In this document: positions 1 through 64,000 of the stretch, in pieces
Position numbering within the stretch: the stretch's first letter is position 1
Layout: every line of letters begins with the position of its first letter
Assembly (NCBI RefSeq): GCF_005047635.1
Contig: NZ_SUKC01000019.1
Span: forward strand, 1 to 64,000
Direction of reading: 5' to 3'
DNA: 64,000 nucleotides
Origin: Arthrobacter sp. CAU 1506
GTDB lineage: Bacteria; Actinomycetota; Actinomycetes; Actinomycetales; Micrococcaceae
The notes under the pieces: model-generated
What the model saw: the letters and a program-made list of their open reading frames with translations, nothing else
Told to the model about the DNA's origin: nothing
Database searches by the model: none
Program-made: the position numbers and the translations under genes

Positions 1-291
1 CTGGCCAAGCTACGCCGCTACAAGCTGCTCATCGTTGACGAAGTCGGCTACATCCCCTTCGATCAGGACTCCGCCAACCTGTTCTTCCAGCTGGTCTCAT
101 CCCGCTACGAACACGCATCCCTGGTCCTTACCAGCAACCTCGCCTTCAGCAGGTGGGGCGAAGTCTTCAGCGACGCGACAGTGGCCTCAGCGATGATCGA
201 CCGGATCGTTCACCACGCCGAAGTCCTGAACCTCTCCGGAAGCAGCTACCGGCTCCGGAACAAGACAAGAAGCCAGCTTCAGGCACAATAG
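1..291 (+). CDS. istB: IS21-family transposition helper ATPase IstB, C-terminal part (5' end outside window)
   Basis: The frame is open from the first base and ends at TAG 289-291, giving 96 residues. IstB is the AAA+ ATPase that assists the IstA transposase in strand transfer. The visible part contains the Walker B stretch LLIVDEVGYIPF (about residues 12-23), then TSNLAFSRWGEVF and the sensor-like segment MIDRIVHHAEVLNLSGSSYR, all typical of the IstB C-terminal half. Full-length IstB is about 250 residues, so the Walker A and the istA gene lie left of the window. The protein end is normal (short basic tail), so the gene is cut only by the window edge. The identification is firm from these motifs. 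Confidence 0.9.
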   Translation: MAKLRRYKLLIVDEVGYIPFDQDSANLFFQLVSSRYEHASLVLTSNLAFSRWGEVFSDATVASAMIDRIVHHAEVLNLSGSSYRLRNKTRSQLQAQ

Positions 292-355
292 AACAGCAAC
301 CCGTGGCCCTGTTTTCAATCGGCAAAACTGGCCCCCTTTTCGGTTGGCGTTAACA
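1..355 (+). mobile_element. Right end of an IS21-family insertion sequence
   Basis: After the istB stop, about 60 bases of non-coding DNA end in GGTTGGCGTTAACA. The outer bases read TGTTAACGCC on the other strand, matching the TGT...ACA termini usual for IS21 elements. Homology to a different gene (an hsdR remnant on the minus strand) begins immediately after base 355, which supports this position as the boundary. The other end of the element is outside the window. The boundary is inferred from the sequence break and the terminal bases, not from a target-site duplication. Confidence 0.7.
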
Positions 356-690
356 CTGCTGCCGAAGTGGCTCCGAGAGTTGTTCTTGGCCTGTTTCTGC
401 AGCGTCTCGTTTTTCACCAGCTCCCGCCGCACGCCTTCCACGAAGTGGGCCACGGCGTCCAGTTCCTCTCCTTCGAAGGGCAGTTTGGCCTGCTGTATGA
501 CTTCCTTCCAGGTGACCAGGACAGGATCCTTGGCCTGGCCGGTTCCCGGATCAGTTAGGGACTTTAGTAGCTCACCTTCGCCGGAAAGCTGCAGTTGCGC
601 CTCACCTTTATCCTTGAGCGCGTATTTGGCAAGCTCCTACAGCTCGTCACCGGAGATGATGAGGACCCTAGTTTAGCTACCGCGTCAATT
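356..690 (-). pseudogene. hsdR: Remnant of a type I restriction enzyme R subunit (HsdR C-terminus), cut by the IS21 element
   Basis: Translating the minus strand from about 690 gives one continuous reading frame down to the IS end, interrupted by an in-frame TAG near 636-638. It contains SGEGELLKSLTDPGTGQAKD, then a segment around ELDAVAHFVEG, then NETLQKQAKNNSRSHF. These resemble the C-terminal helical region of HsdR proteins of the EcoEI/EcoAI-like group (GEGELL...TDVGSG..., then NETL..QA..NS...F). HsdR is the ATP-dependent translocase/endonuclease subunit of type I restriction systems. Only about 110 of roughly 800-1000 residues remain. No helicase domain, HsdM or HsdS is visible nearby. 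Assignment is from remembered family sequence patterns and is moderate. Confidence 0.5.
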
Positions 691-786
691 GCCGGAGGAG
701 CGACGTCTACTTACCTGTTTGGCGACGAGAGCGTGTGATCCAAGGGGTGCGGCCTCAGTGTCGGCGTGGTCCGGTGCTCTTCGGAT

Positions 787-3243
787 CTAACGCTTCTTAT
801 TCTTCTTGGGCTTCAGGCGAACAGTGGAACGACGGGCCGAAGGCGGAACCGCCTTTGGCATACGTGCAGGAGCAACGAGTGTTGACTCTCTAAGACGCTG
901 GTCCATGTAGTCGGACTTCACGTAGGGGTCGTTGAGGTATCGCACGGAAACGATTTGGTATTTGGTGTCAAAGAGTAGTTCAAGGCTTCGATCAGCCTGG
1001 AGCTGGTACTTCTTGAGTGTCCCGTATGCCGCCAGGCGCTCCATGCCTTGCTGCAACGGCCGGCGCTCCGGTTTAGAACCCATAAACAGCACAGGGTGGC
1101 CCCAGGGCCCCGGGAAATTTTGTATTGACCTGTGAAATTCTCCGTCATCGCGTGTCATGGTGACGAGCCTCTTTACATGGTTTCCGATGCCCTGCTGGGC
1201 GACTCCCGAAAGGCCGGCCAGGTCGGCACCAAATCGGAGCCATCCCGGCTTGTGTTCTGCCCGCAGAAAGTCCAGAAGCCCGCTGACAAATGCCGAGTGT
1301 TTTCGAAGGGGCTTCTCAGCTGGAATGCCGGTTTGTCCGGTGGAGTAATACATCCATGCGTCGAGGGGATCGGTCAGAGTGCTGATCCTTGTGGGTACGT
1401 TGCTTTCTGCGAACCGTCGGCGGTCGGCGGCCGTGGGAGGGGACGTCATGGGGTGCTGCTCGTGGATTTGGTCTGGGTCTGGCTCGATGTACATGTCGCC
1501 ATTGATGTACCACATCACCAGGTCCAGTTCGTCGGCTGCCACGATGAGGCGGGAGCTGACAGGATCAGTCCGTCTCCTGAGATAGGTGAGAAAGTCGGCC
1601 GGGTGGTGAAAAAGAAGCTTGATGACTTCAAGATCGTGGAGGGAAACCAGCCAGGGAATCGATGTGTCTGTAATGAAGCCGGCCCGAACAAGAGCATCGG
1701 TGGCGATGGCCAGTGGCCCCCAATCGTCGAGGCACACGACTACTGAGTGAATTTCCCGCACATCTGCGAGGTCAAGCCACTTCCCATTGGGTTGCCAGAG
1801 GCCGCCGTTCTGCCGGATGAGTCCTTCCAGTCGGGATGCTTGTTCGGCAGCTTCGCCGATTGTTTTCCGAAGATCTGTTTCAACACGGCGAACGTTTCCT
1901 GTCCGGGCCTTGTCTGTGATTGAGCCTGCCTTTACTTCGACACAGACTGCAACGTCATCAATCACGAAGAGGGCGTCAGCCTCCGTGTCATGGGTATCAA
2001 GCTTAGGATCCTCGGATTCTTGTGACAGGTCTGCTGAGCTGGCTTTGTTGGGGGCGCGGTACTTCAGGGACGAGAACGTTGGCGAATCGACGCCCAAAAG
2101 GTTTGCAAGGGCAGAGGCAGCTGTGTCCTCTGCCCAGCCGTCACGGTGGCGCTTGTAACGCTCCCAGTCCTTGGCGGATTTCCCAGGCGCTGGCTTTAGG
2201 AGTGATTCCATCACTGGACGTACGTAATCGTGCGGGATCGGGTCCCCAAAGAGCATGAAGGTATCTTCGTCCCGAATCATTCCCTTTCCGGCCAGAAGGT
2301 TTTCCCCATCGACAAACTTTGCGCAGGCGTCGTATGCAGACGTGGAGATTTCAGCGATGCTGAATGCATTCAGAATGCTCCGGACCGACGACTCGTTGAC
2401 TCCGGACTCCGCCGAGATATCAGAGGGCGTGAACGTCAATCCCCTCCCGGGTCCCTGGAGCAGCGTGTGAGCTATTTGCCGCCCTTCCGCAGTCACAGTT
2501 GGCGGCTGGGGCTTGCCGGCAGCCCACTCCTGCACAATCTGATCCATCCGTTCGATACGGGCTTCGTGCACGTTGCTACGAAACCGCTGAATCCCGTCCC
2601 ACACCCTAAGGACGTCTTCGTGCGTGTACCCGATCCTCTCCCGTACGATTTTTTCGAGGTGAGGGGCGCCAAAGATCGAACTCACTACGCTGCGTGACAT
2701 GGAAAGGTAGTTTCGCCCGCGTACCGTGACTCCATGGCCCCTGAGTATGCCCGTAAGCTCTGCCGCTTTACCCAGGTGAACGTCCTCGGAAGAGGCGAAA
2801 GCCATTAACTGCGCAACTTGAACAATCTGATATCCGGCTGCGTGGATTTTTTCGACTGACTCGTTGAATTGCCGAGGTGTCCTGAGTCCCTGATCAGGCT
2901 GCTGTCCTCCGTCGGGCGCTTGCGCAAGGCCTACTAGCGCGATCACTTCGACTATGACCGGGAGATTAGTGTTTTCACTTTCCCTGTACGTCCCCAGATC
3001 CGAGGGCGAGGTGATTTGCCGTATCGCTTCCAGGACATCCCAGAAATCCAGTCCCTGGAGCTCGTGCGTGATCACATCGACGCATGCGCGAATGATGCCG
3101 GGCACCTGCTGCCGTAATCCGTCCCAGGATTCTGCCGGTGAGAGACCAGCAGTTGCTTGTTCCACGTTCTGCATCAGTGCATCCAGTGCCCCGTCGCCGT
3201 CCACGACCAGACGACCTACCACTTCGCCGTTCCCTTTTCCCAA
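787..3243 (-). CDS. Large hypothetical protein with PD-(D/E)XK-like nuclease motif
   Basis: This protein of about 818 residues belongs to no family I can name. The only recognisable signature is around residues 420-440: an acidic residue in TEADALFV followed 13 residues later by EVK in CVEVKAG. This is the D...ExK spacing of PD-(D/E)XK nucleases, with a following helix containing QA (AAEQASRL) as in NERD-like folds. The N-terminal 250 residues are mostly helical; residues about 255-310 (FTPSDISAESGVNESSVRSIL) could be a winged helix. The C-terminus is very basic (KPKKNKKR). The frame opens at TTG 3258, but TTG 3243 has GGGGAG six bases upstream and is preferred. It lies beside a dead hsdR and near other defence-like genes, so a role in DNA defence is possible; this is inference. 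Confidence 0.6.
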   Translation of the reverse strand: MGKGNGEVVGRLVVDGDGALDALMQNVEQATAGLSPAESWDGLRQQVPGIIRACVDVITHELQGLDFWDVLEAIRQITSPSDLGTYRESENTNLPVIVEVIALVGLAQAPDGGQQPDQGLRTPRQFNESVEKIHAAGYQIVQVAQLMAFASSEDVHLGKAAELTGILRGHGVTVRGRNYLSMSRSVVSSIFGAPHLEKIVRERIGYTHEDVLRVWDGIQRFRSNVHEARIERMDQIVQEWAAGKPQPPTVTAEGRQIAHTLLQGPGRGLTFTPSDISAESGVNESSVRSILNAFSIAEISTSAYDACAKFVDGENLLAGKGMIRDEDTFMLFGDPIPHDYVRPVMESLLKPAPGKSAKDWERYKRHRDGWAEDTAASALANLLGVDSPTFSSLKYRAPNKASSADLSQESEDPKLDTHDTEADALFVIDDVAVCVEVKAGSITDKARTGNVRRVETDLRKTIGEAAEQASRLEGLIRQNGGLWQPNGKWLDLADVREIHSVVVCLDDWGPLAIATDALVRAGFITDTSIPWLVSLHDLEVIKLLFHHPADFLTYLRRRTDPVSSRLIVAADELDLVMWYINGDMYIEPDPDQIHEQHPMTSPPTAADRRRFAESNVPTRISTLTDPLDAWMYYSTGQTGIPAEKPLRKHSAFVSGLLDFLRAEHKPGWLRFGADLAGLSGVAQQGIGNHVKRLVTMTRDDGEFHRSIQNFPGPWGHPVLFMGSKPERRPLQQGMERLAAYGTLKKYQLQADRSLELLFDTKYQIVSVRYLNDPYVKSDYMDQRLRESTLVAPARMPKAVPPSARRSTVRLKPKKNKKR

Positions 3244-3572
3244 AGGATTCTCCCCCAACGCTTGTTGCTTCGCGCTGAAGAGCGGAAGCGCAACGGTGCC
3301 GTTCGGACGAATCCGTTAGGCGATGTACCGAAGACCACCTTCGGCTCTCCTCGAAGGCGATCGCTAAGCCCTGACAATGCTCTTCCGCCTCCGGACCGCC
3401 CGTTTAGCCGCTGAACATGGCCTCAAAGTGGTTCAATAAGTCACCAGTGGCCTTGGACATCAAGTATCTGCCGCACATGAGGCCATTCTGCCTGACGTTA
3501 GTACCATTCCAGCACGAACCATGGGAAGGGTTCGGATCGGATACCTTGAGATGCGAGGGGGTGTCGTCAATA

Positions 3573-4316
3573 ATGGCAAAAAGCGCTGTGAAAAACGCAC
3601 ATACGGTATCAAAGAGCTATATCCGTGCATGGGCCGACGATAGGAACGTCGTCGATGTTATCGATCTTCAGGACGGTCGAGGCTATCCCTCCTCTTACCT
3701 AAGTGCCACAGTCGTACGCTACGGCTACGACTCTGAAATCCTTAGCTACGACCTCGAACACGAATATGGGCGTATTGAAGACCGCGGCATCCCGGCGATC
3801 GTTAGATTGCGCAAGGGATACACGTTGACGGCAGCCGAACGGAACGCGGTGGTCGCCTTCCTCGATATGCATCTGGATCGGGGGCGCTACGCGGATCAGG
3901 CCAAAACTCGCGTCCCCGCGGTTGTATTGAAAACCGGGGGTCGGATCGAACATGCCGAGATGACCCTCGGCGATAGGTTGGTCCTGTCACAGTCCTTGCA
4001 GGATGTCCTCAGATTGACCACCCTCGGGCTCGAACAATGGCCCTGGCAGGTGAGGGATATACCAGGTCTCGTAACAGGAGACGGTGCCGTGCTCCTGTGG
4101 GAGACAACCAAGGGCGCCGGCATCTGCACCGTATCCTTCCCCCTTTCCCCCACTCAATTACTCGTGATCGGTCAAAACCTCCCTGACGACGTTCGATTTA
4201 ATCCTGTATTAAATCCACGGCTCGCGGAAAACAGCAGGCGTTGGATCGTCGGAGCCAGGGGAACTCTTAACTTCAAGCACGCTGCGGTCATTGCGACCGG
4301 ACGAACTCAAGGATGA
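3573..4316 (+). CDS. DUF4238-family protein
   Basis: The predicted product is 247 residues, from ATG 3573 preceded by AGGGGG about 11 bases upstream. The frame stays open further upstream, but those 52 residues look non-native. The N-terminus KNAHTVSKSYIRAWAD matches the opening of DUF4238 proteins (H..P..YL..F/W). The following segments (a DLEHEYGRIEDRG helix, a central FLDMHLDRGRY stretch and a late FPLSPTQLLVIGQN strand) fit that family's layout. DUF4238 members have no established activity, but many sit in defence islands or next to toxin-like genes. It is followed after 74 bases by another same-strand gene, so the two may be co-transcribed. Family assignment is from pattern recall and fairly good. 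Confidence 0.7.
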   Translation: MAKSAVKNAHTVSKSYIRAWADDRNVVDVIDLQDGRGYPSSYLSATVVRYGYDSEILSYDLEHEYGRIEDRGIPAIVRLRKGYTLTAAERNAVVAFLDMHLDRGRYADQAKTRVPAVVLKTGGRIEHAEMTLGDRLVLSQSLQDVLRLTTLGLEQWPWQVRDIPGLVTGDGAVLLWETTKGAGICTVSFPLSPTQLLVIGQNLPDDVRFNPVLNPRLAENSRRWIVGARGTLNFKHAAVIATGRTQG

Positions 4317-4390
4317 TATTTGCCGGAGGTGTCCCCCTTCCCTGATTTCTCGCCCCGATCCACACGTAAACCAGAAAGGCAGTCTGCACT

Positions 4391-5389
4391 ATGAGTTCCT
4401 CATATGTCCTCTACACGGGAACGGCTTCGACGGAGGAGGATGTACAGATAACAAGGATGCTGTCTGTTCTGGCACGAGGGGGTGTCAACTCCTACGCCAC
4501 TGAACTGACACCGTTGCAGGCTGTAGAGGAGCTGGGACTGGGCAGCGCAGAAGCGGAAACGCTGACACAGCTTCTGGATGACCAGGGGATGCTAAACCCT
4601 CAGTTCGCCACTGCCGGTGGTTTCCAGGCTGACGAGGTGCTGTACCCCAGCTCCACCGGCAAAGAACTTCTGGCGACGTACAGGAGGGTGGGGGCCCGCG
4701 GTGCAGACGTACGAAGCTTGCGGTACCTTGCCGCCAACAAGGCAATTCTCCGCTGGCGAGACGACGACAAGAACCGGGCAGTCCTGCAGGAAATCTCCGG
4801 CACACCCTACGGGTACTTTTACGGTGACTCGTTCAAGGAAAGTGAGTTGACGGACGCATTCAACAACCTCGTGGAGCATGGTCTGCTCACGGCGATGGGG
4901 AGCTTCCAGGACAAGACATTGGGACTTGCCCTGACATCCAAGGGAAAGCAGTGTGTTATCCGTTATGACGCCGATTTTGAGGCGTTTGAGGCAGCGTCAA
5001 GGAGCACCGGTGTGAACAATACATACAACGTCGGCAGCGTCGGGAACTTTGTGGCCGGCGACAACCACGGCACCATGAACGCCTGGACTCAGGTGCAGAA
5101 TCCACAGGATGCGGCGGCTTTGTTGGCAGCAGCCGTCCGTATCGCTTCTCTCAACGGTGACTTCGAGGGAGATGAGCGCAGCGAGGCCATGGCCAAGGAG
5201 TGCCACGACGACCTGCTTGAGGCAGCCAGCACCGATACGCCGCCGGAACAGCGGCAGCGGCTGGGGGAGAAAATCAGGTCGCTGGCGTCTTCGGCGGTGA
5301 ACAAGGGAACAGAAACCGCCGCTTCGGTGCTGGCCACCCAGGGTGTTACAGCTCTCATCAGCGTTCTTACTGGCATCCCTGTCGGCTGA
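4391..5389 (+). CDS. Hypothetical protein with winged-helix-like middle and Gly/Asn-rich linker
   Basis: The product is 332 residues, starting at ATG 4391 (AGAAAGG about 13 bases upstream). I do not recognise the family. Residues about 105-190 look like one or two winged-helix units (helix LTDAFNNLVEHGLLTA then strand LGLALTSKGK). Residues 208-230 form a short polar, Gly/Asn-rich patch (NNTYNVGSVGNFVAGDNHGT), of the kind found between domains in bacterial NLR-like and effector-associated immunity proteins. The last 100 residues are helical (AALLAAAVRIASLNGDFEGDE...) and end in a hydrophobic segment VLATQGVTALISVLTGIPVG that could insert in or touch a membrane. It follows the DUF4238 gene by 74 bases on the same strand. 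Any immunity role is speculative. Confidence 0.6.
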   Translation: MSSSYVLYTGTASTEEDVQITRMLSVLARGGVNSYATELTPLQAVEELGLGSAEAETLTQLLDDQGMLNPQFATAGGFQADEVLYPSSTGKELLATYRRVGARGADVRSLRYLAANKAILRWRDDDKNRAVLQEISGTPYGYFYGDSFKESELTDAFNNLVEHGLLTAMGSFQDKTLGLALTSKGKQCVIRYDADFEAFEAASRSTGVNNTYNVGSVGNFVAGDNHGTMNAWTQVQNPQDAAALLAAAVRIASLNGDFEGDERSEAMAKECHDDLLEAASTDTPPEQRQRLGEKIRSLASSAVNKGTETAASVLATQGVTALISVLTGIPVG

Positions 5390-5575
5390 CAGTAGGTCGA
5401 GCACAAAGGGATGACAACGACCACCACTCTCGGCTGAGTCCGCTTATTGAGTTGCCCTGTTTTATAGGTTCGAGGCCGTCTCGTCAAAGGTTCCTTTAAC
5501 AGGACGCTTTTGGCGTATTTCGCTGCAATCGGGCAGCTGTGACTGTTGGCGGTAAATGGCGGTCCTTTTGTGGCG
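5390..5575. other. Non-coding spacer between the unknown gene and the recombinase remnant
   Basis: No reading frame with coding character and no clear hairpin terminator is visible. The copies of GGCGCTAAATGTCGCC-like sequence near 5570 belong to the recombinase end. Confidence 0.4.
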
Positions 5576-6171
5576 CTAAATGTCGCCCTGCTCGTCGGCA
5601 AGCGCTCTTGGCCGCCTGTAGAACGTCGCTCGGGACATACCGAGATCCCGGGCAACCTGCGCCGCGGGCTCGCCACCTTTGACCAGGCGAACAGCGCTTC
5701 TGATCTGGCTATCAGTGACCCGGCGGGGCCGCCCGCCAAGGTCCTCGCCAGCGTCTCTTCGCTTGATTATGGAATCGTTGACGCGTTCGCGCTTGATCTC
5801 GTGTTCCATCTGCGCAAGGGCAGCCACGAGCGTGAACAACATAGAGCCCATCGGTGTGGCTGTGTCGACGTCGCCTCCGCCCAGGTTCAGGACACGCAGG
5901 CCGGCACCCCGAGCGCGGAGTTCATCCGCAAAAGCGAGCATGTTCTGTGTGGGTCGACCGAGCCGGTCCAAGTCGTGATGACGAGCGTGTCACCCTCCAT
6001 GAGCGCGGCAAGTGCTTGATCAAACTTCGGTCGTGACGCACGCGCTCCGGAGACGCCATGGTCAACATAGAGGTCATCGCGTCTAACGCCAGCGGCAAGT
6101 AGATCCGCTCGCTGCCGGTCCGTTGACTGCTGCCGCGTGGAGACTCGTGCATAGCCAATAAGTTTCGACAT
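5576..6171 (-). pseudogene. Serine recombinase (resolvase/invertase) gene with a one-base deletion
   Basis: The start ATG at 6171 has GGAGG seven bases upstream and gives MSKLIGYARVSTRQQSTDRQ, the catalytic N-terminus of small serine recombinases with the active Ser in YARVS. The frame runs to LMEGDTLVITT and then turns into nonsense. The expected continuation (DRLGRPTQNMLAFADELRARG, LAALAQMEHEIKRERV, and the C-terminal HTH DLGMSRATFYRR) is in the next frame from about 5970. The span of 596 bases is one short of 199 codons, so a single base was lost near 5970. Restoring it gives 198 residues, the usual length. Such enzymes resolve cointegrates or invert DNA. The downstream half has its own ATG in the new frame, but without the catalytic Ser it would be inactive. 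Confidence 0.85.
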
Positions 6172-6187
6172 GACTGCCTCCAATGTG

Positions 6188-6248
6188 TCTCATAACTAAT
6201 GATTCGTACGCCGATTCAAGCACAAGGTTTCGAGACATAGTTATGAGA
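6188..6248. repeat. Inverted repeat beside the recombinase gene, candidate res/crossover site
   Basis: TCTCATAACTA at 6188-6198 is repeated perfectly inverted as TAGTTATGAGA at 6238-6248, with 39 bases between. It lies 17 bases upstream of the recombinase start codon, where resolvases keep their res subsites and also repress their own promoter. The region is visibly richer in A/T than its surroundings. Function is inferred from position and symmetry. Confidence 0.45.
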
Positions 6249-6463
6249 GTCGCGGGACGCAGAGAAAGTCGCGTGATTTCATCGGAATCAGGATCCTGCG
6301 GGACAGTGCCAGTGAGACGTCTCGTATCTCTAGGGATGTGAGACGACCAGGAGTGTGGCGTTTAGGCGTTCGGCTGGTCTGGTCCTCCCGGCGACACGAC
6401 ACATAACTTCCGCGGCCTGGAGAGGATGCGCCCAGGGGCTTATTGATGCTGTAAGAACGACGT

Positions 6464-7876
6464 ATGAATGAAAACGCGGGGACTTCTGTATTCGAGCTGG
6501 TGGACTTCGGGCGCTACGACGCTGAGGGTGACGATAGATTGCTCGAGTACTTTTTAGAAACAGGTACGACCAAGAAAGCTGCAACGGGAACACAACTCGT
6601 GATCGGCCGAAAAGGCTCCGGGAAAACGGCCCTGTTTCGGCATCTGTCAGCGACCTTGGACAGCCAAGTGGTGGAGCTAGATCTATCGGACTACGTCTTC
6701 CACGCGCACAAGAGTTTGCGGGAGGGAGGAAGCCCGGAAGCTCTCGCCTACACCACATCCTGGCGATTGATTATTGCCGTTGCAATGTTTGCCAGCGTGC
6801 AGACGAAGATCGGTTTTTGGAGGCGGCGCAAGGGTAAGAAGCTTCTGAAGAAGATCGGATTCGGCTCTGATGGCGGATCGTTCGGATCGATGGTGGAGTG
6901 GCTGAAGCGGGTGCGTCGTTTGGATCTTCCCGGTATCGATGGTGTGGCCACGATGGGCGGCCTTGAGATTGCTGACCGTCCTACCGACCTGATTGATGTG
7001 CAAACGGTGCAGTTGCTCGACGAGCTTGAAAAGCTGCTGGCGCAAGTTGCCGCCGAGAGGCCGATCACTGTCCTCGTTGACAGACTTGACGATGCTTGGG
7101 ATGGTTCCGAGGAATCCCTCAGGCTCATCACCGGTGCCGTAAGAGCGTCGCGTCACTTCGCACGGTTATTCAAGCAATCCGGCCCCGCGCCCGTCGTGGT
7201 TTTTCTGCGAACAGATCTGTGGGAAAAGCTGAATTTCAATGACAAGAATAAAACTGGGCAAGTGACGATCTACTTGGACTGGCATAACGAGGAGTTGGCA
7301 GAGGTCGTTGAGCGCCGTATTCGCACGAGTACTCAGAAGGATGACCAAGGATGGCAGACCGTCTTTACAGACGAGGAGATGCGACAGCGGGCAGGGGCAC
7401 AGACGTACATCCTCAAGAGGACACTTGGTCGTCCCAGAGATGTGATCGCGTTCGCGAGCTTCGCGCACGAGGTTGCGCTACAAAACGGGAACTTGCGCAT
7501 CGAGAAGGCTGACATCTACTCCGCGGAGATGCGCTATAGCAAACATGCCCTTGATGAGCTGCGTGACGAGATTGCAGACCATGTCTCGTCGTTTGCTACG
7601 GTCATCAATGCGTTGAAACAACTTGGGCGCCGGTCATTCACCGTTGATGAATGGACCGCTGCAGCAGCTGGAGCCGGTATGACGGCGCCAGATGCGAAGG
7701 TAGCGCTCGATCAGCTGTTCGAGGCCTCAGCGGTAGGTGTTCTACGCGCGGGAGGGTCATCGGGTGGATCCGGAACTCGATATAAATACCAGGATCGATT
7801 TCTGCAGTCGACGACCGATGCGACCCTCCAAGTCCATCTGGCATTTGTTCGCGAGCTGAGCCTAACCGATCGTTAG
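6464..7876 (+). CDS. P-loop ATPase of the Sll1717 type
   Basis: This is a 470-residue protein beginning MNENAGTSVFELVDFG. The Walker A is GRKGSGKT at residues 48-55; the Walker B is VLVDRLDDAWD at about 203-213; LGRPRDVIAFA near 325 resembles the sensor-2 region of STAND-type ATPases. Residues 375-460 look like a winged-helix domain (RRSFTVDEWTAAAAGAGM...). The size and the opening E.VDFG...A..D..L.E.F..T match the family annotated as Sll1717-type P-loop ATPase, which has no settled biochemical role but occurs often in defence islands. The ribosome-binding site is weak. No partner effector gene is adjacent: upstream is the broken recombinase, downstream is non-coding. It may be a solitary immunity ATPase or half of a lost pair. 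Confidence 0.7.
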   Translation: MNENAGTSVFELVDFGRYDAEGDDRLLEYFLETGTTKKAATGTQLVIGRKGSGKTALFRHLSATLDSQVVELDLSDYVFHAHKSLREGGSPEALAYTTSWRLIIAVAMFASVQTKIGFWRRRKGKKLLKKIGFGSDGGSFGSMVEWLKRVRRLDLPGIDGVATMGGLEIADRPTDLIDVQTVQLLDELEKLLAQVAAERPITVLVDRLDDAWDGSEESLRLITGAVRASRHFARLFKQSGPAPVVVFLRTDLWEKLNFNDKNKTGQVTIYLDWHNEELAEVVERRIRTSTQKDDQGWQTVFTDEEMRQRAGAQTYILKRTLGRPRDVIAFASFAHEVALQNGNLRIEKADIYSAEMRYSKHALDELRDEIADHVSSFATVINALKQLGRRSFTVDEWTAAAAGAGMTAPDAKVALDQLFEASAVGVLRAGGSSGGSGTRYKYQDRFLQSTTDATLQVHLAFVRELSLTDR

Positions 7877-8289
7877 GGCATTAACGCTGGCATAGGACGT
7901 GCTCTTCTGGGAAATTCTTAGAGCTGGATGATCGGCTGGGCCCGCCCCTGAATCACTTCTTGCTCACATAGATGTGCCGGTCAGGATGCCTCCGCAGCGA
8001 AGTGCTTCGATCTGCCGGTCGGGGTGCTGTTTCGCGGTTGAGGCGCGAGCTTCTGACTATGTCAACCTTTTTGGCCCCGGCATGACCTGTTGAGCGACCT
8101 AACCAGGACAGTTTTGCGGGCGGGGTATACGCGAATCTCGGATCCCAGCATCTGTGTGGGATTTTCGCGGCGGGGGAGCGGGTCGAAGGTGTCGTGGTGG
8201 GGGACCGGCTAAAGCCCCCGAAGACAGTCTCTGGTGTTCGGCGAGGGTGGGGTTGCCACTGAGGGATGGCAGCCCCACCACGGGTGATT
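7877..8289. other. Gene-free stretch downstream of the ATPase gene
   Basis: No convincing coding frame. The short frames here run into the tail of the neighbouring dead dehydrogenase gene, and I saw no good hairpin terminator. Confidence 0.5.
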
Positions 8290-9275
8290 GCAAGTAGCTG
8301 ATTACCTGCGGCGAGCCGAGCTGCTTGAGGCCCTCGACGCCAAACTCCAGGCCGTAACCGGACTGCTTGGCACCGCCAAACGGGACGCGCGGGTCGATGG
8401 CGCCGTGCTTGTTGATCCAGACCGTGCCGGCCTCGATCCGGGCCGCGACCTCGCGGGCCTTGGCCGGATCGGAGGACCAAACCGAGGCGCCCAGGCCCAC
8501 CTTCAGCGCGTTGGCCATCTGCACGGCCTCATCCACCGTGGAGTACTTGATGATCGGCAGCGCCGGACCGAACTGCTCCTCAGCCACCAGCGGATTGTCG
8601 TTATCGATGTCCGCAACCAACGTGGCCGGGTAGAAGTAGCCGGCCTGGCCCTCCTCCGGGTTGCCGCCGGTGAGCACGCGGGCCCCGGAATCCTAGGCCG
8701 CCTGCACCAGCTTGGCGACGATGTCGTACTGGGCCTTGTTCTGCAGCGGACCCAGAACGTTATTCTCGTCCAGCCCCACGCCCATCGGCATCTGCTCGGC
8801 CACCTCGGTGAGCGCGGCGCAGACGTCGTCGTAAATGTCCTCGTGCACGTAGAGGCGCTTCAGCGCTGCACAGGTCTGCCCGGTGTTGATGAACGCGCCC
8901 CAGAACAGGTCCTGGGCGGCCGCCTTGGGGTCCGTGTCCGGCAGCACGATGCCGGCGTCGTTGCCGCCCAATTCCAGGGTCAGGCGCTTCACCGTGTCCG
9001 CGGAGGAACGAATGATCGCCTTGCCGGTGGCGGTCGAGCCGGTGAACATCACCTTGTCGATGCCCTGGTGCGCGGCCAGCGCCTCGCCCACCTCGCGGCC
9101 ACCCGGGACTACGTGCAGCACGTCGGCCGGCAGCACGGTGTTGAGCACCTCGGCCAGCGCCAGCACGGACAGCGGGGTGTACTCGGAGGGCTTCATCACC
9201 ACGGTATTGCCCATCCGCAGTGCCGGCGCGAGCTGCCAGACGCTGATCATCATCGGCCAGTGCCACGCTCCGATT
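8290..9275 (-). pseudogene. Aldehyde dehydrogenase remnant, 5'-truncated with an internal stop
   Basis: Homology starts abruptly at about 9275 in the middle of the ALDH Rossmann region (MMISVWQLAPALRMGNTVVM, normally preceded by PWN), so about 150 N-terminal residues are missing. It continues through the catalytic Glu (LELGGND), the catalytic Cys (NTGQTCAALKRL) and EEQFGPALPIIKY to FGGAKQSGYG and the usual end around 8290, where no clean stop codon follows. An in-frame TAG at about 8694-8696 splits LVQAA from DSGARVLTGG. NAD(P)-dependent ALDHs of this type oxidise amino- or aromatic aldehydes. The breaks at both ends lie next to mobile-element sequence, so the gene is dead by truncation and nonsense mutation. 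Confidence 0.85.
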
Positions 9276-9447
9276 CAGAAAGTGACAGTGGATTCACTAC
9301 CCGCCACGCGGAGGTCGGATATCGGCAGCGGAAAGGTGAACCCCTCGGCGCACCACGGACAGGATTTCTCAGCCCAAGCCCCTTTGTCATGCCCTGCCTC
9401 ATACTCGGCAGTAGGAACAGGTAGGAAACTCCCCTGGTATTCGGCTG

Positions 9448-9950
9448 ATTTGAACTGGTACGCGCACGTATTCAGGGGCCGGAAGTAGACGATTTCCGTT
9501 GTTGCCCGTAAGCCCTCTTAGCAGGTTGCGCTAGTTCGGCCCGTGGCGGCACGTGGCGTGTTTCGTCCGGAGGTTCTGGCTGCTGCTACGTATTGGGCGT
9601 AGGCGGAGGCCGGGTCAGGGAGTGGCGTCCGATCGTAGCCGGGGAGTAGCCGAGCGCATCGGCAATGATGGCCACGGGTGCGAGTTTGGTGAGTTCGTGG
9701 AGAGTTCCGAGCCGTGCCGCCCGCGTGCTATATTCTGCGGAATGGCGCGGTCAGGTGACCTGGGTCGATGTGTCGCCCTGGCGAAGTTCCGCGGAATGCT
9801 CAATTGGTGCTCGGGCGTGAGGCGGCGAGATCCATCTCAATACGGTCGTTGGCAAAGGCTCATCTGACCTGTGGAAACACCGAAGTGGCCGTGGAACGGG
9901 AGTTCCTGCAGCTGCTTCAACTCTCGTACTTTGAAGGCCGATAATCTGCC
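9448..9950 (-). mobile_element. Internally deleted copy of the tyrosine-recombinase trio element
   Basis: Bases 9448-9832 align closely by eye with 22575-22973, which is the 3' end of the third recombinase gene plus the element end (for example CGATCGTAGCCGGGGAGTAG in both). Bases 9838-9950 align with 25714-25830, the opposite end of the same element (GAAACACCGAA...GCCGTGGAACGG). About 2.74 kb of recombinase genes is missing, joined near 9832-9838. No coding capacity is left. The copy has the same orientation as the full element at 22.6-25.8 kb and the two bracket the ABC/GntR catabolic operon. Exact outer ends are uncertain by some tens of bases. Confidence 0.75.
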
Positions 9951-9974
9951 TGACGTCAAGTACACTCCTTGATG

Positions 9975-10196
9975 TTCGCATTGATGCGAATAGTTATCTG
10001 ATCCACGGAGGTTAAATACATCCGCCGTGGCACGGTGCTGGGCGGCAAAGCGTGCATGACCGGCCGGCGCATACTATCCGTCGGCCGATCGGTCTTGGCG
10101 CCACTGCGAAGCTCGGAAAAGTGGTGCCTCACGACGTCACGACAACGGGGCTCATGCCCCCGTTCCTCCATCTTGTCAGCAATGGTCACATCATCG
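9975..10196. other. Short gene-free region with a small palindrome
   Basis: TTCGCA-ttga-TGCGAA at 9975-9990 is a perfect inverted repeat and CCACGG/CCGTGG flank 10002-10030. They could be operators or just element-end symmetry; nothing coding is visible. Confidence 0.35.
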
Positions 10197-11444
10197 TCAG
10201 CCTAGAACTTCATCCGTTGCAGTAATCGCCGCTTCCTTGTCGAGGCGCCGCTTGAGTCGGACGATTCCCACGAGACGCCACCCCGCGAGGAACTGTATAC
10301 AGGCCACGGCTATCAGCCCCATATGAACGGGCGACCAATCGGAGCCTGCTGCCAGCCCCGCCAAGAGCGGAACGGCGGTGGCGCCCGCATACCCCAGACT
10401 TTGTACACGGCCCGAGAGCGATACCCCTTGGCCTGTCAGTCGGCCTAAGTCCCCGATGATCGTCAAGACGACGGGGAAGATCGCGGTTCCTGTGCCGAGC
10501 AGAACCGCCGCCGTAACGGCGCCTGCAAGGCCCGTGTCGGGCACAAGGAGGACCGTGCAGCCCGCGACCGTGGCGCACGACAAGGTCGCAATCACGCGAA
10601 TTCGCCCCCGACGGACGAAGAATGTTGGGGCGATGAGCCCGGCGGGCAGCCCGACCACCAGCAGAAGGGCAAAAACGTACCCTGCCACATCGGCGCTAAT
10701 TCCCCGGCTCAACATCATTGTGGGGAACCAGCCCATGATGGTAAAAGCCAAGGCTGCCTGGGCGGCAAAAAGGACCACCAACAGCGCGGTGAATCCGGTC
10801 TTCAGTGAGTGCTGATTCGCGTGTGACGGAGACTGTTTCCCTGCTTCCCGCCTGGATTTCGACCGTCCGAGCAAGGGCAACCAAAGCAGGGCCGCCAGCA
10901 CGGGAAACACCACCCAGACTGTCAGGGATGCGTTCCAGCTCCCCAACTGCAACGCGAGCGGGGCGGTGGCAGCAGCTGCAATAGTGGTGCTCACTGTCAT
11001 CACGCCGGTATAGGCCCCAGTGGTCGGTCCGATTCGGTCCGGTAGGTAACTCGCAGTGAGCGCGGGCAGGAGCACATTGATCATTGCAGTGGCGCATAGG
11101 GCCAGCAGCGTGCAGGAGACTAGTTGGGCCAACGATCCCCACGGCCTAAGGGCCAGCCCCACCGCGCACACCACGATTGCCGCGGTGATGGCACCAACTG
11201 TGCCGAGTCGCCGCACGACGAGCGGCGCAAGGAAACCAGTCATGGCAAAGATTGGCATAGGCGAGGAGACCAACAGAGACAGGACCAAGGGCGAGTCGAA
11301 ATCCATCCGGACCTGGTCCAACACCGCCGCGAGGGAAGTGATCACCGGCCTCATCGCGGCCGCCGACATAAAAATGGCGGCCAAGGGCAGTAGTTTGGCC
11401 ATGCGGCCCGAACTTGCCGGGCAGGCCCACTGCGAATTATCCAC
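10197..11444 (-). CDS. CynX/NimT-family MFS transporter
   Basis: This is a 415-residue membrane protein with about 12 hydrophobic segments in two groups of six, split by a basic loop near residues 192-215 (GRSKSRREAGKQ). The opening AAIFMSAAAMRPVITSLAAVLDQVR, with the RPVI..L...L..I element, is typical of the CynX/NimT branch of the major facilitator superfamily (cyanate, 2-nitroimidazole and related transporters), as is PALTASYLPDRIGPTTGAYTG. The start is GTG 11444; an ATG at 11402 is an alternative. It is last in the minus-strand series after the amidohydrolase, with a 412-base gap, so it may have its own promoter. Substrate unknown; a small organic nitrogen compound or its product fits the context. 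Confidence 0.8.
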   Translation of the reverse strand: MDNSQWACPASSGRMAKLLPLAAIFMSAAAMRPVITSLAAVLDQVRMDFDSPLVLSLLVSSPMPIFAMTGFLAPLVVRRLGTVGAITAAIVVCAVGLALRPWGSLAQLVSCTLLALCATAMINVLLPALTASYLPDRIGPTTGAYTGVMTVSTTIAAAATAPLALQLGSWNASLTVWVVFPVLAALLWLPLLGRSKSRREAGKQSPSHANQHSLKTGFTALLVVLFAAQAALAFTIMGWFPTMMLSRGISADVAGYVFALLLVVGLPAGLIAPTFFVRRGRIRVIATLSCATVAGCTVLLVPDTGLAGAVTAAVLLGTGTAIFPVVLTIIGDLGRLTGQGVSLSGRVQSLGYAGATAVPLLAGLAAGSDWSPVHMGLIAVACIQFLAGWRLVGIVRLKRRLDKEAAITATDEVLG

Positions 11445-11856
11445 TTTCCACTCTCTTACGGTCTGTCAGTGTTACGGTTTGGCCGGCTTACAAGGACTGC
11501 GCACTTCCGTGAGTGTGCCGACCCCCTGCGGCAGCAGAAGGACGCGGTGCTGGTGCGAACATAATCCCCGTCTGCTGTTGAAGACACCGAAGTACTGACA
11601 TGGCCGCAGTTCGGCTTCGACATACAACCGCCTCGAGCACATGCTGCTCGCTCTTATCGACGTTCCGCTGGCAGCTATCCGGCGGGGTCCTGCAGATCGT
11701 CGTTTGTTGGAATTAGGCCGGAGCCGTCGCCCCGCAACCGTGATTTGCTTATTCAGGGTCTATGAGGGGAAGGCCTCGGGTCCAGAAGCTCCGGCATCGG
11801 CAGAGATGCCAGGCTCGCACGCGTCTTCTTAGGGATCATTGAAGTCTCTACGCGGC
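11445..11856. other. Gene-free spacer between transporter and amidohydrolase
   Basis: About 410 bases without a convincing reading frame; no clear terminator hairpin or operator recognised. Confidence 0.45.
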
Positions 11857-13095
11857 TCAAGAAAGCGCGGAAGTGAACTGAGCGGGCGATTCCCTTCGAT
11901 TTGTTGGCCCGGAGACGGTGTGGAGGCGACGGCGCGACACCCACTCACCAGAGCGCATTACGTCGCGTCCGACCGGGGGATTAGCCACGGCCTCAGCGGC
12001 CGAGCCGGCATCAACGACGAGTAGGTCGGCCGGCTCGCCAACCTTCGGACCGCACGTCGGGAGGCCCAGCGCGCAAGCGCCATTACTCGTCGCCAGATCA
12101 AGCGCGAGCCCAAGGTCCTCGTCGCGGAGGAAGCCGGACCGGCACGCGATATTCCGCGCCACATCGAGCACGTCACCGCTGCCGAATGGCCACCAAGCGT
12201 CGCGCACGTTGTCGCTGCCCGCGAAGACGATAACACCCTGCTCGGCGAGCTGCTTGACGGGCGGCATTAGTCCGGCGGGGCCGTTCGACATTATCGCAAT
12301 CCGCAGCTCAGCCAAGGCGTTGAAGATCTCCTCTTGCTCGCGGGCACCGAGTGCACCAAGACCAAATGCGTGGCTCAGAACGACCCGGCCTTCCATGCCG
12401 AGTGCACGCGTACGCGTGATGATGCCGCGGTACTCGCGCACGGCATCATCGCCGACTGCGTGCAAATGGATGTCGATCATTGCACCGCGACGATCTGCCA
12501 ACCCGAAGACCGCGTCGAGGTGCCCGTCCACGTCGCCGTCAATGCCAATCGGGTCAATTCCGCCGATGACCTCCGCGCCGAGCCGGATCGCCTCCTCAAG
12601 CAGCTCGTAGCTGCCTGGGTCCCGCACGATCCCGCTTTGCGGGAAGGCCACGAGTTGAATATCGAGCAGGCCGCGAAGGTCTTCGCGCAGCTTCAGCATC
12701 CGCTCAAGGCCCGAGAGGCCGAGAGCCGCGTCCACATCGACATGAGTGCGCAGGGCTCCGGTGCCGAACTCGATCATCCGCTCTGCGAGCAGCCGCTCCC
12801 GATCGCCCGCACTCTCGACAAGATCGGCGCGGAGCCGCTTCTCGATTTTAATGCGCTCAATCACAGATGAGCCTGGCACGTGCGGCTGCCATTCTGTGCC
12901 AAGGAAGGTCTTGTCGAGGTGTGCGTGCCCATTGACGAGCAACGGGAGGACGAGTCGTCCGTCGAGGTCGACCTCTCCGTCGGCCATCGGCGCTGTACTG
13001 GCGGAACGCAAGGCCACGATGCGCCCTTCGGTAATCTCAACATCGATCGGATCGCCCTCGCGGTTGCGGCCGTTCCGCAGAATGGTCCATGCCAT
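11857..13095 (-). CDS. Cytosine-deaminase-like amidohydrolase
   Basis: This is a 412-residue metal-dependent hydrolase. The ATG at 13095 is chosen because GGAG lies seven bases upstream; the frame opens 13 codons earlier without a site. Metal-site motifs are visible: NGHAHLDKT (HxH of strand 1) near residue 55, DIHLHAVGDD near 205, VLSHAFGLG near 238, and AGSDNVRDAWWP (the late Asp) near 300. Order and spacing match the CodA/AtzC group that deaminates cytosine, isocytosine or N-substituted triazines. The HCDE of CodA is HLHA here, so the substrate is probably not cytosine itself. It lies downstream of the GntR gene and the importer operon on the same strand, so it likely attacks the imported compound or a derivative. 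Confidence 0.75.
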   Translation of the reverse strand: MAWTILRNGRNREGDPIDVEITEGRIVALRSASTAPMADGEVDLDGRLVLPLLVNGHAHLDKTFLGTEWQPHVPGSSVIERIKIEKRLRADLVESAGDRERLLAERMIEFGTGALRTHVDVDAALGLSGLERMLKLREDLRGLLDIQLVAFPQSGIVRDPGSYELLEEAIRLGAEVIGGIDPIGIDGDVDGHLDAVFGLADRRGAMIDIHLHAVGDDAVREYRGIITRTRALGMEGRVVLSHAFGLGALGAREQEEIFNALAELRIAIMSNGPAGLMPPVKQLAEQGVIVFAGSDNVRDAWWPFGSGDVLDVARNIACRSGFLRDEDLGLALDLATSNGACALGLPTCGPKVGEPADLLVVDAGSAAEAVANPPVGRDVMRSGEWVSRRRLHTVSGPTNRRESPAQFTSALS

Positions 13096-13114
13096 GAAAA
13101 CTCCAAACTTCGTC

Positions 13115-13189
13115 GTTGGCATACAGAATGCCACAGATACGCCACAATGTCATCCAAATAACGGGACTCTAATGAAGTTTGGTATTCCA
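13115..13189. promoter_or_regulatory. Candidate operator/promoter region of the amidohydrolase gene
   Basis: Two candidate regulator sites precede the start codon: an inverted repeat TGGCAT-acaga-ATGCCA (about 13117-13133) and GTTTGGTATTCCA (13177-13189). The second shares TTTGGTAT with a sequence in front of the ABC binding-protein gene. GntR regulators of the FadR branch bind such TTGGTAT...CCAA half-sites, and a GntR gene lies 540 bases away. The region is A/T-richer than its surroundings. Inferred, not shown. Confidence 0.4.
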
Positions 13190-13633
13190 TCGAGCGATGA
13201 TTTTCCAAGGGCACCACTATTAGCTCTTTTGGAGACCAATCCCCGAAGCACCATAGGGTAGCGCGCGCGGTGAGCAAGGACTGCGGCGCCTTAATCGGCG
13301 CGAAGGGAGTACAGCAACGCATCCGTGGACCGCGGTAATCGCAGTCGTCCAAGGAGAGTGCGAGACTACGCCAGCGAACGGTGCGAGCAACAGCGGCACC
13401 ACCAGGATGGAAGCAAAACGCACAAGGTCGAGCTCAGGCCCTGCCACCGCATGCCAAACAAAGCATCGTCCCTAGAGGGGTCACCCTGACGGGGATCGGC
13501 CCATGCCTCGACCTAATCGCGCGCGATTGGTAACGCACGTAGTAATAGGAACGAGCGGCTATGCGGGGCAGTTGAAGGTACGCCGCGCCGAAGGCATAGG
13601 GTCAGGTGCGATGCGGCAAGACGAGGAATCGCG
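13190..13633. other. Gene-free stretch between amidohydrolase operator and GntR gene
   Basis: About 440 bases with no frame of coding character and no clear repeat; it separates the amidohydrolase gene from the end of the regulator gene. Confidence 0.45.
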
Positions 13634-14341
13634 TTAGGCTGCGCCCACCCCCAGCTTTCGTGCAACGATGGGCATCGTTTCGTGTCGGCTATGCTCGACG
13701 TGGGCGAGTGCGAGCGCGGCAGCTCGCTCGACCTCGCCGTTGACGATAGCCGAGCACATGTCGCGGTGTTCGTGGTGCAGGTGCCGTTCGTCGCGCTCGG
13801 TGACGATGTGGAAGAGCCTCTGCACCCGACCCCGTACGGGTATCATGAGCGTCTGCAGCAGGCGATTGCCCGACAGCACAACGATCTCGTCGTGTATCGC
13901 GGCCGTAGCCTCGGCGATTTCATCGCCAGCCCCGCGGGCGATCGCCGCCTCCGCATCGTCGAGCCGCTGGACCAGGCTCTCCCCTGATCCGCCCGCCGCG
14001 CACTGCTCGGCGGCAAGTCTGGCTGCGAGCACTTCCAACGAGCGCCGCACCGCAAAAAGCTCGACGACGTCCTCAAGTTCCATCGGTGCCACGACGACAC
14101 CACGGCGATGCAAGCTCTTGATGTACCCTTCAGATTCGAGCCGCGGGAACGCCTCCCGCACGGGGATCCGCGACACCTGCAGCTCTTCGGCCACCTCGCG
14201 CTCTCTGATGCGACTGCCGGTGGGCAGCGTGCCGTCAATGATCCGGTCTCGGACCCACTCGTAGACGAACTCATCGAGTGCCACTTCTGGCGCGCCACCG
14301 GCCACGACGTTTTCGACGCGTTCCCGATCGAGTGTTGGCAT
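13634..14341 (-). CDS. GntR-family transcriptional regulator (FCD domain)
   Basis: The product is 235 residues, from ATG 14341 with GAGGA five bases upstream. The N-terminal winged helix occupies about residues 25-90 (YEWVRDRIIDGTLPTGSRI, then EREVAEELQVSRIPVREAFPRLESEGYI), the signature of GntR regulators. The C-terminal FCD ligand domain carries the His/Asp metal-acid pocket pattern around FAVRRSLEVLAARLAA, AAIHDEIVVLSGN and HLHHEHRDMCSAIVNGE...HVEHSR. Such proteins usually repress a nearby catabolic operon and are released by a carboxylate ligand. It follows the M24 gene on the same strand, and TTTGGTAT-type repeats in front of the operon and of the amidohydrolase are plausible targets. 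Confidence 0.9.
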   Translation of the reverse strand: MPTLDRERVENVVAGGAPEVALDEFVYEWVRDRIIDGTLPTGSRIREREVAEELQVSRIPVREAFPRLESEGYIKSLHRRGVVVAPMELEDVVELFAVRRSLEVLAARLAAEQCAAGGSGESLVQRLDDAEAAIARGAGDEIAEATAAIHDEIVVLSGNRLLQTLMIPVRGRVQRLFHIVTERDERHLHHEHRDMCSAIVNGEVERAAALALAHVEHSRHETMPIVARKLGVGAA

Positions 14342-14507
14342 GATTTCCTCTCAGACTTCCGGCGGCTGCTGCAGCTTGTCCTGGCAGAAGTGCGCCGGTT
14401 AACGACATCCTAGTTCCGGGCGATCATCGCGCACCCGCTAATCTCCGGGTGGGGGAGCGCAGAACCCGCGACAAAAGGGTGAGACACGTGGATTTCTGAT
14501 CTCCCAT

Positions 14508-15761
14508 CTAGTCGTTCACCTGCAGCTTACGGGCGAGCGTGTTGAGTTCTTCTGCACCATTTGCCCCAATCAGCACGCTACCGCCGAGGCACATTCCTGA
14601 GAGCCCATCGTTCGCGCAGGACTGTAGGGCGAACGTCATTCCCTCCTGCACCTCGAAATCGTCCTCCGCCGGCGTGTGCTCTGGTACCGGCAGGCTCTGC
14701 AATTCGGGCTGCGTTTCGGGCCCCACGACCATGGGACTGTTGATGAAGACAGGACCGACGGTCTGCACGAGCGGCCCGCGAATCCACAACCCTGCGTCGA
14801 GCACCACCTCCTGCATGGCGGTGTAGACCTCTGAGAAAAGCGCGCCGGGTTTCAGCATGGCGGCGCCAACCTCGTTCGCAAGCTGCGCGGTTGCGGCCCG
14901 GCGCAGGGTCTCGGCATCGGGCTCGCCGATGAAGACATGCATCTGCTGCTGAGTCTCGTAACCGCCGTAGCAGGCGAAGAGCTCTGAGCCAATCAGATCC
15001 CCGCGGCGCAACCGACGCGGTTCCTCGCCCGAGTACCCCCACTCAGGCGGGCCGATCAGCCACTTGCTGCCGCTGCGCAGCAGCATCCCGGGCGGTACCT
15101 CATGGCCGCCCTGACTTGTAATCGCGTAGGTCGCAGCGGCTCCCACCTCTGATTCAAGGGCCCCCTCTTTCGCAGCCTCGAGGAAGGCGAGCGAGGCGTC
15201 TTCACCCAGCTGGGCCGCGCGGCGGACCAGTCGGATCTCCTCGGGACTCTTCACTAACATCATCTTCTCAAAGTCACGTGCGACGTCCATCCAGGTCACC
15301 TCGGGCAGCTCGGCCTGGATCGCGTTCCAGAGATTGACGTTTAGTGTGATGTTGCCGCCGGAGTAGCTCGTGAGACCGATGATTCCGACTCGGCCTTGGT
15401 CGGCACGGGTAGAGCGCAGTGCCTCGCCGATCCTTTTCGGCAGCGGTCCGTGTCGCAGGTCCTCTATCCACCGTTCTGTGTCCTTGCCCGCTTCGTCGAA
15501 CCGCAGCAGCGGCATCACGTTGAAGCGGCAGATGAGCGTCGGGTCTCCTTCGCGCGGGAACACGACCGCACCGGCGATCGCCTCTTTCGCGAGGTAGCGG
15601 TCGAGTTTGTCGCGGCCCCCGCCAACAAGCACCAGCGCGTCCAGACCATGCTTGTCCAGCAACTCGCGCACCTTCTCATACCGTCGATCGCGTTCCGCCA
15701 GGGACAGTGTTGGGAAGCGCTCGTCGAACGACTGTTGGGCCTCGCTCATGGTCTTGTTCAT
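14508..15761 (-). CDS. M24-family (creatinase/prolidase-like) hydrolase lacking canonical metal ligands
   Basis: This is a 417-residue protein with the two-part creatinase/prolidase layout: an N-terminal domain (YEKVRELLDKHGLDALVLVG) and a C-terminal pita-bread domain from about residue 165 (KSPEEIRLVRRAAQLGEDA). In metallo-aminopeptidases the C-domain carries D...D...H...E...E ligands. Here the first Asp region reads DLIGSELFACYGGYETQQQM and the HGxG-type histidine segment reads TVGPVFINSPMVVG, so the ligands are absent, as in creatinase. A metal-free amidinohydrolase-like reaction on an imported guanidino or amide compound is therefore more likely than peptide cleavage; this is inference. 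It lies 28 bases after the last ABC gene in the same operon. Confidence 0.8.
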   Translation of the reverse strand: MNKTMSEAQQSFDERFPTLSLAERDRRYEKVRELLDKHGLDALVLVGGGRDKLDRYLAKEAIAGAVVFPREGDPTLICRFNVMPLLRFDEAGKDTERWIEDLRHGPLPKRIGEALRSTRADQGRVGIIGLTSYSGGNITLNVNLWNAIQAELPEVTWMDVARDFEKMMLVKSPEEIRLVRRAAQLGEDASLAFLEAAKEGALESEVGAAATYAITSQGGHEVPPGMLLRSGSKWLIGPPEWGYSGEEPRRLRRGDLIGSELFACYGGYETQQQMHVFIGEPDAETLRRAATAQLANEVGAAMLKPGALFSEVYTAMQEVVLDAGLWIRGPLVQTVGPVFINSPMVVGPETQPELQSLPVPEHTPAEDDFEVQEGMTFALQSCANDGLSGMCLGGSVLIGANGAEELNTLARKLQVND

Positions 15762-15789
15762 GTTTTCTCTTTCTGATCACTGGGCATTG

Positions 15790-16761
15790 TCATGCGCTCC
15801 GGCGCATGGGAAAGTGGCAGGCGACGAACGCGTCGCCCGTGGGGGAGAGCTCGGGCACCTCAACAGCGCAACGTTCTTGCGCCATGGGGCAGCGCGTTCT
15901 GAAGCGGCATCCGGTAGGCGGGGCGCTCGGCGAGGGAAGCTCCCCCTTGAGTACGACGCGCTCACGGTCGCGTGCCTGACCGGGCACCGCGTCGAGCAGT
16001 GCCTGAGTGTAGGGGTGCGCCGGTTGCTGAAGCACTTCCGTCACCGGGCCGACCTCGCACAGCGTCCCGAGATAGAGCACCGCAACTCGGTCGCACATGT
16101 GGCGCACAACCGAGAGGTCGTGCGAGATGAAGACAATCGTGAGACCGAGATCCCTCCGCAGTTCCTCGAACAGGTTAATGATCTGCGCCTGCACGGAGAC
16201 GTCCAGTGCCGATACGGGTTCGTCGCAGACCAAGAGCTTGGGTGATGTGGCGATGGCCCGCGCAATGGCGATACGCTGCACTTGGCCTCCCGAGAGCTCG
16301 CGCGGGAACTTGCTGGCGTAGGTATGGGGATCGAGTCCCACTCGCTCTATGAGTTTGCGAGCTCGACGGCGGGCTTCGGTGCGACTCACACCGGCATTGC
16401 GCATTGGTTCGCAGATAGAATCGATGACGCGCCAGCGTCCGTCGAGGCAGGAGTGCGGGTCCTGGAAGATCAACTGCACGTTCTGTCTCGCCTCGCGCAG
16501 CTTCGTACCTCTCAGGGAGCTGATCCTCTCGCCATCGATGTCGACGGTCCCGGCGGTGGGTGGATCGAGCATGAGCATCGAGCGGATCAGCGTTGACTTC
16601 CCGCTGCCGGTCTCGCCGACGATCCCGAGCACTTCACCCGGCTGCACATCAAAGGTCACACCCGCGACCGCTTGGATGGGCGCGCCTGCCGGTCCAGGGA
16701 AAAACTTCTTCAGATCCCGCACGGAGAGCAGCGGTCGCTGCTCGCTCAAGGTCGCGGTCAT
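15790..16761 (-). CDS. Peptide-type ABC importer ATPase (DppF/OppF-like)
   Basis: The product is 323 residues, starting at ATG 16761, which overlaps the stop of the preceding ATPase gene by four bases (ATGA). Walker A is GETGSGKST (about residue 45), the signature is LSGGQVQRIAIARA and Walker B is LLVCDEPVSALD. The C-terminal oligopeptide extension with the Cys-rich pattern CRFRTRCPMAQERCA (iron-sulfur-like in this family) is present. It is the second ATPase of a five-gene nickel/dipeptide/oligopeptide-type importer and works as a heterodimer with the upstream gene product on the inner membrane face. Confidence 0.93.
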   Translation of the reverse strand: MTATLSEQRPLLSVRDLKKFFPGPAGAPIQAVAGVTFDVQPGEVLGIVGETGSGKSTLIRSMLMLDPPTAGTVDIDGERISSLRGTKLREARQNVQLIFQDPHSCLDGRWRVIDSICEPMRNAGVSRTEARRRARKLIERVGLDPHTYASKFPRELSGGQVQRIAIARAIATSPKLLVCDEPVSALDVSVQAQIINLFEELRRDLGLTIVFISHDLSVVRHMCDRVAVLYLGTLCEVGPVTEVLQQPAHPYTQALLDAVPGQARDRERVVLKGELPSPSAPPTGCRFRTRCPMAQERCAVEVPELSPTGDAFVACHFPMRRSA

Positions 16762-17831
16762 GCCTTTTCTCCTTCTTCGGATGCGCCGGCCTGGCCGGTG
16801 GGCCCGGGCTGATCGGTCTTCCCAGTAACGAAGCACCTCCACTGCTGTCGCGTTCCGTTGTTACCGGGGCGCGAGGTTACATCGGGAATTGCTAAGTCGC
16901 AGCGGGCCTCGGCGAGGGGGCAGCGCGGCGCGAAGGCGCAGCCGGCGGACCGCTGTGAGGGATGCGGCGGGCGTCCTGGGATGGTCGGCAGCAGCGAGCG
17001 CGGCGTTACGTCGAACGACGGTACTGCGGCAATGAGGGCACGTGTGTACGGCATCATCGGTGAGCGGACCACGTCGCCGATGCGGCCGGTCTCAGCGATC
17101 CGCCCCGAGTACATGACGATCACCTCGTGCGCGCGCTCTTCTGCAACGCGGATGTCGTGCGTAACGAGGACGATCGACATTCCGTTCTCGGCCTGTAGCG
17201 TATCGAGCAGGTCGAGGATCTGCGCCTGCGTCGTTACGTCGAGGGCGGTCGTGGGTTCGTCGGCGATGAGCACGCGCGGGTTCGAGGCCAAGGCGATGGC
17301 GATCACCACCCGTTGGCGCATGCCGCCAGAGAGCTGGTGCGGGTACTCGAAGAGGCGCCGCTCGGGATCGGGTATCCTCACTTGTTCGAGGAGCTCGAGC
17401 ACCCGGGCCCGCTCGCCCGCGCGGCCGAGCTTGGGATCGTACAGGCGGACGGCCTCGGCGATCTGGGCGCCCACACGCATGGTTGGATTGAGTGAGCGCA
17501 GCGGGTTCTGGAACACCATGCTCAGCTCGCGCCCACGGACGCTCCGCCACTGGCGCGGATTGAAGCGGGAGACATCCCGCCCGTTCACGAGGATCTCCCC
17601 GCCGAGCACCTCGACTCCTGCGGGGAGCAGACCCATCAGCGCTCGGGCCGAAACCGATTTTCCGGCTCCCGATTCTCCAACGAGAGCCACGGTCCTGCCC
17701 GAAGGCACCGTGAAGCTGACCCCGTCGACCAGGCGAGCCGTCGCCGTGCCGACGACCAGATTTCGGACCTCGACCACCGTTTCGACGGCGGGGGCGGCCG
17801 TGGTTGATTGCGTGTGCGTTTCGGCGATCAT
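16758..17831 (-). CDS. Peptide-type ABC importer ATPase (DppD/OppD-like)
   Basis: The product is 357 residues. The ATG at 17831 overlaps the permease stop (ATGA); the frame is open 47 codons further but that part is permease coding sequence in another frame. Walker A is GESGAGKSV, the signature is LSGGMRQRVVIAIAL and Walker B is VLIADEPTTALD. The C-terminal Cys pattern CAFAPRCPLAEARCD of OppD/DppD proteins is visible. It pairs with the DppF-like ATPase encoded next. Four-base overlaps on both sides indicate translational coupling inside one operon. Confidence 0.93.
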   Translation of the reverse strand: MIAETHTQSTTAAPAVETVVEVRNLVVGTATARLVDGVSFTVPSGRTVALVGESGAGKSVSARALMGLLPAGVEVLGGEILVNGRDVSRFNPRQWRSVRGRELSMVFQNPLRSLNPTMRVGAQIAEAVRLYDPKLGRAGERARVLELLEQVRIPDPERRLFEYPHQLSGGMRQRVVIAIALASNPRVLIADEPTTALDVTTQAQILDLLDTLQAENGMSIVLVTHDIRVAEERAHEVIVMYSGRIAETGRIGDVVRSPMMPYTRALIAAVPSFDVTPRSLLPTIPGRPPHPSQRSAGCAFAPRCPLAEARCDLAIPDVTSRPGNNGTRQQWRCFVTGKTDQPGPTGQAGASEEGEKA

Positions 17832-18688
17832 CGCGCATCCCATCGTTCGCGCACGGCTTCGCCGAGCAGGTTCAAGCAGATGACAGTGGTGAGAAGGAAG
17901 GCACCAGGAATGAGTACGATCCATGGTGCTGTAGCCAGATACTGCTGGCCTAGCGCCATCATGCTGCCCCAACTGGGGGCCGGGGGCGGCGCACCGAGAC
18001 CTAGGTAGCTGAGGCTTGCCTGGACGATGATCGCGACACCCACCTGAAGGATCGCGAAGGTGAGCATCGGCGAAGCGATGTTCGGCACGACGTGACGGAA
18101 CAGGATGAAGAGGTCGCTGCTGCCGTTAAGCCGCGCCGCTGCGATGTAGTCCTCGTGGCGCACGTTTAAGGTCGCGGCTCGGGCCATACGAGCACTGGCA
18201 GGAGCCAGGAAGAACGTCACCGCCAGGATCTCATTGAAGCGGCTTGGACCGAGGAAAGCAGCGACAGTCAGGGCCAGCACTAGCGCCGGGATGCTGAGGA
18301 AGACATCGAGCACCCGCATGGTGATGGCATCGAACGCGCCGTGGAAGAAACCCGCCGCGGCACCGAAGAGGCCTCCGACGATGAGGCCCAGAACGGTTGC
18401 GCCTATTCCGACGATAAAGGAGGCCTGGCCGCCGACGAGCACCCGCGCGAGGATGTCCATGCCGAGAGCGTCGCTGCCGAGAGCGTGGCCCGGAGAGCCG
18501 GGTGGCTTTCGTGCCTCGGAGAGGGTGCCTTGCATGGGATCTGCCAACCATCCGGTGAGCGGCACGAGGAAGCAGAGCACGAGTAGCAGGAGAAGGATCG
18601 TCGCGGGCAGCGCGATCGTGATCGGCGCCCCCTGCCATTTTCTGCGGCGCAGCTTCTGGAGATGGATGCTAACTGTTGGAACGCTCAT
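17828..18688 (-). CDS. Peptide-type ABC importer permease (DppC-like)
   Basis: The product is 286 residues. ATG 18688 is taken as the start (MSVPTVSIHLQKLRRRKWQG, then a long hydrophobic helix); it overlaps the previous permease gene by 20 bases. After the first helix comes the typical N-terminal loop of DppC proteins (HALGSDALGMDILARVLVGG), then five more membrane segments. The EAA-loop (HVVPNIASPMLTFAILQVG, preceded by AAARLNGSSDLFILFRHV) docks the ATPase. It forms the membrane channel together with the DppB-like permease. Confidence 0.92.
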   Translation of the reverse strand: MSVPTVSIHLQKLRRRKWQGAPITIALPATILLLLLVLCFLVPLTGWLADPMQGTLSEARKPPGSPGHALGSDALGMDILARVLVGGQASFIVGIGATVLGLIVGGLFGAAAGFFHGAFDAITMRVLDVFLSIPALVLALTVAAFLGPSRFNEILAVTFFLAPASARMARAATLNVRHEDYIAAARLNGSSDLFILFRHVVPNIASPMLTFAILQVGVAIIVQASLSYLGLGAPPPAPSWGSMMALGQQYLATAPWIVLIPGAFLLTTVICLNLLGEAVRERWDAR

Positions 18689-19628
18689 GCCGCACTCTCG
18701 GGTCGAGGACACCATACAAGATGTCGATGAGTAGGTTCACTATGACGACGGTCGTAGCGATGATCACGACGACTCCGAGGACGACCGGCGCATCTCTGGA
18801 GCCGATGCTCTGCACGAGGTAGCGGCCCAGTCCAGGAATACCGAAGACGTTCTCGATGACGACCGAGCCGCCGACGAGGATCCCTACCGTGAGGCCGATA
18901 TTTGTGAGCAGCGGGAACAAGGAGTTCCGGAGTACATGGCGCAGCCGGATCGTCCGCTCGCTCACCCCTTTGGCCCGAGCCGTCACCACGTAATCGCTGC
19001 GGAGCATCTGCTCCATCATGTCGCCGCGCAGCAAGCGTGTATACATGGCTAAGGGGCCTGCAGCGAGTGCCAGCGTGGGCAGGATCGCGCGTCTCAGGTT
19101 GTCGATCGGGTCATCAGCGAAACTCGTCCAGCCGCTGCTCGGCAACAGGCTCCAGCTAACAGCGACGGCTAACACCAGCAGGAGTCCGAGAAGGAAGTTC
19201 GGGGTCGCGAGCAGGACGAACATCGAGGTCGAGATCGTACGGTCGATCACCCCGCGCGGCTTACTAAGCGACACGACCGACAGCAGCACCGAACCGAAAA
19301 TCGCGACCACGAGCGCCATGAACGTCAGCTGGGCAGTGGCAGGGATCCGCTGCAGGATTGCCTCGCTTACCGGCTGGCCGCTAGTGAAGGACTTGCCGAG
19401 ATCCCCAGTGAGAGCTCCCCCCATCCACTCGAAGTAGCGCACGATCACGGGACGGTCCAGCCCGAGCTGGGCGCTGAGCTCGGAGACCGCCTCTTCAGTA
19501 GCTTGGTCGCCGAGCATTACTGCCGCCACGCTCCCCGGGAGCGCGTTGACCAGAAAGTAGACCAGGAGGGTCACTCCGAACAGTACGAGCACACCGCTCG
19601 CCAGTCGGGCGAGGATCATTCTCCGCAT
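18669..19628 (-). CDS. Peptide-type ABC importer permease (DppB-like)
   Basis: This is a 319-residue permease with six predicted membrane segments. The start MRRMILARLASGVLVLFGVT is typical of DppB proteins, followed by QLGLDRPVIVRYFEWMGGAL and GDLGKSFTSGQPV, a conserved periplasmic loop of this family. The EAA motif lies in RAKGVSERTIRLRHVLRNSLFP. A second in-frame ATG three codons later is also possible. It lies 48 bases after the binding-protein gene and overlaps the next permease by 20 bases, so the series is one operon. Confidence 0.92.
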   Translation of the reverse strand: MRRMILARLASGVLVLFGVTLLVYFLVNALPGSVAAVMLGDQATEEAVSELSAQLGLDRPVIVRYFEWMGGALTGDLGKSFTSGQPVSEAILQRIPATAQLTFMALVVAIFGSVLLSVVSLSKPRGVIDRTISTSMFVLLATPNFLLGLLLVLAVAVSWSLLPSSGWTSFADDPIDNLRRAILPTLALAAGPLAMYTRLLRGDMMEQMLRSDYVVTARAKGVSERTIRLRHVLRNSLFPLLTNIGLTVGILVGGSVVIENVFGIPGLGRYLVQSIGSRDAPVVLGVVVIIATTVVIVNLLIDILYGVLDPRVRHERSNS

Positions 19629-19675
19629 CTACACCACCTCGCCTTCACGACATTCCCGGGAAAGCTGACGGTCAT

Positions 19676-21247
19676 TCATTTCTTGAACGCCACTTCGCCC
19701 ATGTAAGGGGCATCCGCCGGAGGCATAGAGAAGCCGACGAGATCGCTGGAGAGGATCTTGTACAGAGGTACCTCCGCCAGATAGGCCGTGGGCGAGAGCT
19801 TGGCCACACGTTCGGCAGCCTTGGCATAAATCGCGGCGCGGGCGTCGTTACCCGGCGTAGTGCGGGCCTCCATGAGCAACGAGTGGAGCTCGGCGTCGTC
19901 GATGCCGCTGGGGTTCGCCCCGCTCGGATCGAACCAGGGGCGGAAGAGCACGTCGGGATCGGCGGATCCCATTACCGCGAATTGGACTAGCTCGAACTTA
20001 CCCCCGAATGTATCGGAAATGCGTGTGGCCTGGTCTGGCGTCGAGACTTCCATCTTGATGCCCGCTCGGGCCAGCTGCGACTGGATCGCTGCCCCGAGCT
20101 CCGCGCCCTCGCTCGTGTTGGCGAAGAGGCCGGTGAAGGAGAGGCCGCCGATCTCGTCGACGAGCTTTTTGGCTGCCTCGACATCTGGCTTCGGGTACGA
20201 CTCGACCCATCCGGGGAAGGCCCAGCTGCCGGAGCCGATCGGTGAGGATGCCGGAGCGCCGATACCGTAAAAGAGGTTGTCGATCAGATCCTGCTGGTCG
20301 ATTGCCAAGGTAATCGCCTGCCGGGCGCGAATATCGTCGAACGGTGCTTTCTTCGTGTTCATGTAGAGTTGGCTGACCGTTACCGGGGGCTGGAAGACAC
20401 CGGTGAAGTCGCTGTCGCCGGCGATGGCGTCAACCTGCATAGGACCCGCGTTGTCGAGCATCTGTGCCTCGCCCGAGCGGAGCGCCTGCAGCCCGGAAGC
20501 GGCAGAGTCCATCTGCTTGAACGTGATCTCGTCGAGCTTCGGCTGACCATCCACCCAGTAGTCCTCGTTTTTGGTCGCGTGGGCCGACTGACCGACGATG
20601 TGTGCCGTATCGTCGAACACGAATGGGCCTGTGCCAACCGGGTGAAGCCCGTAGTCCTCGCCGTACTTCTCGATGGCTGATGGCGAGGCCATGAGCCCAA
20701 CGACCGATGAGGCAAGAGCAGAGGTTAGCGATTCCACCGGATCATCGAGAAGGATCTTAACCGTCAAGTCGTCAACCACCTCGGTCGACATGGCCCCCCG
20801 GGGCAGGTTCCCGCCCTCGCCCGAACGTTTCTCTGTATCGGTCTGCCGGTCGAGGTTAATCTTCACCGCTTCGGCGTTGAAATCGGTGCCGTCGTGGAAC
20901 TTGACTCCATCCTGCAGTTCGAAGGTCCACTCGAGGCCGTCATCACTGCTGCTCGCCTCCTTGACTAGCCATGGAACGACCTCTCCCTTCTCATCGAGTT
21001 TGAAGAGCGGATCGTAGATTGAGAACAACATCACGCGGTAAGTCGAGACAGCCGAGGCTGCGGGGTCCAGCCCCTCCCACCCGCGGGCACTAGTGACAAC
21101 AGTCAGGTGCCCTCCATCAGCTGCGACAGCACCGTCGCCACCTGCACTGGACGATGGAGAACCGGAGCACGCGGACAGCACGAGAGCGGACGCCGCTAAT
21201 GCGGCGAGCCCGGCTGTGCGCACAACCCTCATCTTCGATTTCGTCAT
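19676..21247 (-). CDS. ABC importer substrate-binding lipoprotein (family 5, peptide/nickel type)
   Basis: The product is 523 residues. The N-terminus MTKSKMRVVRTAGLAALAAS followed by VLSACSG is a lipoprotein signal peptide with the modified Cys in LSAC. The mature protein has the family-5 layout: GWEGLDPAASAVSTYRVM, then LVKEASSSDDGLEWTFELQDGVKFHDGTDFNAEAVK around residue 110, the signature of DppA/OppA proteins. A poly-Ser/Gly linker follows the lipid anchor. It is first in the operon, as usual, and faces a divergent EthD-domain gene across a 340-base intergenic region with operator-like repeats. Ligand unknown; downstream genes suggest an amide or N-heterocyclic compound rather than a simple peptide. 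Confidence 0.92.
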   Translation of the reverse strand: MTKSKMRVVRTAGLAALAASALVLSACSGSPSSSAGGDGAVAADGGHLTVVTSARGWEGLDPAASAVSTYRVMLFSIYDPLFKLDEKGEVVPWLVKEASSSDDGLEWTFELQDGVKFHDGTDFNAEAVKINLDRQTDTEKRSGEGGNLPRGAMSTEVVDDLTVKILLDDPVESLTSALASSVVGLMASPSAIEKYGEDYGLHPVGTGPFVFDDTAHIVGQSAHATKNEDYWVDGQPKLDEITFKQMDSAASGLQALRSGEAQMLDNAGPMQVDAIAGDSDFTGVFQPPVTVSQLYMNTKKAPFDDIRARQAITLAIDQQDLIDNLFYGIGAPASSPIGSGSWAFPGWVESYPKPDVEAAKKLVDEIGGLSFTGLFANTSEGAELGAAIQSQLARAGIKMEVSTPDQATRISDTFGGKFELVQFAVMGSADPDVLFRPWFDPSGANPSGIDDAELHSLLMEARTTPGNDARAAIYAKAAERVAKLSPTAYLAEVPLYKILSSDLVGFSMPPADAPYMGEVAFKK

Positions 21248-21451
21248 AACGTAGTTCCTCTCGGAGAAGCCGGCGTTGTGCCGGGCGAGGTTCGAACGCC
21301 GCGGATCGACCAGGGGGTGCGACCCGACGCGCAGGGGCGGAGACCGGCATCCATAGAAAGATCACAAACGCCGGTGAACGGAAAATGCGTGCTGCTGAAC
21401 AGTTGAATCTGGGTGGTCGCCTCGTTGTGATCCACCACTAAGTCTCTCGTG

Positions 21452-21526
21452 TTTGGTATATCAAAACTGGTTATTTTGATGATGTCAAGGCAAAATGTTT
21501 GATTTTTTGGAATTCTTGTATTCCAA
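21452..21526. promoter_or_regulatory. Operator-like repeats in the divergent intergenic region
   Basis: Two candidate sites are visible: TTTGGTATATCAAA at about 21452-21465, a near-palindrome, and TTGGAAT (21507-21513) with its perfect inverse ATTCCAA (21520-21526), spaced six bases. The region is A/T-rich, as expected for promoters of the ABC operon (minus) and the EthD gene (plus). TTTGGTAT also occurs in front of the amidohydrolase gene at 13178, so one regulator, most likely the GntR protein encoded in the operon, may act on both. This is inference from sequence symmetry. Confidence 0.5.
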
Positions 21527-21590
21527 TTGGTCTGACAACTGAAACCACTCGATGATCACAACAGTGGTCCTCTACTCGTCGGAGACTCCC

Positions 21591-22259
21591 TTGATAGCAA
21601 CAAAATGGATGGTGGTGCTGCGTTCGTCCGCCACCACCGATCGCGCAGATCTAATCGATCTCGCACTTTCGCTACTTGACGTCGATGAGATCACTCGACT
21701 CGTCCTTGACGAGCGCGTCGGCTACCCACAACTGGAGGTTGCCGACTCGCCCGATATCACCGGTCTGATTCACGCCTACGTCCCCGAGGGGACAGGTATG
21801 CCGGCGGAAGTGCTCGATCAGCTGACCGCTGGGGGAGCCGATGCCTATCTCATGACCGAATCGATCACGAATTTTGCCGGCGAGGCCCACACGGGGGGAG
21901 AGGGTGAGAACGACGGGCTCTGGCGCTTAGGCTTCCTTCGCCGCCGGCAGGATGTGTCCCGCGAGAGGTTTATCGAAGTCTGGCGCAAAGAGCACTCTCA
22001 GATGGTCGGGGTCCACCACCCCGGCACCTATCAGCTGCGCCAAGCCGCGGTGAGCGAGGACCTCACGCCCGATGCCGTGCAGTTTGATGGCATTTTCCAA
22101 GCCTACTATCCTACGCTGCTCGACTTTCGTAACCGCCGCTTCGCGAGCGACGCCAGTATCCCGCTGGTCATGGCAGACCTTGATAGATTCGTCGACCAGT
22201 CGCTAACCGAACTGCTCTTCTGTCATCGCACGACCCTGCGCGGAGCAACTCCCGCCTGA
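21591..22259 (+). CDS. EthD-domain protein
   Basis: The product is about 222 residues. The frame opens at ATG 21552 without a ribosome-binding site; TTG 21591 has GGAG seven bases upstream and gives MIATKWMVVLRSS, so it is preferred, with ATG 21609 as a further option. The second half is an EthD/dimeric alpha-beta-barrel domain: GFLRRRQDVSRERFIEVWRK, EHSQMVGVHHPGTYQLRQ, then QFDGIFQAYYPTLLDF. The first half may be a second, diverged copy of the same fold (MVVLRSS...LLDVDEITRLVL). EthD-like proteins accompany oxidative catabolic operons, and their chemical role is not settled. It is transcribed away from the ABC operon across shared operator-like repeats. Confidence 0.75.
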   Translation: MIATKWMVVLRSSATTDRADLIDLALSLLDVDEITRLVLDERVGYPQLEVADSPDITGLIHAYVPEGTGMPAEVLDQLTAGGADAYLMTESITNFAGEAHTGGEGENDGLWRLGFLRRRQDVSRERFIEVWRKEHSQMVGVHHPGTYQLRQAAVSEDLTPDAVQFDGIFQAYYPTLLDFRNRRFASDASIPLVMADLDRFVDQSLTELLFCHRTTLRGATPA

Positions 22260-22574
22260 AATGGGCGTCCCCCGGCTGAGGGTGTTGGGAACTGCGTCAA
22301 TTGCAATTGAAATAGAACATGTGCCGAGGGTACTGGAGAGGAGCAAGCGCTCGGCATGAAACCGGCCAGCTGCTCACGTAAGTTCAACTTATCCAGGCCA
22401 TGGAACCATGTTTTTTCCGGTGCTCACAGACAAGTAGGGCCCGAACACAGGTCTGACGTTTAGCACCTAACCCGCGTCAAGAATCTTGCGGTGAACTCCG
22501 ATGGCATACGCGAATCGGGGCTGGGAACAGTGTCGCGTGGCCTGATCAACCGAAATTAGGAAAGCCCCTGTTCT
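22260..22574. other. Gene-free spacer before the recombinase element
   Basis: About 315 bases without a coding frame. No clear terminator follows the EthD gene. Confidence 0.45.
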
Positions 22575-22649
22575 TCGATTGATTCAACTGGCATGCGCGG
22601 GTATTCATGAGCCGGGAGTAGGCGATTTCCGTCGTTGCCGTAAGCCCTC

Positions 22650-24166
22650 TTAGCTGGTTGCGCTTTCGAAAGTTCGGCCTGTGGCGGCACGTGGCGTGTT
22701 TCGCCGGGAGGTTCTTGCTGCTGCGATGTATTGGGCGTAAGCGGCGGCCGAGTCAGTGGCGTGGCGCTCGATCGTAGCCGGGGAGTAGCCGAGCGCATCG
22801 GCAATGATGGCCACGGGCGCGAGTTTGGTAAGTTCGTGGAGAGTTCCGAGCCGTGCCGCCCGGGTGCTGAATATTCTGCGCAATCGCACTGTCAGGTGAC
22901 CTGGGTTGATGTGTCGTCCTGGCGATGTTCCGCGGAATACCCAGTTGGTGCTCGGGTGTGAGGCGGTGAGGTCGTGGCCGGGATTCTCGGCGAGTTCCCG
23001 CCACGGCAGGTCCAGCGGATCCGGCAATGCGATCTGGATTGTCCCGAACCGGACGGTGACCAGGTCTTCGGTGATGGTCACGTCGTGCCAGGTTAGCCGA
23101 GCGATGTTTTCAGCTTGCTGTCCGAAGACGAGGATGAGGATCGCGGCGGCCCTGTCCCGTGCGTCGAGTCCGTCCAGTTGAAGCACCTTGTTCAGCGCTT
23201 CGTCCTGTCCTGTCTTGTCTTGTCGAGTTTGGGACTGGTTCCGCGGCGGTGCGGGAGGATGGCGAGACCTGCCGGAGCGGCCTTGATTTTGATGGCCCAT
23301 TTGAGGAAGCGCTCGGCGATGCGCCGCGTCGTTGGCCCTTCTGCTTGCCAGACATCCAGGTGGGATTGTTGCAGTTCGGGCAGTTTGATGCCCTGGCCGG
23401 TGAGCCAGTTGAGCAGGTCGATGGCCACGGTGACCTCCTGTTTGGCACGCAGGAAGGTTCCGCGGCTGACTTCATCCATGTGGTTCATCCGTCGTTGGTG
23501 GTGCCAGCGGATGTAGCGGCGGATCACTTCACGGTTCTGCAGGTCACTCACGCGTTCGAGGGCTTGTGCGGCCCAACTGTCGTAGCGCATCCGGAGCTCG
23601 TCCCGTCGGGGGAGCACCCCGTGCTCGATGAGGAGTCCTCGGACGTATTCGCGGGTGCGTGACTCGGGCAGTCCGTCGAAAGTTTCGTGCGTGATCGCGG
23701 GTGCGGTCGCGAGGCTTCGAAGGAACGCTGTGACGTGCTTTTGCCGGATCCAGGTCAGGCCGCTGTTGGCCCGTTTCATCGACTTCAACGCCGCCGCCAG
23801 AGGGATCAAATCGTTGGAGACGGATCCCGTGGCCGGGTCGGTCAGCAGGTTATCCACGGCATGGCCGAGGACGCAGGTCCAGCAGCGGCCGCCGCTGTGA
23901 AGTTCGTCCTCGGCTCCGCAGGACCGGCAGTCGACGTTGAGGCGGATGCCCGAGCATCGACGGCACGCGGGTTGGGCGTCGATGAGGCCGGGCAGGACGC
24001 CTTCGTGTCCGCAGGCGCAGACGCCGCGGGTGCGTTTGGCTTGCTGGTAGCAGTAGCCGCAGACTCCGCCGTCGGGCCACCGTGCAACGGTTTGGTGGTG
24101 CTGGCCGCAACGATTACAGGGGACCGGCCAGCGGATCGGGTCCTCCGGCTTGCGGGGCCTACTCAC
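22650..24166 (-). pseudogene. Third recombinase of the trio (TnpB-like), frameshifted by a 5-bp repeat unit
   Basis: From ATG 24166 the first frame encodes 324 residues with paired Cys motifs (CNRCGQH, CGYCYQQ, CACGHEG, CRRCSG, CRSCG, CWTC), probably two or three zinc ribbons, then a helical SAM-like domain (RQKHVTAFLRSLATAP...). It stops at 23192. The homologous C-terminal catalytic-like domain (LDARDRAAAILILVFGQQAENIARLTWHDV, then ADALGYSPATIERHA) continues in the next frame to 22650. Removing one TCTTG/TCCTG unit at 23203-23222 joins them into 503 codons. The domain lacks the Arg, His-x-x-Arg and Tyr of active recombinases, so even the intact protein may be an accessory. The start overlaps the HTH gene by 8 bases. 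Confidence 0.75.
23203..23222. repeat. Four-unit 5-bp tandem repeat at the recombinase frameshift
   Basis: TCCTG-TCCTG-TCTTG-TCTTG on the plus strand, read as AAGAC/AGGAC units in the gene. Five is not a multiple of three, so gain or loss of one unit switches the downstream frame; three units would restore a 503-codon gene. Confidence 0.85.
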
Positions 24167-24512
24167 CGTCTTCGGGGGTGACGAGGCGGATGCGTTTGGC
24201 GATCGGGTTACCGGGTTGGATGCCCAGGTCTTCGCTGCGCTGCGGTGCGTCGGCTGTCGCGGCGGCGCGCAGCTCGACGAAGGGTTCGAACAGGTCGTTG
24301 GGGGTGCAGTCCAGGATGTCGCAAAGGGCCGCGAACGTCCTGGCCGGAATGCGTTCCGGCGTGGCCGTGACCAGCCGGTAAACCTGGCTCTCGGACAGGT
24401 TGATGCCGCGGGATTTCAGCAGCGGCATCAGTTCGGTGGTCTTCCAGAGGTTTCGCTTGGCCATGAGGGCACGCAAATTCCAGCGGTAGCCGATCCGGCG
24501 CTGTTCAGGCAT
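24159..24512 (-). CDS. Small XRE/HTH protein of the recombinase trio
   Basis: The product is 117 residues, beginning MPEQRRIGYRWNLRALMAKR. Residues about 12-75 form an XRE-type helix-turn-helix: NLWKTTELMPLLKSRGINLS, SQVYRLVTATPERIPARTF and ALCDILDCTPNDLFEPF are typical of Cro/C1-like repressors with the recognition helix at SESQVYRLV. The C-terminal third is polar. It overlaps the upstream recombinase by 8 bases and the third gene by 8 bases, so the three are translated together. In Tn554 the small third protein (TnpC) directs orientation of insertion; here the HTH suggests a DNA-binding accessory or autoregulator. The exact role is not known. Confidence 0.8.
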   Translation of the reverse strand: MPEQRRIGYRWNLRALMAKRNLWKTTELMPLLKSRGINLSESQVYRLVTATPERIPARTFAALCDILDCTPNDLFEPFVELRAAATADAPQRSEDLGIQPGNPIAKRIRLVTPEDGE

Positions 24513-25626
24513 CTGGGTCCTCCAAGGTGGTGATGCGGCGTGCGATCATCTGTTGCACGGTTTTCTGCTTGAAGTCCGACGATACCGACGTGTAGAGGCC
24601 GGTGGTCGAGGCGTACGAGTGGCCGACCTGCGTCTGCACGAATGCCGGGTCGTAGCCGGCTTCGATCAGGTGGGTCACGTAGGAGTGTCTGAGGCAGTGC
24701 AGCCCCAGTTCCTTGGGCAATCCAACGGCGTCGCGTGCTGCTGCGAAGGCATCGCCGAAGCTGCCAAGTGACATCCGGGCGCCCCGTTCGCTTGGCCAGA
24801 GCGCCGATGACCGGTCAGCTGTTGGGAACCGCGCCCGCATCCCGCCGGTCCAGGTACGCAGCTGATCCACGACCCAGTCGAACTCCGGCACGGTCAGAAC
24901 AGTCCGCCGCCTGGGTCCTGAACCTGCCGTGCCTTTGGCAAACCGCACCTGGACGGCACCAAAGCGGCCATAGTCAGTGACGTGGGGATTGGGGCCGAAG
25001 TCCTCCAGATCCAGCATCGTCATCTCCCGCCGGCGAAGACCATAGGCATAACAGACTTTGAACGCCACCGAATCACGGAACAGCGGCAGCCAGCGCTTAC
25101 TGCCGGCCGCGTACTCACGGTCGACGAGATCGTCGATGTGATCGAAAAGCCGTTGCAGCTCAACCTTGGTGAATGCCCGCCGCTGCGCCGGCACGGCGTC
25201 ATCGGTCGTGTGCCTGGGCGTGTTCCATTCAAAGCAGATCTGGCTCGGGATATCGCCAAAAGTGCGTTCGCAGAACTCGCCCCACCCATAGCCAGGATGC
25301 GTCAGGTAGGAGCAGAACATCGCCACGGCATTGCTGTACGAGCGCAGCGTCTTGAGGCTGATCGGCTTCTCACCGGAACGCAGTCCGGCCAGGAACTCAT
25401 CTATGTCCACCGGACGCCATTGCCACGGAAACTCACCGGTGAATTCCTGGAACCGCGCCAGCAGCTGGCAGCGCTGCTTGATGGTCTGCGTCGTGAGCCC
25501 ACGGGCCAGCATCTGCGCCCGCCAGCCATCCAGCATGGCCGTGAAAACACGCTCGTCGGCCCTGAAAAGCCCGACAGTCGGATCCACCAGCATCCGCGGG
25601 ACGAAACCCGGAACGGCACCACTCAC
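24505..25626 (-). CDS. Tyrosine recombinase/integrase, first gene of the trio
   Basis: The product is 373 residues, from GTG 25626 with AGGGG six bases upstream. A SAM-like DNA-binding N-domain covers residues about 25-125 (MLARGLTTQTIKQRCQLLAR...). The catalytic domain has the first Arg in AYGLRRREMTMLD, His-x-x-Arg in LHCLRHSYVTHL, a conserved GHSYASTT and the nucleophile Tyr in TGLYTSVS. All core residues are present, so it should be active. It is the site-specific integrase of the element, cutting and joining DNA through a phosphotyrosine intermediate. The deleted copy at 9.4-9.95 kb keeps only the element ends and could be acted on by this protein in trans. Confidence 0.92.
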   Translation of the reverse strand: MSGAVPGFVPRMLVDPTVGLFRADERVFTAMLDGWRAQMLARGLTTQTIKQRCQLLARFQEFTGEFPWQWRPVDIDEFLAGLRSGEKPISLKTLRSYSNAVAMFCSYLTHPGYGWGEFCERTFGDIPSQICFEWNTPRHTTDDAVPAQRRAFTKVELQRLFDHIDDLVDREYAAGSKRWLPLFRDSVAFKVCYAYGLRRREMTMLDLEDFGPNPHVTDYGRFGAVQVRFAKGTAGSGPRRRTVLTVPEFDWVVDQLRTWTGGMRARFPTADRSSALWPSERGARMSLGSFGDAFAAARDAVGLPKELGLHCLRHSYVTHLIEAGYDPAFVQTQVGHSYASTTGLYTSVSSDFKQKTVQQMIARRITTLEDPDA

Positions 25627-25830
25627 TGCAACCCCTAAACCATGGAATCATGCATTAGATGCAGGAAACCTACAGCGGCAAGGGATCCAGGAGCAAATTC
25701 ACACCGAGCACCCCAATGCTGTCATTGCAGTAAAGACTCGTCTGATCTGCGAAAACACCGAAATAGCCGTGGAACGGAAGTTCTCGCAGCTACTTCTACT
25801 CCCGTACTTTAACCGCCGATAACCGTGAAT

Positions 25831-26259
25831 ATGTCGACCGGGGCCGTTGCTGAGCGGAGACTGACATCGGGGGGAGCGGAGCGTTGGAGGATCCTCAAAC
25901 GGGACAGTAATGAGCCCTGATGGAACGCGAATTCCATCGCCCACTTTCACGTACTTGCATAAGATCTCGCTCATCCATGACGCGGAGTGGGACCGGTCTA
26001 TGCGACAAACTTTCGCTAAAGGCAATGCTGCAGAATCTGACCATTCCGGGCGGACGCGTCGCGGCTGCGGTATTAACCGGCGAAACGGATACCGGAAAGC
26101 ACCGGCAGCCGCTATGATCGACGGGGTTTTGGGGGAGGCATCTTTTTTGCCGGCCTGCCCAGTGTTGCCAGGTCTCAGCTGATTAGGGCAGGGCAGGATC
26201 CTATGCTGCCCGCATTCGTAGGTTGCCGCTGGACATACGGGTGCGCTTGTGTCGCCGGG
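25831..26259. other. Gene-free spacer between element and acetyl-CoA synthetase gene
   Basis: About 430 bases without a convincing gene. A weak stem GGGCAG...CTGCCC near 26189-26210 may serve as terminator for the synthetase gene, but the stem is short and lacks a T-run. Confidence 0.4.
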
Positions 26260-28233
26260 TCACCCGTTCAGTGAGGCGGCGATCTGTTGCATCACGGTGT
26301 TGTCGGCCAGGGTGGTGGCGTCGCCGACTTCGCGTCCTTCGGCGACGTCCTTGAGCAGTCTGCGCATGATTTTGCCGGAGCGGGTCTTGGGCAGTTCCGG
26401 CACTACCAGGATGGTGCGCGGTTTGGCGATCGGGCCGATCTCCTTGCCCACGTGGTTGCGCAGCGTGGCGACGATGTCCGGATCTGTGCCTTGCTGCGTG
26501 GCAGCCTCGCCGCGCAGGATGACGAACGCGACGACGGCTTCGCCGGTGGTTTCGTCCTTGGCGCCGACCACGGCGGCTTCGGCGACCGCGGGGTGGGATA
26601 CGAGCGCGGATTCGATCTCGGTGGTGGAGAGCCGGTGGCCGGAGACGTTCATCACGTCGTCCACCCGGCCGAGCAGCCAGATGTCGCCGTCGTCGTCCTT
26701 CTTGGCGCCGTCGCCGGCGAAGTACATGTTGTCGAACCGGGACCAGTAGGTTTCCTTGAACCGTTCCGGGTCGCCCCAGATGCCGCGCAGCATGGCCGGC
26801 CACGGCTCGCGGACCACCAAGTAACCCCCGTGCCCGTCCGGGACGGAGGCGCCGAGTTCGTCCACCACGTCCACGGCGATGCCCGGCACGGCGACCTGCG
26901 CAGAGCCGGGCTTGGTGGCGGTGACGCCGGGCAACGGGGCGATCATGTGTGCGCCGGTCTCGGTCTGCCACCAGGTGTCCACGATCGGGGCCTTGTCGCC
27001 GCCGATGACGCGGCGGTACCACATCCAGGCCTCGGGGTTGATGGGTTCGCCCACGGAGCCGAGCACGCGGATGGACGACAGGTCGAACTTGGCCGGGATG
27101 TCCTCGCCCCACTTCATCATGGTGCGGATCGCGGTCGGCGCGGTGTAGAGGATGGAGACCTTGTACTTTTCCACGATCTCCCACCAGCGGCCCTGGTGCG
27201 GCGAATCGGGGGTGCCCTCGTACATGACCTGGGTGGCGCCGTTGATCAGCGGGGCGTAGGTGACGTAGGAGTGGCCGGTGACCCAGCCAATGTCAGCGGT
27301 GCACCAGAACACGTCGGTTTCCGGTTTCAGGTCGAAGACCACCTTGTGGGTGTACGCGGTCTGCGTGAGGTAGCCGCCGGTGGTGTGCAGGATGCCCTTC
27401 GGCTTCCCGGTGGTGCCGGAGGTGTAGAGGATGAACAGCGGGTGCTCGGAATCGTGCGGCACCGGGCTGTGTTCCGCGGAGGCGGTCTCCACGGTATCCG
27501 CCCACCACTGGTCGCGGCCTTCGTGCCAGTCCACCGGCTCGCCGTTGCGCTTGACCACCACCACGTTGGACACGGTGTGCCCCGGGGCGGAGAGAGCCTC
27601 GTCCACGGCCGGCTTGAGCGGGGAGGGCTTGCCGCGGCGCCAGGTGCCGTCGGCGGTCACCACCAGCTTCGCCTCTGCGTCATCAATCCGGGACCGCAGC
27701 GCATCGGCGGAGAAACCGCCGAAGACCACCGAGTGCACGGCGCCGATCCGCGCGCAGGCCAGCATGGTGATCACCGCTTCCGGGATCATCGGCAGGTATA
27801 CGGCCACCCGGTCGCCCTTGGCCACGCCGAGGGATTCGAACGCGTTGGCGGCCTTCTTCACCTCTTCGGTCAGCTGCGCGTACGTGTAGGTGCGGGTGTC
27901 GCCGGGTTCGCCCTCGAAATGGATCGCCACCCGGTCGCCCAGACCGTTCTCCACGTGCCGGTCCAGCGCGTTGTAGGCAGCGTTCAGCTCGCCGCCCACG
28001 AACCATTTGGCGAAGGGCGCCTCGGACCAGTCCAGGGCCTGGCTGAAGTCCTTGTCCCAGGACAGGACCTCGCGGGCCTGCTGGGCCCAGAAAGCCGGAC
28101 GGTCCGCCTCGGCTTCCGCGTAAACACCCGGCTTGGCCACCGCTGCCGCCGCGAATTCAGCGCTTGGCGCAAACGTGCGGTTCTCTTGGAGCAGGTTTTC
28201 CAAAGCATCGCCGGTAGCTGATTGCAGGGGCAT
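26260..28233 (-). CDS. acs: Acetyl-coenzyme A synthetase
   Basis: The product is 657 residues, the usual length for Acs. The start ATG 28233 has AGAAGGA upstream. It carries the full adenylate-forming enzyme pattern: [20 protein letters not shown], the P-loop-like [12 protein letters not shown] (near residue 275), [11 protein letters not shown], and the C-terminal [15 protein letters not shown] with the catalytic Lys that is controlled by acetylation in this family. It converts acetate, ATP and CoA to acetyl-CoA in the cytosol. It lies 87 bases downstream of the RidA-fused dehydrogenase gene on the same strand and may capture acetate released by the upstream pathway, or be an unrelated housekeeping gene. 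Confidence 0.95.
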
Positions 28234-28320
28234 ATGTATATCCTTCTGGGTAAAGCAGCCAAGGTGGCATGGGGGCGCCTGATCCGTAACATCTGCTACT
28301 CACCTAACGCATGGTGGGTG

Positions 28321-29619
28321 TCAGGCAATGTGGGCGATTGCTTCTACCTCGACGAAGCAGCCAGGCGCCAGGGCAGCGACTTGCACAGTCGCACGTGCGG
28401 CCCCTTCGAGGTAGGTGCTGTACACATCGTTGAACGCGTCGTAGTCCCGTTCCCGATCTGTGAGGAAGCATGTGGTCTTCACCACGTTATCCAAGCTGAG
28501 ATCGGCGGCGGCGAGAATCTCTTGCAAGTACTCGAAGATTAACCGTGTTTGTTCTCGTGCATCGCCGACAGGCTTTCCTGTAGCGAGGTCCACTCCGAGT
28601 TGTCCCGAAATGAACAAGAAATCGCCGGCCCTGACTGCTTGCGGATAGGGCAGCCCCCTCCACTCCGGAGCTTGCGTTGTCATGACGGTGGTCGTCGGCA
28701 TAGGTATTCCTTTCTGAGTGGAGCTGAGCTCCTGGATTACGGCACTAAAGTCGGCCCTTTGTCCGGCTCCCCGTTCGGTCAGGGACGCACGGTCATAGAG
28801 CTTTTCGATTGAGGTGAGTACGGTGGTGTCCAGTCCTAGGCGACCGGCTGCATCGAGCACCAGCCGGAGATCCTTGTGGGCAAGATTTAAGGCGAAGCCG
28901 GGTTTTGATCCGGGTTCGAGCGCTGTCGGCAGGTAGTTCTGCAGCTGCCAGTTGTCTCCAGCCCCATCTCGGGTGATCTCGGCGAATTCTTGGGGAGAAA
29001 TTCCCATGCTCTGAGCGAAGGTCAGCGCGTAGCCGTTAAGTGTGACCAGACCGAGCAGGATGGCGTTGTTAGCTAGCTTCAGGAGCTGCCCCATTCCTGG
29101 GGAGTCGAGCTCCACCATGCGAGTACAGAAGGTGCTGAGGATCTCCCTTACCCCATCACGTGGGCGACCATCAACGGCGAAATAACTGAGGAGTTCGCCT
29201 TTGGCGGCACGTTGCGGACCACCAGTCACCGGTGCGTCGACGTATTGCCAGCCAGCAGACTCGACGGCGCTCCGGATATCGCCAACGGCGCTCACTCCCA
29301 CAGTCGAACAGTCGATGAAGGCACGCCGGCCCTCTCCGTCAATCGGGAGAGACTTGGCAACCGCGAGGACATCTTCACCAGTCGGCAGACAAGTGAGAAC
29401 ATGCGGGGCGAAGCCGGCCAGTTCTTGTATGGAGTGGTGGCGGCGGATCGTACCGGAGGTACTGAGTCGGTTGATGGTTGACGTCGCTCTTCCATCTAAG
29501 ACATGCAGCTCGAATCCGGCGGCTAACAGTCTGGCTGCCATGCCTGAGCCCATGGCTCCAATTCCCAGCGCTCCGACAGCACGTGCCGACATGTCTGTGG
29601 ACTCGTGGGCTGCTGTCAT
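28321..29619 (-). CDS. HIBADH-type dehydrogenase fused in frame to a RidA domain
   Basis: The continuous frame encodes 432 residues. Residues 1-300 are a beta-hydroxyacid dehydrogenase: Rossmann motif GALGIGAMGSGMAARLLAAG, substrate loop DAPVTGGPQRAAKGELL, and the catalytic Lys region GQLLKLANNAILLG. Residues 307-432 are a complete RidA/YjgF domain (RAGDFLFISGQLGVDLATGK, TRLIFEYLQEIL, ARATVQVAAL with the substrate-binding Arg). At the junction the coding strand keeps AAGGA and six bases later an ATG (28701) opening MPTTTVMTTQAPEW, so RidA may also be made alone. The dehydrogenase likely reduces or oxidises a semialdehyde/3-hydroxyacid pair, and RidA hydrolyses reactive enamines. The start ATG overlaps the MFS stop (ATGA) and has GGAGG. 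Confidence 0.85.
   Translation of the reverse strand: MTAAHESTDMSARAVGALGIGAMGSGMAARLLAAGFELHVLDGRATSTINRLSTSGTIRRHHSIQELAGFAPHVLTCLPTGEDVLAVAKSLPIDGEGRRAFIDCSTVGVSAVGDIRSAVESAGWQYVDAPVTGGPQRAAKGELLSYFAVDGRPRDGVREILSTFCTRMVELDSPGMGQLLKLANNAILLGLVTLNGYALTFAQSMGISPQEFAEITRDGAGDNWQLQNYLPTALEPGSKPGFALNLAHKDLRLVLDAAGRLGLDTTVLTSIEKLYDRASLTERGAGQRADFSAVIQELSSTQKGIPMPTTTVMTTQAPEWRGLPYPQAVRAGDFLFISGQLGVDLATGKPVGDAREQTRLIFEYLQEILAAADLSLDNVVKTTCFLTDRERDYDAFNDVYSTYLEGAARATVQVAALAPGCFVEVEAIAHIA
28699..28712 (-). promoter_or_regulatory. Internal ribosome-binding site and start codon for a separate RidA
   Basis: On the minus strand AAGGA (28708-28712) lies six bases before ATG (28699-28701), in frame with the upstream dehydrogenase and at the exact beginning of RidA homology. 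It suggests two formerly separate genes whose intervening stop codon was lost, with independent RidA initiation probably retained. Confidence 0.6.
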
Positions 29620-30932
29620 GATGCCTCCGAAACGGCCACTCTGACCTTGACAGTGTGCTGTGTCAGCCTGGTCGCGGCGAGCAGAGAGATGATGAGGGTC
29701 AAGACGATATATCCGAGGATGGCCCAAATGGATCCAGTTGTGCCGAACATCCACACGGCAATGATTGGCGGAAGTGCTCCGCCAAGGATTGACCCCATCT
29801 GGTAGCCGATCGAGAGACTGCTGTAGCGTGAGGCCGTGCTCATCGCTCGGGCGAAGAAGGCCGCCATCGGTGCCCAGCAGTATGAGAAGATAACGGCGAG
29901 AATCACGAAGGATAGAAGGCTGAGTGCGAAGGCTCCGCTGGAGAACATCAGGATCCATAGCGGTGCGTAAAGGGCGCATCCAGCTAGCCCGATAAGCATC
30001 GACCGTTTGTGTCCAATCCGGTCGGAGTGCGCACCAGCTATGATGCTAGCGACGAGCATCGCGAAAGCGAAGGCCACGATGATGAGAGACATCTCGGGCT
30101 GAGTAAGCCCGACACCTTTCCCGTAACTCTGTCCGAAAATGACGGCGACGTAAAAGATGGTGCCGACCCCCATATAGGTCAGTGCAACGAGGATCATCGC
30201 ACCGAGGTCGTGGCGGAACGCCGAGGCGATCGGGGTCGAGGACAGAGCATCCTGGTTCCGCATCGCTTCGAAGACTGCCGACTCCTGTACCGACAGGCGA
30301 ATAATGATTCCGACGATCGCGATGAGCCCGCCGATGAAGAACGGGACCCGCCAAGCCCAAGCGGTCAGCGCCTCGGGTCCGAGCAGGCTCACGCCTAGGA
30401 TGGCTGCGTTAGAGAGCATCAGCCCTATCGGAGAGGCCGCCTGAACGAAGCTGCCGAAGAAGCCGGCCTTTTCTGTTTTCTGCGCGCCGAGAGACGCCTC
30501 GTTCGGCGACTGTTCAACGGACATTAGGACCGCGCCACCCCACTCCCCACCAGCGCTCAGACCTTGGAGGAGCCGGGCAATGATCACGACGATCGGTGCC
30601 CAAATACCAATATCGTTGAACCCTGGCGTCAGCGCGATCGCGAGGGTCGCGACGCCCATGAGAACCATTGTGTACATCAGGGCGTCTCTACGACCGAGGC
30701 GGTCGCCGATACGGCCGAATACGAAGGCCCCCAGCGGACGCACCAGGAAGCCGAGACCGAAAGTTGAAACGGAGACCAAGGTGCTGATTAGCGGGTCACC
30801 GCTGGGAAAGAATACGGCGGGGAAGACGATGACGGCCATCGAGCCGTAGAGGAAGTAGTCGTACCACTCGAGGGAGGTGCCAATTGTGGCGGCGATTACC
30901 GGGCGTCCGCCCCGGTTCTTGACGATAGTCAT
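29616..30932 (-). CDS. MHS-type major facilitator transporter
   Basis: The product is 438 residues with 12 membrane segments. It begins with GTSLEWYDYFLYGSMAVIVFP, the hallmark of metabolite:H+ symporters (proline/betaine, dicarboxylate, shikimate type), followed by the MFS loop GRIGDRLGRRDALMYTM and the segment LLQGLSAGGEWGGAVLMSVE. These proteins import small carboxylates or betaines with protons. It overlaps the dehydrogenase-RidA gene by four bases and follows the M20 gene after about 210 bases, so it probably has its own promoter within the cluster. Likely role is uptake of the compound degraded by the surrounding enzymes. Confidence 0.9.
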   Translation of the reverse strand: MTIVKNRGGRPVIAATIGTSLEWYDYFLYGSMAVIVFPAVFFPSGDPLISTLVSVSTFGLGFLVRPLGAFVFGRIGDRLGRRDALMYTMVLMGVATLAIALTPGFNDIGIWAPIVVIIARLLQGLSAGGEWGGAVLMSVEQSPNEASLGAQKTEKAGFFGSFVQAASPIGLMLSNAAILGVSLLGPEALTAWAWRVPFFIGGLIAIVGIIIRLSVQESAVFEAMRNQDALSSTPIASAFRHDLGAMILVALTYMGVGTIFYVAVIFGQSYGKGVGLTQPEMSLIIVAFAFAMLVASIIAGAHSDRIGHKRSMLIGLAGCALYAPLWILMFSSGAFALSLLSFVILAVIFSYCWAPMAAFFARAMSTASRYSSLSIGYQMGSILGGALPPIIAVWMFGTTGSIWAILGYIVLTLIISLLAATRLTQHTVKVRVAVSEAS

Positions 30933-31146
30933 GATGCTCCTCTAACGGTTCGAAGTAGTTGTGGTGACATTGCGCGTGCTGTTCTTCGCGCGCGTCGAGG
31001 CGGTCCTGCGAACCGAGTCAGGCATCTTTGCGTGTCGTCGGTCAGTAGATTCCTCGATGTGCCCAGAATCACAGCCTCGTCTTGGGTCGTGCTGTGCGAT
31101 TGCAGCATCTGCAACAGTTTGTCTGTGAATCCCCCGTTGGACGGGA

Positions 31147-32289
31147 TCAGGTCTGTTCTCGGGGCGTTAGGCGCCCTGCGAATAGCACCGTCGCGATGGC
31201 CGTGCGGCGAATCCAAGCCCTCGCCTCCGGCCCGGCGCAAGCATCGGCGAACGCTGCCTGGTGGTTTACGGAGTTGGTGGGGATCCCGATCATGGGGTGT
31301 ATTGAGGGCACGCGGCGCGAGATGTTCCCCATGTCGGTAGATATTGTGACAAGCCCGGAACCGGCAGCTTCCAGCGGCTCCGACTCAAGGAAATCGATCT
31401 CGGCCTCGCGTCCGGCATGACGAAATAAGGCAGCCAAGCTGAGATCGTGCTGCATCGCCGCGTAATCTGGTGCGGCGGGCTCTGCATGCAGTTCGGTTCC
31501 GGTGGCGGTTGCTCCTGCTTGGAAGCAATCCAGTACTCGCGTCTTGAGCGACTCCAGGGCTCCGTCATCGGTAGAACGCACCATGCACTCGATTGCTGCA
31601 CGATCAGGGATGACGTTCACTGCACTTTCACTGGTACGGCGCGCTGTATGGACGCGATCAGAAGGATGCATCTGCTGCCGCAACAAGCCAATTGCAGTTT
31701 CTGCAACAGTTGCGGCATCTGCGGCGTTTCGGCCGCGCCACGGAAACGCCGCAGCGTGAGCCTCGACGCCCAGGTAGCGTGCGTAGAATCTGCTCATAGC
31801 GAGGACATTGGGTAAGAGCACATCCTGCGGTGCCGGGTGGACCATTGCCGCCCAGTCGACATCATTCAATCCCCCTTGATCCATGATGAGTTGCTTCCCT
31901 GCACCTGACTCCTCCGCAGGACTGCCGATCAGACGGACCCGGATCCCAAGGATGTCACTTACATCCTGGAGGGCGAGGAATGAGACCACCGACCATGCGG
32001 CGATGAGGTTGTGTCCGCATGCATGCCCGACGAGTGGGAGCGCATCGTACTCTGAGAACAATGCGAGACAGGGCCTCGCAGACCCAGTATCCGCGACGAA
32101 AGCGGTCGGTAGACCCCATGCTGGTGCGGTGACAGCGGCACCCTCGCCACGCAACATCTCAACGATCCTCTCGGCGCTTCGTACCTCGTTGAAGGCGATT
32201 TCAGGGTCCGAGTAGATCTGCTCGCTCAAAGCGAAGCCTGCTGGCAGTCGCGCGTCAACGACCCGTTGCGCCGTTGCGATGTCTATCAT
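31147..32289 (-). CDS. M20-family amidohydrolase (AbgB/hydrolase-like)
   Basis: The product is 380 residues. ATG 32289 has GAAGGG upstream; the frame extends to a GTG nine codons earlier without a site. M20 metal-site motifs are visible: ALFSEYDALPLVGHACGHNL, GSPAEESGAGKQL, AAMVHPAPQD, and the late STDMGNISR and NHQAAFA segments. The dimerisation insert carries GVEAHAAAFPWRGRNAADAA. M20 dipeptidase/amidohydrolases of this group cleave amides or N-acyl bonds, such as p-aminobenzoyl-glutamate. It lies 13 bases after the KBL-like gene. It is a clear paralogue of the M20 enzyme encoded at 48.9-50.1 kb. Confidence 0.88.
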   Translation of the reverse strand: MIDIATAQRVVDARLPAGFALSEQIYSDPEIAFNEVRSAERIVEMLRGEGAAVTAPAWGLPTAFVADTGSARPCLALFSEYDALPLVGHACGHNLIAAWSVVSFLALQDVSDILGIRVRLIGSPAEESGAGKQLIMDQGGLNDVDWAAMVHPAPQDVLLPNVLAMSRFYARYLGVEAHAAAFPWRGRNAADAATVAETAIGLLRQQMHPSDRVHTARRTSESAVNVIPDRAAIECMVRSTDDGALESLKTRVLDCFQAGATATGTELHAEPAAPDYAAMQHDLSLAALFRHAGREAEIDFLESEPLEAAGSGLVTISTDMGNISRRVPSIHPMIGIPTNSVNHQAAFADACAGPEARAWIRRTAIATVLFAGRLTPREQT

Positions 32290-32302
32290 CTGGTCTGCCC
32301 TT

Positions 32303-33409
32303 CTAGATGCATTCACGCCAAGTGGACAAGAGGAGGGCCATGTCTTCTTGTGAATGGCCGGTCGTCAGTTGCACACGGATCCTGCCTTCCCCCCTAGGCA
32401 CGACCGGGTAAGTCACGGCGACAGCGTGGATGTCCCGTTCTTGCAGCATCCCGCTCGCGCGCAACACGGCAGCATCGTCGGGGCCGTGTAGTGGGATGAT
32501 GGGGTGGCGATGACTCTCCGAGACCGAGATTCCGAGCGAAGCAGCGAGGCTGGAGAACATCATGACGTTGTGATGAAGCCTCTCCACCCGCCAGGATTCA
32601 CGTCCCATGACCCGGATCGCCTCGGCAGCGATGGAAGCCAAGGCCGGGGGCATTAGATTCGAGAAGATGTAGGGACGTGCCTTCTGCCTTAACGTTTCGA
32701 TGGCTGCTTCCGAACCTGCGATGAAGCCTCCTGCTGACCCACCAAGCGCCTTGCCGTACGTTCCTGTGATCAGGACGTGGGTATTCGGTAGTGGTGTCCA
32801 GGTAAACTTTCCCACCCCGTCCGACGGCTCGGTACCGATGAGATGGGAATGATCCAGGACGAGATCGCAGTCGAACTCCGCTGCCAAACCCACGAGGGCT
32901 TCGAGATCGACGTAATCACCCTCCATAGAGAAGACGGTGTCCGACACAATTACACAGCGGCCATACCGGTCTCGGTCGGAAAGCAGATCTCGCAATGCTT
33001 GAAGATCACCGTGGTTGAATACGGCACGGGCAGATCGCGATAGGCGGATGCCGTCAATGAGACTTGCATGGTTCAGGCTGTCGGAGATAATAAGGTCTCC
33101 ATCACCGTAAAGCGCACTGAACAACGCGACATTAGCCGAATAGCACGAGGAAAACAGGACGGTGGCCTCGGCGCGGAGCATTTGAGCTGTCAATTCCTCG
33201 AGCTCAGAATGTGCCTCATGGTGTCCGGAGATGAATGCGACCGACGCCATCCCGGCGCCACTGCTTCGTAGACAAGTAATTCCGGCGTCGACGATGTCAG
33301 GATGGTTGGCGAGCTGAAGATAGTCATTTGAGGCGAAGTTCAGCAGCCCGCGGCCCTTCACATCAGTGATACGTGTCGATTGGGGCCCGGACAGTACGAT
33401 TGAGCTCAT
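32303..33409 (-). CDS. PLP-dependent alpha-oxoamine synthase (KBL/AONS-like)
   Basis: The product is 368 residues, from ATG 33409 with AGGA seven bases upstream; a longer frame to 33511 runs into the IclR gene and is unlikely. It has the alpha-oxoamine synthase fold: NFASNDYLQLANHP, FSSCYSANVALFSALYGDGD, SDSLNHASLIDGIRLS, the D-x-x-H of DLVLDHSHLIG, and the PLP-binding Lys in TGTYGKALGGSAGG. Relatives are 2-amino-3-ketobutyrate CoA ligase and 8-amino-7-oxononanoate synthase. Its position between an IclR regulator and an M20 hydrolase, without biotin or threonine genes, points to catabolic use, for example cleavage of an amino-oxo acid with CoA. Substrate unknown. Confidence 0.85.
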   Translation of the reverse strand: MSSIVLSGPQSTRITDVKGRGLLNFASNDYLQLANHPDIVDAGITCLRSSGAGMASVAFISGHHEAHSELEELTAQMLRAEATVLFSSCYSANVALFSALYGDGDLIISDSLNHASLIDGIRLSRSARAVFNHGDLQALRDLLSDRDRYGRCVIVSDTVFSMEGDYVDLEALVGLAAEFDCDLVLDHSHLIGTEPSDGVGKFTWTPLPNTHVLITGTYGKALGGSAGGFIAGSEAAIETLRQKARPYIFSNLMPPALASIAAEAIRVMGRESWRVERLHHNVMMFSSLAASLGISVSESHRHPIIPLHGPDDAAVLRASGMLQERDIHAVAVTYPVVPRGEGRIRVQLTTGHSQEDMALLLSTWRECI

Positions 33410-33413
33410 AAAT

Positions 33414-34283
33414 TTATCCTTTTTGATGTCGTTCCGCGAACGAGAGCCGCGAAAGCCAGCGGGGAACGTTGTATTCTGCGCCCTGCTGAATCCGGAGGTT
33501 TCTAAACTCACGCCGTAGATGGCCGGCGGTGAATGCTAGGGCACGACTTAACTCTGCTGCCCGATCGGCAACCCTTTCCGGATCCCCAGAAACCGCAACC
33601 GCAAGACTCTCGAACGGCCCGACCACTGGAACGGCGATGGCACCTAGAGCTGGGTCCCATTCGCCAATCTGAATCGCATAGCCGAGCTGCTTCGCCCTCC
33701 GGACGCGCTCCCACAGGTGCTCCGCGGTGATCGGCGTTTCGGCGGTATATCGTTCAAACCTCGTCTCGGCGAACTCCTCGAAAAACGTTTCCCGGTCGTA
33801 GTCCATTAGCAGGGCTGTGCCGGCCGCAGATGCATGTAAGCTCCAACCTTGGCCAGGAGGGGAAAGGGGCGTGTGATCATCCGGAGCAACTGACCAAAGG
33901 GGATATACTCCCGGCCCCGAGCGGATTACAAGGTAGGTTGATAACCCCACCCGCCGGGCAAGCCACTCGAGTGGTTTTGACGCTTTCTCCACCATCCAGT
34001 GGCGGTGCCCGCGCATGCCGATCCGGTACAGTGCCCATGTAAGTCTGTAGCCACGGTGATCGGAGCACCGTTCAACGAGGCCAAGATCGGTGAGCACCGC
34101 TAAGTTTCGTGAGACTTGACTCTTATGTGTCTCCAATAAGCGCGCGAGCCGACTGACTGTCTCACAGCAATGCTGAGCCCCGTCAACCGTCGACAAAGCA
34201 TTGAGCAGTCTAATGCCTCGGCGGAGCGTCGCAGCCTGCGATCCGAGGCCGTCATCGCGTTGAGTCTTACGGGTTTCGTCCAA
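33414..34283 (-). CDS. IclR-family transcriptional regulator
   Basis: The product is 289 residues. The N-terminal winged helix spans about residues 15-85 (GIRLLNALSTVDGAQHC, then SRLARLLETHKSQVSRNLAVLTDLGLVER). The C-terminal IclR effector domain shows LHASAAGTALL, KQLGYAIQIGEWDPALGAIAVPV and the closing VADRAAELSRALAFTAGHL. IclR proteins bind small organic acids and control the nearby degradative operon. It sits inside the operon itself, 3 bases after the amidase gene and 4 before the KBL-like gene, so it is made along with the enzymes it probably controls. The N-terminal arm is longer than usual. Confidence 0.9.
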   Translation of the reverse strand: MDETRKTQRDDGLGSQAATLRRGIRLLNALSTVDGAQHCCETVSRLARLLETHKSQVSRNLAVLTDLGLVERCSDHRGYRLTWALYRIGMRGHRHWMVEKASKPLEWLARRVGLSTYLVIRSGPGVYPLWSVAPDDHTPLSPPGQGWSLHASAAGTALLMDYDRETFFEEFAETRFERYTAETPITAEHLWERVRRAKQLGYAIQIGEWDPALGAIAVPVVGPFESLAVAVSGDPERVADRAAELSRALAFTAGHLRREFRNLRIQQGAEYNVPRWLSRLSFAERHQKG

Positions 34284-34286
34284 TGG

Positions 34287-35714
34287 TCACGCTCCCAGCA
34301 GCTGCTCAAGAATCGTTGCCACATCGAGCAACTTCATGTCCTCGCCCCTACGGCAGACCAACTGTACCCCGATCGCTCTACCGTCCTCTGACCTTCCCAA
34401 CGGGATTGAAATGGCTGGCCAACCCAAGAGGTTGAAGACTGCCAGGAACTGGAGTCGATCTCCGATGGATTCTGTGTGGAGTGGTTCATTGCAGCTTCCA
34501 TCGCCGTCTACAGGCCAAGCAAGCACGTGCTGAGAGGGCAACACGAGGAAGTCGATGTCAGCAAACGCGGCTGAACACCATCGGTTGAGTTGCCCCCGTT
34601 GGTCGCGCGCGTCCATGTACTGCCGAAAATCGATCTCGGCCGCGCGGTCCACCCAGAAACGGATCTCGTCCCCCAATAGGCTTTTTTGCGGGTCATTAAG
34701 GCGCGCGACATCGTAGGCCAACTGGGGAAGGTATATGCGTTCGAATATGGAGCCTACATCTGGAGTGGCTTCGAACTCGTGGCGTTCGAACCCGAGACTC
34801 ACGAGCCGATCGGCGAACGTCAAGATAGCAGTGCGAATCTCCGGTTCCACATAGCATTCTCCCCAAGTATCCAGCGCGGCGAAGGTCAGATGGTTCGCAG
34901 TCGAGGAATCATCGATGGGCTTGGAATCCATGGCAAGGGGAAACGTCATGGGATCACGTGTGTCGACCACAGCGAATCCCTGCAGGGCGTAGCGGATGTC
35001 ATCCACGGTGCGGCCGAGTACGCCGTGGTGTGACCGTCCGCCCCACTGGTCGCTTACAGGGTGCCTTGGAATGACGCCATATGACGGTTTGAACCCAACA
35101 ATGCCGCATAAGGCAGCCGGTAGCCTGACTGAACCTGCACCGTCCGAGCCATGAGCTGCCGGAACGATACCGGCCGCAACAGCTGCTGCAGCTCCTGCAC
35201 TCGACCCTCCACTCGTCAGTCCGAAGCTGAGCGGGTTCCGGGTAACGATCCCCAAGGGATTACTGCTCTGTTCGGTGAGCGCAAGCTCCGTCGTATTCGT
35301 CTTAAGGAAAATGTTTGCGCCGGCCTCACGTGCAGCGTGCGCAGCCCCTCCGTCTTCGTTAGGGATCCAATCATCGAAAGCGCGGCTGCCGTTCGTCGTA
35401 CGTAATCCTCGGGTTGCCTCTACATCCTTGATAGGCATTGGGAGACCTTCCAGCACGCGTGCACGGCCGGCACGCAACCGTCGGTCCGATTCGATCGCCT
35501 GTGTCTCACCAGAATCCGGTGCAATAGTCACGAACGCGCCGAGATGGCTCTGAGCCTCGACGGAGACCATCGTCCTTTCGAAAACTTGGAGGCTGGTCAT
35601 CTCCCCCGTCTGAAGCATTTGCGAGAGGCTGCGAAGGGATACGTCAGCGAGATCGTCGCTGAGCCGGTGCAAGTCAGCTAGGCGCCGATCGGCACCCTCA
35701 CCCGAGTCTGGCAT
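34287..35714 (-). CDS. Amidase-signature enzyme
   Basis: The product is 475 residues. ATG 35714 is chosen (MPDSGEGADRRLADLHRL); it overlaps the preceding monooxygenase gene by 17 bases, so translation is probably coupled. Catalytic Ser-Ser-Lys triad: Lys in LPMPIKDVEATRG, the cis-Ser in GLTSGGSSAGAAAAV, and the nucleophile Ser in GSDGAGSVRLPAALCGIVG. The family reads G-T/S-D-x-G-G-S; here one Gly is Ala, still common. Such enzymes hydrolyse amides to acid plus ammonia. Its place after a flavin monooxygenase suggests that it opens or deaminates the oxidised intermediate. Confidence 0.9.
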   Translation of the reverse strand: MPDSGEGADRRLADLHRLSDDLADVSLRSLSQMLQTGEMTSLQVFERTMVSVEAQSHLGAFVTIAPDSGETQAIESDRRLRAGRARVLEGLPMPIKDVEATRGLRTTNGSRAFDDWIPNEDGGAAHAAREAGANIFLKTNTTELALTEQSSNPLGIVTRNPLSFGLTSGGSSAGAAAAVAAGIVPAAHGSDGAGSVRLPAALCGIVGFKPSYGVIPRHPVSDQWGGRSHHGVLGRTVDDIRYALQGFAVVDTRDPMTFPLAMDSKPIDDSSTANHLTFAALDTWGECYVEPEIRTAILTFADRLVSLGFERHEFEATPDVGSIFERIYLPQLAYDVARLNDPQKSLLGDEIRFWVDRAAEIDFRQYMDARDQRGQLNRWCSAAFADIDFLVLPSQHVLAWPVDGDGSCNEPLHTESIGDRLQFLAVFNLLGWPAISIPLGRSEDGRAIGVQLVCRRGEDMKLLDVATILEQLLGA

Positions 35715-36759
35715 CGCTAAGCGGTTTCGAAACTTCGCCCGCCAGTTCACCGAGCAGGCGGATGCTGCTGAGCATGTCCTCATGCTTCGCGTAGTCGAAC
35801 GTCACGTCTACCTGGTCGACACCTAGCTCCCGGAACCGCTCCAGCACGGGGAGGCACTCTTCGGGTGTGCCGTACAGGCTCGGTGTGAGACGGACGGCAG
35901 CCTCAAAGTTATCGAGATACTTGGCACCATACTCCGGGTCTGGCGTGCCGTTACGTGCAAGCATCTCTCGCTTGAACGTCACAATGCGGCGGACATAGTT
36001 CATCAGACCGTCCTGGACCTGATTCTGCACCACCTCGAACGAGGGACCGATGTGCCCATTAATCAGGATGTTCACGCTCCGATTCGGAACCGCGTTGTCG
36101 AGGGCGGTACCCGCGTCCCAATTGTCCTGATACGTATCGAGTACGTGCTCCACCGTCTCCCAGTCATTTGCAAGCGCGCCCGCCATTAGCCCGAGCTTCA
36201 TGCTTGCCGCAGTGGCGGCCGTGGCGGCCGTCAAGCCGGACCACGCGATCGGAGGGTGCGGCGTTTGGACCGGTCGCGGACAAAGACCGATCTCCGGAAA
36301 GCTCCAGTATTGGCCTTCAAACCCGAACTTCTCTTGCGTCCATGCGTTGACGATGATCTGCAGCGCCTCGCGTGTCATCTGCTCGGCCTCTTCCGCGTTC
36401 ACGCCGAACACGTCTGTGGTGAGCGGGTTATTTCCCTTGCCGACACCGAAGTTCACTCGGCCGTTGCTGATGATATCGATGGCTGCCCAGCGCTCGGCAG
36501 TATGAAGCGGGTGATGAAGCGGGAGGATCACTGTTCCAGGCATGATTGAGATCCGTTCGGTGGCCTGCGCGATCGCAGCCATCAGCGAATCGATCGGCCC
36601 GGTGGAGTTCGTCGGGAACCGGAAGTGCTGCTCGGATACACCGAATGAAGCCAGCCCCGCTTCCTCGGCAGCGACTGCTTCCTCGATCACTTCCGCGAAG
36701 CGTTGCTGCGGGGTGGAGTCCGCCCGTACGTAGCCTTGTGTGAATGCACCGATCTTCAT
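35698..36759 (-). CDS. Luciferase-like (LLM-class) flavin-dependent monooxygenase
   Basis: The product is 353 residues, from ATG 36759 with AGGAG eight bases upstream; a 38-codon longer frame lacks a site. LLM TIM-barrel pattern: MKIGAFTQGYVRADSTPQQR, EEAGLASFGVSEQHF, ISIMPGTVILPLHHPLHTAE, RVNFGVGKGNNPL, and LYGTPEECLPVLERFRELGV near the C-terminus. These enzymes use reduced FMN from a partner reductase to insert oxygen next to N, S or C=O. A flavin reductase gene lies just upstream, giving a two-component system. Relatives include bacterial luciferase, alkanesulfonate and pyrimidine (RutA) monooxygenases; the exact substrate cannot be read from sequence. Confidence 0.9.
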   Translation of the reverse strand: MKIGAFTQGYVRADSTPQQRFAEVIEEAVAAEEAGLASFGVSEQHFRFPTNSTGPIDSLMAAIAQATERISIMPGTVILPLHHPLHTAERWAAIDIISNGRVNFGVGKGNNPLTTDVFGVNAEEAEQMTREALQIIVNAWTQEKFGFEGQYWSFPEIGLCPRPVQTPHPPIAWSGLTAATAATAASMKLGLMAGALANDWETVEHVLDTYQDNWDAGTALDNAVPNRSVNILINGHIGPSFEVVQNQVQDGLMNYVRRIVTFKREMLARNGTPDPEYGAKYLDNFEAAVRLTPSLYGTPEECLPVLERFRELGVDQVDVTFDYAKHEDMLSSIRLLGELAGEVSKPLSDARLG

Positions 36760-36907
36760 ATTTAGCACTCCTTGTCCGATTCGTGTCCGTCCAGAGTCGG
36801 GGATGATGATGTCCCGATTCTGATTTGTTGCAATCGCCGCAACAGAAATTCGTGCGTTGCTGCTGTATTCCAAGAGCGGCGACGGTAGCGCTATCGATTA
36901 CGGTCTC

Positions 36908-37510
36908 TTAGACGCGAACGCTCGTTTTCCCAGCATTCGACGAGATGGTGGTGGCTGAGGGCGAGTCGACATCCGTGCGGTTCACGAGCGCGCGAAAACT
37001 TGACCCCAACCAGATGAGAGGGTCTCGTTCAGGCTTCATTCCGATTCCGTGGGCGCGCAGTAGGACTACGTCGTGATCGCCGGCGGGGATCTCGCTGAAA
37101 ATGCTCGTCTCGAGCCACGCGGATGCGCCACGAATGAATATTGCCCCTGTCGGGCTCGTGACGGTTTCCACGCCAGCGAATCGATCCGCGCCCCGACGGG
37201 ATAGCATGAGCGCGTTCTCCTTGTGCGCGGCGGAGAGGACTGAGACACCGATACGTTCAGCGCGGCGAATCCGTGGCCAGCTCGTCGATGTGTGTTGAAC
37301 CGCGAAGAGCACGAGCGGCGGATCGAGAGAGATCCCGACTTGGAAGGAGGACGCAACGAGAACGGCTGGGCCGTCTTCGGTCACCGCGGTGACCGCGGCA
37401 ACGCCCGTCGGAAAGCATCCGAACACGGAGCGTATGAGATTTGGGTCCCCATCCGCCGATAGCAAAGTACTGATATCAGGAGCTTGTGGGTGAAGCGGTT
37501 GCGTGCTCAT
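36908..37510 (-). CDS. Flavin reductase (RutF/HpaC-like)
   Basis: The product is 200 residues. The FMN-binding split-barrel pattern is clear: FGCFPTGVAAVTAV (near residue 30), VASSFQVGISLDPPLVLFAV, RIGVSVLSAAHKENALML and the closing GDHDVVLLRAHGIGM. It supplies FMNH2 to the LLM monooxygenase encoded 148 bases downstream, as in HpaC, RutF and NTA-monooxygenase partners. The start ATG overlaps the stop of the DapA-like gene (ATGA at 37507-37510). The C-terminal tail is somewhat longer than usual. Confidence 0.9.
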   Translation of the reverse strand: MSTQPLHPQAPDISTLLSADGDPNLIRSVFGCFPTGVAAVTAVTEDGPAVLVASSFQVGISLDPPLVLFAVQHTSTSWPRIRRAERIGVSVLSAAHKENALMLSRRGADRFAGVETVTSPTGAIFIRGASAWLETSIFSEIPAGDHDVVLLRAHGIGMKPERDPLIWLGSSFRALVNRTDVDSPSATTISSNAGKTSVRV

Positions 37511-38418
37511 CGTGTCCTCCCCGCGAACGCATTATGACCGATTGCTTCAGCGGCCCAAGTACGAAGGAACGTCTCGACCGCTTCCTGGCTCTCGGGGTCC
37601 GACGGAAGTAGTGGTAGACGGACAGCCCGGTTCCACCCGGCAACCCGATGCATGACCTCTGTGAGAAATGCAGGGGAACCCTGCTGGTCCGCGCCCAGAG
37701 CTGTCTGCCATGCTTGCGCGGCTTGAATGGCGTCGGCGTCTTCGGTGCCGTTTACTAGCGCCGTGATTGCCCGGACCGCCAGGTCGGGTCGAATGTTGCT
37801 GAGTGAGCTAGTCACGGCGTCTGCGCCGACCCGTGCGTAAGCAGAGCCGCCCATTTCCCCGACACCCCACCATTGGATGCGCTCTCCCCAGACAGCGATG
37901 CGATTTGCAGTCTCGGCTACGCTGTAGTGCTCTTCCTTGACGCCAAGGAAACCGTCCACCGAAGCAAGTTGCTCTAGATGAGCTTCAGTCATCGGGTAGT
38001 GAGCGGAACTGTATACGATCGCTCCTATTCCCGCCGCCTCTGTCACGCGACGGACGTGTTCTGCGTATCCTTGCGGCGATGGCTTCGCGTAGTAAGGCGG
38101 ATTGATTACTAGCGTGTCAACTCCGAGCATGCCTGCGTCGGTCGCAAGTTGCTCCGCTTCCCGCGTCGACCAGCCGATCCCGGCCACTACCGGGACGCCT
38201 CGTGCCCCCGCAATGGCCGCGGTCATGCATTCGCGGGACTCCTCCTTATTGAGCGCGTAGTACTCACCCATACCCCCGAGGACTGCTGGGTGTACACCTA
38301 CAGAAGCGATTTGTTCCGACAACGCCGTAAGTCGGGCGACGTCGATACGCTCATCCTCCGTGAACGGTGTCGGCATGAAGCCGACGATTCGGATCGGCTC
38401 CTCTTCTGTTCTCACCAT
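37507..38418 (-). CDS. DapA-family aldolase/lyase (dihydrodipicolinate synthase-like)
   Basis: The product is 303 residues. It shows the (beta/alpha)8 DapA layout: VGFMPTPFTEDERID at the start, the catalytic region GGMGEYYALNKEESRE, NPPYYAKPSPQGYAEHV, IVYSSAHYP (Tyr position) and the Schiff-base Lys in GFLGVKEEHYS. RBS AAGGAG is seven bases upstream of ATG 38418. DapA-type enzymes add or remove pyruvate or hydrate/decarboxylate keto-sugars. With no lysine genes around, a catabolic aldolase or dehydratase-type role in this operon is more likely. It is the first clear gene of the cluster and translationally coupled to the flavin reductase. Confidence 0.88.
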   Translation of the reverse strand: MVRTEEEPIRIVGFMPTPFTEDERIDVARLTALSEQIASVGVHPAVLGGMGEYYALNKEESRECMTAAIAGARGVPVVAGIGWSTREAEQLATDAGMLGVDTLVINPPYYAKPSPQGYAEHVRRVTEAAGIGAIVYSSAHYPMTEAHLEQLASVDGFLGVKEEHYSVAETANRIAVWGERIQWWGVGEMGGSAYARVGADAVTSSLSNIRPDLAVRAITALVNGTEDADAIQAAQAWQTALGADQQGSPAFLTEVMHRVAGWNRAVRLPLLPSDPESQEAVETFLRTWAAEAIGHNAFAGRTR

Positions 38419-38427
38419 GTCTTCTCC

Positions 38428-38613
38428 TTAGAGTCTTAGTGAGCCCTCTATCGCGGCACGGAGTACCATTCGTGCGATCCGTGCCCGCTGCCGAGCAGTT
38501 GAATTCCCAGTAAATTCGAATTCTTCAGTCTTGGCAGAGACCGTTGCAGGATGTGCGACGAGAGAATCGATTGCACCTTCACCCTCATTTGGGTGAACCG
38601 CGGATATACGCAT
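38428..38613 (-). CDS. Possible small leader protein or gene remnant before the dapA-like gene
   Basis: A 61-residue frame ends 10 bases before the aldolase start and its stop overlaps the aldolase ribosome-binding site. It is basic at the end (ARQRARIARMVLRAAIEGSL), which faintly recalls the first helix of a GntR regulator. There is no independent support, and it may be chance. Confidence 0.2.
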   Translation of the reverse strand: MRISAVHPNEGEGAIDSLVAHPATVSAKTEEFEFTGNSTARQRARIARMVLRAAIEGSLRL

Positions 38614-39874
38614 CTATCCAGGTGCTGGAAACGAGAATGGAGTCAGGCGAAAGGAAGCTGTAGCTGGTAGAGGTTTGCCTGGCGGAGGCCACCTTACGTG
38701 GTAAGGAGCGACAGGCCCGGAGTCCCAGCGGAGCGACCAACTCGTGGTGTCTGCAGATCAGTCGCCCAAGCGATGGTGGCACGTCCGTGTACACGCCATC
38801 ACCCACCATCCCGAAACGGCCAGCGGCTACGAGGGAAATGGCGCTGAAATGGCCGGTGCTAAGCCGGGGGGCTTCGGACAGGTGGGGCTGGAACCCGCTG
38901 CGGAATCACTTGGCACAACTCCACGCCGCGGCCCGAGGTGTCTCTGATCGCGCTGGCCGGTGCCGGTATGAGAAGAACTTCGCCAAGGATTCTTGGCGGT
39001 CCCGGGGACGCGGTCACATCGACTACCAAGACGGCTCGTTGGCTGGATACACGGCAAACCAGGTGGAGCAGATCATGCTCGACCAGCGTGCTGCCGCACA
39101 AGCATGAAGCTGCCTAAGGGTCCGTTGCCGGACGGAAACACGTACAGCCCGCCGACGGCCCTCGGGCCATTCCCCGCGTATGCCCGGGAACGTTCCGATG
39201 GTCGGGCAGTACGCCGCCGGGAAGCGGACAACGGCAGCCACTCATCTGCGGACCGCCGCTCGACGCAGTCACCAGGAAGCAGCAAAGTGGGGCGCCTCTC
39301 CGGCCCTTTTCCGTATAGTCCGGCACCCCTCAACGGTGGCGCCGGGCGTCGGCTTGGGGATCGACCTTCTTGTGTTTCCACCTGATCCGCCGGTGTTGCC
39401 TAAGCCTGATAGGAACCTGCCGCGCCTTGCCCGCGGGCGGGCGCAGGACGGCGTGGACCGTGGGAAGGTCTGGCGCTGGCAACCGCCCCGGTGTGGAGGC
39501 TGTGCATGACCGCCGGGCGTGGTGGTGGGTGTCGGGGTCGGTGGTGAGCTGGCGGTTGTGTGCAGCCGGTCGGTTGGGTCCCGTCGTCCAGGTGTGTGCG
39601 GGAAAAGCCCGGAGGATTCTCAATGGGTTTTGTCAAGGACAAATGATGGCTTTGGCGGGCCGTTGCGGGCACCCAGGGTGAGGTTGAGCTGTCCACAGTT
39701 GGGGGCAATCCGGGGTTATCCACGGCTGGGTTTTATGGGAGCCGTTGGGGTAGCTCCCTCGGCAGCGGTAGCGGTGGATAACCCGTTTAGGATTGTCCCG
39801 GACTGTGGGCAGCGTACGCGTCTGACAAGTACCAGCAGCCCTGTCCTCAGTCAGCTGAAGCTGTGGAGCGTTGG
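38614..39874. other. Long region without a convincing gene, perhaps plasmid backbone
   Basis: The only frame with some protein character ends at 39107 (HIDYQDGSLAGYTANQVEQI then a polar tail), without a recognisable start or family. The frame at 39400-39720 on either strand looks like GC-rich shadow. The right part contains three DnaA-box-like sites. Together with the mobilisation genes to the right this may be old plasmid DNA. Confidence 0.45.
39691..39783. other. Cluster of DnaA-box-like sequences, candidate replication origin
   Basis: TGTCCACAG (39691-39699), TTATCCACG (39717-39725) and, on the opposite strand, GTTATCCAC (about 39774-39782) lie within 95 bases. TTATCCACA is the DnaA consensus and TTATCCAC occurs twice. 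I did not identify an adjacent replication-initiator gene, so this is only a candidate for a remnant plasmid origin. Confidence 0.4.
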
Positions 39875-40168
39875 CTAGTCGGTCTTTGAGAGTTCCAGAA
39901 GGAAGTCCAGGGTAGTTCGGCCAGCGAGTACGGCCGAAACATGCGCTTCACCTAAGCCGGCGTCGGCCGCGATCGCGAGTGGAGCGCTGCCTGAGTTGCC
40001 CATGGCTCGCAGAACCTCATCCAGTTTGCGGGCATGGTCTTGCGCGGCCAGGAGGAGGGCCTGCAGAGAAACAGCGTTTTCTCTAGCAACCGCAATTAAT
40101 TCGGCATCAGGAGCCTCCCACGGGGGGTCGTTGGAAGAGAACTTGGACTCGAAAGGCTGATCACTCAT
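39875..40168 (-). CDS. Small hypothetical protein with possible HTH
   Basis: The product is 97 residues from ATG 40168; a TTG five codons earlier with AAGGA upstream (40183) is an equally possible start. The central and C-terminal part LDEVLRAMGNSGSAPLAIAADAGLGEAHVSAVLAGRTTLD has the spacing of a helix-turn-helix with recognition helix EAHVSAVLAGRT. The N-terminus is polar. It lies immediately outside the IS110 element on the same strand, and the insertion may have separated it from its promoter. Function unknown; small DNA-binding protein of a plasmid or phage-like region is a guess. Confidence 0.45.
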   Translation of the reverse strand: MSDQPFESKFSSNDPPWEAPDAELIAVARENAVSLQALLLAAQDHARKLDEVLRAMGNSGSAPLAIAADAGLGEAHVSAVLAGRTTLDFLLELSKTD

Positions 40169-40201
40169 GGAACTATTGTTCAACGGGTCCTTGCTTCTGG
40201 G

Positions 40202-41395
40202 TTAGACGGCTAGGACCGTGGGTTGTTGGTAGGGAGTCCCGTCGCGGAGCATGGCCCAGAGGACATTGAGGCGGCGTCTGGCGAGGGAGAGAACTGCTTG
40301 TTTGTGGTTTTTTCCTTCGGCGCGTTTGCGCTGGTAATAACTTCGGCTTTGGGGGCAGTATCGTGCCGCGGATTGGGCTGCGAGGTAGAAGGCGTTTAGG
40401 AGTTGGCGGTCGTAGCGTTTGGGCCGGTGGAAGTTGCCGCTGATGCGTCCTGAGTCGCGTGGGACTGGGGCAAGCCCTGCTACGCCGGCAAGGCGAGCGG
40501 CGCTGTCGTAGGCGGTGATGTCGCCGCCGGTTGCGGCGAGGATTTCGGACGCGAGAAGCGTGCCGAATCCGGGCATGCTGAGGAGGATCTCGGATTGCTG
40601 GTGTTCACGGAAGCGAGTTTCGATCTGGTTTTCGATCGCTGCGACTTGTTCATGCAGGTCCAGCACGGTACGAGCAAGGGCGGCGACCAGGCTAGCGCCG
40701 ACTTCCTGGGCCTGCACTGTGGTGTTCTGTGCGCGGGCTGCTGCGACGGCTTTGGCGGCGATAGTTTTGGCGTTGTAGCAGCCTTGGTTGCGCAGCCAGG
40801 CCGCGATGCGAGCTTGGCCTGCCCGGCGGATGCCAGCCGGAGTTGTGTACTTCGTGAGGAGTACTACTGCTGCCTTGACCATGGCGTAGTCGAAGGCTGC
40901 TTCCAAAGCGGGAAAATATTCGAGGAGGACCGCGCATAGTCTGTTGATTGCACGGGTCCGGTCACAGACCAGGTCCGTGCGCCGGGAGATAAGCAACCGC
41001 AGATCGGTGCTGATTTGATCGCCGCTGCGGATGGGGTGGAGGTCCCTGCGCATTCGTGCCTGGTCGGCGATGATGGCCGCGTCTTTGGCGTCTGATTTTC
41101 CGTCTCCGCGGTAGGTGCGGGCTGCGTGGTAGATGGATCGTCCTGGGATGTAGACCAGGGTCTGGGTGTGGGCTTCGAGCACGCCGATGAGGAGCGCGGC
41201 TCCGCCGCGGTTCAGGTCGGTGGCCCAGAGAATTTCCTTGCCTGCGGCGAGGGTCCGGACGTCGTTGAGAAGTTCAGTGAGTGCAGCCTCGTCGTTGGCT
41301 ACTCGGCGGGACAGCAGCCGGTTTCCTTCGGTGTCGATGAGCACGCAGTGGTGATGAGCTTTTCCGGCGTCGATGCCGGCCCAGAGTTCAGGCAT
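40202..41395 (-). CDS. IS110-family transposase (DEDD recombinase)
   Basis: The product is 397 residues. ATG 41395 is preferred because GGAGGG precedes it by four bases; the frame opens four codons earlier. The N-terminal RuvC-like DEDD domain starts WAGIDAGKAHHHCVL (first Asp); further acidic residues are in KSDAKDAAIIADQARM. The C-terminal Tnp2 domain has LSMPGFGTLLASEILAATGG and AGVAGLAPVPRDSGRISG with a serine near the catalytic position. These transposases act with a bridge RNA made from the element's own 5' non-coding end. The reading frame is intact, so the element may still be active. Confidence 0.95.
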   Translation of the reverse strand: MPELWAGIDAGKAHHHCVLIDTEGNRLLSRRVANDEAALTELLNDVRTLAAGKEILWATDLNRGGAALLIGVLEAHTQTLVYIPGRSIYHAARTYRGDGKSDAKDAAIIADQARMRRDLHPIRSGDQISTDLRLLISRRTDLVCDRTRAINRLCAVLLEYFPALEAAFDYAMVKAAVVLLTKYTTPAGIRRAGQARIAAWLRNQGCYNAKTIAAKAVAAARAQNTTVQAQEVGASLVAALARTVLDLHEQVAAIENQIETRFREHQQSEILLSMPGFGTLLASEILAATGGDITAYDSAARLAGVAGLAPVPRDSGRISGNFHRPKRYDRQLLNAFYLAAQSAARYCPQSRSYYQRKRAEGKNHKQAVLSLARRRLNVLWAMLRDGTPYQQPTVLAV

Positions 41396-41407
41396 GTATC
41401 CCTCCAT

Positions 41408-41650
41408 CGCGTTGTCCAGTTATGGGCCCAAGCGGATGGCCGCGCCGTCGTGTCCTTACATGGCGATCGGGTCGCTTCTCTCAATTAGCGGTCGAGCCAT
41501 CGCGGGATGCCGGGCGGCCAATCCTTCGGAGCCGTCACGTAGAGTCCGGCCATTTAGCTTTTAGCCATACCCGGCACCCCTGGGTTGGTCGAGAGCCTAC
41601 AACGCCCCCAATCCAGCCTCAATTACCGTAAGGATTTAGCTTTTGCCGTG
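41408..41650 (-). ncRNA. Candidate bridge-RNA leader of the IS110 element
   Basis: About 240 bases of non-coding DNA lie upstream of the transposase start, where IS110 elements encode the bridge RNA that chooses donor and target. The tract contains a direct repeat ATTTAGCTTTT(A/G)CC (about 41552-41565 and 41634-41647). I could not fold it reliably, so loops and guide bases are not assigned. The call rests on family knowledge and position. Confidence 0.4.
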
Positions 41651-41672
41651 CACAGGTGGGCGAGGGGAGATG

Positions 41673-41981
41673 CTACTGGTTTGCGGGTGTGGCGCTGCCT
41701 GTGCGTGCCGCGGAATTGTCTTCCGCGGAGCGGCCGGCGGCTTTCCTGCGGCGGCTGGCGGCGCTGGTTTCGAGTCCGAGTTTCTTTAGTTCCTCGGGGC
41801 TCCAGCCGTCCTTGGTGGCGCGCACGTAGGCGCGTTTGTCGTCGCGTTCGGCTTCGGCGAGTTGTTCTTTGAGGTCGGTGATCCGTTGGCGGGTTTTCAC
41901 CAGTGCGGTGACGGATTCGATGCGTGAGTCCAGGAGTGCGCGGGCTTGGTTGCGTGTCTGTTCAATATCGAGGGGAGCCAT
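41673..41981 (-). CDS. Small coiled-coil protein next to the mobilisation genes
   Basis: The product is 102 residues, beginning MAPLDIEQTRNQARALLDSR. Residues about 10-55 are strongly helical with heptad-like spacing (SVTALVKTRQRITDLKEQLAEAERDDKRAYVRA), followed by a short motif DGWSPEELKKLGLE that looks like a helix-turn-helix start. The tail is low-complexity. It is divergent from the mobC/relaxase pair with the oriT-like sequence between, a place where plasmids of actinobacteria keep small relaxosome or regulatory proteins. I do not know a named family; DNA binding is plausible only. Confidence 0.6.
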   Translation of the reverse strand: MAPLDIEQTRNQARALLDSRIESVTALVKTRQRITDLKEQLAEAERDDKRAYVRATKDGWSPEELKKLGLETSAASRRRKAAGRSAEDNSAARTGSATPANQ

Positions 41982-42059
41982 GGTGCCAGCCTAGCCGGAT
42001 GGCACGACAGGTCCGATCCACGTCCCGCAGGGCACCTGGCCCCGAAAAGCCGGCCCCGG

Positions 42060-42160
42060 CGGAGCAAGCTATACACTTACACGGGTGTAAGTGGTGAATC
42101 CTTTCGACAATGTGTTGTCGGTCGGGCACACTGGTGGGTGTGGTCCCCGTTTCGGGGTCG
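42060..42160. other. Candidate origin of transfer (oriT)
   Basis: Three hairpins lie within 90 bases just upstream of the mobilisation genes: CACTTACAC-gg-GTGTAAGTG (42074-42093, perfect), CGACAA-tgtg-TTGTCG (42105-42120, perfect) and CCCCG-ttt-CGGGG (42145-42157). TAAGTG in the first stem resembles the TAAGTG that precedes the nic site of RSF1010-type oriT sequences. Position next to mobC and relaxase supports an oriT; the nic site itself is not assigned. Confidence 0.5.
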
Positions 42161-42193
42161 CTGCGCTGGGCTGTTGACGGGAAGGGGAGATGG

Positions 42194-42583
42194 GTGGCTG
42201 AAGATGATTCCTCCCGCTCCCGGCTCTCGCGCCGACGCCGCGCAAACGCACCGGCCGGGACAAAGAAGCGCCGCGACGTCTGGGTCACGGCGGAAGAGGA
42301 AGCCTCCCTCATCGCTCGTGCTGCCCGGGAGCGGGTGACAGTGCCCAACCTGATGATTTCCGCAGCGCTTTCGGAGCGTTCCGATTCGCCGACCGAGCGC
42401 CGGGCCATTGCCGCGGAGTTGATGTCTCTGCACAACTTGCTGGCCCGGTCCTCGAACAACATCAACCAGCTTGCGCGGCAGGCAAATGCCACCGGCGAGT
42501 TCCCCGCTGAGGCCCGTGAAGCACTGAAGTTCATCCGCTCTGTAGCCATGCGTATCGACGACGCTATTGACGGGCTGGTGTAG
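42194..42583 (+). CDS. mobC: MobC-like mobilisation accessory protein
   Basis: The product is 129 residues. GTG 42194 with AGGGGAG upstream is chosen. A basic N-terminus (RSRLSRRRRA, AGTKKRRDVWVTAEEEASLI) is followed by a ribbon-helix-helix-like segment and the conserved MobC C-domain ELMSLHNLLARSSNNINQLARQANATGEFP, with the signature L...NNINQLA. MobC proteins help the relaxase to melt and nick oriT. The gene ends two bases before the relaxase start, so they form one unit downstream of the oriT-like hairpins. Confidence 0.88.
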   Translation: MAEDDSSRSRLSRRRRANAPAGTKKRRDVWVTAEEEASLIARAARERVTVPNLMISAALSERSDSPTERRAIAAELMSLHNLLARSSNNINQLARQANATGEFPAEAREALKFIRSVAMRIDDAIDGLV

Positions 42584-42585
42584 AG

Positions 42586-44217
42586 GTGATTCCGAACATC
42601 ACCCGCGGTTCGCGGATGGCCGGCCTCATGGTCTACCTGGCCTCCACGGAGACGGACAAGACGAAGAACGCACACACAGAGCCGCATCTGGTGGCCGGGG
42701 ATGCGGCCATCATGGCCTGGTACGACGACGGGGTATTGGATCGCGACGATGCGGTGGCGATTGCCAAGCATCTGGACCGGCCGCGCAAGGCGTTCGGAGT
42801 TACGATTCAGATCAAGGACATGGTCTGGGATGCGGCCAAGCGGGAGCGCGTCCACGTCGGTTACAAGGACGCGAGCGTGTGGCACTGCTCGCTGAGCCTA
42901 CGCGCAGAAGAAGGAGCGCTGACCGACCCGCAGTGGGGTGATATCGCGAACGACTTCGTGGACTCGATGGGCTTCACCGAGGCCAGCGGCAAGGCTCGCT
43001 GCCGATGGGCTGCGATCAATCACGGAACCAGCGAGAACGGCAACCACCACATCCACATTGCGGTGTCCCTGGTCCGCGAGGACGGCACCAAAGCCTCCAC
43101 CCATGGTGATTACCAGCGGGCCCAGAAAACCTGCCGGGAACTGGAGGCCAAGTACGGGCTGGAACAGCTCTCCACGGTGCACGCCGCCCGCGGCTACGAT
43201 CGTGCCGAGAAGGCCACCGCGGCCAGGGATGACCGGGAAATGCACCGGTCCTCGCTGGCACGGAAGGTGCGTGCCAGCGCAGGCGCGTCAGCATCCGAAG
43301 CGGAGTTCGTCCGCCGCGCCCGCGACACCGGATTACTGGTCCGGCCGCGCTACGCGAAAAACACCACCGACGTCATTGTCGGGTACTCAGTAGCTGAACG
43401 GCCAAGACCGGGGGAGCGGCCTATTTGGTTCGGTGGCGGCACCCTCGCCTCCGACCTCAAGCTCACCGCCCTGCGGGAAGGATGGAGGGACTCGCCACAG
43501 TTGGCGATGGAAGCTGCAGCCGAATGGAACGCAGCTGCCCGCAATCAGCGCAAGGTGTCCAGGACCGGCCCCGAGAAGACAATTCCGCCGGCAGAAATGT
43601 GGGTGGAGTACACCCGTAACGCAACCGCACTGGTCAAGCAGCTGCGGGCACTGCCGCATGATGATCACGCCACGTGGGCGAAAGCTGCACGGGAAGTATC
43701 CGGTGCCTTCGCGGCGTGGTCGCACCGCCTGGAACCAACGCCCGGACCGCTGGCGGCCACCGCAGCTGAACTCTCCCGCACAGCCCAACTCAGGACCCCC
43801 AAGGCACACGGCAAGCCGGTGCCGCTGCCGTCCATTGCCGGGACGGCGATGCTGTTCATGGCGGCCTCGGGCAAGAACAAAACGGCTGCCCAGTCAGCGC
43901 TCATGCTGCAGCTGGTCAACACTGCCTTCGCCATCCACCAAATGCACCAACAGTCCGGACGAACCAGGGAAGCGCAGCGGCTCCGTTCCATCGTCACCGA
44001 GCAGCTGAAACCATTCGCAGCAGCCATGCCCGGACCCGTCACGGCCGGCGCACCGGAGCAGGCAGCACCAGGGCAGAGGCCGGTGCCGAAGTCGGTGGAG
44101 CTTGGCCTTCGCGGCATGGCACCCACCCGCCCAGGGTCGGCCGTGCCGACCACTCCAACACCAGCAAGAACCCACCACCACACAGGGCACGAGTCCGGAC
44201 CTGTGCTCGACCGATAA
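42586..44217 (+). CDS. Relaxase/mobilisation nuclease (MobA/VirD2-like)
   Basis: The product is 543 residues, starting GTG 42586. Motif I with the nicking Tyr is in GSRMAGLMVYLAST; the three-His motif is HGTSENGNHHIHIAVSLV (about residues 145-165), where HHIHI coordinates metal. The N-terminal 200 residues form the relaxase domain, and the rest is helical with low-complexity Pro/Ala-rich end. Relaxases nick oriT, stay covalently attached to the strand and lead it into the recipient. Together with mobC this is a mobilisation module without a visible transfer (type IV secretion) system, so it would need a helper. Confidence 0.9.
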   Translation: MIPNITRGSRMAGLMVYLASTETDKTKNAHTEPHLVAGDAAIMAWYDDGVLDRDDAVAIAKHLDRPRKAFGVTIQIKDMVWDAAKRERVHVGYKDASVWHCSLSLRAEEGALTDPQWGDIANDFVDSMGFTEASGKARCRWAAINHGTSENGNHHIHIAVSLVREDGTKASTHGDYQRAQKTCRELEAKYGLEQLSTVHAARGYDRAEKATAARDDREMHRSSLARKVRASAGASASEAEFVRRARDTGLLVRPRYAKNTTDVIVGYSVAERPRPGERPIWFGGGTLASDLKLTALREGWRDSPQLAMEAAAEWNAAARNQRKVSRTGPEKTIPPAEMWVEYTRNATALVKQLRALPHDDHATWAKAAREVSGAFAAWSHRLEPTPGPLAATAAELSRTAQLRTPKAHGKPVPLPSIAGTAMLFMAASGKNKTAAQSALMLQLVNTAFAIHQMHQQSGRTREAQRLRSIVTEQLKPFAAAMPGPVTAGAPEQAAPGQRPVPKSVELGLRGMAPTRPGSAVPTTPTPARTHHHTGHESGPVLDR

Positions 44218-44247
44218 AGAACCACGCCAAGGGATAAGGAGAACGGC

Positions 44248-45480
44248 ATGAGTGAATCAGACGGAATGGATGATGTCCTGGACAACGGCATGCGGCAGGC
44301 CCTGCTGATGGCGTCACGCCTTGCCGAAACACTTGCCCGACGCCGGCAGGAATCCCTGCGGCAGCAGGAACACAGGGACGCCCAAGCAGCACACGAAGCC
44401 GGGACACGCCTCGCGGCCGAGCGCAGTGCCGCTCGCGCGGCACTGGCACCTGTGGAGAAAGACCAGTGGTGGGATAAAGCCCAGCCCCATGACATCGCCG
44501 CCGCGCACGCCGTCGCAGAGGGCTGGAAAGACCATGACCCCGCCGCCTTGGCAGCCTCGGAAAGAATCCGTCAGGAAGTCCTGACGCGCTACGCCATCGA
44601 CACCCACGACGTCGGTGCGGACGGTGCCTATCTGGAGTCCTACATCCAAACCACCACAACGGAAAAGGCGCGACAGGACGCGCTGGCAGCCAGCCACGAC
44701 GAGACGCGCAAGGCGGCGGCCGAACACGAGAAGGCCATGGTGCTGCTCGCAGCGGCCCGTGCCGAAGAACTCCGCACCCAGGCCCAGAAACTGGCCCCGG
44801 AAATGGAACGCCACCAAGTACCCGTCGAGTACCTGGCCAACCCCGAGCTCGCCCGGGCCCTGCAACGGGTACACAACGCGAAAACCCCCAACGCCGTGGC
44901 CGCCGCCGAGACCGAGATCAAGGAACGCCTGTACCTCATCGGCAAAGACGGCATCAACGGACCCGACATTGACCAACTGCGCCAAGAAACCGCCGCCACC
45001 GTCAACGGCGCCGACGACTCACACTTCAAAGATCCCGCGTTCGTCAAAGCCGCCAAGGACATGCGCGAAACCAGGCTCCTGGCCGAGGGCGGCTTCACCG
45101 GCTCGCAGTCCGCGTCAATGGAACAGCGCTACGAGAGAGCCGAGAAGGAACTCTTCGCACGCCTCGAAGGCGTCGGCCGCGATATCGAGAACCGTGTGGC
45201 CGGCAACGACAGCAGCCGACGTAATGACCGAAGCCTGAAGAGGGACAGCACATCCGCCGTGGACTATGGATCAGCAGAGCGCCAGGAAGCATTCGCCGCC
45301 TCCCTTGCCACTAGCGGCGCCAACGAAACCCAAATCCGGGGACGTGTCGCTGCGGAACGCAGTGAAGGCGCACACCCCAGCGCAGCCGTCGCCACAAGTA
45401 AAGGCGTAGCCAAGGCCAGGAAGGCCCGGGGCGGGCCCGCGATGGGGGCAGAACGAGGTAGAAGCAGTCCCAGCCGCTAA
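44248..45480 (+). CDS. Hypothetical protein of the mobilisation module
   Basis: The product is 410 residues beginning MSESDGMDDVLDNGMRQALL; ATG 44248 with AAGGAG upstream. Almost entirely charged helix and coiled coil (ETLARRRQESLRQQEHRD, AAAEHEKAMVLLAAARAEEL), with a TraA/relaxase-tail flavour: the stretch EYLANPELARALQRVHNAKTP and the Gly/Arg-rich end resemble accessory regions of actinobacterial mobilisation proteins. It follows the relaxase by 30 bases on the same strand. I do not assign a function; a relaxosome-associated or coupling role is a guess. Confidence 0.65.
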   Translation: MSESDGMDDVLDNGMRQALLMASRLAETLARRRQESLRQQEHRDAQAAHEAGTRLAAERSAARAALAPVEKDQWWDKAQPHDIAAAHAVAEGWKDHDPAALAASERIRQEVLTRYAIDTHDVGADGAYLESYIQTTTTEKARQDALAASHDETRKAAAEHEKAMVLLAAARAEELRTQAQKLAPEMERHQVPVEYLANPELARALQRVHNAKTPNAVAAAETEIKERLYLIGKDGINGPDIDQLRQETAATVNGADDSHFKDPAFVKAAKDMRETRLLAEGGFTGSQSASMEQRYERAEKELFARLEGVGRDIENRVAGNDSSRRNDRSLKRDSTSAVDYGSAERQEAFAASLATSGANETQIRGRVAAERSEGAHPSAAVATSKGVAKARKARGGPAMGAERGRSSPSR

Positions 45481-45525
45481 GCGAAAGGCCCGACGGATCA
45501 GTGCCCATCGATAGGATCAAAGGCA

Positions 45526-45666
45526 TGTCTGACGCCCGTGACCTCGCCCTCCCTGCCGGCTACACCGAACTCCTCGCTGAACTAAAGGACCTAGTTCGGG
45601 CCGCACGCACCGAGGCGCTGCGCACCGTCAATAACCAGCTCATCGAAATGAATTGGTCCACGTGAG
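45526..45666 (+). pseudogene. N-terminal fragment of a YhcG/DUF1016 nuclease gene
   Basis: A 46-residue frame starts ATG 45526 and reads LALPAGYTELLAELKDLVRA then ARTEALRTVNNQLIEMNW before a premature stop. The N-terminus of DUF1016 proteins has the same pattern (P.GY..LL.E.K..I..A...A...VN..LI..YW..G). Homology breaks at about 45658 just after the position where Trp-Ser is followed by Ile-Gly. Full-length relatives are about 340-370 residues and carry a C-terminal PD-(D/E)XK nuclease domain. A C-terminal piece of such a gene occurs at 62.9-63.7 kb in opposite orientation. Confidence 0.65.
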
Positions 45667-46120
45667 CGCACCCAAAAGAACTCCTAAAGCGGGTAAAACA
45701 CGTCAAATTATCGGGTGGAGCAGAGACACGACCCAAAGCGGTCCAAGCCGTTAGAAACCCAGACAAAAGGACCATGGCATCAATGACCCGATGGAGGCCT
45801 CGTTTTGGGGCTGGCCCAGTCGAGGGCTCAGCAAAAGCAGACCGGATATTGGTAGCGGCAGAGTGCCCGGACAGACAAAAGAGGGGCTCCAATCGGGGTG
45901 GCAGGGCACTCCGCGTTTCGGCGCGCGGGTGCGCTGCACGGTCCGTCGTCAGTTGTCGGAAACGCTGCTTGTCAGGCAGCGTCGATGGCAGAGGCAGCCC
46001 GACAGATGGTAGCGAGTTATGCCGCAACCGACAGGGGAGCCCGTGCCTCGCGCGGAACGCCGTCGAGGCCTCCCTTTACGCCGGGGAGGTGCAGTGACAG
46101 GACGCCTTAACCAACAGCCA
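45667..46120. other. Gene-free stretch between plasmid-like region and second catabolic cluster
   Basis: About 450 bases; the frames present look like GC-rich shadows. No insertion-sequence end was recognised, though the sudden loss of YhcG homology shows a junction near 45658. Confidence 0.45.
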
Positions 46121-46167
46121 AAAGACCTCCGGGGAGCGAGAGAAGCCCTGCTTCGCCGGAGGTCTTT
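46121..46167. terminator. Strong intrinsic terminator, probably bidirectional
   Basis: AAAGACCTCCGG (46121-46132) and its perfect inverse CCGGAGGTCTTT (46156-46167) form a 12-bp stem with a 23-base loop; A- and T-rich ends flank both sides. It lies 28 bases after the stop of the minus-strand monooxygenase gene. Confidence 0.75.
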
Positions 46168-46195
46168 CAAAGCGGCCCGGTAAGCTGCGAGACAG

Positions 46196-47503
46196 CTACG
46201 CCTGCTGCAGCACTTGCGGCTCCTCGAGTGTTGAGCCCAAAACCTCGTGGGCGCGGCCGTCGCCTTCATAGCGGAGGTAGCCGCGTTGAATGTCGATCTG
46301 GTCGGCGAGATACTTGGCGTCGTGCCAGACGCCCCAGATAAAGCTCGAACCTCTGCGGGACTGCCAGGGCAGGCCGAGGAAGTAGACCCCGGGCTCGGTC
46401 GATACTCCGCGCTGCTGCTTCGGATGGCCCCGCTCATCGAGGGCATTGACCTGCAGCCAGCTGTAATCGACGCCGAAGCCGGTGGCCCAGATGATGGAGG
46501 TGACGCTGGCGGCGGCGAGATCCAGCTCGAGGATGGGATCGGTGACGCACTCTGGATCCGGTCCCAGCAGGTGCGCTTGGGGTTCTTCGGGAAGGTCCAG
46601 CCCGTTGCGTTCGATGAACGCATCGGCTTCCTGCAGCAGCGAGAGGTAGTTTGCGTCGCCGCGCTCTATGTTGTTGCGCAGGTCAGGGGCGAAATGCATC
46701 ACGCCGTCTTCGTAGCGACCCGCGCGGCCTAGGAGGGTGATGCCGCTTGCTGCCAGTTCGCGGAAGTCTACGGTGTGGCCGCCGTTGGCCCCGCTCACTG
46801 CGATGGTCACATGCTCCGCGCCGGCGGGCGGTGCAGAGGCTTCCCACTTGCCCAGCACACCGAGCCACCACACGAAGTCACGGTCGCGGTAGCGACGCGG
46901 GGGACGATCGTGCGGACCGACGGCTAGATAGACCTGCCGGCCGGACTTGCGAATCTCATCGGCGATTTGCACCCCAGAGGAACCGGCGCCGACAACCAGC
47001 ACACCGCCGTCGGGCAATTGCTGTGGGTTGCGGTAGGAGCTCGAATGGATCTGATGGATGCCTGCTTCCGCGGGCACGACGGTGGGGATCACCGGCTTTT
47101 GGAACGGACCGGTCGCAGCCACTATGTAGCGTGCGTCGACGGTGCCGTCGGAGGTCTCGGCCCGGAAGCCTGCACCGCCTTCCTTCTTCCGCACCGACGT
47201 TACCTCGACGCCGCAGCGGACCGGCGCGTTAAACGCACTGGCAAAGGCCACCATGTAGTCCGCCACCTGCTCCTTGGTGGGGAAGGCATCGGGGTGAACG
47301 TCGAACTCCAGCGTGGGAAAGCGGTCATGCCAAGCGGGCCCGTTCGCCACGAGACTGTCCCAGCGCTCGGAGCGCCAGCGCTCGGCGATGCGGTTGCGTT
47401 CCAGGACAAGGTGCGGCACACCTCGATCCGTCAGGTGCTCGCTCATCGCCAGGCCGGCTTGGCCGGCTCCGATGACGAGGACCTCGGTCTCTTGACTCGA
47501 CAT
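46196..47503 (-). CDS. Flavin-containing monooxygenase (FMO/CzcO-like)
   Basis: The product is 435 residues. ATG 47503 is chosen because GGAG lies six bases upstream; other in-frame ATGs are just before. FAD-binding GxGxxG is VIGAGQAGLAMSEHL at residues about 8-22; the second Rossmann motif for NADPH is VVGAGSSGVQIADEI near 170. ATGPFQKPVIP and the closing GVYFLGLPWQSRRGSSFIWGV are typical of class B monooxygenases, which oxygenate amines, sulfides or ketones. It is divergent from the RidA-DUF1028-M20 operon and probably belongs to the same pathway, providing the initial oxidation. Confidence 0.88.
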   Translation of the reverse strand: MSSQETEVLVIGAGQAGLAMSEHLTDRGVPHLVLERNRIAERWRSERWDSLVANGPAWHDRFPTLEFDVHPDAFPTKEQVADYMVAFASAFNAPVRCGVEVTSVRKKEGGAGFRAETSDGTVDARYIVAATGPFQKPVIPTVVPAEAGIHQIHSSSYRNPQQLPDGGVLVVGAGSSGVQIADEIRKSGRQVYLAVGPHDRPPRRYRDRDFVWWLGVLGKWEASAPPAGAEHVTIAVSGANGGHTVDFRELAASGITLLGRAGRYEDGVMHFAPDLRNNIERGDANYLSLLQEADAFIERNGLDLPEEPQAHLLGPDPECVTDPILELDLAAASVTSIIWATGFGVDYSWLQVNALDERGHPKQQRGVSTEPGVYFLGLPWQSRRGSSFIWGVWHDAKYLADQIDIQRGYLRYEGDGRAHEVLGSTLEEPQVLQQA

Positions 47504-47806
47504 GCTCATCTCCAACTCGAATAGATTCACTGCCCGGCAAGGGTTGAGAGGCCCTGCCAGACGGCTGATTGTTGATTCCGGGTGAGACCAGCCAACAGCA
47601 GCCGGAACGCCTTGGCCAATAGTTGTTCACGGTTCACTTGATCGATTCTTCAGATAACAAGAGCCGCGGTTGATCGCAAAAAGCGCTTCAGTTTCTGAAT
47701 CGGATTTGAAGATGCACTGCCTAAATTTTCACTGGTTTACAGATGTGACACAGTTCTCAAGAATGGGCTCAGACCGCGTACCGTCATCATCGATCAGGAG
47801 GATATT
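47504..47806. promoter_or_regulatory. Divergent intergenic region of the second catabolic cluster
   Basis: 303 bases between the monooxygenase and RidA start codons, lower in GC than the flanking genes; it must hold both promoters. I did not recognise a clear operator palindrome or a regulator gene adjacent to it. Confidence 0.45.
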
Positions 47807-48238
47807 GTGCCCGACACAACCCATGTGCGGCTCCGGAAATTCAATACCAAAGAGACCTACCCCGAGCAGAACCTTGACAACGATCTCTGCCAAGCTGTTG
47901 TCGCCAACGGAGTGGTGTACCTGCGCGGGCAGATCGGCCAAGATTTGGAGACCCGCGAGTCGGTCGGTATCGGGGACGTGGTGGCACAGACCGAGCAGGC
48001 TATGAAGAACATCAAGATGCTGCTAGATGAAGCCGGGAGCAGGCTCGAGGACATCGTCAAGGTCACGGTGTACATCATCGACCCGCGCTACCGCGAGGAC
48101 GTTTACCGCACGATGGGCACCTGGCTGAAGGGTGTCTTCCCGGTGTCGACCGGCATCGTGGTGCAGGCGCTCGCCCGTCCGGAGTGGCTCGTGGAAATTG
48201 ACGCCATCGCGGTGGTCGGCGAGGTGGCGTCGGCATGA
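47807..48238 (+). CDS. RidA/YjgF-family protein
   Basis: The product is 143 residues, starting GTG 47807 with a strong AGGAGG six bases upstream. The fold pattern is complete: CQAVVANGVVYLRGQIGQDL, TEQAMKNIKMLLDEAGSRLEDIVKVTVYI, and VFPVSTGIVVQALARPEWLVEIDAIAVV. RidA hydrolyses reactive 2-aminoacrylate-like enamines; catabolic relatives (RutC type) act on aminoacrylate derivatives. The substrate-binding Arg usually in P-A-R-x-x is not in the standard place (VSTGIVVQ), so the specificity may differ from housekeeping RidA. It is the first gene of a tightly overlapping operon. Confidence 0.85.
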   Translation: MPDTTHVRLRKFNTKETYPEQNLDNDLCQAVVANGVVYLRGQIGQDLETRESVGIGDVVAQTEQAMKNIKMLLDEAGSRLEDIVKVTVYIIDPRYREDVYRTMGTWLKGVFPVSTGIVVQALARPEWLVEIDAIAVVGEVASA

Positions 48239-48915
48239 CCTTTTCGCTCATTCTTCGGGACCGGGAGACGGGCGAGTTCGGTGCGGCTATCTCCTCATCC
48301 TCGCCTGCCGTTGCTGCCCGCTGCGTGAATCTTGCCGACGGGGTTGGCGGAGCCAATTCGCAGAACGTCACCGATCCGCGGCTCGGACCGAAGCTCATTG
48401 ACCGGCTCGCGGCAGGTGAGTCTGCGAAGGAAGCCCTGGATGCAGTGGTTGACACCGTGGACCAGAGCATCATCGGCTACCGCCAGCTGGCTGTACTCGA
48501 TGCCCAGGGCCGGGCTGCCGTCTATTCCGGTGACCGCGCGCTCGGAACCTATGGGGCTGCCATGCGGCAGGACGCTGTCGCCGCGGGCAACATGCTGGCG
48601 GACCTGAACGTGCTGGATGCCCTGGTGGATACAGCCCTCGGCGCCAGCGGCCGGATTGAAGAGCGGCTGTACGCAGCCATGCAGGCAGCGGTCGCGGCGG
48701 GCGGAGAAGAGGGACCCCTCCACTCCGCCGGCCTCTCGGTCGTCGGCACTGCCGGCTGGCGGGTCACCGATCTGCGCGTCGACTGGGCCGAGGAAGACCC
48801 CGTCGGCGAACTCGGACGCCTCCTGCAGGTGTGGCTGCCGCAGCGCGACGACTACACCAGCCGCGGCATCAATCCCGCTGCTGCTCCCTCCTACGGGGTG
48901 CCCGGCGATGAATGA
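48235..48915 (+). CDS. DUF1028-family Ntn-hydrolase-like protein
   Basis: The product is 226 residues, beginning MTFSLILRDRETGEFGAAIS with the ATG inside the RidA stop (ATGA). The start and SSPAVAARCVNLADGVGGANSQN, ALDAVVDTVDQSIIGYRQLAVLD and HSAGLSVVG are typical of DUF1028 proteins, predicted N-terminal nucleophile hydrolases with Thr2 as nucleophile. Family members cluster with peptide transporters and RidA proteins and are thought to cleave amide bonds of unknown compounds. The next gene begins inside the last codons (8-base overlap). Confidence 0.88.
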   Translation: MTFSLILRDRETGEFGAAISSSSPAVAARCVNLADGVGGANSQNVTDPRLGPKLIDRLAAGESAKEALDAVVDTVDQSIIGYRQLAVLDAQGRAAVYSGDRALGTYGAAMRQDAVAAGNMLADLNVLDALVDTALGASGRIEERLYAAMQAAVAAGGEEGPLHSAGLSVVGTAGWRVTDLRVDWAEEDPVGELGRLLQVWLPQRDDYTSRGINPAAAPSYGVPGDE

Positions 48916-50104
48916 CGTGCTCAAGCAACGGATCGCCGATCGGCTGGAGAAGGTCGGCGACGATCTCATCGCCCTGTCGGAGCAGCTGCACGGCGATCCC
49001 GAGCTTGGCTGGCAGGAGCACCGTTCCTCGGCCGCGGTGGCGCAGCTGCTGGCGGCGCACGGTTTCGAGATCGAGCAACCCTACTTGGGCCTCGATACCG
49101 CGTTCCGAGCCGTCCTCGGCAGCGGGGACGGCAGCTTCACCGTCGGGTTTCTCGCGGAGTACGACGCGCTCCCCGGCCTGGGCCATGCCTGCGGGCATAA
49201 CCTGATTGCCGCCATGTCCGCCGGCGGTGCCATTGCCTTGGCCGAAGTAGCCAGCGAGGCAGGCATCACCGTGGTAGTGATCGGCACTCCCGCGGAGGAA
49301 GGCGGCGGGGGCAAGATCGAGCTGCTTGAGCGCGGCGCTTTCCAGGAACTGGACTTCGCCCTCATGGCCCATCCGGCGCCGGTCGACGTGGCGGAAGCCC
49401 GGCCCTTCGCGGTAACGCACTGGCATGTGCAGTACGACGGGAAGGCGGCCCATGCGGCGGCCTACCCGGAGCGCGGCGTGAACGCCAACGACGCCTTCCT
49501 GGTTGCGCAACTGGGGATCGCGCTGCTGCGCCAGCAGTTGCCCCAGGGAGTCCGTGTCCACGGTGTGCAGACCCGCGGCGGCGAGGCCCCCAACGCCATT
49601 CCGGAGCGGACCGAGGGGCGCTGGTATGTCCGCGCGGACACTACGGAGCAGCTGCTGGAACTAGAAGAACGCATGCTCAAGTGCTTCGAAGCCGGTGCCC
49701 TGGCTACCGGTGCAAAGCTCACCGTCACCCCGGAGAGCAAGCGGTACGCCGAGATGCGCACCGATGACGAAGCGCTCGAGCTCTACCGCCGCAACGCCAT
49801 TACCATCGGACGGGACTTCAACGTCGATCCGGTGGCAGCGGCGATGAACCGCGCCTCGACGGACATGGGCAATGTTTCCCAGGTCGTGAACGCCATCCAC
49901 CCCTACATCGGGGTCGGTGGCGAGGCGAGCAATCACCAGCCGGCCTTTGCCGCCGCCTGTGTCGGCCCCGCGGCTGAGCGCACGCTGCGCGATGGCGCGC
50001 TGGCTCTCGCCTGGACGGCGTACGACGTCGGACGGCAGCGGGCCGCTGCCACCGCACCTCAATCTCTCCCCACCACCGACGCCCCACGAAAGGGGTCATC
50101 ATGA
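48908..50104 (+). CDS. M20-family amidohydrolase
   Basis: The product is 398 residues, from ATG 48908, 8 bases before the end of the DUF1028 gene. Motifs of M20 metallohydrolases: LAEYDALPGLGHACGHNLI, GTPAEEGGGGKIELLE, ALMAHPAPVDV, GKAAHAAAYPERGVNANDAF and STDMGNVSQVV...SNHQPAF. Two zinc or manganese ions in the first domain and a dimerisation insert with the His. It cleaves an amide or N-acyl amino acid. Sequence order and motifs are very close to the M20 enzyme at 31.1-32.3 kb, so the two are paralogues in two separate clusters. Overlaps the next gene by four bases. Confidence 0.9.
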   Translation: MNDVLKQRIADRLEKVGDDLIALSEQLHGDPELGWQEHRSSAAVAQLLAAHGFEIEQPYLGLDTAFRAVLGSGDGSFTVGFLAEYDALPGLGHACGHNLIAAMSAGGAIALAEVASEAGITVVVIGTPAEEGGGGKIELLERGAFQELDFALMAHPAPVDVAEARPFAVTHWHVQYDGKAAHAAAYPERGVNANDAFLVAQLGIALLRQQLPQGVRVHGVQTRGGEAPNAIPERTEGRWYVRADTTEQLLELEERMLKCFEAGALATGAKLTVTPESKRYAEMRTDDEALELYRRNAITIGRDFNVDPVAAAMNRASTDMGNVSQVVNAIHPYIGVGGEASNHQPAFAAACVGPAAERTLRDGALALAWTAYDVGRQRAAATAPQSLPTTDAPRKGSS

Positions 50105-51591
50105 CTCGCACCCACGCCGAATGGAAAGCAGCGGCCGCTGCGCTGGAGTTCGACGGACGCCCCGTCATCGGCGGCGTACGCGTGTCCTCCCGGACCGGGA
50201 AAACCATCGAGAAACGGAACCCGGCCACCGGCGAAGTCATCTCCCAGATCCATGACTGCGATACGGCTGACGTCGACGACGCCGTCGCCGCGGCCCGCGC
50301 TGCCTACGAGGCCGGCGGTTGGTCACAGGCCGGCGCGGGCTTCCGCCGCGAACGCCTGCTTGAGTTCGCCCGGCTGATCGAGGAACATGCCGACGAGTTC
50401 GCCCTCTACGACACACTCGACATGGGCAAGCCGATCCGCGAATCCTCCACGATCGACGCTCCCGGTTCGGCGGCCCTCTACCGTTTCTATGCCGAGGCGA
50501 TCGAGAAACAGGAAGACCTCATTCCGGTGACCCCGCCCGGTTCTACGGCGCTCGTAACCCGTGAGCCGCTCGGCGTCATCGGTGTCATCGTCGCCTGGAA
50601 CTACCCACTCGAGATTGCGACGTGGAAGGTGGCGCCCGCGCTCGCGGCTGGCAACGCCGTCGTCGTTAAGCCGCCGGTGGAAGCGTCGCATTCAGCCTTG
50701 CTGCTCGCCGATCTGGCGGTGGAAGCCGGCATCCCCGCCGGCATCCTGAACGTGGTTCCGGGCCGGGGTTCGGTGGTGGGCAAGGCCCTGGCGCTGCATC
50801 AGGACATCGACATGCTCGCGTTCACCGGGTCTACCGAGGTGGCGAAGCAGTTGCAGCAGTACGCGGGCCAGTCGAATATGAAGCGTCTGGCGCTGGAAGC
50901 CGGCGGCAAGAGCTCCAACCTCGTGTTTGCCGACTGCGAGGACCTGGCGCTCGCTGCCGAGAAGGCTGCCTTCGGCAGCTTCTACAATCAGGGCGAAGTG
51001 TGCTCGGCGAATTCCCGTATCTTCGTCGAGCGCCCGGTGTATGAGGAGTTCCTCAAGCTCTACGCCAAGGCCGCGCAGGCCTACTTGCCCGGAGATCCGC
51101 TGGACCCCGAATGCGGCAGCGGCTCGCTGGTGTCGGAGGCGCACGCGGACAGCGTGTGGGCCACGATCGAGAACGCGCGCCGCGACGGCACCATTGTGGC
51201 CGGCGGGAACCGGCCGGAGATCAACGGTTCCCGCGCGTTCATCGAACCGACGATAGTGACCGACGTGCCCGCCGACCATGAGGTCCACACCCGGGAGATT
51301 TTTGGCCCCGTCGCAGTGGTGGCCCCCTTCGACACGGAAGAGGAAGCCATTGCGGCGGCAAACGAGACCCCGTACGGACTCGCCGCTTCCCTGTGGACCG
51401 GGAGCTTCAGCCGCGCGCACCGCGTGTCCGCTCGCCTGGTGGCCGGCACCGTCTCGGTAAACACGGTAGATGCGCTCGGGTTCACCACGCCGTTCGGTGG
51501 GTTCAAGCAGTCGGGATTCGGCCGGGACCTCTCGGTGCACGCGCTCGAAAACTACACCGACTACAAGACCACCTGGATGCAGTGGGGATGA
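50101..51591 (+). CDS. NAD(P)-dependent aldehyde dehydrogenase
   Basis: The product is 496 residues. ALDH motifs are complete: GVIVAWNYPLEIATWKVAPA (near residue 162), FTGSTEVAKQL, the catalytic Glu in LEAGGKSSNLVF (near 265), the catalytic Cys in YNQGEVCSANSRI (near 300), EIFGPVAVVAP and FGGFKQSGFGRDLS. Resembles the gamma-glutamyl-gamma-aminobutyraldehyde/PuuC and betaine-type branch, which oxidise aminoaldehydes. ATG overlaps the M20 stop (ATGA). It converts the aldehyde formed by the preceding steps to an acid. An earlier ALDH gene in the window (8.3-9.3 kb) is dead, while this one is intact. Confidence 0.93.
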   Translation: MTRTHAEWKAAAAALEFDGRPVIGGVRVSSRTGKTIEKRNPATGEVISQIHDCDTADVDDAVAAARAAYEAGGWSQAGAGFRRERLLEFARLIEEHADEFALYDTLDMGKPIRESSTIDAPGSAALYRFYAEAIEKQEDLIPVTPPGSTALVTREPLGVIGVIVAWNYPLEIATWKVAPALAAGNAVVVKPPVEASHSALLLADLAVEAGIPAGILNVVPGRGSVVGKALALHQDIDMLAFTGSTEVAKQLQQYAGQSNMKRLALEAGGKSSNLVFADCEDLALAAEKAAFGSFYNQGEVCSANSRIFVERPVYEEFLKLYAKAAQAYLPGDPLDPECGSGSLVSEAHADSVWATIENARRDGTIVAGGNRPEINGSRAFIEPTIVTDVPADHEVHTREIFGPVAVVAPFDTEEEAIAAANETPYGLAASLWTGSFSRAHRVSARLVAGTVSVNTVDALGFTTPFGGFKQSGFGRDLSVHALENYTDYKTTWMQWG

Positions 51592-51679
51592 ACGCGGCGG
51601 AAGAGACCGCAGGAACCATGAGCCTGAAGCAAGACCCGTAAGCACCTCAATCCACAACCACCGCACGAAGGAGTGCACC

Positions 51680-53089
51680 ATGACTGACACGATCAAAAAC
51701 GCAAACCGCTTAGGCGGGAAGCCGAGGATCGTCGCGCTCGAACGCCGCCATATCCGCCCCATTCCGTTAAGCGAACGCCGCGGCACTTCGCGCGGGCTGT
51801 TTTTCGTGTGGCTCGGCATCAACATGCTCCCGCTGACGGTCGTCACCGGAGCGCTCGGTCCGACGCTGTTCGGGCTGTCGCTCGGGTGGACTATTACTGC
51901 GGTGGTGATCGGGAATGTGATCGGCGGGCTGGGCGCTGCGCTGCATGCTTCCCAAGGACCGCAGCTCGGGATTCCCCAAATGCTGCAGGCCCGGGGTCAG
52001 TTCGGATACTTCGGCGGGAGCCTGCTGGCACTTATCGCGCTCATCATGTTCCTCGGCTTCTTCGCTTCGAACCTGGTAGTGGCGGCCCAAAGCTTCGCCG
52101 CTGTCTTCCAATCAGATGCGATCAATACAGGGATCATCATCTGCGCCGTGATCGCGCTTGCCGTCGCAATCTTTGGCTACGATCTCGTCCGCAAGATGAT
52201 GGCTGTGTTCTCGATCGTCATCGGTGTTCTCGTCGTCGTCTCGATCTTCGTCATCGTGTCGAACCCCATCACCTTCGCGGAGCACAACGAACTCGGCTTC
52301 AACCTGGCCGGATTCTTCGGCATGCTCGCGATCGGCGTCACCTGGCAACTCGCCTACGCCCCCTATGTCTCGGACTACTCCCGCTACATGCCGCACGACG
52401 GCGGTGCGAAGCAAGCATTCTGGGCGACCTACCTCGGGCTCGTCATCGGCACTGTGCTGGTCATGGTCCTCGGAGCGCTCGTTGGCCTCAGCACTGCCGA
52501 TGGTGACGCGATGGCTGCGCTGGGACGACTGCTCGGCGGCTTCGGCCCGGTCGTGCTCTTCGCATTCGGCATCGCCTCCGCGGTGATGAACTCGTCCAAT
52601 ATCTACTCCGGCGTCATGTGTTCGCTCACCGTCTTTGAAACGCTCTCCGCCAAGATCCGAATTGATACGGCTAAGCGGGTCGGCATGACCGTGGCGTATG
52701 CACTTCTTGCGATGATCGGAGCACTGCTGGGTAAAGATAACTTCCTTGTCATCTTCGGCGACTTCGTCATAATCCTGCTGTATGTCCTGATTCCCTGGTC
52801 GGCAGTCAACCTCGTTGACTACTTCATCCTGCGCAAGGGCCACTACGTGGTGGACGACATGTTCCGCAGGGACGGAGGACGCTACGGTCGCTGGGACAGC
52901 ATCGGGCTGGTTAGCTACCTCGTTGGAATCCTGGTGCAACTCCCGTTCATGGTGACCTCAATGTATACCGGTCCGTTTGCGGAGCCGCTCGGCTTCGTCG
53001 ACATGGCATGGGTGGTTGGCTTCGCGGTGCCGGCCGTGATCTACGGCTTCTGGAAGCGTTCCGCAATCACCAGTGGCGCGGTCCGATGA
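51680..53089 (+). CDS. NCS1/purine-cytosine permease family transporter
   Basis: The product is 469 residues. ATG 51680 with AAGGAG eight bases upstream; the frame is open further upstream but overlaps the ALDH gene. The short basic N-terminus (GGKPRIVALERRHIRPIPL) is followed by 12 membrane segments. The element PYVSDYSRYMPHDGGAKQAFW near residue 235 and GASLG-like GGLGAALHASQGPQLGIPQM in the first third are typical of the NCS1 cytosine/purine permease group. It probably imports a pyrimidine-, purine- or hydantoin-like compound with a cation. It is 88 bases after the ALDH gene and overlaps the amidohydrolase gene by four bases. Confidence 0.9.
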   Translation: MTDTIKNANRLGGKPRIVALERRHIRPIPLSERRGTSRGLFFVWLGINMLPLTVVTGALGPTLFGLSLGWTITAVVIGNVIGGLGAALHASQGPQLGIPQMLQARGQFGYFGGSLLALIALIMFLGFFASNLVVAAQSFAAVFQSDAINTGIIICAVIALAVAIFGYDLVRKMMAVFSIVIGVLVVVSIFVIVSNPITFAEHNELGFNLAGFFGMLAIGVTWQLAYAPYVSDYSRYMPHDGGAKQAFWATYLGLVIGTVLVMVLGALVGLSTADGDAMAALGRLLGGFGPVVLFAFGIASAVMNSSNIYSGVMCSLTVFETLSAKIRIDTAKRVGMTVAYALLAMIGALLGKDNFLVIFGDFVIILLYVLIPWSAVNLVDYFILRKGHYVVDDMFRRDGGRYGRWDSIGLVSYLVGILVQLPFMVTSMYTGPFAEPLGFVDMAWVVGFAVPAVIYGFWKRSAITSGAVR

Positions 53090-54732
53090 CCGCTCCGAGT
53101 CTTGTGATCACCGGCGCGCAACTGTGGACTCCTGCCCGCAGCAGTGCGACTGCCCTTGCCGTGGCGAATGGAAGGATCGCAGCAATCGGCAGCGACGGGG
53201 AGATCCTGACGCTTGCAGGACCCGAAACCGTGCGCATTGAAGCAGGCGGCGCCGCGGTGCTGCCAGGCTTCCACGACGGCCACATCCATGCCCAGGCGGG
53301 CGGACTCGCGCTTCTTGGGTGCGACCTGGAACGCGCGCACTCCTTGGAGGGATACTCCGCCCTTATCCACGATTACGCCGTTCAGCACCACGACGAATGG
53401 CTGGTCGGGTCCGGCTGGTTCGGCGACGTATTTCCGGGTGGCCTGCCGACACGGCAACTGCTCGACGAGATCGTGCCGGACCGTCCTGCAGTGTTGACCA
53501 GCCACGACGCCCATGGGGTGTGGGTCAATACGAAAGCTCTGGAACGCGCCGGCATCACCCGGGAGACACCTGACCCGGCTGCCGGCCGAATTATCCGTGA
53601 TGAGCTCGGGGAGCCGACAGGCGTGCTCATGGATGCGGCGGGCGAACTCGTGACCCGCCTCATCCCGCCAAACCGCCCGGAGGAACTGTGCCGCGCTCTT
53701 CTCGAGGCCCAACAGCACCTCTTCTCCCTGGGGATTACCGCGTGGCATGACGCGATCCTAGGCGCTTACCTCACCTTGCCTGACAGCCTGCCTGCCTACA
53801 TCGAGACTTTGGCGGACGGTTCGCTGCGGGCCCGGGTAACCGGTTCAATGTGGTGGCCGCCGGCAGCCGGACCGGACTATATCCCTGAGCTGTTGGAGAG
53901 GATCCGGGCTGCAGGGGAGGCCGGGTTCGAGGTGCGCAGCGTGAAGATCATGCAGGACGGAATCTGCGAGAACTGCACGGCAGCGCTCATTGAGCCGTAC
54001 ACCGGGGTGCACCCGGCAGTCCGGGGCGACTCGGTCATCAGCCCCGAACATCTCGGCGAGATCGTTGCGCAGTTGGATGCGGCCGGGCTCAGTATTCACT
54101 TCCATGGTGTCGGAGACCGCGCCGTGCGTGAGTGCCTGGACGCGGTCGCCCACGCCCGGCAACGGAATGGTTCGGGGCAGCGACACCAGATCGCGCACCT
54201 CGACGTCGTCGATCCAGCGGACTTTGGTCGGTTCGCGGAGCTGAAGGTGACGGCGAATCTGCAGCCTCTCTGGGCGCGCAACGACCAGGAAATTCTTGAG
54301 CGGAAGTTCCCGCTCATCGGCGAGGACCGGGCCCGCTATCACTTCCCCTTCGAATCACTCCGCCAAGCCGGAGCACACCTCGCGATGGGCAGTGACTGGC
54401 CGGTGACCAGTCCGGACCCGCTGTGGGGTCTCTACACCGCGAGCACGCGAACCGCCCCAATCGACGATGTGCATGCACTCAACGCGGAATCGCGCGTGCC
54501 TGCACAACCCCAGGAGCGTCTGGGGATTGATGACAGCATCTACGCCTACACACTCGGCTCCGCCGAGGCCTCGGGAATCGCGGACCGGATCGGTAGCCTC
54601 GAGTCTGGAAAGCTCGCCGACCTCGTGATTCTCACCGGTCCGATCGAGGGGGCCGAAAGCTTCGACCAAGTGCGCGTGGGCCGAACCATCCTCGGCGGGG
54701 ACACGGTGTATGAGAGCACCCCGAGTTCTTAA
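53086..54732 (+). CDS. YtcJ-like metal-dependent amidohydrolase
   Basis: The product is 548 residues from ATG 53086, overlapping the permease stop (ATGA). Amidohydrolase_3/YtcJ motifs: an N-terminal beta-sandwich (LVITGAQLWTPAR), then PGFHDGHIHAQAGG (HxH), HDEWLVGSGWFGDVFP, the central SVKIMQDGICENCTAAL (Lys position), HFHGVGDRAVRECLDAV, RHQIAHLDVVDP and GSDWPVTSPDPLWG. The C-terminal extension closes the sandwich (YTLGSAEASGIADRIGSLESGKLADLVIL). Family members hydrolyse N-formyl or N-acyl compounds or lactams. Last gene of the operon, before a strong terminator. Confidence 0.9.
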   Translation: MTAPSLVITGAQLWTPARSSATALAVANGRIAAIGSDGEILTLAGPETVRIEAGGAAVLPGFHDGHIHAQAGGLALLGCDLERAHSLEGYSALIHDYAVQHHDEWLVGSGWFGDVFPGGLPTRQLLDEIVPDRPAVLTSHDAHGVWVNTKALERAGITRETPDPAAGRIIRDELGEPTGVLMDAAGELVTRLIPPNRPEELCRALLEAQQHLFSLGITAWHDAILGAYLTLPDSLPAYIETLADGSLRARVTGSMWWPPAAGPDYIPELLERIRAAGEAGFEVRSVKIMQDGICENCTAALIEPYTGVHPAVRGDSVISPEHLGEIVAQLDAAGLSIHFHGVGDRAVRECLDAVAHARQRNGSGQRHQIAHLDVVDPADFGRFAELKVTANLQPLWARNDQEILERKFPLIGEDRARYHFPFESLRQAGAHLAMGSDWPVTSPDPLWGLYTASTRTAPIDDVHALNAESRVPAQPQERLGIDDSIYAYTLGSAEASGIADRIGSLESGKLADLVILTGPIEGAESFDQVRVGRTILGGDTVYESTPSS

Positions 54733-54820
54733 CCCTGCTTGTCGACTCGCTGACTACCAGGCTCCACCACAGTTGGTTTCCCCGGGGATGTCAGCAGTCA
54801 GTTACATGCCGCCTCGTCAG

Positions 54821-54859
54821 CCAGACAGTGCCATGCTCACGTCGCATGGCACTGCCTGG
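54821..54859. terminator. Intrinsic terminator of the second catabolic operon
   Basis: CCAGACAGTGCCATG (54821-54835) pairs with CATGGCACTGCCTGG (54845-54859); 14 of 15 positions are complementary, with a nine-base loop, followed by AATTTTGT. It lies 89 bases after the amidohydrolase stop. Confidence 0.8.
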
Positions 54860-54966
54860 AATTTTGTCGTGGCCACATGACCCTTCGCTGACGCAAGCAC
54901 GTGCCCCTTGCCGGATGACAGGATGATCCGCCATGGGGCTGCCGTTATCGTTCAAGGGTCATCAGG

Positions 54967-56418
54967 TCATGCTCTCCGAGCAGGTAGTGATCCCGTGTGG
55001 ATGCCGGTGAGCGCAGCTTCGGACAGGGCCTCCACCAACTGCTCCGACGTCAGCAGCTGCTGGTCCAGGACCAGCTGAGCCACGGAAGTGTTGGTGGCCA
55101 GCGCCTTCTTGGCCAGTTCGGCAGCGGGCCGGTACCCAAGCAGCGGTGCCAATCCGGTGACAACGCTGATGGTTTCGTGCATCCGGCGTTCCAGGACGGT
55201 GATGTTGGCCTCGATGCCGCTGACGCATTTGGTGCGCAGAAGCCTGCAGGCATCGGCGAGCCACTGTATCGACTCAAGCAGCGCGTCCGCCATCACAGGT
55301 TCAAAGGCATTGAGCTGAAGTTGGCCAGCTTCCACCGCCATGGTCACTGTGGCGTCGGCCCCGACCACGCGGAATGCCACCTGATTGACCATTTCCGGAA
55401 TGACCGGGTTGACCTTCCCGGGCATGATCGAAGACCCCGCCTGCACGGCCGGCAGGGAAATTTCGTTCAGGCCAGCCTGCGGGCCCGAGGACAGCAGGCG
55501 CAGGTCGTTGCAGATCTTGGACAGCTTCACCGCTGCACGCTTCAGCACTCCGGACACCAGGATGAACACCCCGGTGTCCGAGGTAGCTTCGACCAGATCC
55601 GCCGCAGATGCCAGCTGCAAACCCGTCACTGCGGACAGCTCCGCCAGCACTGCTTGGCGGTACCCCGGCACAGTGGTGATGCCGGTGCCGATGGCAGTGG
55701 CGCCCAGATTGGACTCGCGCAAATGAGGCTGCAGCTCCTGCAGCCGCGCCAGGTCCTCGCGCAGGGTCTCGGCGAAGGCACCGAACTCCTGGCCCAGGGT
55801 CATCGGCACCGCGTCCTGCAGCTGGGTCCGGCCGACCTTCAGGATGCCCGCGAATTCGCCTGCTTTTGTGTGGAAGGCATCGCTCAGCATCCGGTGCTCC
55901 TCGCATAGCGCCTCAAGCTCCCGGTGAAGGGCGAGCTTCACCGCAGTGGGATAGGTGTCATTAGTGCTTTGGCTGCGGTTGACGTGATCAATGGGATTGA
56001 CGACGGCGTAGCTCCCCTTGGGGTGTCCCAGCAGTTCCAGCGCCCGGTTGGCGATGACCTCGTTCGCGTTCATGTTGGTGCTCGTACCCGCACCGCCCTG
56101 GATCCGGTCGACAACGAATTCTTCATCGAGCTTCCCGGCCATGACCTCTGCTGCTGCTTCTTGGATGACGGCCGCAATCTCTGGTTTCAGCAGCGCGTGG
56201 GATGCGTTCGCCCGGGCGGCGGCGTACTTGATAGCGCCAAAAGCCCACACAAGGGAGCGGAAGCTGCCGACGGGGCGCCCACTGACCGGGAAGTTCTCCA
56301 AGGCCCGCAGGGTGCTGATTCCCCAGTAGGCGTCGGCTGGAACGTTCCGCCCGCCCAGGCTGTCGCTCTCCGGGCGGAGCGATGTGGAGGTGCTGTTCTC
56401 AAGGGACGTGTTTGACAT
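54967..56418 (-). CDS. aspA: Aspartate ammonia-lyase (aspartase)
   Basis: The product is 483 residues. Class II fumarase/aspartase signature GSSIMPGKVNPVIPEMVNQV lies near residue 335 with the catalytic Ser in the preceding loop; RIQGGAGTSTNMNANEVIANRA (near 110) and VNPIDHVNRSQSTNDTYPTA (near 140) are further active-site segments. The residue set PGKVNP and length fit aspartase better than fumarase, though fumarase FumC cannot be excluded by eye. It deaminates aspartate to fumarate and ammonia in the cytosol. Start ATG 56418 is followed by TSLENSTSTSLRPES, a polar extension. It is divergent from a LysR regulator and probably under its control. Confidence 0.85.
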   Translation of the reverse strand: MSNTSLENSTSTSLRPESDSLGGRNVPADAYWGISTLRALENFPVSGRPVGSFRSLVWAFGAIKYAAARANASHALLKPEIAAVIQEAAAEVMAGKLDEEFVVDRIQGGAGTSTNMNANEVIANRALELLGHPKGSYAVVNPIDHVNRSQSTNDTYPTAVKLALHRELEALCEEHRMLSDAFHTKAGEFAGILKVGRTQLQDAVPMTLGQEFGAFAETLREDLARLQELQPHLRESNLGATAIGTGITTVPGYRQAVLAELSAVTGLQLASAADLVEATSDTGVFILVSGVLKRAAVKLSKICNDLRLLSSGPQAGLNEISLPAVQAGSSIMPGKVNPVIPEMVNQVAFRVVGADATVTMAVEAGQLQLNAFEPVMADALLESIQWLADACRLLRTKCVSGIEANITVLERRMHETISVVTGLAPLLGYRPAAELAKKALATNTSVAQLVLDQQLLTSEQLVEALSEAALTGIHTGSLPARRA

Positions 56419-56595
56419 CGTTGTCTTTCTGGAATGGAGGTGTTGCCGGAGGGGTCGCAGTGCCAGCCTCCTCCACCGGAAGGAGCCGGACCGAGCGGCC
56501 CATCTCTACAATGCGACCCTTTGAGCTCATCTGTCGAACAGTTCTTTCCGCTTCCTTTGATCTGTAAAACCGATGGACTTCTGTATCCTGTTCGC
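56419..56595. promoter_or_regulatory. Divergent aspA/lysR promoter region
   Basis: The 177-base spacer between the two start codons must contain both promoters and the LysR sites. No obvious T-N11-A palindrome stands out with certainty. Confidence 0.4.
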
Positions 56596-57507
56596 ATGGA
56601 CATCACTCTGACCCAGCTTCGCTACTTCGTGGAAGCCGCCGCGCAACTGTCAATGACCCGGGCAGCGGAGCGGTTGAACGTGGCGCAGTCGGCGGTATCG
56701 GCTGCGATCGCCCAGCTGGAGCGGCAGGTGGGAACCCAGTTCTTTGTCCGCCAACGATCCAAGGGACTGGTGCTGACGCCGGCCGGCGAGCTCTTTGTGC
56801 GCGATGCGCAGTCGATTCTGGCGCATGTCGAGGAAAGCCTGGATAACGCCCGCGGGGAGCAGCGGAGTCTGGCCGGACGGGTCCGGCTGGCCTGCTTCAC
56901 CACGCTGGCGCCTTTTCTGCTGCCGGGCGTGCTGACCAGGCTGCGAGCGAAGCACCCGGACTTGGTCTTGGACGTCATCGAGGCCGACACAGCCGGCTGT
57001 GTCAACGCGCTGCTCACCGGGCAGGCCGATCTGGCGCTGTGCTATGACCTGGACCTTCCCGACGGAATCGCCCGGACCGTGGTGGACGAAGCGCGCCCTT
57101 ACCTTGCGCTGCCGCCTGGCCACCGGCTGGCGGAAAAAGCCGAGGTGGGGCTTGCCCAACTGCAGGGTGAGCCGTTCGTGCTGCTGGATATGCCGCATAC
57201 CCGCGATCTCATGCTCTCGCTGGCTGCTGCCGGAGGCGGCGAACCCAACGTCAAGTTCCGGTCTGCCAGCTACGAGACAGTGCGGACCTTCGTCGCCCAC
57301 GGCCACGGGTATTCAATCCTGCACCAGCGCCCGCACCATGACCTGACCTACGACGGCGGACGCGTCGTCGTCGTCGAGATCAAAGACAAGGTTCCGGACC
57401 TGCGGACCGTGTTGGCACACTTGGAAGCGCAGCGCCCGACGAGCCGCATTCGTGCTGTTGCTGCCGCAGTCCGTCAGCAGATCGTGGCAGAAAGCCCCAA
57501 GCGTTGA
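56596..57507 (+). CDS. LysR-family regulator of the aspartase gene
   Basis: The product is 303 residues from ATG 56596; the frame is open 54 codons further upstream but that reading lacks family similarity. The N-terminal HTH is MDITLTQLRYFVEAAAQLSM, TRAAERLNVAQSAVSAAIAQLERQVG (recognition helix QSAVSAAI). The C-terminal effector fold has LAGRVRLACFTTLAPFLLPG, LTGQADLALCYDLDLP and VRTFVAHGHGYSILHQRPH. LysR regulators usually activate a divergent gene in response to its substrate, here probably aspartate or a related acid. Confidence 0.9.
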   Translation: MDITLTQLRYFVEAAAQLSMTRAAERLNVAQSAVSAAIAQLERQVGTQFFVRQRSKGLVLTPAGELFVRDAQSILAHVEESLDNARGEQRSLAGRVRLACFTTLAPFLLPGVLTRLRAKHPDLVLDVIEADTAGCVNALLTGQADLALCYDLDLPDGIARTVVDEARPYLALPPGHRLAEKAEVGLAQLQGEPFVLLDMPHTRDLMLSLAAAGGGEPNVKFRSASYETVRTFVAHGHGYSILHQRPHHDLTYDGGRVVVVEIKDKVPDLRTVLAHLEAQRPTSRIRAVAAAVRQQIVAESPKR

Positions 57508-57582
57508 AGGGCCGGGACAACAACACCACGCCCTGACACTCGGCAGCCCGAACGGGGCGTCGCGTGCGGACGCCATTCCGCG

Positions 57583-58197
57583 CTACTGTGCGGACGTCGC
57601 CTCGGGCAGCGCAAGCCGCTGGAGTGCTTGTTCTATCAGGGTCCGCTGCCGCGAGCCGGACATTGAATGGGCGTCCAGCATGGACGTTATATGCAGCCCC
57701 ATCATGAAATTCAGCAGTCCGTCGACGAAGTCGTCGGCGCGTTCGGGCGAACGATAGCTGCCGTCGTGCTCCGCTTCGGCAACGAAACGCAGCATGCGGT
57801 CCCGCCAGGCCTGCAGGGCCTGCCTACCGACCGCCCGCAGGTCGCCGGCGGTCTGGGCCCGTTGCCAGAAGGCCACTGCCACCCGGGCCTCGGTCACCGT
57901 CAGCGGGTCGGCCGGGATGATCTCCAGACACAGACTGCGCAACGCGTCCAGGCCGCGGCGTCCGTGCGTGCTGGCATCGATCCGTTCGTTGGTGCGGTCG
58001 CAGATCAGTTGGTAGGAGGCCAGCAGGAGTGCATCCTTGTTCGGAAAATAGTGCGAGAGGACTCCCGGTCCGGCGTAGCCGCACTCTTTGGCGATGTCGC
58101 GCATATTGACGTTCTCTATGCCGGAATCGGCAATGAGCCGCCATGTCGTTTCAATGATGGAACGACGGCGCTCCGCATGGTCAACTAACCGTGGCAT
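57583..58197 (-). CDS. TetR-family transcriptional regulator
   Basis: The product is 204 residues. N-terminal HTH around residues 10-55: RRSIIETTWRLIADSGIENVNMRDIAKECGYAGPGVLSHYF and PNKDALLLASYQ, the pattern of TetR proteins. The C-terminal ligand domain is helical (LDALRSLCLEIIPADPLTVTEARVAVAFW, FVDGLLNFMMGL). It resembles BetI-type regulators of amine or betaine catabolism in the segment LTVTEARVAVAFWQRA. It lies downstream of the copper amine oxidase gene on the same strand, separated by a 16-bp-stem terminator, and may repress it. Confidence 0.88.
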   Translation of the reverse strand: MPRLVDHAERRRSIIETTWRLIADSGIENVNMRDIAKECGYAGPGVLSHYFPNKDALLLASYQLICDRTNERIDASTHGRRGLDALRSLCLEIIPADPLTVTEARVAVAFWQRAQTAGDLRAVGRQALQAWRDRMLRFVAEAEHDGSYRSPERADDFVDGLLNFMMGLHITSMLDAHSMSGSRQRTLIEQALQRLALPEATSAQ

Positions 58198-58279
58198 CGG
58201 TCCCCTCAGTTTCCGTAGTGCTCCAAGGTGGATGAAAGCGGGGCGGGGGCGAAAACGTCCCTCACCCCACTGGCCGTCA

Positions 58280-58318
58280 CCCTACCACCGCGTTGACTCG
58301 GCCAACGCGGTGGTAGGG
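58280..58318. terminator. Long-stem terminator after the copper amine oxidase gene
   Basis: CCCTACCACCGCGTTG (58280-58295) and CAACGCGGTGGTAGGG (58303-58318) form a perfect 16-bp stem with a seven-base loop, just past the amine oxidase stop (minus strand) and before the TetR start. No T-run is present, so termination efficiency is uncertain. Confidence 0.7.
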
Positions 58319-58327
58319 GAGGCCTGC

Positions 58328-60298
58328 CTAGTGCCCGCCGTGCTCCGGGCCGCAAGCGGTAGCGCAGTGGTCCCGGGCCGAGGAGGGAATATTCAGGGTG
58401 GGGTTGGTGTCAAAGAAGCCGTGCGGTTTCAGACTGAAACCCGTGGTGTCCACCGGCATGATTGGCCAGTCTTCCGGACGCGGGAAGTGGGTCAGGCCGA
58501 AGCTGTGCCACACTACCAGGTCCCGGCCGTCGATATCCCGATTGCCAGCGATGTAGGACGGCAGGCCGGCACCTCCGGGGTGCTGGTTGACGAAGTCGCC
58601 GGCGGCGTAGAGTTCGCCGTCGCTGTGCTGGGTGACCCAAAGGTGGTGGGTCGCGAAGGCCGCCCGGGCCGCGATCGACGAATCGGGGGCCATGGCCAAG
58701 GTCGGATTGTTTTCCGGATATAGCGTGTATCCCACCGGCTTGCCCACGTGATTCAGCGACGTCGGGTTGCTGATGTGCCACACCCTCCCCACCGTCCCGT
58801 CCGCGTCCCGCACAGCTTCTTTCTCCGTGGACAGCAGGGTGCGCTTTTGGGTAAAGGCGTTGCCGTGCGGGTTGTCGCCCGACTTTGGCAGTCGGACCAG
58901 GTCCAGCTCTTCGACGCGGTTGGTGGTGCCGTCCAGCATCATATCCAGCCGGGCACTGAAAAGGTGCTGATGGAAGGGGGCGCCGAGCCCGGGAGCGATT
59001 TCCGAAGCGTAGGGATAGTCGCGGTCGGGAAGCGCGGCAGTGAAGACGATTCCGGTGGCCTTGGCCTCAAACTCGATGGTGCCGTCCAGATAGAGGTACC
59101 AGTAGAAGCCGTAGTCGTAATTCCCGACCGTGGTGAAGAATGAAATGACCAACCGGCGGTTCCGGCGTACTTCATTCGACTGGGCCCACTCGTCCGTGTG
59201 CTTCCAGAGGACGCCGGCGTCCTCCTCGTGGATGCAGATGCCGTTGGGGATGGTCCTCGGGTTGCCGAAATCGTCCGCGACAACAGGGGAGAGGTACGTA
59301 ATCTCACCCAGGCAGTCGCAGCCCAACTTGAGCGAGTTAGCATCCCTGCCGACCAGGTACTCGCCGGAGTCGAAGTAATTCTGCCAGCTGCGGTAGGGCG
59401 AGGGATCGCCGTAGGGAACCACCATCTCGGAGATGGAAGCACGATGGATCAAGGGGCGGCGCCGGCCATCGAGCGTGTGGTGGAGTTGGTGCAGCACCAC
59501 GCCTTCCCGTGCATCAAATCCAACCCGGAGATCCCAGCCAAGCCACGTCAGATGGTTGCCATCCATCGTGAAGCTTGGTCCTTCCGGCTGGCTGACCTCG
59601 ATGGGTTTGAGGTCGGTCCGCAGCTCGCCGTGAACGGCAGCCTCGGTGTAATTGCCATTCACTTCGGGAATCGCAACCGGTCCGTCGTCGATCAGGCGGT
59701 CAACGCGCCGTCGCTCCACATCGACAAAGGCGACCAGCCCGTCAATGGGGTGTGCCCACGCGTGGTCACCCGGGTGGTCCTGCCGGAATCCCAGACCGCG
59801 CAGCAGACGCTTGCCCTCTTCGTTCTCATACTCGAAAACGCCGGCGGACAGCGGAGCCACGCGTACCTGCTCCGGCCGCAGGCCGCGGCTTTGCAGTGCC
59901 GCGATCCATTGTGGATCGACAGCAAGGATTTCTTCGATGATCTCGAATTCCTCCAGCAGGACCGGCAACTGTCCGTCCACTGCCGGGTCCAAACGGCGCT
60001 GCTCAATGACAGCCCCGCGCGTCAGCGAAACCAGAACGTCCAGGGAAGAGGACGCAGCCGCATCCCAGAGCATGATTCGCGCCTGGCGGTCGAGCAGTGC
60101 TTCAGAGCTGTCTGTCGAATAGAAGGCCGACTTAGGCGGCTCCGCCAGACCGAAATAGGCGAAGCGGGTCGATTCCGAGATCAGCTGTGCGGCTTCCAGC
60201 ACCTCACGGGCGGAGCGGACTTCTTCCGCTGTCAGCTGTTCAAGAGGGTGCAGCGTTACGGGAGCCGGGCTGGTGGTGGTGTCGGGGGTCATGCTCAT
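58328..60298 (-). CDS. Copper-containing amine oxidase (TPQ enzyme)
   Basis: The product is 656 residues from ATG 60298, the usual length. Active-site elements can be placed: NYD (about residues 393-395), whose Tyr becomes topaquinone; the catalytic base Asp in [11 protein letters not shown] near 310; copper His ligands in [13 protein letters not shown] near 443-445 and [13 protein letters not shown] near the end. The N-terminal D2/D3 domains are present ([18 protein letters not shown]). It oxidises primary amines such as tyramine, phenylethylamine or histamine to aldehyde, ammonia and H2O2. The Arthrobacter enzymes AGAO and histamine oxidase are close in layout. It is divergent from a His-rich membrane protein and an APC permease. 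Confidence 0.95.
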
Positions 60299-60428
60299 TC
60301 CTAGATGATCGGGGGACTTTTGGTGATACAACTGTTCTACCAACGTTCTGAATGTTACTCAGCTCACCCCGATTCGTAAAGGTGCCACTTTGGCATGACG
60401 GATGGTGGGCAACTGGAAGGAGTGCCTT

Positions 60429-60896
60429 ATGGCCGTGGCCACCCGCAATGCCCTGGAGATAAGGCGGCGAGCATCGGTGGTCCTGTTGTTTTGCGCCTCA
60501 GGCGCAAGCTGCGTTGTCCATTTGGCTGCGAGCTTGGGGGCGCCTTCGGTTCAGATGGCTTGGGTGATGGCAGCTATGGCCGTGGCTTGTCTCGTATGTC
60601 TGATCCCGCTACACGCACCGCAGGGCGGCACTTCACGCCATTGCCTCAGTAGTGCATCGCACCTCATGGTCATGAGTGTTGTGATGATCGCCGTCCACCT
60701 GCTGTGGATTGTGATGTCCAGCAGGAGCGGTGGACATCAGCATGGGAGGGTGTCTTCCTTGAACGAGCATGGCCATGGCAGCCACGCAGCAGTGATGCTC
60801 CTTGTGATCGCCGTTGAACTTGCGTGCCTCATGGCGGCGACGGCCTCACGGCGGCTGGCCGAAGGGGCCCCGAAACGGAAATGGGCATCTGTCTGA
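60429..60896 (+). CDS. Small membrane protein with a His-rich loop
   Basis: The product is 155 residues from ATG 60429, with AAGGAG seven bases upstream. Four hydrophobic segments are visible: ASVVLLFCASGASCVVHLAA, MAWVMAAMAVACLVCLIPLH, HLMVMSVVMIAVHLLWIVM and AVMLLVIAVELACLMAATAS. Between segments 3 and 4 is a loop SGGHQHGRVSSLNEHGHGSH with several His pairs; Met and His also occur inside the helices (LMVMSVVMIAVH). I do not recognise a family. Because it sits beside a copper enzyme gene, a copper- or metal-handling role is possible; this is inference. The start is 130 bases from the divergent amine oxidase start. Confidence 0.6.
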   Translation: MAVATRNALEIRRRASVVLLFCASGASCVVHLAASLGAPSVQMAWVMAAMAVACLVCLIPLHAPQGGTSRHCLSSASHLMVMSVVMIAVHLLWIVMSSRSGGHQHGRVSSLNEHGHGSHAAVMLLVIAVELACLMAATASRRLAEGAPKRKWASV

Positions 60897-61142
60897 CCTC
60901 GCCTTAGCCGAGGCCTTTGGTGGAACCGTCGAGCGACCATATCGCTGCCTGCCAGATGCTTCGGCTGCCCTTCGTGCCAACAATGAGAACTGGTAGCCGG
61001 GCGCGTGCGTATCAAACTCCGTTCGCGTGGCATCGGATCTGCAGATGCAGACCATCAAAAAGACTCGTTTTACGTGATATGAATCACAGCCTAATGTGGG
61101 CTTACTGCTTGTGAGTGCGCTTTGCTCCTGAAAGGACATCCG

Positions 61143-62720
61143 ATGGAACACTCATCCCAAACGGCTCTTGCACAGGAGCAGAGCCGTCATCTGCAAAAGA
61201 CGCTTGGTCGGTTCGACATCCTGCTCTTGGTTGTCGCCGCCGTGGTGTCGATAGAAGTGCTGGGCCAAGTTTCGGGCTTCGGCGGAGAGACTTTCACCTG
61301 GACCCTCATCCTGGCTGTCACCTTCATGATTCCGTATGGATTGATATTCGCCGAGACCGGCGGCGCCTTCACCGAAGAAGGTGGCGTCTATGTGTGGACA
61401 CGAATGGCTTTCGGCAGGGTAGTCGCCGCGATCACAGCCCTTTTCACCTGGGTGACCCAGCCGGTTTGGGTAGGCGGTGCGATGGCCTTCGTCGCTGTCG
61501 AAACCTGGTCGGAATTCGTCAGTCCGGTTGAAGTCGGCGGTGTCGGTGACTACTTTTTCAAGCTGGCGTTCATCTGGATCACCGTTACCTCTGCAATCAT
61601 CAGCCTCAAGCACGGAAAATGGCTGCCTTCGCTCGGGGCTATCCTTAAAATCCTGTTCCTGGCATTCTTCCTTGTGATCACGGTCATCTACGGCATCCAG
61701 CACGGTTTCAACGGGCTAAACCTGGGCTTCTTCTCTCCAACACTGATGGGCTTCCTGGGGGTCACCCCGCTGCTGCTCTTCTCCTTCCTGGGGTTTGAAT
61801 CCGGCAATAGCGCAGCCGGTGAAATGACGAACCCTGCCAAGGACGTTCCCATCTCCATTGCCCGGTCGTCGCTGATCGCAGCTGCGAGTTACCTTCTGCC
61901 CATCCTGGCCATCCTCCTGGTGGTGCCACTTGACGACATCACCGGAATCGGCGGGCTCTTCGGCGCCGTCGCGACCGTTTACACCGTCTTTGGGCCTGCA
62001 GCGGAAATCATGCTCACCATTTCCGCAGTTATCTTCTGCTTCGTCCTCGTTTCACAGGGCGCCGCATGGATGATCATCAGTGATCGGATGCAGGCCATGG
62101 CGGCAGCAGACGGGTCCTTCTTTGGCGGATTCTTCGGCCGGTTCCACCCGAAGCTCGGCACGCCCATTCGAGTCAATACGCTCTCAGGCGTAGTGGCCAC
62201 CATTTTTATGTTCGCAGCCATGCAGCTCAGCGGCAGCAATGGAGCACTCTTCCAAGTGGTGCTCACGATCGCGATCTCAACGTTTCTGCTGAGCTATCTC
62301 CTGGCGATTCCTGCCGCCGTGCGCCTGCGCACCAAGTACCCCGATGAGGTCCGGCCGTTCAAGGTGCCGGTCTCAGACACTGGTTTCAAAGTCCTGGGCG
62401 CCATTTGCTTCGCTTGGATTCTGTTGGGTTCCTGGGTTGCCATTTTCCCAGGGACACTGGAAAGTCTCTTCGGCGTGGACTACAACTTCATGGACATCTG
62501 GGGCGTGGAGCAGTGGACATTTGAAGTGTTTGCGCTTGGAACCCTCGGCGGCATCCTTCTCCTGGGAGTCAGTGGCTATGTCCGCGGAAAGCCGGTCCGA
62601 GACGGACTAACCTTCGAAGGTAAAGCAGCCGTGCGGCGAGATATGGACGCCACGCCGCACGCGGGAGGTACGCCTATGCCACCAGCAGCGGTGCAGGCGA
62701 CGGTACACGAAACGGAGTAG
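61143..62720 (+). CDS. APC-superfamily amine/amino acid permease
   Basis: The product is 525 residues. ATG 61143 has AAAGGA seven bases upstream; the frame starts seven codons earlier. Twelve membrane segments, the first beginning FDILLLVVAAVVSIEVLGQV, then FAETGGAFTEEGGVYVWTRM, the segment EMTNPAKDVPISIARSS, and the late AIPAAVRLRTKYPDEVRPFKVP are typical of APC amino acid/polyamine permeases. It is transcribed divergently from the copper amine oxidase and is the likely importer of its amine substrate or of the parent amino acid. A clear terminator follows. Confidence 0.9.
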   Translation: MEHSSQTALAQEQSRHLQKTLGRFDILLLVVAAVVSIEVLGQVSGFGGETFTWTLILAVTFMIPYGLIFAETGGAFTEEGGVYVWTRMAFGRVVAAITALFTWVTQPVWVGGAMAFVAVETWSEFVSPVEVGGVGDYFFKLAFIWITVTSAIISLKHGKWLPSLGAILKILFLAFFLVITVIYGIQHGFNGLNLGFFSPTLMGFLGVTPLLLFSFLGFESGNSAAGEMTNPAKDVPISIARSSLIAAASYLLPILAILLVVPLDDITGIGGLFGAVATVYTVFGPAAEIMLTISAVIFCFVLVSQGAAWMIISDRMQAMAAADGSFFGGFFGRFHPKLGTPIRVNTLSGVVATIFMFAAMQLSGSNGALFQVVLTIAISTFLLSYLLAIPAAVRLRTKYPDEVRPFKVPVSDTGFKVLGAICFAWILLGSWVAIFPGTLESLFGVDYNFMDIWGVEQWTFEVFALGTLGGILLLGVSGYVRGKPVRDGLTFEGKAAVRRDMDATPHAGGTPMPPAAVQATVHETE

Positions 62721-62780
62721 CCGCTACAGAAGCAACGAAAGACTGGGGGCAAACGTACATTGTCGAGCACGTCTGGAGGT

Positions 62781-62810
62781 GAAGGCGGCACAGCGCTATG
62801 TGCCGCCTTC
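62781..62810 (+). terminator. Terminator after the APC permease gene
   Basis: GAAGGCGGCACA (62781-62792) and TGTGCCGCCTTC (62799-62810) form a perfect 12-bp stem with a six-base loop, 60 bases after the stop codon, followed by GCGCTTTCC. Confidence 0.8.
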
Positions 62811-62873
62811 GCGCTTTCCAATGACCTCTCCTCTGCAGTAGCAACCCTTTTACCGATAACCGTGGGAATGAGG

Positions 62874-63700
62874 TCATTGCCGGTTTTGGTTGGCCAACGC
62901 TGGAGTTACACGTTTGTCGGCCGGGTCGTGTTCCAAAGCGGCGGTGATTGCAGCTGGCGAAGGCAGTGTTGCTTGTTCGTCAGCGGGGAGGGCTTCGTAC
63001 GTGTATGAGGTGACTGTGAGCGGCTGGGCGGAGCCATCGAGTGCGTAGCGAACGGTGCGCTCGTTCCGGGAACCGCAGACAAGTATGCCGACGGTGGGTG
63101 CCTGCCGCGGGAGGCGGAGCATGTCGTTTACCGCTGCGACGTAGAAGTTCAGCTGTCCCAGGTGCTCAGGCTTAAATTTTCCAGCCTTAAGTTCGACCAC
63201 CACGTAACGGTCTGACGGCACATGGTACAGCAGAAGGTCGATGAAGAAGTCGTCACCGTCAACGTCGAGGTGATATTGCCGGCCGACGAAGGCGAATCCG
63301 GGGCCGAACTCGGCCAAGGTTTGGGCCATCCGCAAGGTCATGGTTTCTTCCATGGCGTGTTCTTGGGCTTCTTCGGTCAGGCCAAGGAAGTCGAGCACTA
63401 GTGGTTCTTTCGCCACGGCACGGGCCAGGTCTGTTCCTTCACCCGGGAGGCGTGCTTCGAGGTTGTTCGGAGCTGCGCCGGTCCGGGTGTGGAGGTCGGT
63501 GAGGATCTGGTGTTCAAGGGCGGCGACAGACCAGCCGTTCTGGACGGCTTTGGATGCGTACCAGCGCCGAAGTTTGTGGTCGTTGATCTTGTTGAGGAGC
63601 GTGACGTTGTGGTTCCAGCTCAATTGTCCAGACGGCGTCTGGACAATTGGTTCAGGTCCGGTCCATGCGGCCGCACCGTAACCCGCAGGGCACGACGCAG
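62874..63700 (-). pseudogene. C-terminal part of a YhcG/DUF1016 PD-(D/E)XK nuclease, N-terminus decayed
   Basis: Clear homology starts at about 63660 (VQTPSGQLSWNHNVTLLNKI, then KLRRWYASKAVQNGWSVAAL) and includes the nuclease core FVGRQYHLDVDGDDFFIDLL, LLYHVPSDRYVVVELKAGKF (D...ExK) and LNFYVAAVNDMLRLP. The C-terminus ends normally at 62874. Upstream of 63660 the frame becomes unrelated, although bases around 63665-63690 still resemble the family's RNLRYMRA...AW segment with small insertions, so the N-terminal half is corrupted. Intact YhcG proteins are about 340-370 residues. A frame from GTG/ATG 63737 exists but is unlikely to give a functional protein. Confidence 0.7.
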
Positions 63701-63782
63701 GCACAAGACGGGCACAACTAGGGCACAGGGCTGGCATAGCCGGGGCACCGGGGATAGGATGGTAGTGGATGGGAGGCTACTT

Positions 63783-64000
63783 ATGACGATTGCACCAGGC
63801 GGACCGCGCCACAGGGCCGGGTCCGTGTTTATGGATATCACCGATATTGTCCGCGAGCTCTGCGACACCATCACCGCCCGGATGGTTGCCAGCCTCGCCG
63901 GGGTCAAAGACCCGGGCCAGGTCCGGAAATGGGCGAACGGCAAGCTGTCGCCGACTCAGCCGGCCGAACAGCGGCTCCGGTTCACCTACGACATCATGCA
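63783..64000 (+). CDS. Start of an unidentified gene, possibly an antitoxin- or regulator-like protein (3' end outside window)
   Basis: ATG 63783 has GGGAGG six bases upstream and the frame stays open to the end of the window (72 codons). The sequence MDITDIVRELCDTITARMVASLAGV then KDPGQVRKWANGKLSPTQPAE has a helix-turn-helix character with recognition element VRKWANGK, as in Xre/MbcA-ParS antitoxins that regulate a downstream toxin. The first 16 residues are polar and could be an extension; a start at the later ATG (VFMDITD) is possible. Assignment is tentative because the domain is cut. Confidence 0.55.
   Translation, partial: MTIAPGGPRHRAGSVFMDITDIVRELCDTITARMVASLAGVKDPGQVRKWANGKLSPTQPAEQRLRFTYDIM

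Follow-up and report, generated by a model that had tools for sequence, protein, structure and literature searches.

The window analysed here, a stretch of 64,000 nucleotides from the genome of the soil bacterium Arthrobacter sp. CAU 1506, carries a cluster of three adjacent genes whose third member is interrupted at a run of 5-bp units, and the question raised by this locus is whether the interruption is a switch or a loss. The initial annotation had noted that the two frames of the third gene join when one of the four units is removed, and had left open whether this reflects phase-variable control of a mobile element or a recent inactivating event. The arithmetic of that join was confirmed, since removal of one unit turns 1517 nt into 1512 nt and gives a frame of 503 codons. 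On the plus strand, positions 23203-23222 read TCCTG TCCTG TCTTG TCTTG in the window letters, and these are four tandem units in a frame-breaking position, whose number sets the frame of the gene. One such tract was present in the 64-kb window and none in 30 composition-matched simulated 64-kb sequences, and a tract of this kind is not expected as a chance product of base composition; a scan of 134 kb of related loci likewise yielded no such tract, a run of N aside. The Tandem Repeats Finder score of the tract was 32, which is ordinary among the 18 rows returned for the window. The features of the locus are collected in Table 1, where dif stands for the chromosome dimer-resolution site.

Table 1. 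Features of the three-gene element and its relic in the window, in window coordinates.
Feature	Position	Strand	Description
Whole element	22586..25810 (about)	-	Bounded by AAAGTACGGGAG on the left, integrase side (~25810) and by GCATGCCAGTT on the right (22586)
Gene 1	24505..25626	-	Tyrosine recombinase/integrase, 373 aa, PF00589
Gene 2	24159..24512	-	Cro/C1-type helix-turn-helix (HTH) protein, 117 aa, PF13443
Gene 3, broken	22650..24166	-	Cysteine-rich motifs near the N-terminus, C-terminal part resembling tyrosine recombinases; the A. crystallopoietes product has 492 aa
Truncated gene 3 frame	23192..24166	-	324 aa; stop codon included in span
Out-of-frame gene 3 remainder	22650..23300	-	216-aa ORF; its ATG is out of frame in relatives
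Four-unit tract in gene 3	23203..23222	-	Coding strand GACAA GACAA GACAG GACAG
Degenerate dif-like 28-bp site	25812..25839	-	Outside left end; GGTCGACATAT-TCACGG-TTATCGGCGGT
Relic of second copy, internally deleted	9453..9932	-	Left end joined to 3' part of gene 3 and right end
Dif-like site of relic	9934..9961	-	ACTTGACGTCA-GGCAGA-TTATCGGCCTT

Homologues of the third gene were gathered from genome contigs, whole genomes and plasmids, and were aligned and their units compared, which was one of the checks proposed with the initial annotation. The results showed that 25 homologues are single open frames of ~484-500 aa (one of them reaching the end of its contig), and that in every full-length homologue examined the codons of RGTSP(K/R)L are separated from those of (E/Q/K)AL by 18 bp, where the window has 23 bp. 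The full-length homologues all read through this point, and the join of the two frames is therefore real. The nearest relative, Arthrobacter crystallopoietes, holds three copies that are ~93-94% identical to that of the window, one on plasmid pLDW-10 and two chromosomal; at the tract their sequence is GACAAGACAGGACAGGAC, with three units in all three copies and the gene open over 492 codons, and the extra GACAA of the window is the sole difference there. Beyond the window species, which is represented by one genome, and A. crystallopoietes, the 18 bp do not form a four-unit run and mostly contain no repeat at all. Given that the full-length homologues all have 18 bp and that A. crystallopoietes differs by one GACAA, the comparison indicates that one GACAA unit was duplicated in tandem in the window, and that this state is derived whereas the three-unit, in-frame state is ancestral. 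The tract was thus correctly described at the outset, and its duplicated unit, first given only as one of four, can be specified as GACAA (TCTTG on the plus strand).

The age of the break was judged from coding constraint. Measured against A. crystallopoietes, dN/dS of gene 3 was 0.17 before the break and 0.16 after it, while genes 1 and 2 gave 0.12-0.13, and distances to five outgroup copies revealed no marked excess of amino-acid changes in the window past the break. Since dN/dS is similar on both sides and no marked excess was seen, most of the divergence would have arisen while gene 3 was intact, and the break would be recent. Together with the ancestral three-unit state, these data support well the second proposal of the initial annotation, a recent inactivating event, and we read the frame break as most likely a recent loss-of-function mutation.

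In the explanation that we favor, the short coding stretch GACAAGACAGGACAGGAC was already repetitive, and replication slippage, the likely cause of the duplication, would have copied one 5-bp unit of the partner gene there. Translation would then end after 324 codons, and the duplication is predicted to remove the recombinase-like C-terminal part of the gene 3 protein. All four gin genes of the GInt islands are essential (PMC5385486), and by analogy with these the third protein would be needed for movement of the element; because of that presumed need, the window copy would be immobile unless complemented in trans. The three near-identical copies in A. crystallopoietes indicate that the intact form moved recently. 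In this reading the change in the window would be a recent loss in one direction, as opposed to a switch.

The opposing view, that the tract is a selected contingency site toggling the third gene and hence the mobility of the element, appears improbable to us. It would fit the presence of four consecutive 5-bp units within the coding region, the breaking of the frame by a one-unit change and the failure of base composition to predict the tract, and in their 5-bp units within a reading frame, where one unit shifts the frame, the opa-type tracts of Neisseria are alike (PMC7157529). Those tracts, however, mostly have at least five units and vary between isolates, whereas the four units here are imperfect (two GACAA and two GACAG) and the copies in relatives are invariant. 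Moreover, meningococcal opa pentanucleotide tracts of at most five units change at 0.007 per month as against 0.16 per month for those of at least nine units, i.e., ~20 times more slowly (PMC7157529), and four imperfect units lie below the fast-switching range. Among 395 family genomes the tract was confined to the window (four units) and the three copies of A. crystallopoietes (three units each), and no variant of two, four or five units was found elsewhere in these genomes; the viral contigs searched contained no tract, and the phages searched with the whole element gave no match. The homologues therefore do not keep a repeat of varying unit number, and the coding constraint, equal on either side of the break, likewise speaks against toggling. 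The suggestion of phase-variable control is thus not supported, given a repeat confined to the window and its closest relative and invariant in the latter.

It is about equally improbable that the fourth unit is an error of sequencing or assembly, the true sequence having three units and an intact gene 3. In favor of such an error, the assembly is a draft in 44 contigs, the other copies are all intact and the constraint past the break is undiminished; yet a read is far longer than the 20-bp tract, a second full copy of the element that could give rise to a chimera is absent from the genome, and an error of exactly one unit is rarer than a homopolymer error. Less probable still is a functional split, in which the halves of gene 3 would be made as separate proteins that still cooperate. 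The 3' frame does open at an ATG (23300) and still shows signs of constraint in its codons, but a ribosome-binding sequence is not evident ahead of 23300, none of the homologues examined is split at the tract, and a recent break accounts equally well for the constraint. Programmed -1 frameshifting was rejected, as an X XXY YYZ slippery heptamer is absent from the overlap of the frames. We have strong confidence in the reading of this locus as a 3.2-kb element of an integrase, an HTH protein and a partner of 492-503 aa, lying by a dif-like site, in which the partner gene was broken one-way by a slippage duplication.

The nature of the partner required some qualification of its first description as a recombinase gene. 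The Phage_integrase domain PF00589 of gene 1 was detected at E 1.6e-16, which places this protein among the tyrosine recombinases. In gene 3, the homologue alignment has more than 10 invariant cysteines within the first 100 residues, and PF00589 weakly matches the C-terminal half (19 of 22 members at E <=1, best 1.8e-6). A Foldseek search with a predicted gene 3 model of moderate quality (pTM 0.34) returned tyrosine recombinases as the nearest structures, the best being the Tn1549 integrase at E 2e-4, with XerA also among them. By inspection of the alignment, the conserved C-terminal block has LHELTKLAP where LHxLRH is usual, and an HxxR motif was not seen there; a search of solved structures by sequence did not find a gene 3 homologue. 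A profile comparison of gene 3 with gene 1 by hhalign, made with shallow alignments, gave no significant homology, and the case for a recombinase-like fold therefore rests on PF00589 and Foldseek. On these weak matches, the gene 3 protein would have a tyrosine-recombinase-like fold lacking a recognizable active site, and the product is better regarded as a recombinase-like partner.

The ends of the element were defined with the help of A. crystallopoietes, whose three copies are identical over 3248 bp save 3 bp at the left boundary; AAAGTACGGGAG was accordingly taken as the left end and GCATGCCAGTT as the right end. The element thus has defined ends and occurs as near-identical copies at different places. 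The relic in the window, which has kept both ends but lost genes 1 and 2 and the greater part of gene 3, lies 16 kb from the full copy and shares its orientation, and the stretch between the two holds transporter and catabolic genes. Near this relic an aldehyde dehydrogenase-like frame (8693-9266, minus strand), apparently broken, ends at ~9266. Another relic was seen elsewhere in the window's genome (contig C24, 3551-4156), consisting of 606 bp from genes 1 and 2 that are 96% identical to the window element and have a stop codon within gene 2, and the right-end sequence GCATGCCAGTT comes next. At eight other loci, too, the right end GCATGCCAGTT is present, followed directly by an apparent left end, xAA..ACGGGAG, which suggests that copies or relics may accumulate one behind the other next to a single dif site.

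Directly outside the left end, the copies have a site of the form ACTTGACATAA-N6-TTATCGGCGTT, which agrees with CACGCCGATAATGCACATTATGTCAAGT, the actinobacterial dif site proposed for Frankia alni (PMC3025954), when the latter is reverse-complemented. In an unbiased scan reaching as far as 400 bp ahead of the integrase start, with a site defined by at most three mismatches in 18 fixed positions, a dif-like XerC/XerD site was found at the integrase end in 21 of 24 copies with full flanks (all except L008, L024 and L027), and in 20 it was 195-213 bp from the integrase start. The best sites in shuffled controls usually had five or six mismatches, with extremes of three and seven. In these copies the element thus keeps a constant position and orientation by a dif-like site. 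In 149 family genomes, nearly each had one canonical site, and some had a few variants differing in the central 6 bp; the trio or its remnant directly adjoins canonical dif in G002, G069, G054 and G015. Where trio and site were on one contig (G015, G069, G153, G179, G062 and G005), the start of the third gene was ~1.65-1.78 kb from the site, and in the last four of these a distant sister clade lies on the XerC-arm side and points away. In the window's own genome, canonical dif is located close to the beginning of contig C4. This contig shares a 123-bp overlap with the end of contig C26, and C26 has an intact sister-clade trio, with a gene 3 that is ~35% identical, on the XerC-arm side of that canonical dif. 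The window element itself, judged by the site at its left end, occupies a dif-like site that is secondary and degenerate. Additional dif-like sites whose 6-bp centers are not canonical were also observed in G001, G005, G006, G165 and others, and are reminiscent of the dif modules of Acinetobacter plasmids. By its genomic placement the trio resembles a 'dif hunter' of the tyrosine-recombinase kind, and we think it probable that the trio of integrase, HTH protein and recombinase-like protein, widespread in Actinobacteria, forms a tyrosine-recombinase transposon family that hunts dif and dif-like sites, with an XerD-side clade and a distant XerC-side sister clade, the window copy being a member that was crippled recently.

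The 5-bp event itself is an ordinary case of gene death in a mobile element, and it is a caution that a short repeat need not be a phase switch; the part worth following is the association of the element with dif. If the trio truly recognizes dif or dif-bound Xer proteins, it would constitute a second dif-targeting enzyme class alongside the IS1202-family DDE transposases, and it would help to explain how modules gather in Actinobacteria at dif and at the dif-like sites of plasmids, conjugative ones included. In the open-access papers searched, a trio with a tyrosine recombinase placed at dif sites of actinobacteria was not described, and we regard the association as provisionally new.

Several known systems share parts of this organization. 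The RIT elements (PMC3414803) are alike in having three adjacent, overlapping genes on the same strand within ~3.2-3.5 kb, tyrosine recombinases among them, and in occurring as multiple copies on plasmids and chromosomes. In RIT elements, however, all three are tyrosine recombinases, whereas here the middle gene encodes a 117-aa HTH protein and the third product has no recognizable active site; the RitA, RitB, RitC recombinase trio is thus absent, gene 2 being an HTH protein of PF13443, and the assignment was rejected. Tn554 and Tn554-like actinobacterial elements (PMC3414803) are likewise three-gene tyrosine-recombinase transposons that include one small protein and have preferred insertion sites, but they carry one abnormally long recombinase (611-828 aa) beside a normal one, and with products of 373, 117 and ~492-503 aa the present element has none of that length. 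The GInt islands (PMC5385486) and the strand-biased circularizing elements (PMC10214605) resemble it in combining tyrosine recombinases with accessory proteins in one operon and in target specificity, and GinC, which is without a catalytic arginine (PMC5385486), offers a likeness to gene 3. These systems, though, have four genes and usually cargo; between the ends of the present element there are three genes and no cargo, and a ginABCD operon was excluded. In placement the element resembles the IS1202 family of 'dif site hunters' (PMC10132070), whose members, chromosomal and plasmid-borne alike, always sit a few bp away from dif or a dif-like site and in a single orientation. Their DDE transposase and inverted repeats set them apart from the trio, in which a tyrosine recombinase is the sole enzyme domain found, and the known ones are located 5 bp from the XerC arm, whereas the present clade lies beside the XerD arm.
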